The notes below the pieces were generated by a model. It searched no databases and was not told the DNA's origin. It saw only the letters and a list, made by a program, of their open reading frames with translations. Position numbers and translations under genes: made by a program. A stretch of DNA of 64,000 nt, from assembly GCA_913061055.1 (NCBI GenBank), contig CAJXVA010000006.1, forward strand, positions 1 to 64,000. The letters are read 5' to 3'. Each line of letters begins with the position of its first letter. Within the stretch, counting starts at the first letter, position 1. Shown here piece by piece: positions 1-64,000 of this stretch. The stretch is from an uncultured Pseudomonadota bacterium. GTDB taxonomy: Bacteria > Myxococcota_A > Polyangia > Nannocystales > Nannocystaceae.

Positions 1-1435
1 CGCCGAGCGTGGTGCCGTCGTCGTACGACGGGCCGGCCAAGACGACCTCTCGGTCACTCGGGAGCTCAGCGAGGGATCGGACGGCGCGTCGTACTCGCGG
101 TCCGTGATCACCCGGGTGCTGGACTCCGGGGAGCCGGTGCTCAGCGTGGACGCGGCCGCCGACGAACGGTTCGACGACTCTCGTAGCATCAGTCACCTCA
201 ACCTCCGGTCCGTGCTCGCGGTTCCCCTGCGGTTTCGCGGCGAGCTCCTGGGTGCTGCGTACGTCGATCACCGACTGCGCCGTGGAAACTTTGGCGAGGA
301 TGACCTCGCGCATATGGAGGCGTTCTCCGACCTGGCGGCCCTTGCCGTTGCCCACGCCGCAGCGTTGGCGGATCTGGAGCACAAGACCGAGGCACTGACC
401 CTCTCCTCGGAGCAGCTCGCGGCCCTGCTGGAGCAGCGGGAGGCCGAGGTCCTGGCACTGCGGGAGGACGCGCGCCGACAGAGTCCACCGACCGATGGCT
501 ATCGCGGCATCATCGGCAGCGCGCCGAGGATGCAGGACGTCTTCCGGCTGATCGATCGTGTCGCCGATGCCGATGTGCCGGTCGTGGTCTACGGCGAGAG
601 CGGCACCGGGAAGGAACTGGTCGCCCGTGCCCTTCACAACGCGGGGAGCCGAAGCAGCGGACCGTTCATCGCCGAGAACTGCGGCGCCATTCCTGAAACG
701 CTACTGGAGAGCGTGCTGTTCGGGCACGCTCGTGGGGCCTTCACCGGAGCCCAGAAGGCGAAGCCGGGTTTGTTCGAAGCTGCCAACGGCGGAACGATCT
801 TTCTCGATGAGGTCTCGGAGATGAGCATGGGCATGCAGACCAAGCTGCTGCGGGTGCTTCAAGAAAACGAGGTCCGCCGGATCGGTGAGACCAGTCCGCG
901 CTCGGTCGACGTTCGCCTGCTCGCGGCCAGCAACCGAGACCTCGAGGCGATGGTCGAGGCTGGGACCTTCCGTCGCGACCTGTTCTACCGAATCAACGTC
1001 GTGCGGGTGAACCTGCCCGCGCTGCGCGAGCGGCCGGAGGACATCCTGCCGCTGATCGAGCACTTCTTTGCCCGGCACAAGGCCGCAGCGCTGCGCCTCG
1101 CGCCGTCGGTCGTCCGCGCGCTGCGAGGGTACGCGTGGCCTGGCAACGTCCGGCAATTGGAGAACGAGGTCCAGCGCTGGATCGCCTTGTGCGAGGGGGC
1201 GGTCGCGTTGCAGGACCTCTCGGCGGCGATTGTGGGTGCGGCCCAGCCGGAGGGCATCGACCCCGACGACCTCCGGATCCGGCCGAGGGTTGAGCGCATG
1301 GAGCGAGATCTCATCGCTCGGGCCCTGCAGCGCACGGGTAACAACCAGACCCAAGCCGCGCAGCTCTTGGGGCTCAGTCGCTACGGCCTGCAGAAGAAAC
1401 TCAAGCGTCTCGAACTCGATGGGCACCGGAGTTGA
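1..1435 (+). CDS. sigma54-dependent Fis-family transcriptional regulator with N-terminal GAF domain (5' end outside window)
   Basis: GESGTGKELVARALH Walker A, GAFTGA motif (GHARGAFTGAQKAKPG), C-terminal Fis-type HTH (NNQTQAAQLLGLSRYGLQKKLKRL); frame is open to the window edge and GAF-like sequence precedes the AAA+ domain. Confidence 0.93.
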   Translation, partial: AERGAVVVRRAGQDDLSVTRELSEGSDGASYSRSVITRVLDSGEPVLSVDAAADERFDDSRSISHLNLRSVLAVPLRFRGELLGAAYVDHRLRRGNFGEDDLAHMEAFSDLAALAVAHAAALADLEHKTEALTLSSEQLAALLEQREAEVLALREDARRQSPPTDGYRGIIGSAPRMQDVFRLIDRVADADVPVVVYGESGTGKELVARALHNAGSRSSGPFIAENCGAIPETLLESVLFGHARGAFTGAQKAKPGLFEAANGGTIFLDEVSEMSMGMQTKLLRVLQENEVRRIGETSPRSVDVRLLAASNRDLEAMVEAGTFRRDLFYRINVVRVNLPALRERPEDILPLIEHFFARHKAAALRLAPSVVRALRGYAWPGNVRQLENEVQRWIALCEGAVALQDLSAAIVGAAQPEGIDPDDLRIRPRVERMERDLIARALQRTGNNQTQAAQLLGLSRYGLQKKLKRLELDGHRS

Positions 1436-1553
1436 CGTGGCGGGGGCCTCAAGCGCCAACCTGGTTGCCGGATCCGGCGGATGCCGCGTCGCAGACGCCC
1501 AAGAACCTACGCCAACGAAACGCGGTATGATGTTTGCTATCAGTAGGGGAGAG

Positions 1554-1970
1554 ATGAGTCGCTCGATCGCATCGTTGTTCGTCTTTGGCGTGCTTGCCGC
1601 AGCTTGCAACGATCCGGCCCCCGTCTCTGCGCACCGCAGTTCGGTTCTGATCGGTGATCGAGGGATCTCGATTCCGTTGCCGCCGCCAAGCGTGTTGCAG
1701 GCGCCTCAACAAGAGGTCGAGGTTCACGGAGCCTTGGAGGGGACGTTCGATGAAGGCGCGGAAGTGCGCATCGTCGACACCGCGGGCGGGGATGAGGCTT
1801 CGGTCGCGCCCGAGGGCACCTCGTTCATCGCGACCCTCGAGGTCGACCTGACCGATGCCTGCCTCGAGACTTGGGTCGTCGATGCGGATGGGGTGGAGAG
1901 CGAACGACGCTTGTACTCGACGCAGGTCGAGGCCGACGACTCCATCCGTGTTGTGCCCGGCTGCGATTGA
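1554..1970 (+). CDS. small putative lipoprotein, unknown function
   Basis: ORF 1068..1970 with internal ATG at 1554 giving MSRSIASLFVFGVLAAAC (lipobox), SD-like aggggaga upstream. Confidence 0.6.
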   Translation: MSRSIASLFVFGVLAAACNDPAPVSAHRSSVLIGDRGISIPLPPPSVLQAPQQEVEVHGALEGTFDEGAEVRIVDTAGGDEASVAPEGTSFIATLEVDLTDACLETWVVDADGVESERRLYSTQVEADDSIRVVPGCD

Positions 1971-2024
1971 GCGGGGGGACCGGCTTCCGCGGCACCCCGC
2001 TCGGCCAGTGGCGTGTTGGCGATC

Positions 2025-2061
2025 AAAAAAAGGCGCAGGCTCCGAAGAGGCTGCGCCTTTC
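2025..2061. terminator. bidirectional rho-independent-type hairpin between convergent genes
   Basis: aaaaaaaggcgcag-gctccgaagag-ctgcgccttt inverted repeat with A/T tracts. Confidence 0.75.
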
Positions 2062-2080
2062 ATGCGGTTGCTTGACCGGG

Positions 2081-3064
2081 TCAGTCCGTCCGCTTCGCCT
2101 TGAAGGGGAAGTAGAACCGGGCACCGAGCTGGAACGTGACGTTGTGGAAGACGTCGCGGTCGCTGCCGTTCACGCGGGGCGGAACGTCGTCGACCGTCGC
2201 GTTGAGGCCGGTGAGGTTGACGCCCGTGACGATGTCCTGAATCTCGAAGTTGATCGCGACCCAGGGGACGCCGGCGAACAGGTTGATGCCGCCGCCGAAG
2301 CTACCGCCGACCTTCACGCCAGTGTCCGCTTGGACCGGGTGAAGCAGACACTCCGAGTTCTGCGCGCCTCCCAGAGAGGGATCGTTGCAGAACGTCGCGG
2401 AGGAGACGTCTTCGGAGAGCCCGTTCTGTGCAGAGGTGCTCTCGTCGTCGTATTGCGAGGCGTAGTTGACCAGGCCGAGACCACCAAAGACGTAGATGTC
2501 GTACTCGGTGAAGATCGACGAGAACAACCCAAGCTTGCCTGCGAAGGGCGTGAACACGGCGTCAACAGATGCCTGCCACTGGGCGCGGACCAGACCTGCG
2601 CGGAAGTCGTGGAGAAGCGGGGCCGGGTTGTCGACCTCGCCGTTGTTCCGGCATGGAGCCGATCCGCCGCAGGTCGTCGCCTCGGGGTTGGCGGGGTTGA
2701 CCGGCAGGTCGGGGTCGGTGGTTCCCGAGGCGTAGCCGCTCGGTAGACCACCGTTGTTGACTGCGCGCAGGAGTTTCGATTCCAGCGGCACGATGCCGTA
2801 GCCGAACGTACCCCGAACACCGATCCAGTCGGCGAAGTGGAACGTGGCTTTGGCGCCGACGTACCCCATGTGTACGAACGGCTGCGAAAGCGACATCCCG
2901 ACGTACGGGGTGAGCTGGAAGCGGAACTTCCGGAGCTGGATCTTCTTGCGAACGATGGGCTCGCCCTCGAGCGGGCCCTTCTTCTTGGCTGCGGAGGCTT
3001 CGTTGGCGTACAGACCGGCGCCAAGGAAAACAGCCAGGAACGTTGCGATTTTGCGAGTGTTCAT
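2081..3064 (-). CDS. outer membrane beta-barrel domain protein (OMP_myx-like)
   Basis: signal peptide MNTRKIATFLAVFLGAGLYANEASA, barrel-like alternating hydrophobic strands, terminal aromatic strand (GARFYFPFKA). Confidence 0.7.
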   Translation of the reverse strand: MNTRKIATFLAVFLGAGLYANEASAAKKKGPLEGEPIVRKKIQLRKFRFQLTPYVGMSLSQPFVHMGYVGAKATFHFADWIGVRGTFGYGIVPLESKLLRAVNNGGLPSGYASGTTDPDLPVNPANPEATTCGGSAPCRNNGEVDNPAPLLHDFRAGLVRAQWQASVDAVFTPFAGKLGLFSSIFTEYDIYVFGGLGLVNYASQYDDESTSAQNGLSEDVSSATFCNDPSLGGAQNSECLLHPVQADTGVKVGGSFGGGINLFAGVPWVAINFEIQDIVTGVNLTGLNATVDDVPPRVNGSDRDVFHNVTFQLGARFYFPFKAKRTD

Positions 3065-3085
3065 GTCGGTCCTCTTCGGTGTGGC

Positions 3086-4147
3086 CTAGCGCGGAGTCTT
3101 GTACTCGAAGCTGGTTGGGAGGAAGAAGCTGACGCCCAGGAAGAACGTCACGTTGAACGCAAGCTGGAAGTCCGAAGCGTCCTTGGCAGCCTGGGGGTCG
3201 TCCAGTGCCGGGTCGTCGCCGACACCCATCGCGATGAGGTCGCTGTCCGGGCCGCGGTTGATGGGCTCGAGCTTGTCTGCGTAGACCCAGCTGCGAACGC
3301 CGAAGTTGAACGACACCCAGTCGATCTTCGGCGCGTAGAAGCGACCGACCAGACCGAAGTGTCCTCCGCCAGTGACCGTGCTGAACGGCTCGTGGAGTGC
3401 TTCGTACCGGGGAATGACCTGCGTTTGCAGGGCACCACCGCCGACGACCACGCCGCCCTCCCAGTGGAGTAGGGCGCGGTTGAAGATGGCGATCTTCCCG
3501 TAGAACGGGTTGTACGTGAAGTTGACGCTGCCCTGCCAAAGCGTACGGTTGGCGGTCAGCAGCAACCCTTCCTGGATCTTGATGTTGTCGTACCGCGGGG
3601 TTCGGGCTCCGAGGAGTCCCGTTCCCGTGAGGCCGATCGCCATCCGGTTGTTGAGCCAGTAGTTGAAGTCGAGCCCGATCGTGTAGTGACGAACGTACGG
3701 GTCGTTGACCGTGATCCCGAACTGAGGCATCAGCTCGAAGCGCTTCTTCTTGAGCATGCGCTGTCGCTGAACGACCGTGATCAGGCCACGCTCGGCCTGG
3801 ATCTGGTCCTCCTCGGTGCCGAGGTCGTCGGCAGTCGATTCAGGCGTGGCGCCATCATCGACGCTTCCGTCGTCGTCATCGTCGAGATCGAGGTCTACGA
3901 CTCCGGCGTCACCGCCATCGCCGGGGTCTTCACCTTCGGCCGGGGGCTCTTCTTCGCCCTCGTCAATGATGACCAGGTCTTCTTCATCGTCCCCCGCAGG
4001 TTCGGCATCAGCTTCTGGCTGGACGCGGACCTGAGTGGTCCACGCCGCGCTGCCTGCACTGAGAGGGGCTGCCAGCGCGGACGCGGGCAGGGTGATGGAA
4101 AGAAGGGGGACGAGGGCCATGGAGGCCCCGGACAAGTTGCGACGCAT
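3086..4147 (-). CDS. outer membrane beta-barrel domain protein with Asp/Glu-rich N-terminal segment (paralogue of preceding gene)
   Basis: start chosen at MRRNLSGASMALVPLLSITLPASALA with SD-like gaggtgag; acidic stretch then barrel LKKKRFELMPQFGITVNDPYVRHYTIGLDFNYWL. Confidence 0.7.
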   Translation of the reverse strand: MRRNLSGASMALVPLLSITLPASALAAPLSAGSAAWTTQVRVQPEADAEPAGDDEEDLVIIDEGEEEPPAEGEDPGDGGDAGVVDLDLDDDDDGSVDDGATPESTADDLGTEEDQIQAERGLITVVQRQRMLKKKRFELMPQFGITVNDPYVRHYTIGLDFNYWLNNRMAIGLTGTGLLGARTPRYDNIKIQEGLLLTANRTLWQGSVNFTYNPFYGKIAIFNRALLHWEGGVVVGGGALQTQVIPRYEALHEPFSTVTGGGHFGLVGRFYAPKIDWVSFNFGVRSWVYADKLEPINRGPDSDLIAMGVGDDPALDDPQAAKDASDFQLAFNVTFFLGVSFFLPTSFEYKTPR

Positions 4148-4841
4148 GCTGCTCACCTCAACGTGTCGACTGCGGAGTGGAGATCCGCGTGGGCCCGGCG
4201 CGGACGCCGAGCTGACTGCGACGCGCAAATACGCGTCGAGGAGGATGCCGCTGGGCCGAGAATGGGCCGGTTGGCGGACGTGGACTTCGAGCTCGTAAGC
4301 TTCAAGGAAAGGGTCACCCGAGTGGAGTTCACGCTGCCCAGGGTGGGCGTTCGAGAGGGGGTTGCGCGGGGTTCGTGCCGCCCGGCCGGAGAGGCCGCGA
4401 GGCGCTGCGGCCGCACGGTATCACCGAATGCACCGCGTGTGGCGACATGTCGTGCGCAGACTCGCGCATCGCGATGCTCATTGGAAGCGGCGCGGCGAGC
4501 GGTCGAGGTCCGGGGGGACGTGGGACGCGAACTCATGCTGAAATAGGCCCCGAGGTAGGACACTGGGGCAATTGGGCGGGGGGACCGTAACACAGCGCAT
4601 TTTTGGTCACAACAGGACAATTCGGGGCTTCTGGGGACAATGGCGAGTCTTCTTGCGCGGGGGCGTGGGAGCGCGATCATGCGCGGCAATGTGCTGTGAT
4701 TGTCAGGGCTTGCCGGCGCGCCGCCCGGTGCTAGGCGGGCCCCCGGTCCGGCTGGATCGGGGCGAGGGCTTCAACGCGCTCTCTCTGGCACGCGGAACAG
4801 AGGCCGAGGTTCCGACGGATCCTGCCGATCCGAAATGCGCG

Positions 4842-6014
4842 CTAGGCGCCGTCTTCGTCGAAAAACACGGCATCCACAAACGCCTGCGGCTCGAAGTCGC
4901 GAAGGTCTTCGATCCCTTCGCCGATTCCGATGTGGCGGATCGGGACGCCGAGCTCATCACAGATCCCAAGGACGACACCTCCCTTTGCGGTGCCGTCGAG
5001 CTTGGTGACCACCAGGCCGGTGAAGTCCATCGTCTCCTTGAACAGCTTGGCCTGTGCCAGCGCGTTCTGGCCGATGGTGGCGTCGAGCACGAGGAAGGTG
5101 TCGTGGGGCCCGAGCCCGTCGGGAGCATCCGGCACGCCCGACCGGACGGCCTTCGCAGCCGCACGCCCGACCTTCTGGAGTTCGTCCATCAGCTCTTTGC
5201 GGGTGTGTAGCCGGCCCGCGGTATCGCAGAGCACGACGTCGTAGCCGCCGGCGCGGCCTTTCTCGATGCCCTCGAAGATGACCGAACTGGGGTCGGCTTT
5301 ATCGGCGCCATGGTGAAGGTCGCAACCGACCCGCTCCGCCCAGACGCCAAGCTGCTCGACCGCTGCGGCGCGGAAGGTGTCGGCGGCGACGAGCAAGACC
5401 TTGCGACCTTCGGCGGCGTGCCGTGCTGCGAGCTTGCCCAGCGTGGTGGTCTTGCCGACTCCGTTCACGCCGATCATCAGCAGGACGTACGGGGCGGGGT
5501 CTGGGGCGAAGTCTTGCGCCGGCGCCTGAACATCCACGATCTCCAGCGCAGCGCTCCGAATCACCCCCCACACGGCGTCGGCGTCGGCGACATCCTCCCG
5601 GTCCAAGACGTCGCTGACTCGGTCCATCAGCTTCTGCGCGGTGGCGGTGCCGATGTCCGATGTGAACAGCACCTCTTCCACGTTGTCGCGCAGGGCATCG
5701 TCCACCGTGGGTTTGCCGCGGAAGAGCGTGGCGAGTTTGGCGACGAACCCACCGCGGGTCTTGGCCAGACCCTCGCGGTAGCGCGCTGCGATCTTGTCCT
5801 GATCACGGGGGGCCTTGGGGCGCGCGACCGGTTCAGGCAGGGCTTGGGGGCCGTCCTCCTCAGGAGCGTCTTCCGCATCTTCGTCGGCCCCCGGCGCGGG
5901 GGGCAGGGAGAGGTCGACGGTGCCGGAGAGCGCGGGGTCGCGCCGACGGAGGATGACGAACCCGGCGGCCGCGACGACGGCCACGAGTAGGGCAATGAGC
6001 AGCAAGGGATCCAT
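4842..6014 (-). CDS. ftsY: signal recognition particle receptor FtsY
   Basis: GVNGVGKTTTLGKLA, DTAGRLHT, TKLDGTAKGG GTPase motifs; N-terminal TM helix MDPLLLIALLVAVVAAAGFVI. Confidence 0.96.
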   Translation of the reverse strand: MDPLLLIALLVAVVAAAGFVILRRRDPALSGTVDLSLPPAPGADEDAEDAPEEDGPQALPEPVARPKAPRDQDKIAARYREGLAKTRGGFVAKLATLFRGKPTVDDALRDNVEEVLFTSDIGTATAQKLMDRVSDVLDREDVADADAVWGVIRSAALEIVDVQAPAQDFAPDPAPYVLLMIGVNGVGKTTTLGKLAARHAAEGRKVLLVAADTFRAAAVEQLGVWAERVGCDLHHGADKADPSSVIFEGIEKGRAGGYDVVLCDTAGRLHTRKELMDELQKVGRAAAKAVRSGVPDAPDGLGPHDTFLVLDATIGQNALAQAKLFKETMDFTGLVVTKLDGTAKGGVVLGICDELGVPIRHIGIGEGIEDLRDFEPQAFVDAVFFDEDGA

Positions 6015-6068
6015 GAGGCGGCGGTGCGCGCAGCTTCGCCGCGTCGCACCCCGCTCGCAAGGGGTTGG

Positions 6069-6220
6069 GATCGCACGGTGAGATCTGCGATCAGATCCCC
6101 CGGGCGGTCGGAATTCGATCTCCCAGCTCCGGGTCGCCGACACCAGCCGATCTCCGGATCTCGCCGCAGAGGTGATCTGCGTGGCGATCTCGCGAGATCC
6201 CGGGGATCGCGGCCGAGATC
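6069..6220. repeat. cluster of 12 GATC sites within palindromic GAGATC/GATCTC and GATCCC/GGGATC motifs
   Basis: GATC at 6069,6082,6089,6094,6117,6149,6157,6174,6186,6196,6205,6217; perfect palindrome GATCTCGCGAGATC at 6186-6199. Confidence 0.9.
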
Positions 6221-6286
6221 CCCGGGGCGTCCGTCCGTCTTCCCCTCGTGACCCGCGGGGTGCTAACCCCTTGAACCGCTGCTGCC

Positions 6287-9200
6287 ATGCGTTTGAAGAA
6301 GGTCGAAGTTCAGGGCTTCAAGTCGTTCGCGGACCGCCAGGTGATCCTCGTGGACGATCACGTCACGGGCGTCATCGGGCCCAACGGTTGCGGCAAGTCC
6401 AACATCGTTGATGCGGTCCGCTGGGCCATGGGCGAACAGAGCGCCAAGCATCTGCGGGGCACCGGCATGTCCGATGTGATCTTCGCCGGCTGCAGCACGC
6501 GAGGCCCCGGCGGCATGGCAGAGGTCACCCTCACGTTCGAGAACAACGGGGATGACCACCTCGCGCACTTCGACGCGCGGGATATCGCGATCACCCGGCG
6601 ACTGTTCGCCGACGGCACAAGCGAATACCTCATCAACAAGGTCCCAGCCCGCTTGCGTGACATCACGGAGCTGCTGATGGGGACCGGCGCGGGTACCAAG
6701 GGCTACTCGATCATCGCCCAGGGCCAGGTCGGGCGGATCGTCAACTCCAAACCCGAAGAGCGTCGCCACATCATCGACGAAGCCGCGGGCATCACGCGAT
6801 TCAAGGCCCAGAAAGCAGCCGCGCAGCGGAAGATGGACGCCACGCGTCAGAACCTGCTGCGGACCTCCGATGTCATCGCCGAACTCGAGGCTCGACTCGG
6901 AACGCTGCGACGTCAGGCGCAGAAGGCAGAACGCTACAAGCGCTACAAGACCGAGCTGCGCGACCTCGACCTGTGCTCCGCCGCCCACAAGTACCTCGAA
7001 TTGGGCAGCACCGGCGCCGTCCTCGAAGGTCGGCGCGGAAACCTCGACGTCGAGACGGGCGACATCCGCGAATCTCTGGAGGCCCGCGAGTCCCAGATGG
7101 AAGGGATGCACAAAGAACTGGTCGGGGTCGAGGGACAGCTCTCCGACCACCAGCAGGCCTCCTACGACCTGGACAACCGGGTGCGGTTGCTCGAGGCCGA
7201 AAACGAGTACCGGCAGCGAGAGCGCGAGGGATTGGCCCGCAGCGGTACCGAGGCACGGGCCGAACTCGAGGCTGCGACTCGGACCCTCGAAGGGCTCGAC
7301 GGCGAGCTCGATGCGACGAAAGGCGAGCGCACGGCACTGCGCTCCGGTGAGGACAGCGAGCCTGCCCAGGCTGCGGTCGACCGCCTGGAGGTCGAAGCCC
7401 GCGATGCCGAGCGCGTGCTGGCACAGACCCGCGGCCGGATCGAATCGGCCAAGGTCCAAGCCGGCGAGCGGCGCTCCGCCCTCGCGGGTGCGCAGGCGCG
7501 GCACCAGTCACACCTCGAAGCCAAGGATGCCGCGACGGGGCGCCTCACGGAGCTGCAGACCGCGGCACAGGGACAGCGGGAGGCCGTGACCGGTGCGACC
7601 GAGCTGCACGCCCGCGCCGCAACGGCGGCGGACGCTGCCGCCGAGCTGCTCGAGTCGTTGGCAACCCGGCGCGGTGAACTCGACCGCGCTCGGATCAGCC
7701 TGCGCGAGCAGGTGGCGGCGGCCGAAGTCGAGTTGGATACCAAGCGGGCCGAGGTTCATCGCCACCGGTCCAGGCTGCAGTCTCTCGAAGAGATTCAGAA
7801 CCGCTACCGCGGGTGCGACAGCGGCGTGCAGCTGGTGATGGAACACCGGGCCGAGCTCGCGCCCGAGCTACACACGGATGGCAGCGTCAGCGGCCAGGAC
7901 ACACCAGGGGCGTCGCAGGCGGTCTACGGCATCTTCGCCGACTACGTGCACGCGCCAGAGCACCTCGAGACTGCGGTCAGCGCTGTGCTCGGGGACCGCC
8001 TCGAGGGCGTGGTCGTCGACGGTCCGCAGATCGGTGCGCGAGGGGTCGAGCTGCTCAAGCGCGAGCAGGAAGGCCGGACGACGTTTGTCCCCAAACATGG
8101 CCGCTCGCTCGCCGAGATTGCGCCTGAGGATGCGGGGACCATCGTGGACTTGCAGCCGGGCGTCCCTCTGGGATGGCACCGCCCCGACGAGAGCGCCATC
8201 ATCAGTGGCCCCACCGGGGAGAGCCCGTTCGAGGTGCTGGACCTCTCCGACGAGAGCGACGGACCGGGTGCCTCGCAAGAGGGGCCGCCGGCACCGTTGC
8301 CGCTCACCGAACAGGCCGGTGTGCTCGGCCGCCTCGCCGACCTCGTCGAGGTCAGCGGCGACTTGGGTCCCTTGGGCGGCGCGCTGCTCGGCGACACCGT
8401 GGTGGTCGAAAACCTCGAGCGCGCGCTCGCGTTGTGGGAAGCCGGACTGACCGGGAAGACCACGCTCGTCACCCTCGAGGGCGACCGGGTGGAGCCTACC
8501 GGCGTCGTCGTTGGCGGTTCTCCGACCGCGCTCAACGCCGCGCTGCTCCAGCAGAAACGCGAGATTCGCGAACTCCAGGAGATCCTCGCCTCGCTCGATG
8601 AGAGCTTCGAGTCCGCCCGTGGCCGGCACTTGGCCCTGGCCCAAGAACTCGCCTCCGTCGAGGCGGAGCGGGAGCAATCCGAGACGCATGTCCTCGAGGC
8701 CGAGACCGCACGGGTCCAGGCCGAAGCCGAGCGCACGCAGCTCGCGTCCGAGGTGCAGCGGCTGGGAGAAGAGGTCGAGGCGAAGACCGCTCTGGCCGAC
8801 GCGCTGCGCCGCGAGATCGACCAGCGTTCGCTGGAGATCGAGCAGCTCACCGAGTCGATCCGCTCCGGTCAAAATGCGGGTCGTCGAGCTCGAGGCCGAG
8901 GCTTCGACCGGCGAGGCGTCCCTACAAAGCCTGGCGGAGGAGCGCGACCGGTTGTCCGCCGCGCTGACCGAGGCGAAGGTCTCGCTGGCCAAGTGGCAGC
9001 AACAAAGCGATGCCCTCGATGCGACCCTCGAGCGGCTCGCGAGGCAATCCGATGCCGAGCGCCAGCGGATCGGCCGGCTCGAAGAAACCGCCGCGGCGTC
9101 CGAACGCCGGGTGGCCGAGTTGGACGCCGCCAGCGAGTCGGCAACCACCGAGCGGACCGAGCTACTCGAGAAGCGCACGGCGGCAACCGAGACGATGCAC

Positions 9201-10097
9201 CAGACTCGCGAGCGGTTCGAAGGCCTGCGGGCGCGGATCGACGAACTGTCGACCTCGATGAAGACGTTGCGGGGCGACCTCGACGAGCGTCGCACCAAGG
9301 TGGCCGAGGTGGAGCTGGGGCTGCAAGAGATCAACCTCGAGCGCCAGCACCTGCTCGCCGACGTTCGCGACCGGTTCGACCTGCTCCTGCCCGAAATCCT
9401 CATCGACTATCACGACCGTCCGTTGGCCGGCCGCCCCGAGCGGGAACGTCAGAAGGAACTCAAGCGCATCCTGTCCCGGATGGGTGAGGTCAACCTGACC
9501 GCGATCGACGAGTTTGAAGAGGTCTCGAGTCGCTTCGAGTATCTGACCCACCAGCGCGACGATCTCGAGCTGGCGATCAACCAGCTCCAAGAGGCGATCG
9601 ACAAGATCAACCGGACGACGAAGGAGCTGTTCAAGACCACGTTCGATGCGGTCAACGAGCGGTTCACGCAGCTGTTCCCTCGGTTGTTCGGGGGGGGCAG
9701 CGCCCACCTGAAGATGACCGACCCCGCCGATCTCCTGGGGACCGGCGTGGAGATCGAGGCGCGGCCTCCGGGCAAGCAGCCGCGGACCTTGGCGTTGCTC
9801 TCCGGCGGCGAGCAGGCACTGACCGCGGTCAGTTTGGTGTTCGCGATCTTCCTGATCAAGCCCAGCCCGTTTTGCATCCTGGACGAGGTCGACGCCCCGC
9901 TCGACGATGCGAACGTCGGGCGCTTCATCAGCCTGGTGCGCGAGCTGGCCCAGACCACGCAGTTCATCTTCATCACCCACAACAAGGTGTCGATGGAAGG
10001 AGCCGACCGGCTCTATGGGGTCACGATGGAGCAGCGCGGGGTTTCGAAGCTGGTCTCGGTCAACCTGCGCAAGGCCGTCGAACTCGCCTACAACTAG
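6287..10097 (+). CDS. smc: chromosome segregation protein SMC; reading frame shifts once near 8870-8876
   Basis: Walker A GPNGCGKSNIVDAVRWAMGEQSAKHLRG in ORF 6287..; signature LLSGGEQALTAVSLVFAIF and Walker B FCILDEVDAPLDDANVGRF in ORF ..10097; continuous coiled coil if one base is skipped in CAAAATG. Confidence 0.93.
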
Positions 10098-10247
10098 TAC
10101 GTCAGCTCTGAAGTTCGTTCCGGGTTCTCGGAGGAGTTCGGAGCAAGGGAGCGAAGCGTCCCGAAGGGATGCGCAGCGGGAGGGATAGACGGTACCGAAC
10201 GCAGGCCTGACCAACCGAGGGCACGGACTTCAGGCGTGAGGTACTAG
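10094..10247. repeat. inverted-repeat-bounded intergenic element (25-nt imperfect arms 10094-10118 / 10223-10247)
   Basis: ctagtacgtcagctctgaagttcgt versus reverse complement of acggacttcaggcgtgaggtactag, about 20/25 identical by eye. Confidence 0.65.
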
Positions 10248-11251
10248 GGGCGTTCTGCTTCGAGAGCCGCGATGCGCTCCCGGAGCATGGGGGTCTCGGG
10301 CGCATCGGGTCGAGCCTCGACGAACACGCGGTAGCGTTTGAGCGCCATGTTCGGTCGCCCCATCTTCTGCAGCGCCATCGCCTGCAGAAGCTCGTACTCG
10401 GGCCGGTGATACAGCCAGTGCGCGTCCTCGAAGTACGCGAGTGCTTCCTCGAGGGCGCCCCGCTCGAGTTCGATCCAGCCCAGCATCGCGGCCTCGTTTG
10501 CGAGACGTTGGTGTCCTGCGCCGCCGCTGTTGTGCCCGTAGGCTCGCTGCGAGAATGCGCTCAGCGTGACGCGAGCCTGGCGGGGGTGTTCTCCGGGCCC
10601 TGGCGTCAGCGCCTCCCGAAGACAGCGTTGGGTGCTTTCGTTCACGGGAGGAGAGGCCTCCACTTCGGGCGCGTCGTCTCCTCTGAAGCGGACCGTGAGT
10701 CGGTAGCTGAGCGGGCCGGTCCGCATCGCCTCCTCGATCACCAGGGCGGATGGGGCGCGAAGGATCACGTCGGTGCGGTCGGATGCCTCCTGAACCAGAC
10801 AGGAGGCGGTCTGGGTGTCGTGGTCGTCGGTGATCAGACGGGCGCGTCGTCGTCCGCGTTGCGTCGAGGCCCGGACCCCGGTCGCCCGAATCAAGAACCG
10901 GGTCGGGTGGAGCTCGCGTGGGCGTCGGGACTCGGCGTGGCGCAAGGCGGCGCGCATCAGCTCCTCGGGCGTGGCCAGCCGGAACGGGTGAACGCGAACC
11001 GTTCGGACGATCCCATCTTCATCGACCACGGTGTCTTCGGCGGGCTCATCCGAGAAGCGCTTGCGCAGCCATTGGTGACGGACGGGCGGGATTTCGCGTT
11101 CGCTGCGGGCGAGCTCGAGCAGCGGACTTGGGGTGAAACTATAGGCCTGTGGTGCCTCGGGCACCTGCGGCGCGGCTTGCGTTGAGGCGCCTGAGCAGCC
11201 GAGTAGCAGGAAGCCTGCAAGCGTCCATCCCCAGGTCGCGCGCCGTGTCAT
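10244..11251 (-). CDS. TPR-containing lipoprotein
   Basis: start at MTRRATWGWTLAGFLLLGCSGAS (lipobox); C-terminal TPR-like helices (EALAYFEDAHWLYHRPEYELLQAMALQKMGRPNMALKRYR). Confidence 0.65.
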   Translation of the reverse strand: MTRRATWGWTLAGFLLLGCSGASTQAAPQVPEAPQAYSFTPSPLLELARSEREIPPVRHQWLRKRFSDEPAEDTVVDEDGIVRTVRVHPFRLATPEELMRAALRHAESRRPRELHPTRFLIRATGVRASTQRGRRRARLITDDHDTQTASCLVQEASDRTDVILRAPSALVIEEAMRTGPLSYRLTVRFRGDDAPEVEASPPVNESTQRCLREALTPGPGEHPRQARVTLSAFSQRAYGHNSGGAGHQRLANEAAMLGWIELERGALEEALAYFEDAHWLYHRPEYELLQAMALQKMGRPNMALKRYRVFVEARPDAPETPMLRERIAALEAERP

Positions 11252-11345
11252 GGATGGGTAACGGGGGGCGGAAGGGCCGCTTACGCTTCCCCTTTGGCGT
11301 AGCCCAAGCGCCAGACTCCATCGTTCGCTACCCTGCCGCGGATCC

Positions 11346-12029
11346 ATGAGCGAGAGTCCCCAGCCTCCGTCTTCCCGGCGCGACTTCGTGTTCTTCGTGC
11401 TCGCGGGCGTCTTCATCACCCACGCGCTATTGGGAGAGCTGCTGGGGGGGAAGCTGTTCACCGCCTTTGGCTGGGTGATGAGTATCGGGGTCATCCCGTG
11501 GCCGGTCGTGTTCGTCACGACCGACCTGGTCAACGAGTACTACGGGCCCAAAGCGGTTCGTCGGCTGACACTGCTGGCCATCGCGCTGATCGTCTACACG
11601 TTCGGCTTGCTCTGGCTGTGCATGCTCGTGCCCGCGGCCGACATCTCCCCGGTGGACGATGCGTCGTTCAACCGGGTGTTCGGTCAGTCCATGTGGATCA
11701 TCGTCGGGTCGATCGTCGCCTTTGCGCTGAGCCAGCTGATCGACGCCTCGGTGTTTGTGTGGCTCCGCCGTCGGACGAAGAACCAACTACTGTGGCTGCG
11801 GGCCGTCGGCTCGACCGTGGTCGCGCAGTTCATCGACACGTTCGTGATCAACACGATTGCCTTCGGGCTGCCGGGCAAGATCACGCCGGCCGAGGTTTTG
11901 GAGCTGAGCGTGACGAACTACGCGTACAAGTTTCTCATCGCTCTGGCGACGCTGCCGCTGATCTACTTTGGGCACAGCGTGGTCGACCGCTACTTTGCGG
12001 GCGAGTCCAACGAAGAGCCCGACGCGTAG
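11346..12029 (+). CDS. queuosine precursor transporter family (VUT/DUF165, YhhQ-like) membrane protein
   Basis: multi-TM protein with FGWVMSIGVIPWPVVFVTTDLVNEYYGPKAVRR typical of this family. Confidence 0.85.
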   Translation: MSESPQPPSSRRDFVFFVLAGVFITHALLGELLGGKLFTAFGWVMSIGVIPWPVVFVTTDLVNEYYGPKAVRRLTLLAIALIVYTFGLLWLCMLVPAADISPVDDASFNRVFGQSMWIIVGSIVAFALSQLIDASVFVWLRRRTKNQLLWLRAVGSTVVAQFIDTFVINTIAFGLPGKITPAEVLELSVTNYAYKFLIALATLPLIYFGHSVVDRYFAGESNEEPDA

Positions 12030-12037
12030 CGAAGGCC

Positions 12038-12745
12038 TCAGCCCCCGCCGAGGCCGGTGACGCAGACACCGTTCTCTTCGAACGCACAGCACGGGATCAC
12101 CGAGTGGGAGGCGTCGTTTGTTGGAATGCAACAGCGGCGGTCGTCCGGATCGATCTCGTAGCCCAGGCAGTCGGAAGCGCACCGGGCTCCGCACCGAACA
12201 GCCTCCGGGCGCTCGTCCTCCTCGGGGGGCACACAGTTGCTCAGGCAGAAGGCGTCGAACTGCTCCACGGAATCCAAGTTGCCATCGCAGACCTCTTCGC
12301 CCTGGATGCGGTCGTCTCCACATCGGTGGCAAGGACTGCGATCCCACATGCAGTCGGATCGGCAGCGGTTCGTTTCGCCGCCCACATACGCACCGCCTGC
12401 ATCGTCGGGCGTAAGCGTGGTGCAAGAACGTTGACTCCCGAAGGCATCTGGGCTGCTCGGCGGCTCGCTCCCCGGGTCGCACTCCTCACCGGGGTCGAGT
12501 TCGCCGTTGCCACAGCTGGGTAGGCACGCGTGGATGTCGATGCGGCACGTCGTGGGGTCGCAGACTCCGGTCCGCGAGGGGTCGATATCCTGACATGCGT
12601 TCTCGAACGAGGCCGGGCTCTGTGGATCACAGACTTCGCCCGCGGTTCGGTCGACATACCCGTCGCCACACGAGATTTCTGGGTCCAGCTCGAGCGTGCA
12701 CGCCGAGGCAAGCATCAGCAGAAGCGATAGCGAGAACCGGACCAC
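12038..12745 (-). CDS. Cys-rich lipoprotein with repeated C-x-GD/NG...GE.CD motifs
   Basis: MVRFSLSLLLMLASACTLE lipobox; CGDGYVDRTAGEVCD / CGNGELDPGEECD / CGDDRIQGEEVCD repeats. Confidence 0.75.
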   Translation of the reverse strand: MVRFSLSLLLMLASACTLELDPEISCGDGYVDRTAGEVCDPQSPASFENACQDIDPSRTGVCDPTTCRIDIHACLPSCGNGELDPGEECDPGSEPPSSPDAFGSQRSCTTLTPDDAGGAYVGGETNRCRSDCMWDRSPCHRCGDDRIQGEEVCDGNLDSVEQFDAFCLSNCVPPEEDERPEAVRCGARCASDCLGYEIDPDDRRCCIPTNDASHSVIPCCAFEENGVCVTGLGGG

Positions 12746-12751
12746 ACCTGG

Positions 12752-12782
12752 ATCTTAGCAGCCTGCCGACAAAGTCAACGAT
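12752..12782 (-). promoter_or_regulatory. putative leaderless-type promoter of the Cys-rich lipoprotein gene
   Basis: on minus strand: TTGACT, 15 nt, TGC-TAAGAT (extended -10), 6 nt, GTG start. Confidence 0.4.
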
Positions 12783-12842
12783 GTCGGCCGGTCGCCGCGT
12801 CCTTCATATGCAGAACGTCACGGTCGTGCATAGAAATCAGGC

Positions 12843-15584
12843 TCAGCCAGGAAGCGCGCAGAGCGTGTCGGCGAGGTTGTTGTCCTCGTTGCACTCGTTC
12901 ATCGCGCCGTTGGGCGAGTCGACCGAGCCGGGGTCGACGATGGCCTGAATCGTGACGGGCGGCGCGACATCGGCGGGCAGGGGCACGGTCAGGCTGAGCA
13001 CCTCGAACTGTCCTGGCGCCAGCTCAATGCTCGTCTGCGTCTCGAGCAGGAGGGTGGTGCTCATCCCGTCGTCGAGGAGAATGGCGACGTCGGTACCGGC
13101 TGGAATACTCAAGGCGCCGTCGTTGCGCACGAGCACCGAGAGCTGCACCTCCCATCCATCGGCGGTCTCGAAGGGGGTGCAGATGTTGCCCCCGAGGACA
13201 GCATCTGGCGCCGCGAACAGGCCGTCGGGCTGGACGTTCTGCCGGAAGTTGTTGAAGCGCTCGTTGAGCCAGTTCACCTCCATGGCGGCCGGCACGGTGC
13301 CGTCCTCGGTGATGTGGGTGATCGAGTAGGCGTGCTGGTTCCAGACCCGGCGGGTCCGCACCCAGTTGTCGGAGGCGTCCTCCCAGACCACGATGCCTTG
13401 TTCGTCGGTGTTCTCACCCACGATGATCTCCGCGTTGCCGTCGTTGTCGACGTCGGCGATGACCGGCATCTCGATACGGGTGTGACTGTCGTGGGGGCCG
13501 AGCGTTCGGATGACGGCGCCGGTCCGACCATCGAGGATCAACAGGTCGTTCTCGTCGGCGTAGACCACTTCGGCGTTTCCATCGCCCTCGAAGTCAAACA
13601 CGCTGGATGCGGTGACCCTCGAGCTGCAGTCCTGGTTGACCGCCTGCCACAAGATGCCTTCGCTGACACAGGTGTCGGGCAGGGGGTCGCCGGTGCACTC
13701 GTAGGGGTCGGCGACGACGTAGTAGTCGGCCGATGCGGTTCCGATCTCTGGCTGGCCGTCGCCATCGAAGTCGGCGATCGTCGGTGGTCCCGATTCGTTG
13801 TACGCGCAGTCGATGACCGGGAGCTGGACGCGCTGGAGCTCCGTCCCATCCGTATCGAGAACGAACACCTCGCCGAGGCGGATGATGACGACCTCCCCCT
13901 CGTCGTCGTCATCGAAGTTCGCGATCGCGGTGAATCCATCACAGGTGAGAGACGTGCCGTTGTGGCATGCGCTGTTGGAGGTGGCGCCGTAGTCGTAGCT
14001 CCACAAAATGTTGCCTTCGTGGTCGTACAGCGTATTGCCGGCGGCGACCTCGAGGTTGCCGTCGAGGTCGACATCCGCGACCGCAGACGAGGGGCCGAGG
14101 AAGCCGTTGTTGCCGACGCCGGCAGCGGCCTGTCCGTCAGGAACTGTGGAGGCGAGCCCATCCCAGAGCAACGAGCCGTCCTGCCCGTTGAGCGCGATGT
14201 TCCCCACGATGACCTCGGGCGTGCCGCTGCCATCGAGGTCGGCGATCGACGCGATCGGTCCGCCACGGGTGTGCACGTTCCACGTCGGGTAGGTCTGGTT
14301 GTGCCACATCAGCTCCCACGCGCTCCCGTCAGCCTCGGTGCGACGGAACGCAGCGGTGCCCTGGGGCTGGTTGCTGGAGTTGAGCGTCAGGGCGACCAGC
14401 TCGGGGACCCCGTCACCGTCGAGGTCGGCGCCGGCGATGCCCGCGTCGTTGGTGAGCCGGTACCCATCGGCCAACAGGGCTTCGTTGATCGTACCCAACT
14501 CGAGCATCGAGCCGTCGGCCTCGGGTTGACCGCTGGTGATGCGAAGGGTCGAGCGGCGGTTGCAGCACCCATCACCCTGGCGGTCGTAGGTCAGGAACGC
14601 GATATCGGGTGTGTCGTTGTTGTTGGTGAGTCCGTCGTCGTTGTCATCGGTCAAGTTGAGCACGATGGGCGTCGCGACCACATCGTTGCGCTGCGGGTCC
14701 ACGGCCGTGTCGGCAGCGGTCCACTGCCCCCCAATCACGGGCTCGAACTCCCCGACCGGCGGAATGAACTCGCAGTCGGGGGCGGCGTCCTCGGGCACGC
14801 ATTGGCCCGTCGACTGCGCGCAGATCTGGCCTACGGGGCACTCTTCGGTGAACTCGCAGTCGTCGCCGGGGACCACACACGTGGTCGCAAAGCAGACTTC
14901 GCCGTCGCCGCAGCATGTGTCGAGGTCGGCGCCGCAGATGTCGTTGTCGTCCTCGCACTTCGGGACGCAGGCCGTGCCATCACAGACCAACTCGAAACTG
15001 CAGCACACGTCGTCGCAGAACTCGGTGGGGCCCTCGTCGATGTTGTTGTCGCAGTTGTCATCGAGGCCGTTGCAGACCTCGATACCGTCCGGGTTGACGT
15101 CCTCGTTGTCATCGAGGCAGTCGGCATCGTTGCTCACCCAGCCTTCAGGCGCGTCGCCGCACGTGCGGACCCCGTCGTCGTTCGCGTCGCCGTACCCGTC
15201 GCTGTCGGCGTCGGGCCAGAACTGCTCCGCGTTGGGATCGAAGCCCCCACACACGACGGTGTTCTCGCCGTCGCATTCCCACGCGAGGTCGTCGCATTCG
15301 TTGCAGGCCTCACCCAGGGTCTGCGGGAGCTCATCGCAACCGCCGCACGCGTTTTCTTCGCCCAGGCAGGCTGAGCCGGTCTCGGTTTCTTCGGTATCGG
15401 AGTCCGTGCCGTCGGAGTCCGTGCCCGAGGCCAGCGTCGGGTCACTCGTCGGGGACTCGGTTGTGCTGGGGGACTCGGTGTCGCTCTCGGTCATGGAGTC
15501 GCTGAGGGATCCGATGCCGTCCGTGTCCTCCTGCGCGGTTGCGAAGTCGCCGCAGGCGCTGAGCGCCAGCAGGTGGATGCCCAT
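12843..15584 (-). CDS. FG-GAP/VCBS-repeat lipoprotein with MopE-like Cys/Asp-rich segment and C-terminal CARDB-like domain
   Basis: MGIHLLALSACGD lipobox; DADSDGYGDANDDGVRTC...DNEDVNPDGIEVCNGLDDNCDNNIDEG MopE motif; many DxDGDGxxE FG-GAP repeats. Confidence 0.85.
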   Translation of the reverse strand: MGIHLLALSACGDFATAQEDTDGIGSLSDSMTESDTESPSTTESPTSDPTLASGTDSDGTDSDTEETETGSACLGEENACGGCDELPQTLGEACNECDDLAWECDGENTVVCGGFDPNAEQFWPDADSDGYGDANDDGVRTCGDAPEGWVSNDADCLDDNEDVNPDGIEVCNGLDDNCDNNIDEGPTEFCDDVCCSFELVCDGTACVPKCEDDNDICGADLDTCCGDGEVCFATTCVVPGDDCEFTEECPVGQICAQSTGQCVPEDAAPDCEFIPPVGEFEPVIGGQWTAADTAVDPQRNDVVATPIVLNLTDDNDDGLTNNNDTPDIAFLTYDRQGDGCCNRRSTLRITSGQPEADGSMLELGTINEALLADGYRLTNDAGIAGADLDGDGVPELVALTLNSSNQPQGTAAFRRTEADGSAWELMWHNQTYPTWNVHTRGGPIASIADLDGSGTPEVIVGNIALNGQDGSLLWDGLASTVPDGQAAAGVGNNGFLGPSSAVADVDLDGNLEVAAGNTLYDHEGNILWSYDYGATSNSACHNGTSLTCDGFTAIANFDDDDEGEVVIIRLGEVFVLDTDGTELQRVQLPVIDCAYNESGPPTIADFDGDGQPEIGTASADYYVVADPYECTGDPLPDTCVSEGILWQAVNQDCSSRVTASSVFDFEGDGNAEVVYADENDLLILDGRTGAVIRTLGPHDSHTRIEMPVIADVDNDGNAEIIVGENTDEQGIVVWEDASDNWVRTRRVWNQHAYSITHITEDGTVPAAMEVNWLNERFNNFRQNVQPDGLFAAPDAVLGGNICTPFETADGWEVQLSVLVRNDGALSIPAGTDVAILLDDGMSTTLLLETQTSIELAPGQFEVLSLTVPLPADVAPPVTIQAIVDPGSVDSPNGAMNECNEDNNLADTLCALPG

Positions 15585-15810
15585 GATGCGCTGAAGGCGC
15601 CCTGAATTGACCCAAGTGCAGTCTGCCAAACCGAGGGTTGGACACCCCATTTTCGGTGGAATCCGGGTGAGTGCTTACTTTTTATTCGCGCGTTGGAGAA
15701 GGCGTGACCGCTGCGAGGACCGCAGTTGTGACGTCCGCTCTGCTTTCGGAGGGGCCCCACACCCCGAAGGGCGCGCGCCGAAACCCGGTACGGACTCCGG
15801 GCGCGAGGGA

Positions 15811-15872
15811 CTAGAGAGACGAACCGCTAAGGCGTGCTCTGGCGGATGGGATCTAGCGGTTCGTCTCTCTAG
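15811..15872. repeat. perfect 19-bp inverted repeat with 24-nt spacer
   Basis: ctagagagacgaaccgcta (15811-15829) / tagcggttcgtctctctag (15854-15872). Confidence 0.97.
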
Positions 15873-15901
15873 GACTCGATGGTTCTCTAGGACTCGATGG
15901 T
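15866..15901. repeat. perfect 18-bp tandem duplication spanning a stop codon
   Basis: tctctaggactcgatggt twice (15866-15883 and 15884-15901). Confidence 0.97.
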
Positions 15902-16915
15902 CACAACGATCGTCCCGGAACTGTCGCTGTAGCCGTCCGCGATGATGACGATGTTCTGGTTCGCGACGAGAGCCAGCGTGAGGGACGATTGGGTGCTCGG
16001 GCCACCATCGTCGTCGCAGCCGAGTTCCTCGCCGATACAGCTGTGGTCACGCACGTAGAGCAGCGTGTCGAAATCCGAGCCCGTGGTGTGAATCGTGTAC
16101 GTCCCCGCCTCGGGCGCGGTCCATTCGAACACGAGCTCGGGTGCGTCGGCGCCTCCACACGAACCTTCCTCGTGGCTGCTGCCGCTGGTGAGTCCGCCTT
16201 CGCTCACCGGTAGAGGATCTCCGAGGACCGCTGGGTTGCACCCGTCTGCGGTTTGCGAGGATGTGGTCAGGGTGAAGGCGCCGCTTTGGTCACTGTAACC
16301 GTCCACGACGACGACGACCGCTTGTCCCTCGATGAGCGCGACCGTCACGCGCGACTGGGTCGAGTCGCCGCCATCGTCGTCGCACATGAGCTCGGGGCCT
16401 CCGCACTGTTCGCCGTCGAGGACGTACAACACCGTGTCGAAGTCAGAGCCATCGGTGCTGAACGTGTAGTTCCCGTCCTGCGCTGCGGTGAACTCGAAAG
16501 CCTGGTCGGAAGCCTGGTCGCCTCCGCACGAGCCCGATGCAGTATTGGTTCGGCCCAAGGTGGTACCGGACGTCGAACCCTCGAGTGACTCGCTGGGGCA
16601 GGCGCTCCCAGTTCCCGTTGTCGTGCCGTCGTCCCCGGCGGAGCCTGAGAGGCCCCCGGTCTCGGGCATCTCGTCGGAGCCGGTCGTGAAACCGCCGCTT
16701 TCGCCCGAGGTTGTATCTCCCCCCGAGCCGGTCGAGGACATCTCACCTGTTCCGCTGGCTGAAGGATCCGCGGCGGGGTCTGGGCCTGTTGAGCCTGCGG
16801 CCCCACTGCCGTCGTCCTGGGAGCTACCACCAAACCCGATGTCGAAATCATCCTCTGGGGAAAGGGTACAGCTCGCGGCCAGGAGCCCTACGAGGACGGC
16901 AGCGTGGCGTCTCAT
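15887..16915 (-). CDS. lipoprotein with two tandem PPC-like beta-sandwich repeats
   Basis: MRRHAAVLVGLLAASCTLS lipobox, Ser/Gly/Asp/Thr-rich linker, two copies of EFTA..G.YTF.T.GSDFDT.LYV.D..C.G.EL.CDDDGG..TQS. Confidence 0.75.
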   Translation of the reverse strand: MRRHAAVLVGLLAASCTLSPEDDFDIGFGGSSQDDGSGAAGSTGPDPAADPSASGTGEMSSTGSGGDTTSGESGGFTTGSDEMPETGGLSGSAGDDGTTTGTGSACPSESLEGSTSGTTLGRTNTASGSCGGDQASDQAFEFTAAQDGNYTFSTDGSDFDTVLYVLDGEQCGGPELMCDDDGGDSTQSRVTVALIEGQAVVVVVDGYSDQSGAFTLTTSSQTADGCNPAVLGDPLPVSEGGLTSGSSHEEGSCGGADAPELVFEWTAPEAGTYTIHTTGSDFDTLLYVRDHSCIGEELGCDDDGGPSTQSSLTLALVANQNIVIIADGYSDSSGTIVVTIES

Positions 16916-16975
16916 GCTGGCGGAGTACGCCAACGAGGCCGGGACGCGACGTAGAGAAAACTGAACAGGGTGTTC

Positions 16976-18031
16976 TCATTCTGATCGCGAATCTGGGCTC
17001 TCGCCGCGAGGCATCCGAAGGGCGGCTCTCCAGTCCAAACGCAGGCTCCATTGCGAGCCCAGCCCCAGCAGCACGATCGTGCTGAGCTGACAGACGTAGA
17101 GGTAGAACGCGAAGGTCGAGCCGGCGGTCAGGACAGAATCGCTGTCCAAGAACAGGTGCAGCCCGGCAGCGACTCCGGTCTGAAACACGCCCAGCTGGGC
17201 CGGGCCGCCGGGGATGAGCAGGGCGAGGTTCATGATCGCCAACGTGGCGATGGCCTCAAAGGGAGTGAGGGCGAGCCCGCACCCCTGGGCGAGGATCCAC
17301 ATTCCCGCGGCGTTGGCGAGCCAGTACGCGATGCTCACGATGACGAAACCGGTGATTGCCGCGGGGTTGGGCAGGGCGCGAAAACCCTCGGCCACCCCAC
17401 GGATGGTCTGCTCGGCCCAGTCGGCGAACTTGGGGGACCACTGCAACACCCAGCGGGCCATGGCAGCGATGGGGCCGGGCCAGCGCGCGGCGGCGAGCAT
17501 GCCGAGCAGCGCTCCGGAGAACGCCGCCATCACGGCCATGCTCGCAATGTAGAACGTCTGCGTGTCCCCTTGGGGCTCCGCGAATGCCATCGCGATGAAG
17601 AACAGCGCGCAGACCAACACGCCGTCGACCGCTCGTTCGATGGCGACCGTTCCCAGCGACGTGCTGACCTTGAGGTCGCTGCGCTGGGCCAAGAAAACGG
17701 GGCGGGCAAACTCGCCGAGCCGAAACGGCATCAGCGCGATCCACATGTAGCCGGCGAGTCCGATGCGGGTGACCTCTGCGAGGCCCGGGAGTCGCTCTCC
17801 ACCCAGCGGAGCGAGCAGCATCCGCCATCGACCGGCGCGCAGCAGGTGATACGGAAGGAGCGAGGCCAAGTAGAGCGCGATCACGGCGGGCGAGATCGAC
17901 AGGTCGCTCGGGATCGTGTCGAGGTAGGGGCGCAGCGCGAGGACAAACGCTGCCGCCAGGAGCAACGACAAGCCGAGCTTGATGGCCACGCCGCGGCGTG
18001 CCGGAGGCTCGGGCTTCGGCGGCACCTGCAT
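16976..18031 (-). CDS. lysylphosphatidylglycerol synthase transmembrane-like / YbhN family (UPF0104) membrane protein
   Basis: multi-TM; GLAGYMWIALMPFRLGEFARPVFLAQRSDLKVSTSLGTVAIERAVDGVL and PGGPAQLGVFQTG family motifs. Confidence 0.8.
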   Translation of the reverse strand: MQVPPKPEPPARRGVAIKLGLSLLLAAAFVLALRPYLDTIPSDLSISPAVIALYLASLLPYHLLRAGRWRMLLAPLGGERLPGLAEVTRIGLAGYMWIALMPFRLGEFARPVFLAQRSDLKVSTSLGTVAIERAVDGVLVCALFFIAMAFAEPQGDTQTFYIASMAVMAAFSGALLGMLAAARWPGPIAAMARWVLQWSPKFADWAEQTIRGVAEGFRALPNPAAITGFVIVSIAYWLANAAGMWILAQGCGLALTPFEAIATLAIMNLALLIPGGPAQLGVFQTGVAAGLHLFLDSDSVLTAGSTFAFYLYVCQLSTIVLLGLGSQWSLRLDWRAALRMPRGESPDSRSE

Positions 18032-18059
18032 CGTTGTCAGCCTACCGTGGCCGGTTGTC

Positions 18060-18464
18060 TCAAGCGAGCAGCGCCTCGAGCGTATCGCGGCTGCGAGCGA
18101 ACGCCGAGAGCGCGACCCCGAGGTTGGCGCGACGATCGAGCAGCATCGCGACGACGAATGCGTCGCTGACCGGACTCGCGACGAGGTTGTGGGTGCAGGT
18201 CTCGAGCATCACCATCGGCGCGGTGATGCCCTGGGCGGCGGCCGTTCGGTGGAGCCGGAGCAGCGGCATGCCGAGCTGCGCACCCAGGAGCTGTACATCG
18301 ATCCCCTCGATCCGCGACGGCACGTGGGCGTAGTCGATGGCCAGGCCCTGATCGTCGCTCACCACGCCAGCGAACGCCCCGGGGGTTCGCTCGACCATGC
18401 TCCGCAAGGCTTCGCCGAACTCGGTGCCTAGGCGCGACTCGACCGTGTGCGCAACTCGGCTCAC
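18060..18464 (-). CDS. roadblock/LC7 (MglB-like) domain protein
   Basis: GAFAGVVSDDQGLAIDYAHVPSRIEGIDVQLLGAQLGMPLLRL fold; GTG start overlaps upstream stop (GTGA). Confidence 0.7.
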   Translation of the reverse strand: MSRVAHTVESRLGTEFGEALRSMVERTPGAFAGVVSDDQGLAIDYAHVPSRIEGIDVQLLGAQLGMPLLRLHRTAAAQGITAPMVMLETCTHNLVASPVSDAFVVAMLLDRRANLGVALSAFARSRDTLEALLA

Positions 18465-19420
18465 GGGAGCGCCCCGCCGCCGGTGACGACCTTGACAGCC
18501 CACTTCTTCCGCAGGGCGTCGAGCTCGCGGTCGTACGAGGCTGCCCGCCACGGCCCGAGGATTGCGGCGCGCGTCGCCGCGATGGTGGCGGGGTCCTCCG
18601 CCGGTGCTGGTTCGAGCACCTGGACGAGGAACACAACGTGGTACCCGAAGCGGGTCCGGAACGGCTCGATGAACCCCGGCTCGGTGTGCGGGCGGACCTT
18701 GTCGACCCACTCTTGAGCCCATTTGGGCTCGAGGCACGCTCCGCTGAGGTCTTCACGCACGCACGCATCGAGGTCGAAGGCCTTGGACTCGACGCTGAGC
18801 TTCACCACGCCGTCGTCCTTGTCCTCGTAGCGCATCAGCTTGCCCATCAGGCGACACGACTGCGGGTCTTCGGGCCGCACATACCGCTGCATGCGATCTG
18901 CGATGGCGTCGATCCGCGTCTTGGCGGTGGCCTGCCACTGAGGATCCTTGGCCCGCTCGAGCATCGCCTCCCGGTCGTCGAAGCCCGCCGGCACGGCGAC
19001 GACCTGGCACAGCATGGAGAGGCGAGGACGCACGTGTTTGGGAGAAGCCAGGGCCCGCGTGAAGATGGGATCGTCGTCCGCGATGTCACCGACGCCGTGG
19101 GTGGCCTCGAAGGCGTCGTGCATCCACAGCCGAGCCAGCGCGCCGCGCCGGATGAATCGCTCTCGCGCTTCGGTGAGCAGCGGCGGAGGATCGACGCGAC
19201 TGTCCTGCTCGGCCCGGGCGGCCTCGGCGAGCAACGCAACCTCGTGGATGTGTTCGCGTGCCGCCGCATCGGACAGCGCGTCGCGCTGCGCCACCATCTC
19301 CACCACCTCGTCTGGGACGTCGCGGGTCTGGTCCTTCGGACCCGCAGGCCCACCACCACCGCAACCCACCGGGGCGAGTACGCTCCACCCCAGAGCCCAG
19401 GCGCTAAAACGGCATCGAAT
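18461..19420 (-). CDS. PpiC/SurA-type peptidylprolyl isomerase-like lipoprotein (start uncertain)
   Basis: C-terminal GFIEPFRTRFGYHVVFLVQVLEPAPAEDPATIAATRAAIL; LAPVGCGGGG lipobox. Confidence 0.65.
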   Translation of the reverse strand: MRCRFSAWALGWSVLAPVGCGGGGPAGPKDQTRDVPDEVVEMVAQRDALSDAAAREHIHEVALLAEAARAEQDSRVDPPPLLTEARERFIRRGALARLWMHDAFEATHGVGDIADDDPIFTRALASPKHVRPRLSMLCQVVAVPAGFDDREAMLERAKDPQWQATAKTRIDAIADRMQRYVRPEDPQSCRLMGKLMRYEDKDDGVVKLSVESKAFDLDACVREDLSGACLEPKWAQEWVDKVRPHTEPGFIEPFRTRFGYHVVFLVQVLEPAPAEDPATIAATRAAILGPWRAASYDRELDALRKKWAVKVVTGGGALP

Positions 19421-20594
19421 ACGAGAGGCTGCCCAGGGCACGGATCGGCCCGAACCGGTTGGTCTGGTGGACGTAGTTGTACGTCGCCTGCAACCAGGCA
19501 CCGTCGAGCCACTGCAGCCCTGTTTTCGCCGCCAACGCATCCAGGCCGTAGGTTAGCTGAACGCCGCCGGTGTGGGAGCGCCAATCGTCCACCTTCACGT
19601 CGGCGCTGGCACAGCCTTCGGGCGTGTCCCGCGAGCAGCCCACGTCGGTGTCCATGTACTGCATGTCGTCCCGAAAGAAGAAGGACTCGGACTGGGTATA
19701 GAAGCGGTAGCGGAAGCGGATGCGCAGGTTGGTTGTGGCCCGGATATGCACCCGCGGGTCGATCGCGTGGCCCTTCACGCCCCAGTCGTCGGCATAGAAC
19801 CGGTAGCGGGGCTCGAGGGTGATCTTGGCAACGGGCAGGTAGTACCGCAGCGAGCCGAACACCGTGACCCGGTTGCGCTTCAGCGGGTGCTTCTCGAATT
19901 CGATCCCTGGCAGCTGTTCGCCGCGGTAGGGGTTGTCCATCGGCCCCTGGGCGTTGGCGTACTCGACGGTGAGAATCGAAAGCAGGTTGCGGGTCAGAAT
20001 GTGCGAGTAGCCGGCGGACATGTAGTGGGTGCGAAGGAGGTTGGATCCCTCCCCAAAGCCCCCGTCGCGACAGCCCAGCTCCGCGTTGCCTCCACACCAC
20101 GGCAGGCGGCGACCCATCCCGTCGAAGATCCGATAGACGCGATCGAAGTTGAAGGCGTAGGACAGCGAGAGGTTGATCGTACGTTGGCGCAGGTCTCGGC
20201 CGAGGCTGGCGCCAAGGCTGCGAGACTGCCAGTCGGTCTCGGTGGAGTAGCGGAAGAACGTTCCCAGTTGCCAGTCCTCGAGGCGGGAAGCGGCGCTCAC
20301 CGTGGCTTCATGTCGGATCTCGGTGAACGAGAAATCGCCGCCGGTCACCGCGGTTGTGCCGGTGGCGATCGAGGCGGAAGTCACCGCGTCCAGAAGGTAG
20401 GCCGCGCCGAGGGTCAACCGCTCGTCGGGCACGTCGACGGTCATCTTCAGCTCGGGTGAGAGCACCCGGGTCGACTGCTCTCGGTAGTAGTTTCCGCGGA
20501 GCGTGACCCGGTCCTCGGCCTGGGCGTGGGCGGCCGGCAGGAACCAAGCCACGAGCACGAAGGCCCACAGCCAGAGGTTCAGCCGCACCCGCAT
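19404..20594 (-). CDS. DUF3570 outer-membrane protein
   Basis: signal peptide; RGNYYREQSTRVLSPELKMTVDVPDERLTLGAAYLLDAVTSAS resembles DUF3570 N-terminus; barrel-like C-terminus. Confidence 0.8.
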   Translation of the reverse strand: MRVRLNLWLWAFVLVAWFLPAAHAQAEDRVTLRGNYYREQSTRVLSPELKMTVDVPDERLTLGAAYLLDAVTSASIATGTTAVTGGDFSFTEIRHEATVSAASRLEDWQLGTFFRYSTETDWQSRSLGASLGRDLRQRTINLSLSYAFNFDRVYRIFDGMGRRLPWCGGNAELGCRDGGFGEGSNLLRTHYMSAGYSHILTRNLLSILTVEYANAQGPMDNPYRGEQLPGIEFEKHPLKRNRVTVFGSLRYYLPVAKITLEPRYRFYADDWGVKGHAIDPRVHIRATTNLRIRFRYRFYTQSESFFFRDDMQYMDTDVGCSRDTPEGCASADVKVDDWRSHTGGVQLTYGLDALAAKTGLQWLDGAWLQATYNYVHQTNRFGPIRALGSLSYSMPF

Positions 20595-20815
20595 CCGCCC
20601 CCGGCAGCACCGTGCCCGCCCATGCTTCCCTCACGCGCGGCTTCGATGTGGGTGTGGAAGCTCTCCTCGTCCGCGTCGGAGCTCGGCGTCATCTCGGGCT
20701 TGCTGAGGTTGGCCCGCTGGGCGGGCGTGACCGTGACGCATCCCGAAGCGACGAGCAGGGCAGGGGCCGCTGCCACCATGCAGGCAGCGCGACGCAGCAG
20801 GACCGACCGGTTCAT
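20579..20815 (-). CDS. DUF4266 small lipoprotein
   Basis: MNRSVLLRRAACMVAAAPALLVASGCVTVTPAQRANLSKPEM...GGGCGCG; adjacent to DUF3570 gene. Confidence 0.8.
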   Translation of the reverse strand: MNRSVLLRRAACMVAAAPALLVASGCVTVTPAQRANLSKPEMTPSSDADEESFHTHIEAAREGSMGGHGAAGGGCGCG

Positions 20816-20891
20816 GGCCGCAACGCTGCCCGACTCCGCCGGATCGGGCAAGCGCTCCGAGCGGCTTGTTCTCCGGCGGAATTTTGGCATC

Positions 20892-21590
20892 ATGCGCGGC
20901 GGTTTGACGGACGGGGAACAAGCGAGGCAAGTGGTGGTGATCGACGGGCCCGCCGGTGCCGGCAAGTCGACCATCGCGCGTGACCTCGCCCGCGCCCTGG
21001 GATTGAGCATGCTCGACACCGGCGCCATCTACCGCGCGCTGGCGTGGGCGGCCGAGCGTGATGGCATCGCGTGGGACGACGAAGCGGGCCTCGCAACGCT
21101 GTGTCGGTCGCTTCCAATTCGTTTCGAGAACCCTCAGGAGGGTCCTCAGCGGGTGTTCCTGGGCTCTGAGGATGTGAGCGAGGCGATTCGGACCGCCGAG
21201 ATCACGGTCGGTGCCTCACAGGTTTCGGCGCACCCGGCCGTGCGTGCGGAGTTGCTTTCGGTGCAACGGGCGCTGGGCGAGGGGGGTTGTGTCGCCGAGG
21301 GACGGGACATGGGAACGGTGGTGTTTCCCGGCGCGTCCCACAAGTTCTTCGTGACCGCCTCCCCGCTGGTTCGTGCCAGGCGACGCCGCGAGGAGAGGCT
21401 CGCGCGGGGGGACGAAGGCGTCCCGTCGGTCGAGGCGGTGCGGCGCGCACTCGAGGAGCGGGACCTGCGCGACTCGACGCGAGAGGCGGCACCGCTGGCG
21501 CAAGCGCCCGACGCCGTCCGGGTCGACACGTCGAGCATGGAGCCCGAAGCGGTCGTCGACCACCTGCTCTCGCTCATTCAAGCGGGCTAG
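20892..21590 (+). CDS. cmk: cytidylate kinase
   Basis: VVVIDGPAGAGKSTIARDLARALGLSMLDTGAIYRALAWAA; VAEGRDMGTVVFP. Confidence 0.95.
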   Translation: MRGGLTDGEQARQVVVIDGPAGAGKSTIARDLARALGLSMLDTGAIYRALAWAAERDGIAWDDEAGLATLCRSLPIRFENPQEGPQRVFLGSEDVSEAIRTAEITVGASQVSAHPAVRAELLSVQRALGEGGCVAEGRDMGTVVFPGASHKFFVTASPLVRARRRREERLARGDEGVPSVEAVRRALEERDLRDSTREAAPLAQAPDAVRVDTSSMEPEAVVDHLLSLIQAG

Positions 21591-21620
21591 AAGGACCACA
21601 GAAGTGCCCCTGGGCACCAG

Positions 21621-21649
21621 TTGACCGGGGATGCCAAAGCCCCTAGGGT
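21621..21649 (+). promoter_or_regulatory. putative sigma70-type promoter of rpsA
   Basis: TTGACC (21621-21626), 17-nt spacer, TAGGGT (21644-21649). Confidence 0.4.
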
Positions 21650-21664
21650 CCGCCTTCCGCCCGG

Positions 21665-21717
21665 GAGGCACCCGGGTTCGTCCCCAATGGTGGAGACGGA
21701 TCCGCGATGGGTGCCTC
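21665..21717 (+). promoter_or_regulatory. rpsA leader hairpin (9-bp perfect stem)
   Basis: gaggcaccc (21665-21673) / gggtgcctc (21709-21717) located between putative promoter and rpsA start. Confidence 0.45.
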
Positions 21718-21754
21718 AGCTCCTATCCGGGCATCTCGAAAGTCAACCCAAACC

Positions 21755-23584
<1,830 letters not shown>

Positions 23585-23597
23585 GTCTGAACCTCTG

Positions 23598-23655
23598 AAT
23601 CACGCACACGCGTGATTGTGAAAAGCGTCTCGGGGAAACCCGAGGCGCTTTTTTG
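23598..23655 (+). terminator. tandem hairpins downstream of rpsA, second is canonical rho-independent terminator
   Basis: aatcacgc-acac-gcgtgatt followed by aaaagcgtctcggg-gaaa-cccgaggcgcttttttg. Confidence 0.9.
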
Positions 23656-23752
23656 TCGTCGTGCGTGGGTGCCCAGGGCCGTTGACGGTCCACGAGAAGG
23701 TTCGCGGGCCGAAGCGCGTTTCGCTGCAGAGTTGCCGTGGTAGAACCCGCCC

Positions 23753-24271
23753 ATGCCCGATCCGCTCGACGGTGTGCGCGTCATCGAGGGTGACCTCGAT
23801 GCCAAGGGGGCCCGGTTTGCGATCCTCGTGAGCCGGTTCAACAGCTTCATCACGGACCGCCTCTTAGGGGGCGCGGTCGAGACGCTCCGCCGTCTTGGCG
23901 CCAACGCGGCCGACATCACGGTCGTGAAGGTCCCCGGTGCCTGGGAGCTTCCCCAGACCGCCTCTCGCATGCTCGAGACGGACAACTATGACGCTGTCAT
24001 CGCGCTCGGTTGTCTGATGAAGGGCGACACGATTCACTTCGATCTCATCGCGTCCGAGGCGGCCAAAGGGCTCTCGGCGCTCGGGCACAAGACCGGCATC
24101 CCGGTCTTGTTCGGTGTGTTGACCACCAATGATCTCGAGCAAGCGGTCCACCGCGCCGGTGCGAAGTACGGAAACAAAGGCGCCGAGGTGGCGCAGGCTG
24201 CCGTGGAACAGGTCCGTGTCTACGCCGCGTTGGGCAACAAGAGCACAAGCTCTCGTCGCCGGAAGAAGTAG
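23753..24271 (+). CDS. ribH: 6,7-dimethyl-8-ribityllumazine synthase
   Basis: ILVSRFNSFITDRLLGGAVETLRRLGA, VPGAWELPQTASRM, ALGCLMKGDTIHFD, PVLFGVLTTNDLEQA. Confidence 0.96.
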   Translation: MPDPLDGVRVIEGDLDAKGARFAILVSRFNSFITDRLLGGAVETLRRLGANAADITVVKVPGAWELPQTASRMLETDNYDAVIALGCLMKGDTIHFDLIASEAAKGLSALGHKTGIPVLFGVLTTNDLEQAVHRAGAKYGNKGAEVAQAAVEQVRVYAALGNKSTSSRRRKK

Positions 24272-24279
24272 GTCTCCTT

Positions 24280-24783
24280 TTGACCAAGCCCACCTCCAGC
24301 TCTAACCAAGACCGCCAGCCCGACGCTCGTGGTCGCGGACGCGAGTTGGTGCTCGCCGCTTTGTGTCACCTCGAGGATGTGACCGCACAGCAGCGACCCG
24401 ACGCGCTCCAATCACTCCTCGCCAGCCCGCCCACGGGAGACGAAACCGGCGAGACCCGCTTTGCCGAACTCGCTGCGGACCGGCAGGCCCGCAAGTTCGC
24501 CCTGGCCCTGCTCGAGGTCGTGTTCGAAGGATGGGAGACCATCGATGAGGACATCCGAGCCGCGTCGAAGCGGTGGAGGCTCGAGCGGATGGACCGCGTC
24601 GACCGGAATGCGTTGCGCATCGGCGCGGCTGAACTTCGCGGCCGGCCAGACACTCCGCGTGGGGTGATCTTGTCCGAAGCGGTTCGGCTCGCCTCCACCT
24701 ACGGCAATGAGCGCAGCGCCGGGTTCGTCAACGGGCTGACGGCCTCGCTCGCCGACGCGTTGCGGCCAGGAGTCTCGCGCTAA
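24280..24783 (+). CDS. nusB: transcription antitermination factor NusB
   Basis: ELVLAALCHLEDV..., WRLERMDRVDRNALRIGAAEL, VILSEAVRLASTYGNERSAGFVNGLTASL. Confidence 0.92.
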   Translation: MTKPTSSSNQDRQPDARGRGRELVLAALCHLEDVTAQQRPDALQSLLASPPTGDETGETRFAELAADRQARKFALALLEVVFEGWETIDEDIRAASKRWRLERMDRVDRNALRIGAAELRGRPDTPRGVILSEAVRLASTYGNERSAGFVNGLTASLADALRPGVSR

Positions 24784-25412
24784 TGACGCAGTCGCCCCGC
24801 GGCCGGTCGCTCGCCCGGAATCGGGTGCAGCTCCGCCTCGAGGCGCTGGAGCGCGACGTGCTCGATGGGCTGCCCGACCCGGAGGGCGCGCAGCGGGTCC
24901 GGGGTGATGTGGCGGTCATCCCGTGGTTTGCCGACGAGCGACCGTTCCAAGGTTTGCTTGGCCTGCTCGACTGGCGGCGCGACGGGTCGCTCTCGGCGCT
25001 CGCTCGACGGGGCGTGGCGCATGGGACCTGGAAGGAGCCTGTGCTGCTGCCCGCTGGTGCTGGGTTGCCCGTCGAACGGATCGTTCTGCTGGGATGTGGG
25101 GACCGAGAGCGTTTCGACGCCGAGGCCGCGGCGAGCATCGGTGCTCAGGCGGCGAGCGTGGCGATGGACCTCCGGCCGCGCAGTGTGCTCATCGGGATGC
25201 CGACGGGTTGTGCGGAACGAGACGTGCTCGAGTCGCTTTTCCTCGGCCTTGTACGAGGAATTGAGGACAGCGCAGAGGAGGAGCCCGAGGCGGTGTTGAC
25301 CACACCGACCCACCCTTGGTGGGTCGTGGTCGAAGAGCGTCACATCGCCCGGCTTCGGCGCCTGCTCGATGGACCGCTTCGGGCCGCTGCTCAGACGACC
25401 TCCTCTTCCTGA
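24783..25412 (+). CDS. stand-alone protein resembling the N-terminal domain of M17 leucyl aminopeptidase
   Basis: GLLGLLDWRRDGSLSALARRGVAHGTWKEPVLLPAGAGLPVERIVLLGCGDRERFD; no catalytic M17 domain follows. Confidence 0.6.
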   Translation: MTQSPRGRSLARNRVQLRLEALERDVLDGLPDPEGAQRVRGDVAVIPWFADERPFQGLLGLLDWRRDGSLSALARRGVAHGTWKEPVLLPAGAGLPVERIVLLGCGDRERFDAEAAASIGAQAASVAMDLRPRSVLIGMPTGCAERDVLESLFLGLVRGIEDSAEEEPEAVLTTPTHPWWVVVEERHIARLRRLLDGPLRAAAQTTSSS

Positions 25413-25448
25413 ACAGTCTCAGCTCGGGCCGGCCCGCGCGTGCGCGGC

Positions 25449-25457
25449 TGGTATACT
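25449..25457 (+). promoter_or_regulatory. putative extended -10 promoter (TGG-TATACT) 8 nt upstream of start codon
   Basis: tggtatactcgccggcgATG. Confidence 0.45.
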
Positions 25458-25465
25458 CGCCGGCG

Positions 25466-25840
25466 ATGGCGCAGCCCGTGCTCCTAGTGGAGGACTCCCG
25501 CGCGGTCCGGTCGTTCGTCAGCTCGATTCTCGAGTCGGCAGGCGACTACGACGTGCACGAGGTCGAGAACGGATTCGAGGCGTTGCGGGCTCTTCCGCGC
25601 ACCGACTTCGCGCTGATCGTCACGGACGTCAACATGCCCGACGTCAACGGGATCGAGCTGACCCGCTTCGTTCGCGGACAGGCCAAGTTCGCCGACATCC
25701 CGGTGCTCGTCATCAGCACCGACGCGTCGCACCCCGACACCAAGCGAGCCTTGGAGGCCGGCGCGAATGCGTTCCTGGCCAAGCCATTCACGGCCGAGCA
25801 GTTCCTCGAAGCGGTGGCCCGCGTGCGCGGAGGCGAATGA
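25466..25840 (+). CDS. single-domain response regulator (CheY-like)
   Basis: VLLVEDSRAVRSFVSSILE, IVTDVNMPDVNGIELT, AKPFTAEQFLEAV. Confidence 0.92.
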   Translation: MAQPVLLVEDSRAVRSFVSSILESAGDYDVHEVENGFEALRALPRTDFALIVTDVNMPDVNGIELTRFVRGQAKFADIPVLVISTDASHPDTKRALEAGANAFLAKPFTAEQFLEAVARVRGGE

Positions 25841-27978
25841 GCGAACCCCCGAAGCCATCGGCAGAGTTTCTTTCCGAAGCCCAGGAGGTCATCGAGGCCT
25901 TCAGTCGGAACCTGCTGCAACTCGATACGCAACAGCGGACCGGCGAGTTCGATCCGGACCTCCTCAACGCGGCGTTCCGCGCGATCCATTCGCTTAAAGG
26001 TTTGGCGGGGTTGTTCGGTGCAACTCAGATCAGCAGCCTCGCGCACGCGCTGGAGAGCACCCTCGACAGCCTGCGGTTGGGCCGACTTCCGCTGTCGCAG
26101 CCGGCGCTCGACGTGCTCTTCGAGGCCGTCGAGGTGTTTCAAAACATGCTCGCGGTGTTCGGTCTCGAGGAGACCGAGGGCGCGGTCTCAGCGGATCCGC
26201 TGCTGCATCGCATCGCCGCGCTGTCGCCGGACGCTGAGGAAGAGGACGGCGCCGGGGACATCGTTGGTCTCGATCCCGCAATCCTCGGCGTCCTCACAGA
26301 GTACGAAGAACACCGTCTGAGGGAGAACGTTCGCCTGGGACGCCGCCTGTACCGGGTCCATGCGGCTTTCGACCTGCTCGCCATCGATGTCGGCATCGAG
26401 TCCCTCAAGGGAAAGCTCAAGGAGTTCGGCGAGGTCATCACGTATCTGCCCAGCGCCGACGCTGGGTCGGACGACCGGATCGAGTTGGACATCCTGCTCG
26501 GATCCGAGGCGACGCTGGCGGCCATTGGCGCCGGGGTCGCCGAAGACGGGGTGCGGGTGTACGCGCTCGGAGATTCGCCCAGCGACGCCCCCGAAGCGCG
26601 CCCAGGTCCTCCGGTTGTCGAGCCTTCGAACCCGACACCGGTTCCCAGCGTCTCTCTCACCGCCGATGACGGTATCGAGATGGTGGACGCGAGCACGTCG
26701 ATGTCGCTGCGTTCGATCTCGCAGACGGTCCGTGTGGATCTCGAGCGGCTCGATGTCCTCATGAACCTCGTTGGCGAGCTCGCGCTGGTTCAGGCGAACT
26801 TGTCCGGCACGCTCGAGTCGGTACGCGCGTTGGCTCGCTCCGCGGATGTCTCCAGGGAGCTTCAGACGCACCTGCGCACGATGGATCGCAAGCTCTCGCT
26901 GCTTCAGCAGAGCATTCTCGACGTCCGAATGGTCCCCTTGGGACAGGTGTTCGACAAGCTGGCCCGGGTGGTCCGAAAACTGGGTCGTGAGGCGGGAAAG
27001 GACATTCGGCTGGTCATCACCGGGGCGGACACGGAACTCGACAAGTTAATCGTCGAGGAACTCAGCGATCCGCTGATGCACATGATCCGAAACTGCATCG
27101 ACCACGGCATCGAGACGGAGGCCGAGCGAACGAGTCTGGGGAAGGGACCCAGCGGGCACATCGAGCTCCGCGCGTTTCAGAAGGGGAACCGGGTCGTCAT
27201 CGAGGTCGAGGATGACGGCCGGGGCATGGATTGGCGGCTGATTCGGGACAAGGCCGTCGAGCGTGGCGTGGTGGCCGAATCCGAAAGCCGCGAAATGGCG
27301 CGCCAGGAGGTCATCGACCTCATCTTCGTCCCAGGCTTCTCTACGAAAGACGTCGCGACCGAGGTGAGCGGCCGCGGGGTGGGCATGGACGTGGTCAAGA
27401 CGAACATCGCTCGGCTCTCGGGGCTCATCGACGTGGACACGGCGCCGGGCCGCGGCTCGAAATTCTCGATCACGCTGCCGGTCACCCTGGCGATCATCCA
27501 AGCGCTGGTCATCGAGACCGCGCGTCAGACGTTTTGCATCCCGCTCAACTCGGTGCTGGAGTCGATCATGGTCAGTGAGGCCGACATCGAAACCGTGGAG
27601 GGCCATGAGGTTGTCTCTCTGCGAGGCAAGACCCTCCCCATCCTGCATCTGTCGAGAATCTTCGAGCTGCAGACCAACTACCGATACCTGGACCCCGCTC
27701 GGATCTACGTGGTCATCGTCGGGCTGGCCCAGCACCGCGTTGGCATCGTTGTCGACGAACTGCTCGGGCAGCAAGACGTCGTGATCAAACCCCTGGGCAG
27801 AGCGCTACGGGGGGTGCCGGGGATCGCGGGCGCGACCGAACTCGGCGGTGGACGCACGGTGCTCCTGTTGGACGTCTCGGTGTTGGTGGAAGAGGCCCTT
27901 GGCCGCAGCGACGGCGGCCCGACAGACTCGGGGCCGGCAGCCAGCTCCGTCAACGGTTCGGAGGCCGCCCATGCCTGA
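25837..27978 (+). CDS. cheA: chemotaxis histidine kinase CheA
   Basis: Hpt AIHSLKGLAG, dimerization/H-ATPase (MIRNCIDHGIE, DDGRGMDW, GRGVGMDVVKTNI), C-terminal CheW-like domain. Confidence 0.95.
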   Translation: MSEPPKPSAEFLSEAQEVIEAFSRNLLQLDTQQRTGEFDPDLLNAAFRAIHSLKGLAGLFGATQISSLAHALESTLDSLRLGRLPLSQPALDVLFEAVEVFQNMLAVFGLEETEGAVSADPLLHRIAALSPDAEEEDGAGDIVGLDPAILGVLTEYEEHRLRENVRLGRRLYRVHAAFDLLAIDVGIESLKGKLKEFGEVITYLPSADAGSDDRIELDILLGSEATLAAIGAGVAEDGVRVYALGDSPSDAPEARPGPPVVEPSNPTPVPSVSLTADDGIEMVDASTSMSLRSISQTVRVDLERLDVLMNLVGELALVQANLSGTLESVRALARSADVSRELQTHLRTMDRKLSLLQQSILDVRMVPLGQVFDKLARVVRKLGREAGKDIRLVITGADTELDKLIVEELSDPLMHMIRNCIDHGIETEAERTSLGKGPSGHIELRAFQKGNRVVIEVEDDGRGMDWRLIRDKAVERGVVAESESREMARQEVIDLIFVPGFSTKDVATEVSGRGVGMDVVKTNIARLSGLIDVDTAPGRGSKFSITLPVTLAIIQALVIETARQTFCIPLNSVLESIMVSEADIETVEGHEVVSLRGKTLPILHLSRIFELQTNYRYLDPARIYVVIVGLAQHRVGIVVDELLGQQDVVIKPLGRALRGVPGIAGATELGGGRTVLLLDVSVLVEEALGRSDGGPTDSGPAASSVNGSEAAHA

Positions 27979-28549
27979 GCCAAACGAGGATATTTGGGAC
28001 CAGATGGTCCAGGCCGGGGACGCGTTTGCGACCGAGGAAGACTACGAGCACGGGTATGCGCGGGTCGTTCGTGTCGACTTGCAGCAGCACGTCGTCTTTC
28101 GCGTCGGGGACGAGACCTACGGCATCCCGATCGCGCAGATCGGCGAAATCTCCAAGCCGATGTACACGACGCCGGTTCCTCGAACCGCGGACTTCGTGCT
28201 TGGGATTGGGAACGTTCGGGGGGTGGTCATCCCAATCGTCGACCTCGCGACGCGCTTGCGGCTCGGGCAGTGCCACAAGGCTCGCGAGGCGCGTGTCCTC
28301 ATCGTTCGACACGGGGGCGAGCAGACCGGACTGTTGGTCGACGAGGTCATCGGGGTGATGTCGATCGCGCCGGAGAACCTCGAGGAGGCTCCGGGGGCCT
28401 TGGCGGGTGCGCGAGGGGACTTCATTCGAGCGCTTGCGCGTTGGGAGGGCCGAATCATCATCATCCTGGACCTTGGAACCTTGCTCGCACCGGCTGACTT
28501 CTTGGCCCTGGGCGTCCGGCGAGCCTCCGGTCGGGGAGGGCGGTCATGA
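27971..28549 (+). CDS. CheW-like coupling protein (first copy)
   Basis: VVFRVGDETYGIPIAQIGEISKPM...VLGIGNVRGVVIPIVDLATRL. Confidence 0.92.
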   Translation: MPEPNEDIWDQMVQAGDAFATEEDYEHGYARVVRVDLQQHVVFRVGDETYGIPIAQIGEISKPMYTTPVPRTADFVLGIGNVRGVVIPIVDLATRLRLGQCHKAREARVLIVRHGGEQTGLLVDEVIGVMSIAPENLEEAPGALAGARGDFIRALARWEGRIIIILDLGTLLAPADFLALGVRRASGRGGRS

Positions 28550-29235
28550 GCGAGGCAAAGCCGAAGTCCGCCGACCCGGTCATGCTGCGCCGGCTCAGCG
28601 TCGGGCAGTCGATGGCCCGCGACGGTTGGAAGACCACCGAGGAGGTGGATGATGACGTCCTCAAACTCGCCGGTTTCCACGTGGGCGACGATGTCTACGG
28701 CATCGACATCATGCGCATCAAAGAGGTGATTCAGGCGCGACCGTACCCGGTGCGGCCGGTCCCTCATGCGCCGGGAATCGTTGAAGGAGTCATCGCGCTG
28801 CGTGGGGTCGTGATCCCGGTCGTCGATCTACGCAAGCGCTTCGGCGCGTTGGAGGGCGAACGCGATCCCGAGGTCATCCGCCTACGGAAGCTGATCATCG
28901 TCTCCGTCCGTGGTCGTATCGTTGGCCTGCGCGTTGACCAGATCGTAGGCGAGCTTCGGGTGCCGGCGGGCGCGCTTCGGCCTGCCCCCTCGATGCTTCG
29001 ACCCGGCGGACCCGGCGGTCCGGAGTTCTTCTCAGGGGTCTTCCGCAGCGACAAGGAAATGGTGTTCGTGGTCAACCTCGATGCGCTCCTCGACCATCGG
29101 GTGCAGAGCCTTCCAGCGCGTCCGGGTGGCTCCTCCACCGACGGTCGTGTGGCGGACACCTCGGCCGACCGACCTCTCGACCCCTCGGTGGATGCTTCGT
29201 CCGATTCGTGGCCAGGGGAGGACGCCGGGGCGTGA
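28546..29235 (+). CDS. CheW-like coupling protein (second copy)
   Basis: FHVGDDVYGIDIMRIKEVIQARPYPVRPVPHAPGIVEGVIALRGVVIPVVDLRKRF. Confidence 0.92.
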   Translation: MSEAKPKSADPVMLRRLSVGQSMARDGWKTTEEVDDDVLKLAGFHVGDDVYGIDIMRIKEVIQARPYPVRPVPHAPGIVEGVIALRGVVIPVVDLRKRFGALEGERDPEVIRLRKLIIVSVRGRIVGLRVDQIVGELRVPAGALRPAPSMLRPGGPGGPEFFSGVFRSDKEMVFVVNLDALLDHRVQSLPARPGGSSTDGRVADTSADRPLDPSVDASSDSWPGEDAGA

Positions 29236-29936
29236 ATACGGTGCTGTTCGCCCACGAGCGTCCCTCGGTCGCACGCGCCGTGACCCACGTCCTCGAGGCG
29301 CGCGGGTTCGAGGTCGAGGCGGTGCGGGACGGAGATGCCGCATCCGGCGCGCTGCGGGCTCGCCGGTACGCGGCGCTCGTCGTGGATGTGGCGCTCCCGA
29401 AACGGCCCGGCTACGAACTCGTCGAGTTCGCTCGGGCACAGGCTGCTTCGCACGGACGCGGCGCTCAGGTGGTCGTGCTGGTGGCATCGGTGTTTCGCAA
29501 GACCTCCTACAAGCGACGCCCTGCTCGTCTGTACGGCGCCGACGACTACGTGGAACTTCATCACCTCGGGGACATGCTCCCGGAGAAGCTCGCTTGCCAC
29601 CTGCGCATCGACCTGCCCCCGGCGGACACCGCGACGGAGGATGAGGCCACCGAGACATTCTACGAGATCGCCGACGCGCGCATGGATGACCAGTCGTCCG
29701 AGGACTTGGCGTCCCTGATCGTCGCGGATGTTGTTCTTTACAACGGGGACCGCATCGCCGACACGTCGACCGTGGCGGAGGCTCGAGCCGCACTGTCCGA
29801 AGACCTCGAGGTTGCGCGGGACTTGCTCAAACAGGTCTTCGTCGCGCGCGGCGATGATGCCGACGCGGACGCGGCCCTCGAGCGTTCGTTCAGCGCGCTG
29901 ATGCGTACGATGGGGCGACGAGAGGTCCGCGCATGA
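29232..29936 (+). CDS. atypical receiver-domain protein with C-terminal helical region
   Basis: TVLFAHERPSVARAVTHVLEARGFEVEAV...LVVDVALPKRPGYELVEF; N-terminal acidic pair replaced by HE; no output HTH. Confidence 0.75.
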   Translation: MNTVLFAHERPSVARAVTHVLEARGFEVEAVRDGDAASGALRARRYAALVVDVALPKRPGYELVEFARAQAASHGRGAQVVVLVASVFRKTSYKRRPARLYGADDYVELHHLGDMLPEKLACHLRIDLPPADTATEDEATETFYEIADARMDDQSSEDLASLIVADVVLYNGDRIADTSTVAEARAALSEDLEVARDLLKQVFVARGDDADADAALERSFSALMRTMGRREVRA

Positions 29937-31915
29937 ACCCGTTGCCAGCGCCGTACCCAGCGTTCGTCGCGATGCTGACGGCTCCGAGCTGGCGGGAGCG
30001 GAAAGAGGCCGTCGCCAAACTGCGAGAGGCGGTCGGTGACGACCGCGACCGACCCGAGGTGATGACCCCGCTCGCCGAGGTCTTGCTCGACGGGCTTCTG
30101 TCCCCGGACCAACTCGAGGGACGCGCGGCGTGTCACGAGGTTCTCGTTGCGATGGCGCCGCTGTCGACCGTGGCGGTGCTCAAACGCCTCGATCGCCCCG
30201 GCGTTTCCCCACGCTTGCTGGTGGACCTGCTCGGGGTGCTCGGTGATCGCTCCGCCGTCGCTCGGTGTGCGGTGCTTCTCGGCAGCCCGACCGAGGACCC
30301 GAATCTTCGTGCATCCGCCGCATCCGCCCTGGGTCGCTTGGGGGGACCCCAGGCCCTGGAGGCGCTACGCAACGCGCTTCGTGAAGGGTCTCAGATGCTC
30401 GTCGTGCACGTGCTCGATGCACTGCACGCCATGGAAGCCGAGGTCGAGATCGAGGACTTGGAGCGCCTCTTCGCCGACCCCTTCACGCGGAAGCCGGTCG
30501 CGCTGCTCTTGGGGCACAGCCACAACCCCGCCGCGCTCTCGCCGTTGATTCGCGCGCTGGAGGACCCGATGGGGGGCGTCCGCGCCGCAGCTGTCCTCGG
30601 GCTGGCGAGGCTTGGCAACGGTTTGGACGAAGAGAAGCCGGGCTTGGTTGCGGCCGCGCTTGCTCGGGTCAGTCGTGACGCTCGAGCCAACGTCCGAGAG
30701 CTCGTCCTTCACCACGACCTGACCGTTTGCCGCGCGGCGATTCAGCTCGCGACGTGGGCGCGCGACGTCGATGCGGCCGGTCCGGTGCTCGAAGCGATGG
30801 AGGATCCTCTGGTCCACGAACTGGCGTTCGGGTTCGTGGAGGCCGCCGGGCCCACCGTCGGGGAGGTGCTTCGTGATGCCGACGCGCACAGTCCCGAGGC
30901 TCGGCCGGAGCACCTTCTACGCCTGTTGGGCGCCATCGATCCGGCGAGCATCGACGAAGCGTCGCTGGATCTGTTGGCTCAAGGGCTGTCCGACTCCGAC
31001 GAGGACATCGCACTGGCTGCCGCCGAAGCGCTCGCCCGCGTAGGAACCCGGGCCGCCTTGCCCGAACTCTACCGGGCGATGGCCGAAGAGGGGCGCCGGG
31101 GGGAAGCCGCCGCCGAAGCGATGGCCACCGTGTTGCGACGGGTGGGGGACGCCGCGGGGACCGAGGTCTCGATGATCGTGGGCACGCACTGGCCCGACAT
31201 GGGAGATCTTGCCCGGAACTTGTGCCGGGTTGTCGGGGCGCTGGGGTCCCCGCGTTATGCAGCGCGCTTGGTGTCCATGATGGGCTCGGCGGACGTCGGG
31301 GTTCGCATCGCGGCAGCGCTGGCGATCGGGCAACTCGAGGGCGAACACGAGGGGGTTGGTGCGCTGTCGTTCGCGCTCGCCGACGAAGAACCTCAGGTGC
31401 GAGCCGCCGCATGCCGCTCTTTGGCGAAGGCTCCCGCCGCCGTGGCGTCTCTGCTTTCGGCGACCTCGGATGACTCCCCTCAGGTCCGGACCGCCGCGGT
31501 TCAAGCACTGGTCGAACTCGACAACCCCGTCGCGCTGGCGCGGCTGCGGGCGATCATCGCCGAAGAGCCGGTCCCCTCAGTGGTCGTTGCCGCGATCGCA
31601 GGCCTCGGAAACTCCGCCCTCGACCAAGACCTCACGATGCTGATGAGCTTGTGCACGTCGGCCGACTGGGAGGTCGTCAAGGCTGCGGCACGGGCCCTGA
31701 ACAGCTTTGCGGCGCACCGTGCGACCGCGGCGTTGCTGGGCCTGCTCGGCCACGGCCGGTGGGACGTCCGCTGGACGGCCGCCGAAGTGCTCGAGAGCCG
31801 GGGCGATACGACAGCGCTCGCTTCCCTTCGGGTCGCCTTCGAGCACGAGGAAGACCGACTGGTCCGAGAGGTCTTGGCTCGCGCGATCGAGAGTGTCGAA
31901 GGGCTGGCCTCGTGA
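29933..31915 (+). CDS. HEAT-repeat protein
   Basis: repeated helical pairs e.g. NPAALSPLIRALEDPMGGVRAAAVLGLARLG, DEEPQVRAAACRSLAKAPAAV, SPQVRTAAVQALVELDNPVALARLRAII. Confidence 0.88.
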   Translation: MNPLPAPYPAFVAMLTAPSWRERKEAVAKLREAVGDDRDRPEVMTPLAEVLLDGLLSPDQLEGRAACHEVLVAMAPLSTVAVLKRLDRPGVSPRLLVDLLGVLGDRSAVARCAVLLGSPTEDPNLRASAASALGRLGGPQALEALRNALREGSQMLVVHVLDALHAMEAEVEIEDLERLFADPFTRKPVALLLGHSHNPAALSPLIRALEDPMGGVRAAAVLGLARLGNGLDEEKPGLVAAALARVSRDARANVRELVLHHDLTVCRAAIQLATWARDVDAAGPVLEAMEDPLVHELAFGFVEAAGPTVGEVLRDADAHSPEARPEHLLRLLGAIDPASIDEASLDLLAQGLSDSDEDIALAAAEALARVGTRAALPELYRAMAEEGRRGEAAAEAMATVLRRVGDAAGTEVSMIVGTHWPDMGDLARNLCRVVGALGSPRYAARLVSMMGSADVGVRIAAALAIGQLEGEHEGVGALSFALADEEPQVRAAACRSLAKAPAAVASLLSATSDDSPQVRTAAVQALVELDNPVALARLRAIIAEEPVPSVVVAAIAGLGNSALDQDLTMLMSLCTSADWEVVKAAARALNSFAAHRATAALLGLLGHGRWDVRWTAAEVLESRGDTTALASLRVAFEHEEDRLVREVLARAIESVEGLAS

Positions 31916-32793
31916 CGCGCCGGCGTCGCTACACCAACCCAGGCTGGGGGCTCGCCGATGAGTCCCGCCCCGCCATGACGCCGGAGGAAGCCCGCCTCAT
32001 CCAAGAACTGGTGGTGGACACCTGCGGCCTCTCGCATGGCTTGGATTCATCGTTTTTCCTCGAGCGTCGCATCGGTCCGCGACTCGAGGCGCTCGGCTTG
32101 CGAAGGGCGCGCGACTACTATCATTACCTTCGGTACGATCCGGCGGGCCCCGCGGAACTCGAGACGTTGATCGAGCGCCTGACCACGCACGAGACGTATC
32201 TGTTTCGCGAGCAGTACCAACTCGACGCGTTCCGTTTGGAGCTGCTCCCGGATTTCATCGCGCGAGACGATGGCCGAAAACGCCTGACTGTGTGGAGTGC
32301 GGGATGCTCGACGGGGGAGGAGGCCTACACGCTTGCAATCTTGCTGAAAGAGGACGCGCGACTGCGCGATTGGACTCTCCGGGTGATCGGAAGCGATATT
32401 TCACGCAAAGTCGTCTCCACCGCGCGACGCGGCCAATATGGGCCGTCCAGCTTCCGTTCGACAACGGAGTACTTCCAGCGCAAGTACTTTCGCGAGAAGG
32501 ACGGCAAGTTTGCCGTACGCGATGACGTCCGGGCCCTTTGTTCGTTCGGTCAGATGAATCTGCTCTCCACGGAGCGATTTCGCGTGCTGGGCCATTGTGA
32601 CGCGATCTTCTGCCGCAATGTCCTGATGTATCTGTCCGCCGAAGCTCGTCAGCGCATCGTCGATGCGTTCTATGATTCACTCAACCCCGGCGGGTATCTG
32701 CTGCTCGGTCACTCCGAGAGCTTGCTGAACGTCACGACACGCTTCGACCTCGTGCACCTCTCCCGCGACCTCGTCTACCGTCGCCCCCTTTGA
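31912..32793 (+). CDS. cheR: chemotaxis protein methyltransferase CheR
   Basis: TTHETYLFREQYQLDAF, VWSAGCSTGEEAYTLAI, DAIFCRNVLMYLSAEARQRIVDAFYDSLNPGGYLLLGHSESL. Confidence 0.95.
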   Translation: MTRRRRYTNPGWGLADESRPAMTPEEARLIQELVVDTCGLSHGLDSSFFLERRIGPRLEALGLRRARDYYHYLRYDPAGPAELETLIERLTTHETYLFREQYQLDAFRLELLPDFIARDDGRKRLTVWSAGCSTGEEAYTLAILLKEDARLRDWTLRVIGSDISRKVVSTARRGQYGPSSFRSTTEYFQRKYFREKDGKFAVRDDVRALCSFGQMNLLSTERFRVLGHCDAIFCRNVLMYLSAEARQRIVDAFYDSLNPGGYLLLGHSESLLNVTTRFDLVHLSRDLVYRRPL

Positions 32794-33914
32794 ACCCAAC
32801 CCCGGACCCGATGCCCGAACTCGAGAAACTGCGCGCGCTGGTGGTGGATGACTCCGCCTACAATCGGCGCACCATCACCTCGATGCTGCAGGCCCAACCC
32901 GGGGTCGAGGTTGTGGGGCGGGCCATCAACGGCAAGGAGGCGTTGCGCATGGCGTTCAGCCTCAAGCCGGATGTGATTACGCTCGACTTGGAGATGCCGG
33001 AGATGGATGGCTTCTCCTTCCTGCGGTTGCTGATGAGCAAGCAACCAACGCCGGTGCTCGTGGTCTCGTCGTACTCGCAGCGCGAGAACGTCTTTCGCGC
33101 CCTGGAATTGGGGGCGCTCGACTTCATCGCGAAACCGACCCGCGAGGTCTCCCCGGACATTCGCAACATCGAGCACGACCTTCGCCAGAAGATCGAGATC
33201 GTTCGCAAGCTGCAGGTCGTTCGCCTGCGGGAGCGGGCGAAGTCGATGGCCACCCTCGATCGCCCGAAGCCCAAGCCTCTGCCGGAGCCGGCACCCAGGC
33301 CCCAGCCGACCCGGACCGGAGCCGCGGCCCGGCGAGTGATCGGGGTGGCAGCGTCGACCGGCGGTCCACCGGCCGTTCAGCAGGTCCTGTGTGCCCTCCC
33401 GGCGGACCTGCCCGCGGCGGTGCTGATTGCGCAACACATGCCGGCGCGGTTCACCAAGGCGTTCGCCGACCGGCTCGATCGTTTGGTCTCGATGCGCGTG
33501 GTCGAGGCCGAGGATGGACTGCTCGTTGAGGCGGGGACCGTCTACATCGCACCAGGTTCCGGAAACCTCGAGGTGAGCGGTAGCCCTGGAGATGCACGGG
33601 TGCGCATCGTGGCGCCGACCAAGCCCGGACGGCCCGGCCCGGTCATCACACCTTCGGGAGACCATCTGTTCAAGTCGCTCGCCGCGGTCTACGGGGTCGA
33701 GCTGTGTACGGTCGTCCTCACCGGGATGGGGTCCGACGGCCGCGATGGCTGCCGGAGCGCGAAGGAGGCCGGGGCGCGGGTACTGGCCGAAGATCCAGAG
33801 TCGGCCGTCATGCCTGGCATGCCGTACTCCGTGATCGAAGCCGGCCTCGCTGATCAGGTCGTGCCGATCGAAGCCCTCGCTGCTGCGTTGCTCGAGTTTT
33901 GCGGACGCGCTTGA
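32790..33914 (+). CDS. cheB: chemotaxis methylesterase CheB
   Basis: REC domain (ALVVDDSAYNRRTI, TLDLEMPEMDG) plus GVAASTGGPPAVQQVL, IAQHMPARFTKAFADRLD, VLTGMGSDGRDGCRSAKEAGARVLAEDPESAVMPGMP. Confidence 0.95.
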   Translation: MNPTPDPMPELEKLRALVVDDSAYNRRTITSMLQAQPGVEVVGRAINGKEALRMAFSLKPDVITLDLEMPEMDGFSFLRLLMSKQPTPVLVVSSYSQRENVFRALELGALDFIAKPTREVSPDIRNIEHDLRQKIEIVRKLQVVRLRERAKSMATLDRPKPKPLPEPAPRPQPTRTGAAARRVIGVAASTGGPPAVQQVLCALPADLPAAVLIAQHMPARFTKAFADRLDRLVSMRVVEAEDGLLVEAGTVYIAPGSGNLEVSGSPGDARVRIVAPTKPGRPGPVITPSGDHLFKSLAAVYGVELCTVVLTGMGSDGRDGCRSAKEAGARVLAEDPESAVMPGMPYSVIEAGLADQVVPIEALAAALLEFCGRA

Positions 33915-33950
33915 GTCTGAGCTGGCAACCCTTTGTGCTATCGTCTTGTC

Positions 33951-34781
33951 GTGAGTGGGGATGACGCGCCCGGAACCTCCTTGGAGGTACGCACGCAAGC
34001 GTTCCTGGCCGAGTTCTTTGACCGCGGACAAGAACTCGTTCGTGATCTGATCCACGAGAACGAAGGTCTACGGACCCAGCTTGAGAGCATCGAATCCGGG
34101 CCGGACGTTCCCGGTGCCGTCGTCGCCAGGCTTCGACAGCGGGTGTCGGACCTCGAGGCGGAGTGCGAGCGGATGCGGCGGCTTGCGGGTACCGTCGAAA
34201 AGGACGCCGGTGGCTATCGCGAGCGGCTCGAAGAACTCGAGCTTGCCCACTATCACCTCGCGGCGCGGCAAGTCTCCGCCGAGCAACTGCGTCACGCGGT
34301 CTCGCTCGAAGACGTCGTTCGTTCTACGACGGAGATTCTGCTCAACCTCGTGGGCGTGGGTCGATTCACGATTCACGGCATCGACCGGGACCGGTCGCTG
34401 CTGTTCCCGTTGAGTCTCGAGGGAAACAGCCCCGGCAATGAGGGAGCGGACTCCCCGACAGACCCGTCCAGCCGCCCGATTCGCGACGCGGGTCCGATCG
34501 GGGCCGCCGCTTCTGCGACTACATCTTGGCAGGCATCCGCCGACACTGTTCGCGAGCTCACGGCTCCGATGGCTGTCCCGCTGGTGTCCGGGTCGGTGAC
34601 CGTCGGGGTCATCGAGTTGGTCCGGTTCCTGCCCCAGAAAAAGGAGTTTACGGATGATGACTTTGCCTTGCTTGAGCTCATCTCTTCGGAGTCGGGTGCC
34701 GCGCTGGATGCCGCATGGATGCGCGCACACGCGCAAGACGTTCCATTCTCCCGGTCGGGCGTGGAGGCGTTGCTGCGATGA
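33951..34781 (+). CDS. coiled-coil plus GAF-like domain protein inside che operon
   Basis: GTG start; VVARLRQRVSDLEAECERMRR coiled coil then TEILLNLVGVGRFTIHGIDRDRSLLFPL...VPLVSGSVTVGVIELVRF...FTDDDFALLELISSESGAAL. Confidence 0.65.
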   Translation: MSGDDAPGTSLEVRTQAFLAEFFDRGQELVRDLIHENEGLRTQLESIESGPDVPGAVVARLRQRVSDLEAECERMRRLAGTVEKDAGGYRERLEELELAHYHLAARQVSAEQLRHAVSLEDVVRSTTEILLNLVGVGRFTIHGIDRDRSLLFPLSLEGNSPGNEGADSPTDPSSRPIRDAGPIGAAASATTSWQASADTVRELTAPMAVPLVSGSVTVGVIELVRFLPQKKEFTDDDFALLELISSESGAALDAAWMRAHAQDVPFSRSGVEALLR

Positions 34782-35206
34782 CTGAGGACCGCAAACCCGA
34801 CGACCCGTCTGGTCGGGCCTCGGAGAAGAGGCTCAACGCGCTCGTTGTCGAGGACAGCCCTCCGATGCGCAAGATGATCGTGTTCGCGCTGTCGCGTGTC
34901 CGCGAACTCACCGTGGTGGAAGCCGACGACGGCGTCGATGCGCTGCGGCGGATCGCGGGCACGAAGTTCGACATCATCATCACCGACATCAACATGCCGA
35001 TCCTCGACGGGCTCAAGCTCGTCAAACGGCTGCGTGCTGATGAGGCCTACCGGAACGTGCCGATCATCATCATCACCACCGAGGGCGCGGAAGAAGACCG
35101 ACAGCGCGCGCTTGCGTTGGGCGCCAACGCGTACATCACCAAGCCGATTCAGGCGCCGCAGGTGATTCAGTTGGTCCGCGAAACCCTCTCCTTGCACGAG
35201 GGCTGA
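34778..35206 (+). CDS. cheY: CheY-type response regulator
   Basis: ALVVEDSPPMRKMIVFAL, DIIITDINMPILDGLKLVKRL, ALGANAYITKPIQAPQVI. Confidence 0.94.
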   Translation: MTEDRKPDDPSGRASEKRLNALVVEDSPPMRKMIVFALSRVRELTVVEADDGVDALRRIAGTKFDIIITDINMPILDGLKLVKRLRADEAYRNVPIIIITTEGAEEDRQRALALGANAYITKPIQAPQVIQLVRETLSLHEG

Positions 35207-35218
35207 ACGAACCCGGAG

Positions 35219-36127
35219 ATGGCTCTTCCGCTCGACGACGCCGTCGACGACTACCTCGACCACCTCAAGGTCGAGCGGGGGCTCGCTCGCAATACGATCA
35301 GCGCCTACGCCTCCGACCTGCGGCGCTTCGTGTCGTTTTCAGAAGAGCAGGGCGTTGAGACGGCGCAGGGCGTCGATACACCCTTGTTGCTCCGGTACGT
35401 GGGGAGCCTGGTGGATGGCGGGCTCAGTGCGCGGTCCCAGGCTCGGGTGCTGGTGGTTGCACGCGGATTGTTCAAGTACCTCCGGCGCGAGAACCGGGTA
35501 CAGACCGATCCGACACAGGGCGTGACGCTCCCAAAGTTCGCTCGGCGGCTTCCGCAGCTCCTGTCGCGTCAGGAGATCGACGCGCTGCTGACCGCCCCCG
35601 GAGTCGACACAGTCCTCGGGCTTCGAGACACCGCGCTGCTGGAGTTCATGTACGCGACCGGGTGCCGGGTGTCCGAGGCGCTCGACTTGCGCTGCGACCA
35701 GCTGCACCTCGACCAAGGGGTTGCGCGCGTCATCGGCAAGGGCAGCAAACAGCGTGTCGTGCCCGTAGGGGACATGGCCCTTGCGGCGGTCGGGGCGTGG
35801 CTAGAACACGGACGTGCCCAGATGTGTCGTGGCAAGAGTCCGCAGTCGTTGCCGTGGGTGTTCCTCTCCTCTCGTGGGCAGCGCCTGCGCCGCCAGTCCG
35901 CATGGGTGCGGCTGCGCAAGCATGCCGCGTCCGCCGGCATCGATCGCGCGATCTCACCGCACAAGCTTCGGCACAGCTTCGCCACCCACCTGCTCGAGGG
36001 CGGCGCGGATCTTCGCTCGGTCCAGGCTCTGCTGGGGCATGCGGACATCTCGACGACGCAGGTCTATACGCACGTCAGCGATGCACATGTGCGGGCGGCC
36101 TACGATCGGCACCACCCTCGCGCGTAG
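35219..36127 (+). CDS. xerD: site-specific tyrosine recombinase XerD
   Basis: YLDHLKVERGLARNTISAYASDLRRF, ATGCRVSEAL, HKLRHSFATHLLEGGADLRSVQALLGHADISTTQVYTHV. Confidence 0.93.
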   Translation: MALPLDDAVDDYLDHLKVERGLARNTISAYASDLRRFVSFSEEQGVETAQGVDTPLLLRYVGSLVDGGLSARSQARVLVVARGLFKYLRRENRVQTDPTQGVTLPKFARRLPQLLSRQEIDALLTAPGVDTVLGLRDTALLEFMYATGCRVSEALDLRCDQLHLDQGVARVIGKGSKQRVVPVGDMALAAVGAWLEHGRAQMCRGKSPQSLPWVFLSSRGQRLRRQSAWVRLRKHAASAGIDRAISPHKLRHSFATHLLEGGADLRSVQALLGHADISTTQVYTHVSDAHVRAAYDRHHPRA

Positions 36128-36249
36128 GTGGAGTTCGCGTGTGTTCGATCACGATGCGACGGCTGCGTCTGTCTGATCGGCTGGGCTGGAGCCACCTATC
36201 GTGAGGCCCGCTACGATAGCGCAAAGCACGCCGTCTGTAGGATCAACGC

Positions 36250-36278
36250 TTGCACGGGCGGACACCGGCATTCTAACT
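36250..36278 (+). promoter_or_regulatory. putative sigma70-type promoter upstream of lipoprotein gene 36301
   Basis: TTGCAC, 17 nt, CTAACT. Confidence 0.35.
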
Positions 36279-36300
36279 TGCCTTTCACGGATCACAGCGA

Positions 36301-37206
36301 GTGATTCTGGAGGGCACCATCTTGAAACTACCAAATCTCACCCGCGCCGAGCGAACCGCACTGGTCTTTGCCGTTACCGCATTCCTCTTGCCGGGATGTG
36401 ACTCGACCGAGGACCCGCCGGCTGAAACCGCGTCGGCCGAGACTGGGTCTCAGACGACCGACACCGAAACGACCGACGCCACAGAAACCGATCCGACCAC
36501 CGATGTGGACACGGACACGACGGATCCGGGGACGACGACGGCGGGCGACACCGAGGAGACCACGGGTACGCCCATCGAGGGTCTCGGATGCGACCCCGCT
36601 CCGGCGTGTGACAAGGGCGTCTACGAGGGCTCCCCGACCATCACGACCATCGAGGAGGCCAACGACATCGCGGGCTACACCGGCGTCACTGGGCGGCTGG
36701 CGATCGCCAACAGCGATTTCGAGTGCCTGACCTTCTTGTCCTGCATGGAGAGCGTCGGGCACGACCTGACGTTGTTCGGCAACGACGTGCTGACGGATGT
36801 CACCGGGCTCGACAACGTGGTCGCGATCGGTGCGATCACCGATGGGCCGCTGATGCCCGGTGGAACACTGACGGTCTCGGAGAACGCGGCGTTGGTGGAC
36901 TTCAACACGCTGAACCTGATCGAGCAGACGCCGATCTCGTTGAGCATCTCGGAGAACGACAGCCTCGAAGCCATCACCGGGCTCAAGACGTTGGTTGGGA
37001 CGCAAGTCCACTTCGAGATCCGGGCCAACCCGGTGCTGAATGAAATCCCCGGGGACAGCCTCCGAGACATGCTGTTCATCGGCGGCAACTGCGTTGTCAC
37101 TGCGAACACCAACCTGTGCATCTCCACGATTGAGGACATGTGCAGTCTTGGGCTCAAGGTGTTGCCGCAGGACGGCAGCACGACCCTCAACGACAACAGC
37201 TGCTGA
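36301..37206 (+). CDS. lipoprotein with Thr/Asp/Glu-rich linker and leucine-rich receptor-L-like domain
   Basis: FAVTAFLLPGCDSTED lipobox; ETASAETGSQTTDTETTDATETDPTTDVDTDTTD linker; LTDVTGLDNVVAIG / ISENDSLEAITGLKTLVG LRR-like units. Confidence 0.7.
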   Translation: MILEGTILKLPNLTRAERTALVFAVTAFLLPGCDSTEDPPAETASAETGSQTTDTETTDATETDPTTDVDTDTTDPGTTTAGDTEETTGTPIEGLGCDPAPACDKGVYEGSPTITTIEEANDIAGYTGVTGRLAIANSDFECLTFLSCMESVGHDLTLFGNDVLTDVTGLDNVVAIGAITDGPLMPGGTLTVSENAALVDFNTLNLIEQTPISLSISENDSLEAITGLKTLVGTQVHFEIRANPVLNEIPGDSLRDMLFIGGNCVVTANTNLCISTIEDMCSLGLKVLPQDGSTTLNDNSC

Positions 37207-37247
37207 GCTGCTTCGCGGTGCGCGCGGTGTGAACCGAGCGCGAACCC

Positions 37248-37283
37248 GAACCCGTCTCGAGCCTCTCGCTCGGGCGGGTTTTT
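37248..37283 (+). terminator. rho-independent terminator
   Basis: gaacccgtctcgag-cctctcg-ctcgggcgggttttt. Confidence 0.65.
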
Positions 37284-37358
37284 GCGCGTCTTGCGTACGA
37301 TTCCGGATTGCGGCAAGCCCGGTCTGCGCGACGGTGATACCTTCAGCGCTCGCACCAT

Positions 37359-38090
37359 GTGGGTGCGCCCGACCTTGCGAGTTTCACGGTGAATGCCGCT
37401 CTGCTGACCCTCACGCCCCTGCTTGCTGGAACCCGGTTGGACAACGCCGAGAACCTTCGGATGGCGGGCCTCGTCGTCATCTGCCTGATCCTCTCGGTCA
37501 CCATCCACGAGTTTGCCCACGCGTTTGCCGCGCACAAGCTCGGCGATGGCACTCCCGAGGCTCAGGGCCGGCTGACGCTGAGCCCGATGGCCCACGCCGA
37601 CCCGATCGGCACGCTGATTCTCCCGCTCATCCTGGCCGTGACGAGTCCGGGGATGTTGTTCGGATGGGGGCGCCCGGTGCAGACCGATCCGCGCAACTAC
37701 ACCCGCAAGATCACGATGCGCGGAGGCATGGCGATCGTCGCGTTCGCCGGCCCGCTCTCCAACCTCTTGCAAGCCGGGCTGACCCTCGCCATCGTCGCAG
37801 GCCTCTCGGCCGCCGGCGTGTTCGCGGAGTCCGCGTTCCTCCTCAAGCCGTTCGGGATTTTCTTCAGCCTCAACGTCCTGCTGTTCCTGTTCAACCTCCT
37901 GCCGATCCATCCGCTCGATGGGGGCAAGGTCCTCAGCTGGGCCTTTGGACCCAAGTTCGAGCCCGTGGACGACTTCCTGCGGCGGTACGGCGGCATCGTC
38001 TTGATCGTGCTCGTACTTTCGGGCGTTCTGGGTTATCTGCTCGGACCCGTCATGGACCTGGCAGGCACGGTCTTCCTGGCGGTTCAGTAG
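37359..38090 (+). CDS. site-2 protease family (M50) membrane metalloprotease
   Basis: HEFAHAFAAHKLGD zinc motif; NLLPIHPLDGGKVL second metal motif; multi-TM; start uncertain. Confidence 0.9.
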   Translation: MGAPDLASFTVNAALLTLTPLLAGTRLDNAENLRMAGLVVICLILSVTIHEFAHAFAAHKLGDGTPEAQGRLTLSPMAHADPIGTLILPLILAVTSPGMLFGWGRPVQTDPRNYTRKITMRGGMAIVAFAGPLSNLLQAGLTLAIVAGLSAAGVFAESAFLLKPFGIFFSLNVLLFLFNLLPIHPLDGGKVLSWAFGPKFEPVDDFLRRYGGIVLIVLVLSGVLGYLLGPVMDLAGTVFLAVQ

Positions 38091-38111
38091 ACACCCCCGG
38101 CCCACGCCACG

Positions 38112-39515
38112 GTGAGCACGTCCGACGACCAAAAACCGCCATCGAACGATGGCGGGAGCGAAGACGATCGGGTCGAGCACTCGGGCGAGCGGGCAGACAT
38201 GTCTACCCAGGGGTCCACAATCGGTCCGTCTGGGCCACCGCCCGCCGATCCGTCCGGGCCGGACCTCGCGGCGAGCCCCGCGTCGGTACCCGAGCCCCCG
38301 GGCAGCGAGTCGGCCGACGAGTTGGCCGACGACGATGCTGGGGGCGACGAGTCGACGGTCGAGGCGTCCCCGGTCGACGCATCGTCGGCCGACTCTGCGT
38401 CGGCTGCACCCGTCACACCGACCGGACCCGAACAGCCTGCGACGCGCACAGACCCCGGAGATGCTGGAACGGGCGAGCCGGTACAGGAGCCGCGCGCCGA
38501 GCCCGAAGGCCAGACCGAGGCGTCGCCGAAGGGGGACACAAGCTCGAGCCCGGAGCCCTCGGCCAACCCGCTGACTTCGATGTTGGGGTCGGTCAACGAG
38601 GCACGCTCGTGGCTGCTCGAGCTCCCCGACTTCGAGGGTCCGCTGGACCTGCTGCTGCACCTGGTTCGCCGACACGAACTCGACATCCTCGATATCCCGA
38701 TCTCGTTCGTGACCGAGAAGTACCTGGAGTACCTCGCGTTCATGCAAGCCCTCGATTTGGAGGTTGCCGGGGACTACCTGGTCATGGCGGCCACGCTCGC
38801 GTACCTCAAGAGCCGCGAACTCGTTCCCACAGAGCCGACCGAGGTCAGCGATGAGGGCCAAAGCGACGACGAGGGGCCCGACCCCCGCGAGGAGCTGATC
38901 GCGCGGCTGCTCGAGTATCAGAAGTACCGTGCGGCGGCGAGCGACCTCGATGGGCTCCCGATTCAGGGGCGCGACGTGTTCAGCCGGGGAGGGCGTATCG
39001 AGCTGCCGCCTGTCGACCCTGGGCTTGCTCCGCTCACGCTGTTCCGCCTCGCCGAGGCCTACAACCGCGTGTTGGACCGCGCGCGGATCCACAAGTCCCA
39101 CGATGTCGTGTTGGAGACCGTGTCCGTGGCGCAGCGGATGAACCAGCTCACCTCGATGCTCATTGAGCAGGAGCGGGTGGAGTTTGAGGGGCTGTTTCTC
39201 GGTCGCAGCTGGAACAGTGAATCCGAGCTGCGCTCGATGCTCGTCGTGACCCTGATGTCCGTGCTGGAGCTGACCAAGCTCGGGGTCATCTTCGTGCATC
39301 AGGACACGGCCAACGGGGCCATCGTGATCGAGCGCAAGGCGACCCCCGAAGAGGCCAAACAGGCCATTGCGGACTACGACGAGAACATCAGCTTTGGGAA
39401 GGTCAAACCTGGGGTTGCGGAAGCGTCCGCTTCGGGTGAGGCTGCGTCCTCGTCCGACGACCCGCAGGCCCCCGAGGCTCCCGAGTCGGACGCCGAGCCC
39501 GACAGCGATGTCTGA
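38112..39515 (+). CDS. scpA: segregation and condensation protein A with ~165-aa disordered N-terminal extension
   Basis: LPDFEGPLDLLLHLVRRHELDILDIPISFVTEKYLEYL...LAYLKSRELVP. Confidence 0.94.
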   Translation: MSTSDDQKPPSNDGGSEDDRVEHSGERADMSTQGSTIGPSGPPPADPSGPDLAASPASVPEPPGSESADELADDDAGGDESTVEASPVDASSADSASAAPVTPTGPEQPATRTDPGDAGTGEPVQEPRAEPEGQTEASPKGDTSSSPEPSANPLTSMLGSVNEARSWLLELPDFEGPLDLLLHLVRRHELDILDIPISFVTEKYLEYLAFMQALDLEVAGDYLVMAATLAYLKSRELVPTEPTEVSDEGQSDDEGPDPREELIARLLEYQKYRAAASDLDGLPIQGRDVFSRGGRIELPPVDPGLAPLTLFRLAEAYNRVLDRARIHKSHDVVLETVSVAQRMNQLTSMLIEQERVEFEGLFLGRSWNSESELRSMLVVTLMSVLELTKLGVIFVHQDTANGAIVIERKATPEEAKQAIADYDENISFGKVKPGVAEASASGEAASSSDDPQAPEAPESDAEPDSDV

Positions 39516-41121
39516 CCCCGCACAAGAGCCTTCCGAGCCAGAGATCGCTCCTGAGTCCGAGCCCGAGCCTGAGGCCGGGCCGGCACCCGAGCGCGCGCAG
39601 CCGCAGGAGGCGAGCCTCGAGGACCTGGTCGCGGCGTTGGGTCGTCCGCGCAACCGTGGCGATGAGCCCGAGGAGGAGGACGAGGATGAGGTCGCCGACC
39701 CCGAGCCGGACCCGTTCGCAGAGTACAGCGATCTCGACCTGGCCACGTCGTTGCCGATCGACCCCGACGACGACCTCTCGAAGGTCGAGGGCGAGGCTTC
39801 CCCGCGGCTGATGTCGATCATCGAGAGCCTGCTGTTCGCGGCCGACAAGCCGATGACGGTGAAGCTGATCCGCAGGCTCCTCAAAGAGCCCACCAAGCGT
39901 CAGATTCAGCTCTCTTTGAAACAGCTGATCTTCGACACCCAACATCGCGGCGTCGTTTTGGGGCAGGTGGCGGGCGGGTTTCGGCTGCGCACCCACCCCG
40001 ACAACGCTCCTTTCGTGCAGAAAATGATGGCCGGAAAACCGGTCCGTCTGTCGCGTTCGCAGCTCGAGTCGCTTGCCGTGGTCGCGTATCGGCAGCCGGT
40101 GACCAAGGCCGAGCTGGACCACATCCGCGGGGTGGATTGTGGAGCGGTGTTGCGGGTCCTGCTGGAGCGAGACCTGGCGAAGATCGTCGGCCGCAAAGAG
40201 GAAGCGGGCCGACCCCACCTCTACGGCACGACGGTCGCGTTCCTCGAGTTCTTCAACCTCAAGGGGTTGCGCGACCTTCCGGACCTTCATGAGTTCAAAG
40301 AACTCAGCGAGGAATCCGAAGCCACACTGAGGCACACGGTCCAGTCCGGCAGCCTCTCCGATGAACAGGAGGCGATGGGGCAGTCGCGCATCGAGTTCCC
40401 CGACGCCCAAGCGGGCGCGACGGCCGAAGACGGCCCGGCTGCAGACGGCCCGGCGCCAACGCCTGAGGGCGGCATGGAAGGCATCGGCGAAGCGACGTCG
40501 CGAGACTCTGATGCGCCCGACACGGATCCCGATGCGTCGAGTGACACGGTTGCCGCTCCGCTGAACGGGACGGAATCGAACCTCGAGTCGGATGCATCAT
40601 CAACACCCGCCGGTGATCAGGACGGGCCGGGGGATGCTGGCATCGACGATGCGCTGACCGTGAGTCCGCCCGACCCCCCGGCCGAGGCGACGGATTCGGA
40701 GCCGGAGGCTGACGCCCAGCCGGAGCCCAAGCCCGATGTCGAAGCGGAGGCCACAGCCGAGGTCGAAGCGGAGGCCACAGTCGACCTCGAAGTAGGGGCC
40801 ACAGACGACCTCGAAGCGGAGGCCGCAGCCGACCTCGAAGCGGAGGCCACAGCCGACCTCGAAGCGGAGGCCACAGCCGAGCCTGTTGAATCCCCGTCGA
40901 CGCCCGGTCCTCTCGAGGCGGATACGAACACGCCGGATTCGGAGTCCGGGCCGGTGACGTCGCCGGAGGCCGAGGACTCCAGTTCGGAGGCCGCGGGCAC
41001 CGACTCGCGTTCCTCCAGCGAGAGCGAAGGCTCCGCTGAACAACCCTCAGACCCGACAGTGTCGGAGTCGGACGCAACGGACGTTGCCGCCGACGACGAC
41101 CTGTCCAAAGACGAACCATGA
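39508..41121 (+). CDS. scpB: segregation and condensation protein B with acidic repeat-rich C-terminal tail
   Basis: MSIIESLLFAADKPMTVKLIRRLL, GFRLRTHPDNAPFVQKMM, SQLESLAVVAYRQPVTKAELDHIRGVDC, LYGTTVAFLEFFNLKGLRDLPDL. Confidence 0.94.
   Translation: MSDPAQEPSEPEIAPESEPEPEAGPAPERAQPQEASLEDLVAALGRPRNRGDEPEEEDEDEVADPEPDPFAEYSDLDLATSLPIDPDDDLSKVEGEASPRLMSIIESLLFAADKPMTVKLIRRLLKEPTKRQIQLSLKQLIFDTQHRGVVLGQVAGGFRLRTHPDNAPFVQKMMAGKPVRLSRSQLESLAVVAYRQPVTKAELDHIRGVDCGAVLRVLLERDLAKIVGRKEEAGRPHLYGTTVAFLEFFNLKGLRDLPDLHEFKELSEESEATLRHTVQSGSLSDEQEAMGQSRIEFPDAQAGATAEDGPAADGPAPTPEGGMEGIGEATSRDSDAPDTDPDASSDTVAAPLNGTESNLESDASSTPAGDQDGPGDAGIDDALTVSPPDPPAEATDSEPEADAQPEPKPDVEAEATAEVEAEATVDLEVGATDDLEAEAAADLEAEATADLEAEATAEPVESPSTPGPLEADTNTPDSESGPVTSPEAEDSSSEAAGTDSRSSSESEGSAEQPSDPTVSESDATDVAADDDLSKDEP
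40741..40884 (+). repeat. six tandem 24-bp repeats encoding EAEATADL-type octapeptides in scpB
   Basis: gaagcggaggccacagccgacctc and variants in exact 24-nt register. Confidence 0.95.
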
Positions 41122-41978
41122 GCCGCCGATCGAAGCCACCGAAGCCACCGAAATCAGACGGGGGCCGCCGTAGCCGTGGCCCAACGCCGGCCAAACCGGC
41201 ACCCGAGCGCGCCCAAGACATCGGTGAACTCACCGGTCAGGTCCGGCTGCAGAAAGTCCTCGCGCGAGCGGGCGTCAGCTCCCGGCGCGGCGGTGAAGCG
41301 CTCATCGCCGAGGGGCGCATCAAGGTCAACGGCCAGGTCGTCACGACCCCAGGGACCCGGGTGGACCCGGTGCGCGATCGGATCAGCGTCGATGGCAAGC
41401 TGGTCGAGCCGGAGCCGCCGATCTACTTGGTCCTCAACAAGCCCGACGAGAGCGTGTGCTCCACCGAGAAGAAGGTGGACGAGCGAGGACGGGCGACCGT
41501 CATTTCGTTCCTGCGAGGCATCGATGCCCGCGTCTTCCCGGTGGGCCGGCTCGACTACCACACGCGTGGGGCCTTGCTGATCACCAACGACGGCGAGTTC
41601 GCCTCTCGGCTTCTGCACCCGCGACACAAGGTCCCGCGGACCTATCACGTGAAGTTTCAGGGTCGCTTGGACAACGTCGCCATCGACAAGCTTCGCGCAG
41701 GCGTGACCCTGGAGGACGGCACGGTGACCCAACCGGTCGACGAGCTGTTGGTCATGCGGGACACCGAAACCAACACGTGGGTCCAGATCACGCTCAGTCA
41801 CGAACTCAACCGACAGATCCGACGCATGGGGGAGGCCGTCGAGCACCCGGTGCTCAAGCTCATTCGTGTGGCGTTTGCCGACGTCACAGTCGATGATCTG
41901 CCAGAGGGGCAGTTCCGGCAGCTGCGAGAGACCGAACTGGGCGATCTACGGACCCGGACCGGGCTGTCCGGCGGCTGA
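41118..41978 (+). CDS. rRNA pseudouridine synthase (RsuA/RluB family)
   Basis: S4 domain RLQKVLARAGVSSRRGGEALIAEGRIKVNG; VGRLDYHTRGALLITNDGEFASRLLHPRHKVPRTYHV. Confidence 0.93.
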   Translation: MSRRSKPPKPPKSDGGRRSRGPTPAKPAPERAQDIGELTGQVRLQKVLARAGVSSRRGGEALIAEGRIKVNGQVVTTPGTRVDPVRDRISVDGKLVEPEPPIYLVLNKPDESVCSTEKKVDERGRATVISFLRGIDARVFPVGRLDYHTRGALLITNDGEFASRLLHPRHKVPRTYHVKFQGRLDNVAIDKLRAGVTLEDGTVTQPVDELLVMRDTETNTWVQITLSHELNRQIRRMGEAVEHPVLKLIRVAFADVTVDDLPEGQFRQLRETELGDLRTRTGLSGG

Positions 41979-42002
41979 AGAACTGCGCGCTGGACGCGGG
42001 AA

Positions 42003-42047
42003 TGCGCTTCTCAGGCCGCTAGATGGCCCTGGGAGGCGCTTTTTCGC
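42003..42047 (+). terminator. probable rho-independent terminator
   Basis: gcgcttctcaggcc-gctagat-ggccctgggaggcgctttttc. Confidence 0.55.
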
Positions 42048-42174
42048 ATGAGAGCTGACGCCTCGAACCGCGCCGAGAGAGGCCTTGCGCGGGCGGGTTG
42101 CTGTCGTGTAGGTTCTCGCGCTCTGGGCCGGCCGCCTTCGGTGCCTGCCCCCAACGCCTCAAGAGACTTCAGTC

Positions 42175-42480
42175 ATGGCCAAGCTTTCCCAAGTTCTGCG
42201 CGACGAAAAGCGCGACAAGCTCATCGCCAAGTACGCCGAGAAGCGTGCCGAGCTCCGCAAGAAGATCAAAGACCCCAATCTCGACCCGGACGAGAAGTGG
42301 GTTGCGATCGACGCGCTGAACCAACTGCCCAAGAACTCCTGCCCAACCCGCAAGACCAGGCGCTGCATGCTTACGGGCCGCAGCAAAGCCGTCTATCGGA
42401 AGTTCGGCCTGTCGCGCATCATGCTTCGCGACCTTGCCCTCGCCGGCGATCTGCCTGGCGTCACCAAGTCGAGCTGGTAG
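42175..42480 (+). CDS. rpsN: 30S ribosomal protein S14 (long form without zinc ribbon)
   Basis: [42 protein letters not shown]. Confidence 0.95.
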
Positions 42481-42523
42481 CCCCAGCCGTCTTCTAGAAC
42501 GACTAGGAAAAGGAAACGCTGCC

Positions 42524-42838
42524 ATGAAGATGGGCGTACATCCCGACTACCACAAAGTGCTGTTCGTCGATTCGTCGAGCGGTCAAGAGTGGGTCGCATT
42601 CTCTACTCAGAACACCAGCGAGAAGCGCGAGGTTGACGGCGTTGAAATGTCCGTCGTCAAGCTCGACATCTCGAGCCACAGCCACCCGTTCTGGACGGGC
42701 CAGGCGCGGACCATGGATACCGAGGGTCGTATCGACCGCTTCAAGCGCCGCTGGGCCGGCCGCACGAAGAAGGGCAAAGAGACGCCCAAAGAGACGGCCG
42801 ACGCAGCGGACGTATCGGGCGTATCGAAAGAGTCGTAG
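42524..42838 (+). CDS. rpmE: 50S ribosomal protein L31 type B
   Basis: MKMGVHPDYHKVLFVDSSSGQEWVAFST...VKLDISSHSHPFWTGQARTMDTEGRIDRFKRRW; no Cys pairs. Confidence 0.93.
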   Translation: MKMGVHPDYHKVLFVDSSSGQEWVAFSTQNTSEKREVDGVEMSVVKLDISSHSHPFWTGQARTMDTEGRIDRFKRRWAGRTKKGKETPKETADAADVSGVSKES

Positions 42839-42847
42839 TCTTCGCTC

Positions 42848-44320
42848 GTGTCCGAGGCACACGTGAATCCGAAGGGTAGCGACAACCGCGTCGCTGCAAG
42901 TGAGGCTCCGTTCATCACGGGGCCTCACGCGATCGATGACACCTTGATCGCACGTGCGCTCGGTGTGGCGCTTGAACAGGGGGGCGACTTCGCTGACCTC
43001 TACTTCGAGTACCGCCGGGCCGCGTCCATTTCGATGGAGGACGGTCGCGTCCGCAGCGTTGGCGGAGGCATCGACCTCGGCGTCGGCGTGCGGGTCGTGA
43101 ACGGCACCGCGGTCGGGTACGCCTACGCGGAGAGCCTCGATCCCGAGGAGCTTCTCGCAGCGGCTCGGACGGCGGCTCGGATCGCAACCGGCGGCAAGGT
43201 CGTGGCTCCGATCAACGTCACGCGTGTGCGTGCTCCGAGTCGCTACGCGGTCTCCGAGAACCTCGTCGACGTTCCTGGGGCGGACCGGGTGGCGCTGCTG
43301 CGTCGCGCCGATGCTGCCGCGCGGGCGGCCGACAGCCGAATCGCTCGCGTCGATGCGTCGCTGGTGTCGGTCCACAAGGAACTCTTGGTCTGCAACAGCC
43401 GCGGCGCGGTCGTGCACGACGTGCAGCCGATGAGCCGCATGGGCGTGTCCGTCGTCGCAGGTGATGGGGACCGGACCGAGTCAGGCAGCAGTGGTGGCGG
43501 TGGTCGCTACGGCATCGAGTACTTCGCGATGGTGTCCCCAGAGGACCACGGTCAAGAGGCCGCTCGGGTTGCGTTGGTCAACCTCGACTCTCGCCCCGCG
43601 CCTGCGGGGGCCATGCCGGTCGTGCTCGCACCGGGCGACTCCGGCATCCTGTTGCACGAAGCGGTGGGGCACGGTCTCGAGGCCGACTTCAACCGCAAGC
43701 AGACCTCCAACTACACCGGTCGGGTGGGCGAGTCCGTCGCCTCCGAGCTGGTCACCGTCGTCGACGACCCCGCGCTCGAGGGCAGCCGCGGCAGCATCAA
43801 CGTCGACGACGAAGGCGAGATCCCGCAGGAGCACCGCCTCATCGAGGACGGCATCTTGCGCGGCTACATGCACGACCGGATCAGCGCGGAGCACTTCGGC
43901 GAGCCCGCATCCGGCAGTGGCCGTCGGGAGAGCTTCCGCGAGGTGCCTCTGCCGCGCATGACCAACACGTTGATGACGGCTGGCCAGGACGACCCCGAGG
44001 AGATCATTCGCTCGGTCAAGAAGGGCGTCTACGCCAAGAAGTTCAGCGGCGGTCAGGTCAACATCAGCAACGGCGACTTCGTCTTCAGCCTCACCGAGGG
44101 CTACCTGATCGAGGACGGCAAGATCACCGCACCACTCAAAGGGGTGAACCTGATCGGCAATGGCCCCGAAGCGTTGGCCACGGTCTCCAAGGTCGGTCAC
44201 GACTTCGAGCTGTCCGACGGCATGTGGACCTGCGGCAAGGACGGGCAGAGCGTGCCGGTCGGCGTCGGCATGCCCACCGTGAAACTCGACGAACTCACCG
44301 TCGGCGGAACCGAAGCCTGA
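42848..44320 (+). CDS. tldD: metalloprotease TldD
   Basis: LAPGDSGILLHEAVGHGLEADFNRKQTSNYTGRVGESVAS; GEIPQEHRLIEDGILRGYMHDRISA. Confidence 0.95.
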   Translation: MSEAHVNPKGSDNRVAASEAPFITGPHAIDDTLIARALGVALEQGGDFADLYFEYRRAASISMEDGRVRSVGGGIDLGVGVRVVNGTAVGYAYAESLDPEELLAAARTAARIATGGKVVAPINVTRVRAPSRYAVSENLVDVPGADRVALLRRADAAARAADSRIARVDASLVSVHKELLVCNSRGAVVHDVQPMSRMGVSVVAGDGDRTESGSSGGGGRYGIEYFAMVSPEDHGQEAARVALVNLDSRPAPAGAMPVVLAPGDSGILLHEAVGHGLEADFNRKQTSNYTGRVGESVASELVTVVDDPALEGSRGSINVDDEGEIPQEHRLIEDGILRGYMHDRISAEHFGEPASGSGRRESFREVPLPRMTNTLMTAGQDDPEEIIRSVKKGVYAKKFSGGQVNISNGDFVFSLTEGYLIEDGKITAPLKGVNLIGNGPEALATVSKVGHDFELSDGMWTCGKDGQSVPVGVGMPTVKLDELTVGGTEA

Positions 44321-44330
44321 GGAGCCGGAC

Positions 44331-45713
44331 ATGGCCAGCACCAGCAAGACCCCCGAGATCCTCGCCCGCCTCACCGGATCCGCAGAGCATGCGGTCGCAA
44401 CGCTTCGCGCCCTCGGCGTGGACCATGCCGAAGTCAGTGTCGGTGTCGGAAACGAGCTCGAGGTTGGCGTTCGCAAGGACGAGCCCGAGCTCGTCAAAGA
44501 AGCCCAGAGCAGCGGGCTGTCGGTCCGCGTGATGCGGTCCGAACGCGTGGCGACGAGCTCCACGACGGACCTGTCCAAGGACGCCGTCGAGGCGTTTTTG
44601 AAGACCGTCGTCGAGATGGCGGAGATCAGCGAGCCGGACCCGATGGCCGCGCCGCCATCACCGGACGAGCTCGCCGACGCATCCGCGCTGCCCGAGCTCG
44701 ACCTGTTCGACCCGGAGACCGACGGCATCGATGCCGCCCGTGCTCTCGAACTCGCCCGGGCCGGAGAGCGTGCCGCCTTCGCGGCCGACAAGCGCATCAC
44801 AACCTCCGAGGGGGCGAGCTTCTCCCGCAGCAGCGGCCACGGCGTGCTCGCGACGACCGGCGGCTTCGTTGGGACCCGCTACGGCACCTACCAATCGCTG
44901 GTAGTGCAGGCGGTCGCCGACGATGAAGGCGGCAAGAAACGCAACGGGATGTACTGGACCGGCGGGCGGTTCTTCGCCGACCTCGACGATCCCGCATCGG
45001 TGGGCGCCGAGGCTGCCCTGCGGGCAGTTCGAACCCTGGGCGCGTCCAAGATGCCGACCGGGCAGTATCCGATCGTGTTCGACAAGGACGCGGCGCGCAG
45101 CATCGTCGGACTCGTGGCCAGCTGCGTGGTGGGCGATGCGGTCTACCGCAAGCGCAGCTACCTCGCAGAGCGTCTCGGAGACGCGGTGGCCGCCTCGGGC
45201 GTGACCATCGTCGACGACCCCCTGGTGTCGCGCGGTCCGGGCTCCCGGCGCTTCGACGGCGAGGGCCGAGCGGTCCGTGCAATCCCGGTGATCGACGACG
45301 GCGTGCTCTCCACGTTCCTGCTCGACACCTACAGCGCCCGCAAGCTCGAGATGAGCCCGACCGGGTCCGCGTCCGGGGGCGGCGGCATCCCGCACAGCTC
45401 CGTCAGCAACTTCTACATGTTGGCCGGCGAACTCGAGCCCGAGGCGCTGCTCGAGGGCATCGAGACCGGCTTGTACGTCAGCCGGATGATGGGCTTCGGC
45501 TTCGATGCCGTCACCGGCACCTTCTCGCGCGGGGCCGAAGGGTTCCTGATCGAGAACGGCAAGCTGACTCGCCCCGTCGGCGAGATCACGATCTCCCGCA
45601 ACCTCGATGACATCTTGCTGGGTATCGACGCCATCGCGAATGACCTCGATCACCGAACGTCGACCGCGGCGCCAAGCTTCCGGGTCGACCAGATGACGGT
45701 CGCGGGGAGCTAG
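44331..45713 (+). CDS. pmbA: TldE/PmbA family protein
   Basis: PIVFDKDAARSIVGLVASCVVGDAVYRKRSYLAERLGDAVA; SGGGGIPHSSVSNFYMLAGE; GFGFDAVTGTFSRGAEGFLIENG. Confidence 0.92.
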   Translation: MASTSKTPEILARLTGSAEHAVATLRALGVDHAEVSVGVGNELEVGVRKDEPELVKEAQSSGLSVRVMRSERVATSSTTDLSKDAVEAFLKTVVEMAEISEPDPMAAPPSPDELADASALPELDLFDPETDGIDAARALELARAGERAAFAADKRITTSEGASFSRSSGHGVLATTGGFVGTRYGTYQSLVVQAVADDEGGKKRNGMYWTGGRFFADLDDPASVGAEAALRAVRTLGASKMPTGQYPIVFDKDAARSIVGLVASCVVGDAVYRKRSYLAERLGDAVAASGVTIVDDPLVSRGPGSRRFDGEGRAVRAIPVIDDGVLSTFLLDTYSARKLEMSPTGSASGGGGIPHSSVSNFYMLAGELEPEALLEGIETGLYVSRMMGFGFDAVTGTFSRGAEGFLIENGKLTRPVGEITISRNLDDILLGIDAIANDLDHRTSTAAPSFRVDQMTVAGS

Positions 45714-45739
45714 CCCAAGTGCGACGGCTGGGCTTGGGC
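45713..45739. terminator. possible bidirectional hairpin between convergent tldE and phosphatase genes
   Basis: gcccaag-13 nt-cttgggc; no T tract. Confidence 0.3.
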
Positions 45740-45741
45740 GG

Positions 45742-46617
45742 CTACGCCGTCCGGGGCCCCAGCCAGGACTCCGCCAACGTCGCGAGCCGCTCCAAGATCG
45801 GCTCGTGGTGCTCGGCCGCGCACGCAACCACCCCACCGGGATGCGTCACCGGAGGAGCGCTGAAGTCCAGAGGGTCGCCGCGGAGGTCACTGACACGTCC
45901 ACCGGCGGCGAGAACCAGTGCCAGCGGCGGGGCCGTGTCCCACATCTTCGTCTTGCCCGGCGCCTGCACGTAGCAATCGGACTGGCCGCGGGCGACGGAG
46001 GCCATGCGGACGCCGACGGAGCCCACCGAGCGGATCCGGTCGCGGCTGATGCCGAGCGCCTTGTGAATCTCCCGTTGGCGGGAGAACGGAGCGACCTTGC
46101 CTCCGATGATCTGAATCTCGTCCCAGGGACGTGCCACGACGTGCAGCGGGACGGGCCCGGCGAGGGTCTCGGTCTCGCCGACCCACCGCTGGGACGGTGT
46201 GCCGGCGCCCTGCAGCGAGGCCCAGCTGAGCCGCCCGTGGGCTGGTTCGGCGACGACGCCCAAGACGGGCGCGCCGTCGATGCACAGGCCGAGTTGAACC
46301 GTCCAGCCCGGCGTGCCGCGGGCGAACTCGCGGGTGCCGTCGATCGGGTCGACGAACCAGCAGCGGCCGCCGCGTTGCCACGGGGTTTCTTCCCAACTCT
46401 CCTCGGCGACGATAGGGTCGTCGGGAAACGCCTCCCGCAGGGCACCGACGATGTGGGCGTCGACCGTCTCGTCCGCAGCGGTGACCGGTCCGCCGCCCAG
46501 CGGCTTGTTTCGCAGCCGCAGGATTCGGGCCCCGCCTCGCTGGAACCCGCGGGCGATCTCGGCACCGGTTCGCGCCAAGGACGTCGCCAGGCGGCGCTCT
46601 TCGTCGAAGGAGACCAA
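45742..46617 (-). CDS. inositol monophosphatase / 3'(2'),5'-bisphosphate nucleotidase family (CysQ-like)
   Basis: PVTAADETVDAHIVGAL, IVAEESWE, WFVDPIDGTREFARG; TTG start. Confidence 0.85.
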   Translation of the reverse strand: MVSFDEERRLATSLARTGAEIARGFQRGGARILRLRNKPLGGGPVTAADETVDAHIVGALREAFPDDPIVAEESWEETPWQRGGRCWFVDPIDGTREFARGTPGWTVQLGLCIDGAPVLGVVAEPAHGRLSWASLQGAGTPSQRWVGETETLAGPVPLHVVARPWDEIQIIGGKVAPFSRQREIHKALGISRDRIRSVGSVGVRMASVARGQSDCYVQAPGKTKMWDTAPPLALVLAAGGRVSDLRGDPLDFSAPPVTHPGGVVACAAEHHEPILERLATLAESWLGPRTA

Positions 46618-46697
46618 GTTCCTGGGTACGGTAGCGCCCCCGACCCTCGATGGCGACCCGATAGCGTGCAGCCGGAGCGTCCAGATACGCCCGGAGG

Positions 46698-46727
46698 TTG
46701 AGTCAACCCGCCGGCGGCTCCTACACT
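46698..46727 (+). promoter_or_regulatory. putative promoter with -10 (TACACT) 7 nt upstream of the start codon (leaderless)
   Basis: TTGAGT, 18 nt, TACACT, gtccggc, ATG. Confidence 0.45.
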
Positions 46728-46734
46728 GTCCGGC

Positions 46735-49080
46735 ATGGGGACGGTTGGACGATGGGTTGGCGTGCTTTGTGGACTGGCTCTGGGCACAGGGTGCTCGAGC
46801 ACGCCTCCGGAGGAGACCGGGTCATCGGAGTCGCTCAGCGACACCTTGACCGACACCGACGGCACCAGCGGGACCACGGGCGGTGGTTCGGCCGAGGTGT
46901 CGTCTGGCTCTTCGCCCTCCGAGACATCCGCGGGTCCGATCTGCGGCGAGGATGAAATCGCCTGCGAGGCGAACTGTTGCCCCAACACCCAGGTCTGTTT
47001 CGAGGGCGCGTGCGCAGATGACTGCGGCGGGGCGGCCGCGTGCGGCGCTGCGCAGGCGTGCTGCGCCGATGGGGACGCCTGTTACCTCGGTCAGTGCGTG
47101 ACCCCCATGGGTGCGTGTCAGGACAGCGGCTGCGCGACCCGGGTCGAGAGCAGCGACTGTGCCGACGGGTTTGTGTGCGCGGGCGACCTCGGACTGTGCG
47201 TGCCGTCGATGGCCGACCCCACGTGCGAGTACGTGCCCAAGCCGGCTCAGTTCTCCCCGGTCCCGCGCTTCACCTGGGGCGTCCGGGCGTCCGTTGCGTG
47301 CACCGATGGGAGTGAGTGTCAGACCGCCGAGACGTGTGTGGCCGACGTCTGCACGCCGTCGTGGACCCACCGCGATCCTGACGTGGCGCCGGAGAACTAC
47401 CAGGTGTCGTCGATCCCGGTCGTTGCGGACCTGGATGCCGACTGCACGCCCGAGATCATCTTCAACACGTATATCGATGGGACGATTTCTGCTCAGGGAG
47501 TCGTTCGCGCGATCCGTGGTGACACCGGGCTCCCGGTCTGGTCGGTCACCGACCCCGCCTACCAAACCAACTCGACCGCCAACCCCGCGGTCGGCGACAT
47601 CGACAGCGACGGCCTTCCGGAGGTTGTCGTTGCAGGACTCGGCTCGACGCTCGTCGCCATCGAGAGCGACGGCACCCCGATGTGGGTCTCCGACACGTTC
47701 GCCGGCACCCAGAACAGCGGGTCGGTCGCCATTGCGAACATGGACAACGCCGGCGACCCGGAGCTCGTCTTTGGAGCCGCGGTGCTCGACAGCAGCGGCG
47801 GTCTCCTTTGGGAAGGCAGCGCGGGGATCGGCCGGGATGGCCAAGGGCCCATCTCTTGTGTCGCCGACCTCGATGGCGACGGTCGCCCCGAACTCATCGG
47901 TGGAAACACGGCCTACTCGACCACCGGGACGGTGGCAGGGGGAGACTTCACCGGATCCATCCTGTGGGAGTCGACCGTGGGCGACGGACGTTGCGGCATC
48001 GCCGACTTCGACGCAGACGGGAGCCCGGAGGTCATCCTCGTCCGCGGCGGCCAGATTCATGCGCTCAACGGACTGACCGGGGTCGAAATCGCTTCGTTCT
48101 CCATCCCCGGCACCGCCGATCGCGGGGGCGCACCCAACATCGCCGACTTCAACGGCGACGGTGCGCCGGATATCGCCACCGCCGGGGCTTCGTTCTACGT
48201 CGTCGTCGAGTTCGATGGCACGAGCTTCAGCGAGCTGTGGCGCGCGGCAACCGAAGACGACTCCTCGCGGGTCACCGGGTCCTCGGTCTTCGACTTCGAC
48301 GGGGACGGCATCAACGAGGTCGTCTACAACGACGAGTTCTTCATCCGGATCTATCCCGGCGTCGAGCCCGACTGCCAGCTCGTTCCGCCCGGTCCCGGAT
48401 GCGACGGCGTCATGACCGACGCCGAGGTCCTCTTCCAGGACCCCAACACCTCGCGGACCCGAACGGAGTACCCGGTCGTGGCCGACGTCGATGGCGACTT
48501 CAAAGCCGAACTCGTCTTCTCCAACAACTCGGACATCTCCTGGGGACTCGATGCCGGCATCGAGGTCTGGGAGGACCAACTCGACAACTGGGTCGCGACC
48601 CGCCCCGTCTGGAACCAGCACAGCTATCACATCACCAACGTCGAGGTGGACGGCACCGTCCCGGTCACAGAGCCCGATGCGTGGGACACTCCGGGCTTCA
48701 ACGCCTACCGACGCAATGCCCAGGGGCTGTCCAACTTCTGCGCGCCGGACCTGGCCTTGTTCGACCTGCGGGTCGACCAGGTCATGTGTCCGACGCTCGA
48801 CATCAGCGTCGACGTGGCCAACCTTGGCTGTCTTGGCGTGGGCCCCGGGGTGGCGGTGTCGTTCTATGAGGAGGCCGCGGGTCTGTTGGGCACGGTGAAC
48901 ACCATCGCCGCGCTGCCAGCGGGGGCGTCGGAGACCGTCACCCTTGCCACCGGGCAGTCGATCCCCTCCGCCACGATCTTCGCGGTGGTCGACGACGACG
49001 GCACCGGGCTGGGCGTGCTCAACGAGTGCGACGAGATGAACGAGATCGAGCCGCAGCTGGTCTGCACACCGGTGGGCTAG
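46735..49080 (+). CDS. FG-GAP/VCBS-repeat lipoprotein, paralogue of 12843..15584
   Basis: GLALGTGCSSTPPEE lipobox; Cys-rich segment; DLDGDGRPELIGGN repeats; RPVWNQHSYHITNVEVDGTVP matches RRVWNQHAYSITHITEDGTVP in the other gene. Confidence 0.85.
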   Translation: MGTVGRWVGVLCGLALGTGCSSTPPEETGSSESLSDTLTDTDGTSGTTGGGSAEVSSGSSPSETSAGPICGEDEIACEANCCPNTQVCFEGACADDCGGAAACGAAQACCADGDACYLGQCVTPMGACQDSGCATRVESSDCADGFVCAGDLGLCVPSMADPTCEYVPKPAQFSPVPRFTWGVRASVACTDGSECQTAETCVADVCTPSWTHRDPDVAPENYQVSSIPVVADLDADCTPEIIFNTYIDGTISAQGVVRAIRGDTGLPVWSVTDPAYQTNSTANPAVGDIDSDGLPEVVVAGLGSTLVAIESDGTPMWVSDTFAGTQNSGSVAIANMDNAGDPELVFGAAVLDSSGGLLWEGSAGIGRDGQGPISCVADLDGDGRPELIGGNTAYSTTGTVAGGDFTGSILWESTVGDGRCGIADFDADGSPEVILVRGGQIHALNGLTGVEIASFSIPGTADRGGAPNIADFNGDGAPDIATAGASFYVVVEFDGTSFSELWRAATEDDSSRVTGSSVFDFDGDGINEVVYNDEFFIRIYPGVEPDCQLVPPGPGCDGVMTDAEVLFQDPNTSRTRTEYPVVADVDGDFKAELVFSNNSDISWGLDAGIEVWEDQLDNWVATRPVWNQHSYHITNVEVDGTVPVTEPDAWDTPGFNAYRRNAQGLSNFCAPDLALFDLRVDQVMCPTLDISVDVANLGCLGVGPGVAVSFYEEAAGLLGTVNTIAALPAGASETVTLATGQSIPSATIFAVVDDDGTGLGVLNECDEMNEIEPQLVCTPVG

Positions 49081-50291
49081 ATCAGCGCATCACGGCGCTT
49101 TTCGAGGAACAAGCGGTCGGCTTCGTTGCGCGTCAACGCCAGGGCTTGGTCGTACGCATCCCGGGCATCCGAGGTCCGGCCCTGTCGACGGAGCATGTCA
49201 GCGCGGGCAGCGTGAAACGATTGGTAGTGTTCCAGTCCTTCGGGCAGGTTCGCCAGGCCGAGGGCTGGTCCGTGGGCAAACGACAGCGCCACGGCTCGGT
49301 TGAGTGCGACGACGGGGGTTGGGACGAGCTCGACCAGGCGGTCGTAGATGAGCGCGAGTTCGTCCCACCGGGTTGCTTCGAAGTCCGCGGCCTCGGCGTG
49401 AACAGCCGAGATCGCCGCTTGCAGTTGAAACGGCCCGGGGCGGCCGCGGCGGAGCGCGGTCTTGAGGATCGCCAACCCTTCGCGGATGTGCCCGTGGTTC
49501 CAGCGGGTACGGTCGTGCAGCTCGAGTGGAATGGTGGTGCCCGACGCATCGAGTCGGGCGGGGCTGCGGGCGTGGTTGAGCAGCAGCAGGGCGAGCAAGC
49601 CCGCGACCTCCGGATCGGTTGGGCACAGCGAGTGAACGGCGCGAGCGAGTCGAATCGCCTCATCGCAGAGCGTCCCGCGAATGGAGGCCTCACCGGTGCT
49701 CGCCGAGTAGCCCTCATTGAAGATGAGATAGATGACGGTCAGCACCGAAGTCAGGCGCGGCTCCCAGGCCTGCGGCCCGGGGACGTCGTACGGGATCCCC
49801 GCCTTGGCGATCTTTGTCTTCGCGCGCGCCAATCGTTGGGCCATGGTTGCCTCCTTGTCGAGGAAGGCTCTGGCGATCTCGGGGGTGGCCAGTCCGCACA
49901 AGGTCCGCAGCGTCAGGGCGATCCGCGTCTTGGGGTCGAGCGCGGGGTGGCAAGCCGTGAAGATGAGCCGTAGTCGCTCGTCCGGGATGTCATGCTCGGA
50001 CTCGATTTCCTCGGCATCCAGGGCCATGAGGTAGGCGAGGTCCGGCCGAGCCTTCGTGCGGGTCGCCGCCCGGCGGAGTCGGCTGATCGCTTTGCGACGC
50101 GCGACCTGCAGCAGCCACCCCTGTGGGTTGCGTGGATACCCTCGTGGCCAGTGCTCCAGCGCGCTGCTGAACGCGTCCGACAGGCAATCCTCGGCGAACT
50201 GGAAGTCGCGAAGGTTGCCGATCAGAACGGCAAGCAGCCGCCCCCAGTCGTCTCGCATGAGCTTGGCGATGTCGGACTGGAGGCGGTCCAC
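49077..50291 (-). CDS. RNA polymerase sigma factor, ECF42-like with C-terminal helical/TPR extension
   Basis: FAEDCLSDAFSSALEHWPRGYPRNPQGWLLQVARRKAISRLRR; RLIFTACHPALDPKTRIALTLRTLCGLATPEIARAFL; IYLIFNEGYSAS; partner YciI gene. Confidence 0.9.
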   Translation of the reverse strand: MDRLQSDIAKLMRDDWGRLLAVLIGNLRDFQFAEDCLSDAFSSALEHWPRGYPRNPQGWLLQVARRKAISRLRRAATRTKARPDLAYLMALDAEEIESEHDIPDERLRLIFTACHPALDPKTRIALTLRTLCGLATPEIARAFLDKEATMAQRLARAKTKIAKAGIPYDVPGPQAWEPRLTSVLTVIYLIFNEGYSASTGEASIRGTLCDEAIRLARAVHSLCPTDPEVAGLLALLLLNHARSPARLDASGTTIPLELHDRTRWNHGHIREGLAILKTALRRGRPGPFQLQAAISAVHAEAADFEATRWDELALIYDRLVELVPTPVVALNRAVALSFAHGPALGLANLPEGLEHYQSFHAARADMLRRQGRTSDARDAYDQALALTRNEADRLFLEKRRDALI

Positions 50292-50292
50292 G

Positions 50293-50661
50293 TCAGGCGT
50301 CCATCATCTCGGAGAGGTCGAGAAGTGGGCGGACCTCGATGGTGCCCGTCTCGTGGACGGGGATCATCGCGGCGTATTTGATCGCTTCGTCGAGGTTCTT
50401 GCAGTCGAGGACGTAGTAGCCCCCGAGTTGCTCTTTGGTCTCGGCGAAGGGGCCATCCATGGTTTCCTGCTTGCCCCCGCGAACACGAACGCGCGTGGCG
50501 GTGGAGGAGGGCTGGAGCGCCTCACCGCCGACGTACACACCGGCTTCCTTCAGCGCCTCATCGAGGGCCATCCATTGGCCCATGTAGGCCTCGAATTCGG
50601 GACTGCCAGGAGCGAAGTCGTTGTTGCCCTCGGGGTCGTAGATCAGTGCGAGAAATTTCAT
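50293..50661 (-). CDS. YciI/DGPF-domain protein
   Basis: MKFLALIYDPEG...TRVRVRGGKQETMDGPFAETKEQLGGYYVLDCKNLDEAIKYA. Confidence 0.9.
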   Translation of the reverse strand: MKFLALIYDPEGNNDFAPGSPEFEAYMGQWMALDEALKEAGVYVGGEALQPSSTATRVRVRGGKQETMDGPFAETKEQLGGYYVLDCKNLDEAIKYAAMIPVHETGTIEVRPLLDLSEMMDA

Positions 50662-50786
50662 CGTGTTTTCGTCTCTTGTGTCCGTGGCTGTTGTCGCTGC
50701 CACGGTAGGGAGACGCTCGGGTCTGCCCAGAATCGACATCGTCGCAAGAAAAACGAAAAAGGAGCGCCGTACGGCTGCACACCGCG

Positions 50787-52583
50787 CTAGCTCGGGTCCA
50801 TTGCGTAGCGGAGCAGGGCGTCGGCCTCTGCGCCCCGACCCTCGGCGTACAGGGCCTCGCCCAGCGCCTTCGTCGTCTGCAGGTAGTTCGTCAGAACGTC
50901 GGTGGCGAAGGGGTGGCCGTCGACGAACGGGACCTTCACCAGGGGTCCGTAGACCTTCAACGCTGCCTTGTGCCGGGTGACGACTTCATCGGCGGTGGTC
51001 GGGGGAAGGCGAGGGTGGACGAGTCTCCACAGTACGCCCTCGGGCACGCGGTTCAGCCCGACCGAGTGCCGCGAGAAGTCGTTGGTGAGGTACAGCGGGA
51101 CGTCGTCCCACGCGGGGTCGGATTGCAGCGCGGTGAGCAAACGAACCGGTTTGTCGATGTCGGGCAGGGTTGGAAGCTTGCTCCGCAGCCGGGCGCGGTA
51201 CCAAGGGTAGGCCAGCAACGAGGCATCGATGTAGACGACGCGTTCGCCCTCGCCGAGGACCTCCTGCGCGTACAGGAGCGGGAAAGTGCGGTGGTCGTCG
51301 GTGCCGACGATGATCGATTGCGGAGCATCGGGTGTACGCAACACGTCGACGGCGTAGCGCTCGAGCCAGGGGTTGGTCGAGGGGACGCCGTGCCACGCGG
51401 CGAAGACGATCTGCCGCAGCACCAGCAGGGCTGCCGCGACCGCCAGCCCCTGACCGGCCCGTCCGCGCTCCGCGACCGCGGCCGGGAGCGGCGCCAGGGC
51501 CAATGCGCATACGGGAATCAGCAGCGCCAGGGGGACGAGGTCGAATCGCTCCAAGATCCACTGTCCGAAGGGCGAGGTCGGGTCAAGATTGTGGGCGAGG
51601 GGGAACAGCGTGCCGGCCAACAGGAGGCTGCCCACCAGACCGGCGCGGACCTTCGCAGGGCCCGGGCCGCGGCGCACCGCGAGGGCGCACGGGACCAGGA
51701 CGAGGACACCGGACAGGAGCCAGTGCGGGCTGATCTGGGCCGAGAGCGCACCGCCTTGAACCTGCCACGCCCGGCGCAGCTGGGCCCAGGCGGGGACCTG
51801 GCTGTTCTTCTGCAAGCTGAGGTCGAAGACCCCGTAGTCGCCGCGGGTGACGTGGTGCATCCACCCCGCGAGCGACTCGGTGTCTCCCCACGCCCAGGCG
51901 GCCTCTGCCCCGTGGGCGCCGAGCATCAGGGTCAGCAGCGGGGCAAGGCCGAGCAGGCTCCCGCCGAGCCCCTGCAGGCCGGCTCGCAACAGCGACTTGG
52001 GCGTGGCGGCGTCGGGCCACGCGGCTCCGATCGCAAGTGGAACCAGGAACACCGCGGTGAGGTGGTGGCTGACGCCCAGTCCCAACGCGAGACCGAGGAC
52101 CCAGGCGGGACTGCGGCGGACGACGGCGAGGTACGTGAAGCCGCCCGCCGCGAACAGCAGAGGCCCCCAGACTTCGCTGTCGAACACGTGCAGGACGACG
52201 GGCGGTGCGCTGGCGAGCAGCAGGGTGAGCAGCGTTGCGATGACCTCTCGTGCCCGGACGGGTGCGTCCCGCAGGACGTGCAGCGCGACGCGGTGCAGGA
52301 CCGAAAACCCGGCGATGCCGAGCAGGGCGCAGGGCAGGGCGGCCGCGGTCGCGGGTGGCAGGCCAAGCGCCGCGAGGGCGCGCGCGGGCAGCCCGAGCAT
52401 CCGCATCCACGGGTAGCCCGACGGATGCGGAACGCCGCCGCGGAGCATGATGGTCGCGAACTCGCCGGCGTCGCCGGGCTGGATCGCACGGGGCAACGCC
52501 CAGGCCGCGATCGCCAGCAGCACGCCCACCACCAGGAGTGTGCTTCGCATTCCAACCGGGGCGGCTTCGGAGTCTTTGCTCAT
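50787..52583 (-). CDS. DUF2723 multi-spanning membrane protein (glycosyltransferase-like)
   Basis: IQPGDAGEFATIMLRGGVPHPSGYPWMRMLG; about 10 TM segments. Confidence 0.8.
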   Translation of the reverse strand: MSKDSEAAPVGMRSTLLVVGVLLAIAAWALPRAIQPGDAGEFATIMLRGGVPHPSGYPWMRMLGLPARALAALGLPPATAAALPCALLGIAGFSVLHRVALHVLRDAPVRAREVIATLLTLLLASAPPVVLHVFDSEVWGPLLFAAGGFTYLAVVRRSPAWVLGLALGLGVSHHLTAVFLVPLAIGAAWPDAATPKSLLRAGLQGLGGSLLGLAPLLTLMLGAHGAEAAWAWGDTESLAGWMHHVTRGDYGVFDLSLQKNSQVPAWAQLRRAWQVQGGALSAQISPHWLLSGVLVLVPCALAVRRGPGPAKVRAGLVGSLLLAGTLFPLAHNLDPTSPFGQWILERFDLVPLALLIPVCALALAPLPAAVAERGRAGQGLAVAAALLVLRQIVFAAWHGVPSTNPWLERYAVDVLRTPDAPQSIIVGTDDHRTFPLLYAQEVLGEGERVVYIDASLLAYPWYRARLRSKLPTLPDIDKPVRLLTALQSDPAWDDVPLYLTNDFSRHSVGLNRVPEGVLWRLVHPRLPPTTADEVVTRHKAALKVYGPLVKVPFVDGHPFATDVLTNYLQTTKALGEALYAEGRGAEADALLRYAMDPS

Positions 52584-54412
52584 CGGGAAAGCAGATCGTC
52601 GAGGGCCAGCATCCACGACCCTGCGGGTGTCCGGACCAGGCTGCCCGGTCGCAGTCGCTCGCGGATTGCGGCCTCCAACCCGGGGGTACTCAGCGCCAAG
52701 GCTTGCTCATCGAGAAGGTCGACAAAACGCTCGACGTCGTCCTCGAGGGCGGCGCTCCCCTCGGGCCAGGGGGCGAGCGTGAGGCGGCGTCCTTCGCGAT
52801 CGAGAATCGGTTGCAGCCACGGGTGCACGTGTTGGCAGAGCGCTTCGAGCTCGGGTTCGGTCCACGTCTCCGCGACGTCCACCACAACACCTCCGGCCAT
52901 CAGCGTGGAGCTGGTGTCTCCCGGAGTCGGGACGGCCCCGGCGGTCATCGAACCCGCGGCCCCACCCAGCTCGTGGATGTCGGCCACCCGGGCTCGAAGA
53001 ACCTCGAGCGCAGCCTCGGCATCGGGGCGCTCCGCCGGGTCTTCGGCCTGCAGCGCCCGGGCGATGGTGTCCTCGGGGGTGGACTCCTCCGGAGGAGGGG
53101 TCTGCAGGTCGCCGTCGAGAAGCCACTGCAGCAGCACTCCGATCGCAAACAGGTCGCTGTGCACCGTGGGCGCCGCACCGCTGCGCAGCTCGGGGGCGGT
53201 CATCGCCATCAGCTCCTCCAGCCCTCCGGTATGGGTCGCGGTGAGCCCGGAGAGGTGGTGACCGCCAAAGGGAGGGACCAGCGGCCGTCCGGCGCCGTCG
53301 AACGACACCAGGCTCGGCAGAAGCCAGCCGTGCACCAGGCCGCGGGCGTGGGCGGCCATCAAACCTTCGAGCATGAAGGCAATCCAGGCGCGGGCACGGG
53401 AGCGTACTCGTCGCATGCCCGGGGGTCGGAGAAGGGCCCGCAAGGACGTGCCCTCGGTGCGGGGCATGACCAGGAGTCCGGCGCGGGCATCGAGCCGCAG
53501 GATGGGGCGAATCGCGGGGTGTCCGATCGATGCCGCCGCCTGGGCCACGGCCGAGAACCGGTCGAGTTGCTGCGCCACGTCCGGGTCGAGCTCCCGGGCG
53601 TCGCCGTGCTCGGCGAGCAGAAGATGCAGCTCGACTTCCTCGTGGGTGGCGCGGTCGAGCGCTTGGTAGGTGGCGCCGACCAAGCCGGTGCCGCCGAGGC
53701 CGGTGACCCGGTAGCGACCAGGGCTGACGGCGTCGACGCTCCGCGAGGACTGCCCGCGCAAGACCATCTGCGCCGCGAGGTCGTGCCCCAGGGCGGTCAG
53801 CGCCCGGCCGAGCTGGTCCCGGGTCGCGTCGTCGTCCTCGCGCAGGCGAAGGGAGGCTTGGGCGTGGCGGGCGGAGCCTTCGGCGTCGCCAAGCTCCCAA
53901 GCCAAGGTTGCCGCGAGGGCGAGGGCGGGGTGGGACCGCAGCGCGTGGGTCTGGAGCATGTCGAGGGCTTCCTTGACCTCGCCCGCCTCCGCCAACGCGT
54001 GGGCAGCCCCATACGGATCTCCGCCCCGTTCCAGCGCCCGGGCTTGCGCGACGGGGTCGTCCCGAAGTGCGAGCAGCCGTGCGGCTTCCATGGGGCGGCG
54101 GCGTTTCTCCAGCAGCTCGATCGCCGCGTCGACCTCATCGGGAACCGCGTGTTCCTCGATGTCCGAGAGCACCGCGTCCAGGTGCTGACCCACGCCGGAT
54201 TCGAGCGCGATGCGAAGCGCGTCCAGGCCGAGGTCGGCGTCTCGATACGCCGCCAGCGCGGCATCCCAGTCCCAGATCTGCTCGAGCACCGCGCCGGCAA
54301 GGTCGGGTCGGGCCCGCGCACGCAGAGCATCGGCGACTTCCTCGTGAAAGCCCCCGGCGAGCTTCTCGCGCTCGCTCTGTTCGAGTTGGGCGTGCAGCTC
54401 GCGGTCGTTCAC
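52580..54412 (-). CDS. TPR-like N-terminus fused to a serine/threonine pseudokinase domain
   Basis: kinase-like RYRVTGLGGTGLVGATYQALDR...LVMPRTEGTSLRALLR...AAHARGLVHGWLLPSLVSFDGAGRPLVPPFGG...APELRSGAAPTVHSDLFAIGVLLQWLLDG with catalytic residues replaced. Confidence 0.75.
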   Translation of the reverse strand: MNDRELHAQLEQSEREKLAGGFHEEVADALRARARPDLAGAVLEQIWDWDAALAAYRDADLGLDALRIALESGVGQHLDAVLSDIEEHAVPDEVDAAIELLEKRRRPMEAARLLALRDDPVAQARALERGGDPYGAAHALAEAGEVKEALDMLQTHALRSHPALALAATLAWELGDAEGSARHAQASLRLREDDDATRDQLGRALTALGHDLAAQMVLRGQSSRSVDAVSPGRYRVTGLGGTGLVGATYQALDRATHEEVELHLLLAEHGDARELDPDVAQQLDRFSAVAQAAASIGHPAIRPILRLDARAGLLVMPRTEGTSLRALLRPPGMRRVRSRARAWIAFMLEGLMAAHARGLVHGWLLPSLVSFDGAGRPLVPPFGGHHLSGLTATHTGGLEELMAMTAPELRSGAAPTVHSDLFAIGVLLQWLLDGDLQTPPPEESTPEDTIARALQAEDPAERPDAEAALEVLRARVADIHELGGAAGSMTAGAVPTPGDTSSTLMAGGVVVDVAETWTEPELEALCQHVHPWLQPILDREGRRLTLAPWPEGSAALEDDVERFVDLLDEQALALSTPGLEAAIRERLRPGSLVRTPAGSWMLALDDLLSR

Positions 54413-56001
54413 GGCGCGGGATCCTGGGCTCCCTGCGTCGGTGGGCGAGCCTGCAACGGTTCGACGGTTCCGCGGACCGGTGAGGGGCGGTCATCGTCGC
54501 CCGGCGGCATCGCGACATCGTCGATGAGCCCGGCGGGGAGCCACCACAGCTTGTCCAGCGGGACCACGCCAGCGGGTCCTTGAGACACTCGGGACAACGC
54601 GATGCCCTCGAGCGCCTGCCGCGGCCTGGCCTCGGCGCGTGAAATGTACTCCGACGTCTCCAGGGGGCACGGGGTATCGAGCCGCTGTGCGAGGGCGGCG
54701 TCATCTCCCAGCTCGCCATGGACCCACAGGGCGGCGGCGGCGAGGCAAGCCGCATCGAGCTCCCCGCGGAGGGCTCGGGCCGCGGCGGGCTCGAGCGCGG
54801 GCGCGCCGAGCAGGAGCGCGGAGCGGAGCGTGTGCGCCTGGGACCCGCGGGCCACGCGACCACCGACCGAGGCGAGCACCTCCGGCAGGGCTTGATGGGC
54901 GCTCGAACGCAGGGGGCCGACCAACGCGACGTCGACAAGGGCGATGCGCAGATCGACATCATCGAGTGTCGCCGTACCCAGGCCAGCCACGAAGCTGTCG
55001 CAGCCAAACCCTTCGGTGCTCAACGTCTTGTGGGCCTCGAGCACCGGAGCGATGTCGGTCCACGCGGCTTCACATCGGGCGGCGGTTACGGCGGTCGGGG
55101 GCTGGAGCGCTGGAACCATCCGCTTCTCCACCATCGCCGCGAGTTTCGGGACGGTGGAACCGAGGCTCTTGAACAGCTCGGTTGCGGATTGGCCGACGTT
55201 TTCCTCGACCTCGAGCTGTCGCTGCAGGACGTTCTTCCCTAGGCGATCGGGTTCGTTCGCGGAGGCCAGTTGGCCCTCGACGGCGACGGCGAACGCCTCG
55301 AGGGCGACGGCGGCGGAGGTGTCGGTCTGCCCAGGGAGTAGACGAACGCGGCCCGCGAGCGCGCGCGCGTCGAGCACAGCCGCGTTGGCGCGGGCCTTGG
55401 ACACCCGCTGCAGGCCCGCGGCCGCGACCGGCAGCGTGTCCGCGAGGTGGGGGAGGCTGACGTCGCAGTGCATACAGTCGCCGCTGCGGCGGGCGGAAAG
55501 CTCGAGCGCCTCGACGACGCGTTGCGCTTCCGCGGTCACCCAGGTGGGATCGTCCGCCCAGGGGGCGCGGCGAACGTACGCATCGCGGGCTCGGTCGATC
55601 GCGAACCGCGAGGTCATGGCGATCACGCGGTCGGCCGGTTCGAGCAGACGCGGGGTCAAGCCCGTCGCTTCGCGGTCGGCGGCCTCGAGAGCAGATCGCA
55701 ACGCGGCGCGGTCGTTGGCTTGAAGCGGAGGCATCCGAGGTGCGCTCCCATTCCGCAGGGCGGTGGTGACCGGATCCTCCAACGCCGCCAGCGCGGCGAG
55801 CTTCGGCGCGAGCCGGCCCAGCGCTTCCTTCTGCGCCTCCTTGCGCAGCTTGACGGTCTTCTGTGCTGGGCTGGGCTCGGGCTGCGGGTCCGGGTCGGGG
55901 ACGGGATCCCTTGGGCAGCCCGCACTGGCGAGCACGAGCGCCAGCAACACCCACGAACGCGGGTGCCTGTGAGCGGCGCGAGGTGTTGGAAGACAGCGCA
56001 C
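54409..56001 (-). CDS. putative lipoprotein, unknown function
   Basis: GTG start VRCLPTPRAAHRHPRSWVLLALVLASAGCPRDPVPDPDPQPEPS; lipobox and Pro/Asp linker; overlaps downstream start (GTGA). Confidence 0.6.
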   Translation of the reverse strand: MRCLPTPRAAHRHPRSWVLLALVLASAGCPRDPVPDPDPQPEPSPAQKTVKLRKEAQKEALGRLAPKLAALAALEDPVTTALRNGSAPRMPPLQANDRAALRSALEAADREATGLTPRLLEPADRVIAMTSRFAIDRARDAYVRRAPWADDPTWVTAEAQRVVEALELSARRSGDCMHCDVSLPHLADTLPVAAAGLQRVSKARANAAVLDARALAGRVRLLPGQTDTSAAVALEAFAVAVEGQLASANEPDRLGKNVLQRQLEVEENVGQSATELFKSLGSTVPKLAAMVEKRMVPALQPPTAVTAARCEAAWTDIAPVLEAHKTLSTEGFGCDSFVAGLGTATLDDVDLRIALVDVALVGPLRSSAHQALPEVLASVGGRVARGSQAHTLRSALLLGAPALEPAAARALRGELDAACLAAAALWVHGELGDDAALAQRLDTPCPLETSEYISRAEARPRQALEGIALSRVSQGPAGVVPLDKLWWLPAGLIDDVAMPPGDDDRPSPVRGTVEPLQARPPTQGAQDPAP

Positions 56002-56002
56002 G

Positions 56003-57274
56003 TCAGTCGGTGAGGCCAGGAGCCGGGAATGGCTGCAGGAACTCGCGGATGCGACCGGCGAGGGCGGTGGCGAAGGCATCCTCGATGGTGCCGTCGTGTT
56101 TCGCGGCTTCGCGGACGCCTTCGTCGATGAAGCCCGCGACCGTATCCATGTGCTCGGCCGTGAGTCCACGAGAGGTCAGCGCGGCGAGGCCCACCCGAAC
56201 ACCCGACGGATCGAACGGCTTGCGCTTGTCGAACGGGATCGAGTTTCCGTTCATCTCAATGCCGCAGGCGTTGATCGCCCGCGCGGCGACCCGGCCGGAG
56301 ATCCCGGTCGAGGTGAGGTCGACGAGCAGCAAGTGGTTGTCGGTGCCGCCGGTGATCAGCGTGTGACCACGCCCCAACAGGCCTTCGCCCAGCGCCTTTG
56401 CGTTGGTCACGACTTGGGCGGCGTAGTCCTTGAACTCGGGCTTGAGCGCCTCACCGAACGCGACCGCCTTGGCGGCCGTGGTGTGGTTGTGGGGTCCGCC
56501 TTGGAGTCCCGGGAACACGGCCTTGTCGATCGCTTTGGCGTGCTCGGCTTTGCACATGATCAGACCGCCACGCGGGCCTCGGAGGGTCTTGTGTGTGGTC
56601 GTGGTGACCGCCGCGGCGTGCGGGACGGGCGAGGGGTGCACGCCGCCGGCGATCAGGCCGGCGATGTGGGCGATGTCCGCGACCAAGTGCGCGCCGACCT
56701 CGTTCGCGATCTCGGCGAACGCCTCGAAGTCGACGATGCGTGGGTAGGCTGAGTGGCCGCACCAGATGAGCTTGGGGGAGTGCTCTTTGGCGAGCGAGCG
56801 GACCTGATCCATGTCGAGGCGGTGGTCGGTCTCCCGCACGCCGTACTGGACCGCGTTGTAGTAGATGCCGGTCGCCGAGACTTTCCAGCCGTGGGTGAGG
56901 TGACCGCCGGCGGGCAACGACATGCCGAGGATGGTTCCGCCCGGCTCGACCAGCGCGAGCAGGGCGGCAAGGTTGGCCGGGCTGCCGCTGTAGGGCTGCA
57001 CGTTGGCGTGCTCGGCCCCAAAGATTTCCTTGGCGCGTTCGATCGCGAGGCTCTCCAGCGGATCGATCACATCCATGCCCTCGTAGTAGCGACGGCCCGG
57101 GTAGCCCTCGGCGTACTTGTTGGTGAGAGACGATGCGCTGGCCTCGAGCACGGCACTACTCGCGTAGTTCTCCGAGGCGATCAGACGAAGGCTGTCTCGC
57201 TGGCGGGTGTCCTCGCGGGCGATGAGATCAGCCACCTGAGGATCGGCGGCTTGGAGTGCGGGGTCGAAGGTCAC
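56003..57274 (-). CDS. glyA: serine hydroxymethyltransferase
   Basis: LRLIASENYASSAVLEASASSLTNKYAEGYPGRRYYEG; VTTTTHKTLRGPRGGLIMC. Confidence 0.96.
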   Translation of the reverse strand: MTFDPALQAADPQVADLIAREDTRQRDSLRLIASENYASSAVLEASASSLTNKYAEGYPGRRYYEGMDVIDPLESLAIERAKEIFGAEHANVQPYSGSPANLAALLALVEPGGTILGMSLPAGGHLTHGWKVSATGIYYNAVQYGVRETDHRLDMDQVRSLAKEHSPKLIWCGHSAYPRIVDFEAFAEIANEVGAHLVADIAHIAGLIAGGVHPSPVPHAAAVTTTTHKTLRGPRGGLIMCKAEHAKAIDKAVFPGLQGGPHNHTTAAKAVAFGEALKPEFKDYAAQVVTNAKALGEGLLGRGHTLITGGTDNHLLLVDLTSTGISGRVAARAINACGIEMNGNSIPFDKRKPFDPSGVRVGLAALTSRGLTAEHMDTVAGFIDEGVREAAKHDGTIEDAFATALAGRIREFLQPFPAPGLTD

Positions 57275-57320
57275 GAGCGGACGGTAACCAATCCTTCCCG
57301 GGGGCGCTATCGTGCGAGGC

Positions 57321-58865
57321 GTGGACGTGTTCCCCGCGGAATCGAAGCTACGCGCGAGCCTGGAGGCGGGCGATGCGGCGATGGTACCGGTGTGGACCGA
57401 GGTGCTCTGCGACACCCAGACTCCGGTTGGCGCCTTCGCGCGCCTGCGGGCAGAGGCGGACACCGCGGTTCTGCTCGAGTCGGTGGTGGGTGGGGAGCGC
57501 TGGGCCCGGTACAGCTTTCTGGCCCTCGGGCATCGATTGCACGGGCGTGCATCATGGACAGACGGTGCGCTGCGCTGGACCTGGACGGCGCCCGAAGGCT
57601 TCTGTGTGCCGGCCGATCTCCCGGAGGTGGGGCTGGACTCCCTGCGTGCCGTGAGCCACACGTTGCGCGGCGAACCGCAGCCGGACCTGCCGCGGTTTTG
57701 GGGCGGCCTCGTGGGTGTGTGTGGTCACGACTTCGTGCGGGCGGTGGAATCGCTGCCGCCACCCGTTGGCCGGGATCCCGATGTGGTCCCCGGCGTCGAA
57801 ATGATCGCCACCGACGTGCTGGTGATCTTCGACAACCTCACCCAGCGCGTGAAGGTGGTCGGAAGCGTGTGTCCTGCGACCGACGGTGGGTTCGAGGCCG
57901 GCTACGCGCGCGCAGTGGCGAGGGTTCGAGAGGTCGTGGACACGCTGCTGGGTGATGGACCGGCCGCGCCCACGCTTCGCCTTCGAGAGCCCGAAGCGTC
58001 GCAGTGGGAGACCGAGCCGGCACCGCCGTGGTCGCGAGCCCGACACATCGAGGCGGTCGCGACGGCCAAGGAGCACATCGCGGCTGGGGATGTCTTTCAA
58101 GTCGTGCTCTCGCAGGCGTTTGATACGCCCCGCGGCGGGCTGGATCTGCTGGATGTGTACCGCGCGCTTCGGGTGACCAACCCCGCACCGTACATGTACG
58201 CGATGCAGCTCCCGTCCGCGACGCTGGTCGGCGCCTCGCCCGAGGTCCTCGTTCGTGTCGACCGCGACTCCCGACAGGTCACCGTCCGCCCGATCGCCGG
58301 GACGCGTCCGCGGGGACGAACCGAGGCCGAGGACCAGGCGCTGGAGCGGGAGTTGCTCGCGGACCCGAAGGAGCGCGCCGAGCACCTGATGCTGATCGAC
58401 CTGGGACGCAACGACATCGGCCGGGTGAGCGAGGGGGGATCGGTGCGAATGACGGACCGGTTTGCCATCGAGCGGTACAGCCGCGTGATGCATATCGTCT
58501 CGGAGGTGACCGGAACGCTGCGACCGGAGCTCGATGCCCTCGATGCACTGGCGGCGACGTTCCCAGCGGGGACGCTCAGCGGCGCCCCCAAGGTCCGCGC
58601 GCTGCAGTTGATCGACGAACTCGAGGTCCACGGACGCGGCTGGTATGGCGGTGCGGTCGGCTATCTGGGATACGACGGCGGGGCCGACTTCGCGATCTGT
58701 ATTCGCAGTCTGGTGGCCCAAGGGGACACGCTGCGGGTGCAAGCCGGCGGGGGCATCGTCTACGATTCGGATGCGCAGGCCGAGGACCAGGAATGCCGCA
58801 ACAAGGCGAGCGCCGTGCTGCGTGCGATCGCGATGGCGCGTGGCGCTCGGGAGAACGAAGTATGA
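57321..58865 (+). CDS. trpE: anthranilate synthase component I (alternative GTG start at 57312)
   Basis: AGDVFQVVLSQAF, NPAPYMYAMQLPSATLVGASPEVLVRV, RPIAGTRPRG, LIDLGRNDIGRV, FPAGTLSGAPKVRALQLIDELE. Confidence 0.95.
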   Translation: MDVFPAESKLRASLEAGDAAMVPVWTEVLCDTQTPVGAFARLRAEADTAVLLESVVGGERWARYSFLALGHRLHGRASWTDGALRWTWTAPEGFCVPADLPEVGLDSLRAVSHTLRGEPQPDLPRFWGGLVGVCGHDFVRAVESLPPPVGRDPDVVPGVEMIATDVLVIFDNLTQRVKVVGSVCPATDGGFEAGYARAVARVREVVDTLLGDGPAAPTLRLREPEASQWETEPAPPWSRARHIEAVATAKEHIAAGDVFQVVLSQAFDTPRGGLDLLDVYRALRVTNPAPYMYAMQLPSATLVGASPEVLVRVDRDSRQVTVRPIAGTRPRGRTEAEDQALERELLADPKERAEHLMLIDLGRNDIGRVSEGGSVRMTDRFAIERYSRVMHIVSEVTGTLRPELDALDALAATFPAGTLSGAPKVRALQLIDELEVHGRGWYGGAVGYLGYDGGADFAICIRSLVAQGDTLRVQAGGGIVYDSDAQAEDQECRNKASAVLRAIAMARGARENEV

Positions 58866-59509
58866 AGACGCTGCCTGCAGGAGGAACCCGCTACACCCCC
58901 GCGGATGCCGGAAACGGCGCTCGGGTGCTCGTGGTCGACAACTACGACTCGTTCACCTTCAACCTGGTGCAGTACCTGCTCGAGTTGGGGGCGGTGGTCG
59001 ACGTCTATCGCAACGATGCGCTCACCGCCGAGAAGATCGTCGCCGACGCCCCGAGCCACATCTTGCTCTCGCCGGGCCCGGGTCGTCCGAGCGACGCCGG
59101 CGTTTGTGCGGACGTATGCCGGCTGTTGTGCGGCCAGGGGCCCGCGATCCCGATGCTGGGGGTCTGTCTGGGCCACCAGACCCTGTGCGAGGTCTTGGGC
59201 GCAGACGTCGTCCGAGCGGACCGCATCATGCATGGCAAGACCTCTGCGGTGCTGCACGACGGCTCTGGGGTGCTGGCTCGGATCCCCTCGCCGTTCACCG
59301 CGACGCGGTATCACAGCCTCATCGTCCCCGAGGCGTCGCTGCCTGCCTCGCTTCTGCCGGTCGCCCACACGGCGCAAGGCGAGTTGATGGCGGTCCGCCA
59401 CGAGTCGGCGCCAGTGTTCGGCGTGCAGTTCCACCCCGAGTCGATTCTCTCGGAGGCCGGGCACCAGCTTCTCGGCAACTTCCTCGCGCAGGCGGGCTCC
59501 AATGCCTGA
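58862..59509 (+). CDS. trpG: anthranilate synthase component II
   Basis: VLVVDNYDSFTFNLVQYL, LLSPGPGRPSDAG, LGVCLGHQTLCEVLG, GVQFHPESILSEAGHQLLGNFL. Confidence 0.95.
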   Translation: MKTLPAGGTRYTPADAGNGARVLVVDNYDSFTFNLVQYLLELGAVVDVYRNDALTAEKIVADAPSHILLSPGPGRPSDAGVCADVCRLLCGQGPAIPMLGVCLGHQTLCEVLGADVVRADRIMHGKTSAVLHDGSGVLARIPSPFTATRYHSLIVPEASLPASLLPVAHTAQGELMAVRHESAPVFGVQFHPESILSEAGHQLLGNFLAQAGSNA

Positions 59510-60566
59510 CGTCCACGTGCGTGCGGCCCTGGCCGAGCTGGTGCATGGTCGCGACCTGCCGCGCGACACGATGAAGTCCGTGCTGCGCGAGATCATGGCC
59601 GGGGACGCGCACGCCGGGCAACTTGGGGCGTTGCTGATGGGGCTGGCCACCAAGGGGGAGACCGCCGAGGAGATCGCAGGGGCGGCCTTGGCGATGCGGG
59701 AGGCGATGACGCCGGTTTCGCCGGTCGCGACCGAGCTTGTCGACACCTGCGGAACCGGAGGTTCGGGCGTGCCGCGGCGGAACGTCTCCACCGCCGTGGC
59801 GATCGTGCTCGCGGCGTGCGGAGTCAAGGTCGCCAAACACGGCAACCGTGCCGCGAGCAGCCGCAGCGGGAGCGCGGACGTTCTCGAGGCGCTCGGGGTC
59901 GACATTGGGGCTTCGGCCGAGAGGGTCGCGGCGTGCATCGACGACGTTGGCGTTGGCTTCCTGTTCGCCGCGGGCCTGCATCCGGCGATGAAACACGCGA
60001 TGCCGGTGCGCAAAGCGCTGGGTGTTCGCACGCTGTTCAACCTCTTGGGCCCGCTGACCAACCCCGCGGGCGCGACCCGGCAACTGCTCGGGGTCTTCGA
60101 TCCCGCGCGGTGCATGCCGCTGGCGTCTGCGCTGTGTGCCCTCGGCAGCACCCGCGTTCTCGTCGTGCATGGCTTTCGCAGCGGCGTGAGGGCAGCCGAC
60201 GACGCTCCCTGGGGAATCGACGACTTGAGCCCCGAAGGGGAATCGTTGGTCGCCCACGCGCACCGCGGCACGGTCGAGCGCTGGGTGCTGACGCCCGAGC
60301 AGGCGGGGGTGGAGCGGTTCGGGTGGGAGGAGATCGCTGGGGGCGATCCCGCGGACAACGCGATGGCTCTGGAGGCGGTGTTGCAGGGCGCCACGGGGCG
60401 TTACCGGGATGCCGTGGTGTATTCGGGGGCGGCCGGGCTGCTCGTGGCGGGCGAGCAGGGCCTCCAGGCGTTGCCCGAACTCGCGAAGCGGATCGCGACC
60501 GCGCTCGATGATGGGTCGGCTGCGGCCACCCTCGCGGCGCTGGTGAAGGCCTCCAACCCGGCGTAG
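59502..60566 (+). CDS. trpD: anthranilate phosphoribosyltransferase
   Basis: ELVDTCGTGGSGVPRRNVSTAVAIVLAACGVKVAKHGNRAASSRSGSADVLEALG. Confidence 0.96.
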   Translation: MPDVHVRAALAELVHGRDLPRDTMKSVLREIMAGDAHAGQLGALLMGLATKGETAEEIAGAALAMREAMTPVSPVATELVDTCGTGGSGVPRRNVSTAVAIVLAACGVKVAKHGNRAASSRSGSADVLEALGVDIGASAERVAACIDDVGVGFLFAAGLHPAMKHAMPVRKALGVRTLFNLLGPLTNPAGATRQLLGVFDPARCMPLASALCALGSTRVLVVHGFRSGVRAADDAPWGIDDLSPEGESLVAHAHRGTVERWVLTPEQAGVERFGWEEIAGGDPADNAMALEAVLQGATGRYRDAVVYSGAAGLLVAGEQGLQALPELAKRIATALDDGSAAATLAALVKASNPA

Positions 60567-60575
60567 CCTTCCCCC

Positions 60576-61373
60576 ATGTCCGAGTCGACCCATCTCGATC
60601 GGATCATCGCGGCCAAGCGTGCCGAGCTCTCGGCAAATCGCGGCGATGGTGTGATCTCGGCCCGCCAGCTGGAGCAGGCGCTCGCTGGCCTGCCGCCGGT
60701 GCGGGACTTCGAAGGCGCACTGCGCCAGGGACCGGCGCCGCGGATCATCGCGGAGTTCAAGCGGGCCTCTCCCTCCGCCGGCCCCATTCGTGAGGACGCC
60801 GATGTTGCGCAGATCGTGGCCGCGTATGAGAAGGCTGGGGCCACGGCGATCAGCGTGCTCACCGACCGTCACTTCGACGGCCGTCTGGCCGACCTCGAAG
60901 CGGCGCGTGCAGCGACCTCGCTGCCCATTCTGCGCAAGGATTTCATCCTCGATCGCAGCCAGATCCTCGAGGCCCGTCGCGCCGGCGCCGATGCGGTGCT
61001 GCTGATCGCTGCGGTGCTCGAGCCCCCGATGCTCAAGCAGCTGATCGACTTCGCGCACGACCTGTCGCTGCATGTTCTTTGCGAGGCCCACGATGCCTAT
61101 GAGGTCGACCGCGCGCTCAGTGCCGGAGCGACGCTGATCGGCGTCAACAACCGAGACCTCAAGACCTTCGAGATCGATCGCAACGTAGCGCTCTCCCAGC
61201 GGGCTCGGGTGCCGCGCTCGTTCACGTTCGTCGCCGAGAGCGGCATCGAGGGCCCTGAACACCTCCGGCAGCTCCGTGATGCTGGGGTCGATGCCGCGCT
61301 GGTCGGCACGTTGTTCATGGGCGCCGAAGACCCAGGGGCCGCGCTGGCCTCGGTGCTCGACGCGCTCGGCTGA
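60576..61373 (+). CDS. trpC: indole-3-glycerol phosphate synthase
   Basis: IIAEFKRASPSAGPIRED, ISVLTDRHFDGRLADL, LPILRKDFILDRSQILEARRAGADAVLLI, IGVNNRDLKTFEID. Confidence 0.96.
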   Translation: MSESTHLDRIIAAKRAELSANRGDGVISARQLEQALAGLPPVRDFEGALRQGPAPRIIAEFKRASPSAGPIREDADVAQIVAAYEKAGATAISVLTDRHFDGRLADLEAARAATSLPILRKDFILDRSQILEARRAGADAVLLIAAVLEPPMLKQLIDFAHDLSLHVLCEAHDAYEVDRALSAGATLIGVNNRDLKTFEIDRNVALSQRARVPRSFTFVAESGIEGPEHLRQLRDAGVDAALVGTLFMGAEDPGAALASVLDALG

Positions 61374-61381
61374 GGTGCGTC

Positions 61382-62020
61382 ATGCCTGCGCTGAAGGTCT
61401 GCGGGATCACGCGGCGCGGCGATCTGGACGCGTGTGATCGGCTGGGCGTCGACGCGGTGGGCATCAACCTGTGGTCCGGCAGCAAGCGCGGCCTGACCGC
61501 GAGCCAGGCCGAGGCGCTGCTGCAGGGCGGACGCGGCGCTCAGCGGGTCGGGGTGTTTGTGGATCACGCGCCACGCGAGGTCGCAGCGCTCGCCCGCACG
61601 CTCGAGCTGGACGCGATTCAGCCCCACGGGGATACGCCGCCGGAGTCCTTCGCCGCGCTGGGCCTGCCGTGGGTGTGGGTGATCCGCGGGACCCCGGCGC
61701 TTGCGACCCTGGCCATCCCGAAGCCGCTGCCCACCTGGATCTTGCTGGATGCTGCGGTGGCTGGGTTCGGCGGTGCGGGAGCGAAGACCGACTGGGTTTG
61801 GGCGGCCGCGGCGGTTCAGGCCCTCTCGCCGCTGCCGGTATGGCTCGCCGGAGGGATCACGCCCGACAACGCCGCGGAAGCCCTGGCACAGGTGAAGCCG
61901 GCGGGTCTGGACGTGGCGAGCGGGTCGGAGGTCGTCGGGGCGACCCGCGGAGAGAAGGACGTGGCGAGAATCGAGGCCTTGTTGCGGGCAGTACGGGCGA
62001 CATCCGACGCGGCCTGGTAG
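61382..62020 (+). CDS. trpF: phosphoribosylanthranilate isomerase
   Basis: [57 protein letters not shown]. Confidence 0.93.
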
Positions 62021-62031
62021 AACCGGCATCG

Positions 62032-63264
62032 ATGGCCGACGAACCCGCGAACCCCTCGCTTCAGTTTGGCGCGTTCGGTGGGCGTTACGTCGCCGAAACG
62101 CTGATGCCCGCGGTCGAGGAACTCGCGCTGGAGTGGCCCAAGGCGTGGGCGGACGCGAGTTTTCAGGAAGAGTACCGGTCGATCCTTCGTGACTACGCCG
62201 GGCGCCCCTCGGTGCTCACCGAGGCGAAGCGGCTGGCGGACGTCCTGGGCATGAAGGACGGCGGGCGCCTGCTGCTCAAGCGGGAGGACCTCAACCACAC
62301 CGGTTCGCACAAGATCAACAACTGCGTCGGCCAGGTGCTCCTGGCACGCCGCCTGGGAAAGACGCGCATCATCGCCGAGACCGGGGCCGGTCAGCACGGG
62401 GTCGCCACCGCGACGGTCTGCGCCTACTTCGGGCTGCCGTGCACCGTGTACATGGGCGAGCGAGACGTCGAGCGGCAGGCGCTCAACGTGTTCCGCATGC
62501 AACTGCTCGGCGCCGAGGTCGTGTCGGTGAAGGCGGGCAGCGCGACGCTCAAGGATGCGATCAACGAGGCCCTGCGCGACTGGGTGGCGCACGTCGACGA
62601 CACCCACTACGTGATCGGAAGCGTGATGGGGCCCGACCCGTACCCAACCATAGTGCGCGAGCTGCAACGGGTTATCGGGGATGAGTGTCGCGCCCAGGTG
62701 CACGCGCTGACCGGCGGGCTCCCCGATGCGGTCGTCGCATGCGTCGGCGGCGGTTCGAACGCGATGGGGATCTTCGCGGCCTTCGTCCCGGACCCGGGCG
62801 TTGCCCTGTACGGGGTCGAAGCGGCAGGGGAAGGCCTCGAGGGAAAACACGCCGCAACGATGACCGCGGGCAAGCTTGGCATCTATCACGGCATGCGCTC
62901 CCTGGTGCTCCAGGACTCTCACGGGCAACTCCAGGAAGCGCACTCGATCTCGGCGGGTCTGGACTACCCCGGCGTCGGCCCTGAGCACGCGCACCTGCAC
63001 GCCACGGGGCGCGCGAAGTATCTCAGTGTCACCGACGCCCAGTGTCTGGAGGCGCTGTCCCAGGTGGCCCAGACCGAAGGCATCATCGTGGCCCTCGAGA
63101 CCGCGCATGCCTTCGCGGCCCTGCCGGAGATCTTGAACGAGGTCGGTCTCGACGCAACGGTCGTGGTCAACGTGTCCGGACGCGGGGACAAGGACATGCA
63201 CACCGTGATGGACGCCCTCGAGCAGCCTGCAGAGCAAGACGGACAGTCGGAGCAGCCCTCATGA
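62032..63264 (+). CDS. trpB: tryptophan synthase beta chain
   Basis: [77 protein letters not shown]. Confidence 0.97.
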
Positions 63265-64000
63265 GCCGGATCAAACAAGCCTTCGAAGATGCCAAGGCCG
63301 AAGGCCGCGCGGCGTTGGTCGGATATCTCACCGCGTACGATCCGGACCTCGAGGGGTCACGCGAGCGCATCATGGCCGCGTGCGATGCCGGCCTCGACGT
63401 CCTGGAGCTGGGCGTTCCGTTCTCGGACCCGACCGCCGATGGCGGTGATGTGCAGGCGGCGATGATTCGGGCCCTGGGGGCCGGCGCGACGCTGCCCGGC
63501 GTCCTCGACCTGGCGCGCTCGATTCGAGAGCGCACCGACATTCCGATCGTGTTGTTCTCGTACGCGAACCCGCTGCTTCAGATGGGCAGCCGGCTCGGTG
63601 CCACGGCCGCCAATGCTGGAATCGACGGCCTGTTGGTGGTCGACTGTCCGCCCGCGCACGCGGAGGAACTCCGGGGGCCCGCAGCCGCGCGGGGTCTGGA
63701 TTGGATCGGGTTGGTGGCGCCGACGACCACGGATGCACGCATGGAGGCGGTCGCGAACGTGACGACCGGCTTCGTGTACGCGGTCACGCTCAAGGGCGTG
63801 ACGGGAGCCGAGGTCGATGTGGACTCGGATGCGCTCGCTCAGCAGCTCGCGAGCGTTCAGGAGCGCTTCGATGTTCCGGTCGCGGCGGGCTTCGGCGTCC
63901 GGTCGGCCAAGCAGGCGCAGGTGTTGGCGCGCAAGGCCGACGGCGTCGTGGTGGGCTCGGCGTTGATCCGCGCCGCGCAAGAGAGCGTCGGAGCCCTCAC
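63261..64000 (+). CDS. trpA: tryptophan synthase alpha chain (3' end cut by window edge; not in the supplied ORF track)
   Basis: manual translation [29 protein letters not shown]...[30 protein letters not shown]...[15 protein letters not shown]...[13 protein letters not shown]. Confidence 0.95.

Follow-up and report, generated by a model that had tools for sequence, protein, structure and literature searches.

Why does the gene for the bacterial SMC protein appear in two reading frames in a draft genome of the Nannocystaceae? The question is raised by a stretch of 64,000 nucleotides, here called the window, in which an earlier note had recognized the two halves of smc one base out of register. 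Four readings have to be weighed: an error in the record, a genuine recent mutation, programmed frameshifting and a protein made naturally in two pieces. The structure of the break, the state of the gene in related genomes and the pattern of substitution in both halves bear on the choice.

Two reading frames at the smc locus

The frame that opens at ATG 6287 ends at a stop at 9485–9487 and encodes 1066 amino acids. The +1 frame is free of stops across 8451–10097, and TTG 8511 is merely the earliest possible start within it. The features of the locus and the partner gene of smc are as follows.

6287..8868, plus strand: N-terminal part of smc, comprising the head with Walker A, the first coiled coil, the hinge and the start of the second coiled coil (SMC_N, residues 3–133; SMC_hinge, best stretch 545–603; TIGR02168 SMC_prok_B, 540.8 bits)
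8863..8882, plus strand: frame transition with one surplus base, exact position ambiguous (alignment, codon statistics, deletion scores)
8869..9487, plus strand: non-coding, out-of-frame tail of the ORF from 6287 (codon statistics end at 8861; substitutions relative to the sister genome follow the SMC frame)
8874..10097, plus strand: C-terminal part of smc, comprising the remainder of the second coiled coil, the signature motif, Walker B and the H-loop (SMC_N profile positions 112–219; TIGR02168, 445 bits)
38661..39329, plus strand: scpA, the SMC partner, intact (PF02616, 107.3 bits, stop-free)

The profile matches bear out the division of domains proposed in the earlier note, with Walker A, first coiled coil and hinge in one half and second coiled coil, signature and Walker B in the other. 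Positions 1–587 of the TIGR02168 profile are found in the N-terminal half and positions 786–1181 in the C-terminal half. By codon statistics computed independently of homology, the switch falls at 8861–8868, the first frame being coding to 8861 and the second from 8868. Alignment of the window smc to that of a sister genome reveals a net surplus of one base at about 8869. The displacement of the halves by +1 is confirmed by the ORFs, the codon statistics and this alignment together. As had been anticipated, loss of a single base repairs the gene: deletion near 8873 yields one stop-free SMC of 1269 amino acids, with a predicted junction peptide of SGQMRVVELEAEAS or its alternatives. Beyond the break, residues 862–1066 of the first frame are an ordinary shifted reading of high-GC DNA.

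The exact position of the surplus base is less sharply defined. The earlier note had assigned a single +1 shift to CAAAATG at 8870–8876, and this text is indeed present. The attribution to its A4 run is not unique. Scored against the sister protein, the gene reaches 5189 when 8869/8870 or 8876 is removed and 5188 when any one of 8871–8874 is. With scores so nearly equal, an extra base in the A4 run is possible, not established.

The split gene is an ordinary SMC_prok_B gene in the draft genome of a myxobacterium related to Nannocystis. Named protein relatives include Nannocystis species, Paraliomyxa miuraensis and many draft genomes of Myxococcota/Polyangia. The source assembly is a draft of 10.65 Mb in 913 contigs and is 89% complete. 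The scpA gene at 38661–39329 is the only ScpA found, and it shares the window with smc. A second SMC was considered as a replacement and rejected, as the further SMC_N matches that pass the cut-off in this genome belong to RecF and RecN. The ftsY gene lies head to head with smc on the minus strand at 4842–6143. An ftsY homologue stands directly upstream of smc in 18 of 21 named loci examined.

The gene in relatives and its substitution pattern

Comparison of the smc frame with relatives, which the earlier note had recommended, was carried out at two levels. The sister, one genome of the same genus, has an uninterrupted SMC frame of 1274 codons. Its product is 82% identical to the window SMC over residues 1–1269, and the A4 run is absent at the corresponding site. 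The wider sample drew on 129 further genomes of the class in which the C-terminal half had a match. The frame is open for at least 1181 amino acids in 112 of these. In 12 the gene is truncated by contig ends (10 judged by the contig limits or earlier records, the other two by inference from coordinates close to a contig start). The remaining five copies are internally split (G065, G075, G093, G109 and G116), or 5/117 when those cut by contig ends are left out. Their breaks fall near residues 225, 313, 335 and 715, and G109 is broken twice, at 186 and 640. A break at residue 862 was sought in these five genes, and none has one. N runs occur at a break in G075 and G109, as assembly gaps would give.

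Sequence comparison with the sister shows purifying selection on both halves of smc, at a dN/dS of about 0.19 for the N-terminal half and about 0.10 for the C-terminal half. In the overlap, substitutions relative to the sister number 26, 18 and 89 at first, second and third codon positions of the SMC frame, so that third positions dominate. Low dN/dS together with this third-position bias implies that the break is either recent or not real.

Origin of the surplus base

We infer, with a probability of about three in four, that the surplus base is a sequencing or assembly error in a fragmented draft. The proposed sequence of events is simple. (i) The smc gene, normally uninterrupted, is broken in the record by one extra base near 8869–8876. 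(ii) This base would have arisen during sequencing or assembly of the fragmented genome. (iii) The living organism would make one SMC of about 1269 residues, which would act with ScpA. Because the sister and nearly all relatives carry an intact smc, such a slip is the most likely origin, or at most a fresh mutation. Unbroken SMC is the rule in the sister and the class, and the split copies occur singly, here and there, in fragmented drafts, a distribution that error fits best. A large survey of frame transitions in prokaryotes likewise expects singleton frameshifts validated by homology to be sequencing errors and not genuine indels (PMC3711429). The earlier note had also put sequence error first, and with unbroken SMC in sister and class and no support for recoding it is still the best fit.

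Several observations weigh against error. The A4 run is short. Among about 39 ORFs common to the sister, smc carries the only intragenic break. Ab initio scanning finds only one or two frameshift-like places in 464 kb, at a sensitivity of 33/132 planted indels (25%). A codon scan of the sister with its own model gave 20 frameshift-like transitions in 489 kb, against two in 464 kb of the window genome. With a sensitivity of only 25% and so many calls in the sister, the ab initio rate cannot decide the matter. Three other candidate intragenic frameshifts in the window were rejected: two precede the true start, and the third is an antisense ORF. The window copy also alters the near-invariant residues E144A, R275H and K1176Q, and these too count against error.

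A genuine one-base insertion that occurred recently in this strain is the leading alternative, although unlikely. The gene would then be either lost or hypomorphic, and spontaneous frameshifting at a low level might rescue it. The site, a short homopolymer, is compatible with such an event. At sites identical across four close outgroups, the window smc has 11 private changes and the sister smc five; ftsY shows the opposite pattern, with one and five. Among the changes in smc, K1176Q (CAG, 9813–9815) turns the signature into LSGGEQ, where all 18 other aligned SMCs have LSGGEK. D1169A and I1184V adjoin this signature change. The private changes may hint, weakly at most, at relaxed constraint. 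Against this, relative-rate tests show no consistent acceleration, with p<0.05 for only one of seven outgroups, and the low dN/dS of both halves does not suggest a gene released from selection. Viability is a further consideration. Escherichia coli offers a precedent, as it survives a +1-nt frameshift in the essential gene rpoB with 5% intrinsic suppression (PMC7022156). In Myxococcus xanthus, however, SMC is described as essential at 32 °C (PMC10313047), and no other SMC that might take over was found in the window genome. The specific case of a real, strain-specific frameshift that the organism tolerates, either by making some full-length SMC through spontaneous +1 slippage or by living free of SMC, is very improbable.

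Programmed +1 frameshifting would fuse the halves by design, and it would account for purifying selection on both and for the long open overlap. It is nevertheless extremely improbable, since the sister lacks the site and none of the relatives in the class has its break there. Neither a stop codon nor a slippery heptamer nor any recognizable +1 signal is present at 8863–8882, in accord with the earlier failure to see a canonical heptamer. Shuffled sequences fold as well as the 100 nt downstream of the shift (z = –0.46). Conservation of the site, and a slippery site or stimulatory structure, are hallmarks of programmed frameshifting, and the window smc has neither. In the literature searched, none was found that links SMC with programmed frameshifting or recoding; nothing useful was found on smc frameshifts in Nannocystis or on indel errors in draft genomes.

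A natural two-piece SMC, with the C-terminal half translated separately from the in-frame ATG 8874 at the junction, deserves equally little weight: no Shine–Dalgarno sequence precedes 8874, as had been noted before; the N-terminal frame reads on to a stop about 610 bases 3' of it, an overlap that makes stop–start handover by termination–reinitiation coupling implausible; the N-terminal product would carry 205 out-of-frame residues; and a split at this position is found in no relative in the class.

Comparison with known systems

For the split smc, new biology is not the likely reading; a sequencing or assembly slip most likely explains it. The split copies elsewhere in the class urge caution, as their positions are unshared and two coincide with N runs. 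Scattered in this way, they indicate that a lone split housekeeping gene in a draft should first be treated as a quality flag and only then as biology. Should the base prove real, the locus would exemplify tolerance of a frameshift by an important gene.

The reconstructed protein shares the plan of bacterial SMC in the Smc–ScpAB condensin: head, coiled coil, hinge, coiled coil and head, with Walker A, signature and Walker B. An intact ScpA is encoded within the same genome, as in that system. The features that define SMC_prok_B, ATPase motifs towards the N- and C-terminal ends and a hinge separating them, are all present. One difference from TIGR02168 proteins is that the frame is broken once, at residue 862: the record has two frames where the sister has the single unbroken one that the family requires. 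The other is the LSGGEQ signature. The closest parallel to the break itself is the singleton class of the GeneTack survey (PMC3711429). There, as here, a one-base break validated by homology interrupts a conserved gene and is not shared with relatives, and the window smc shows no material difference from that class.
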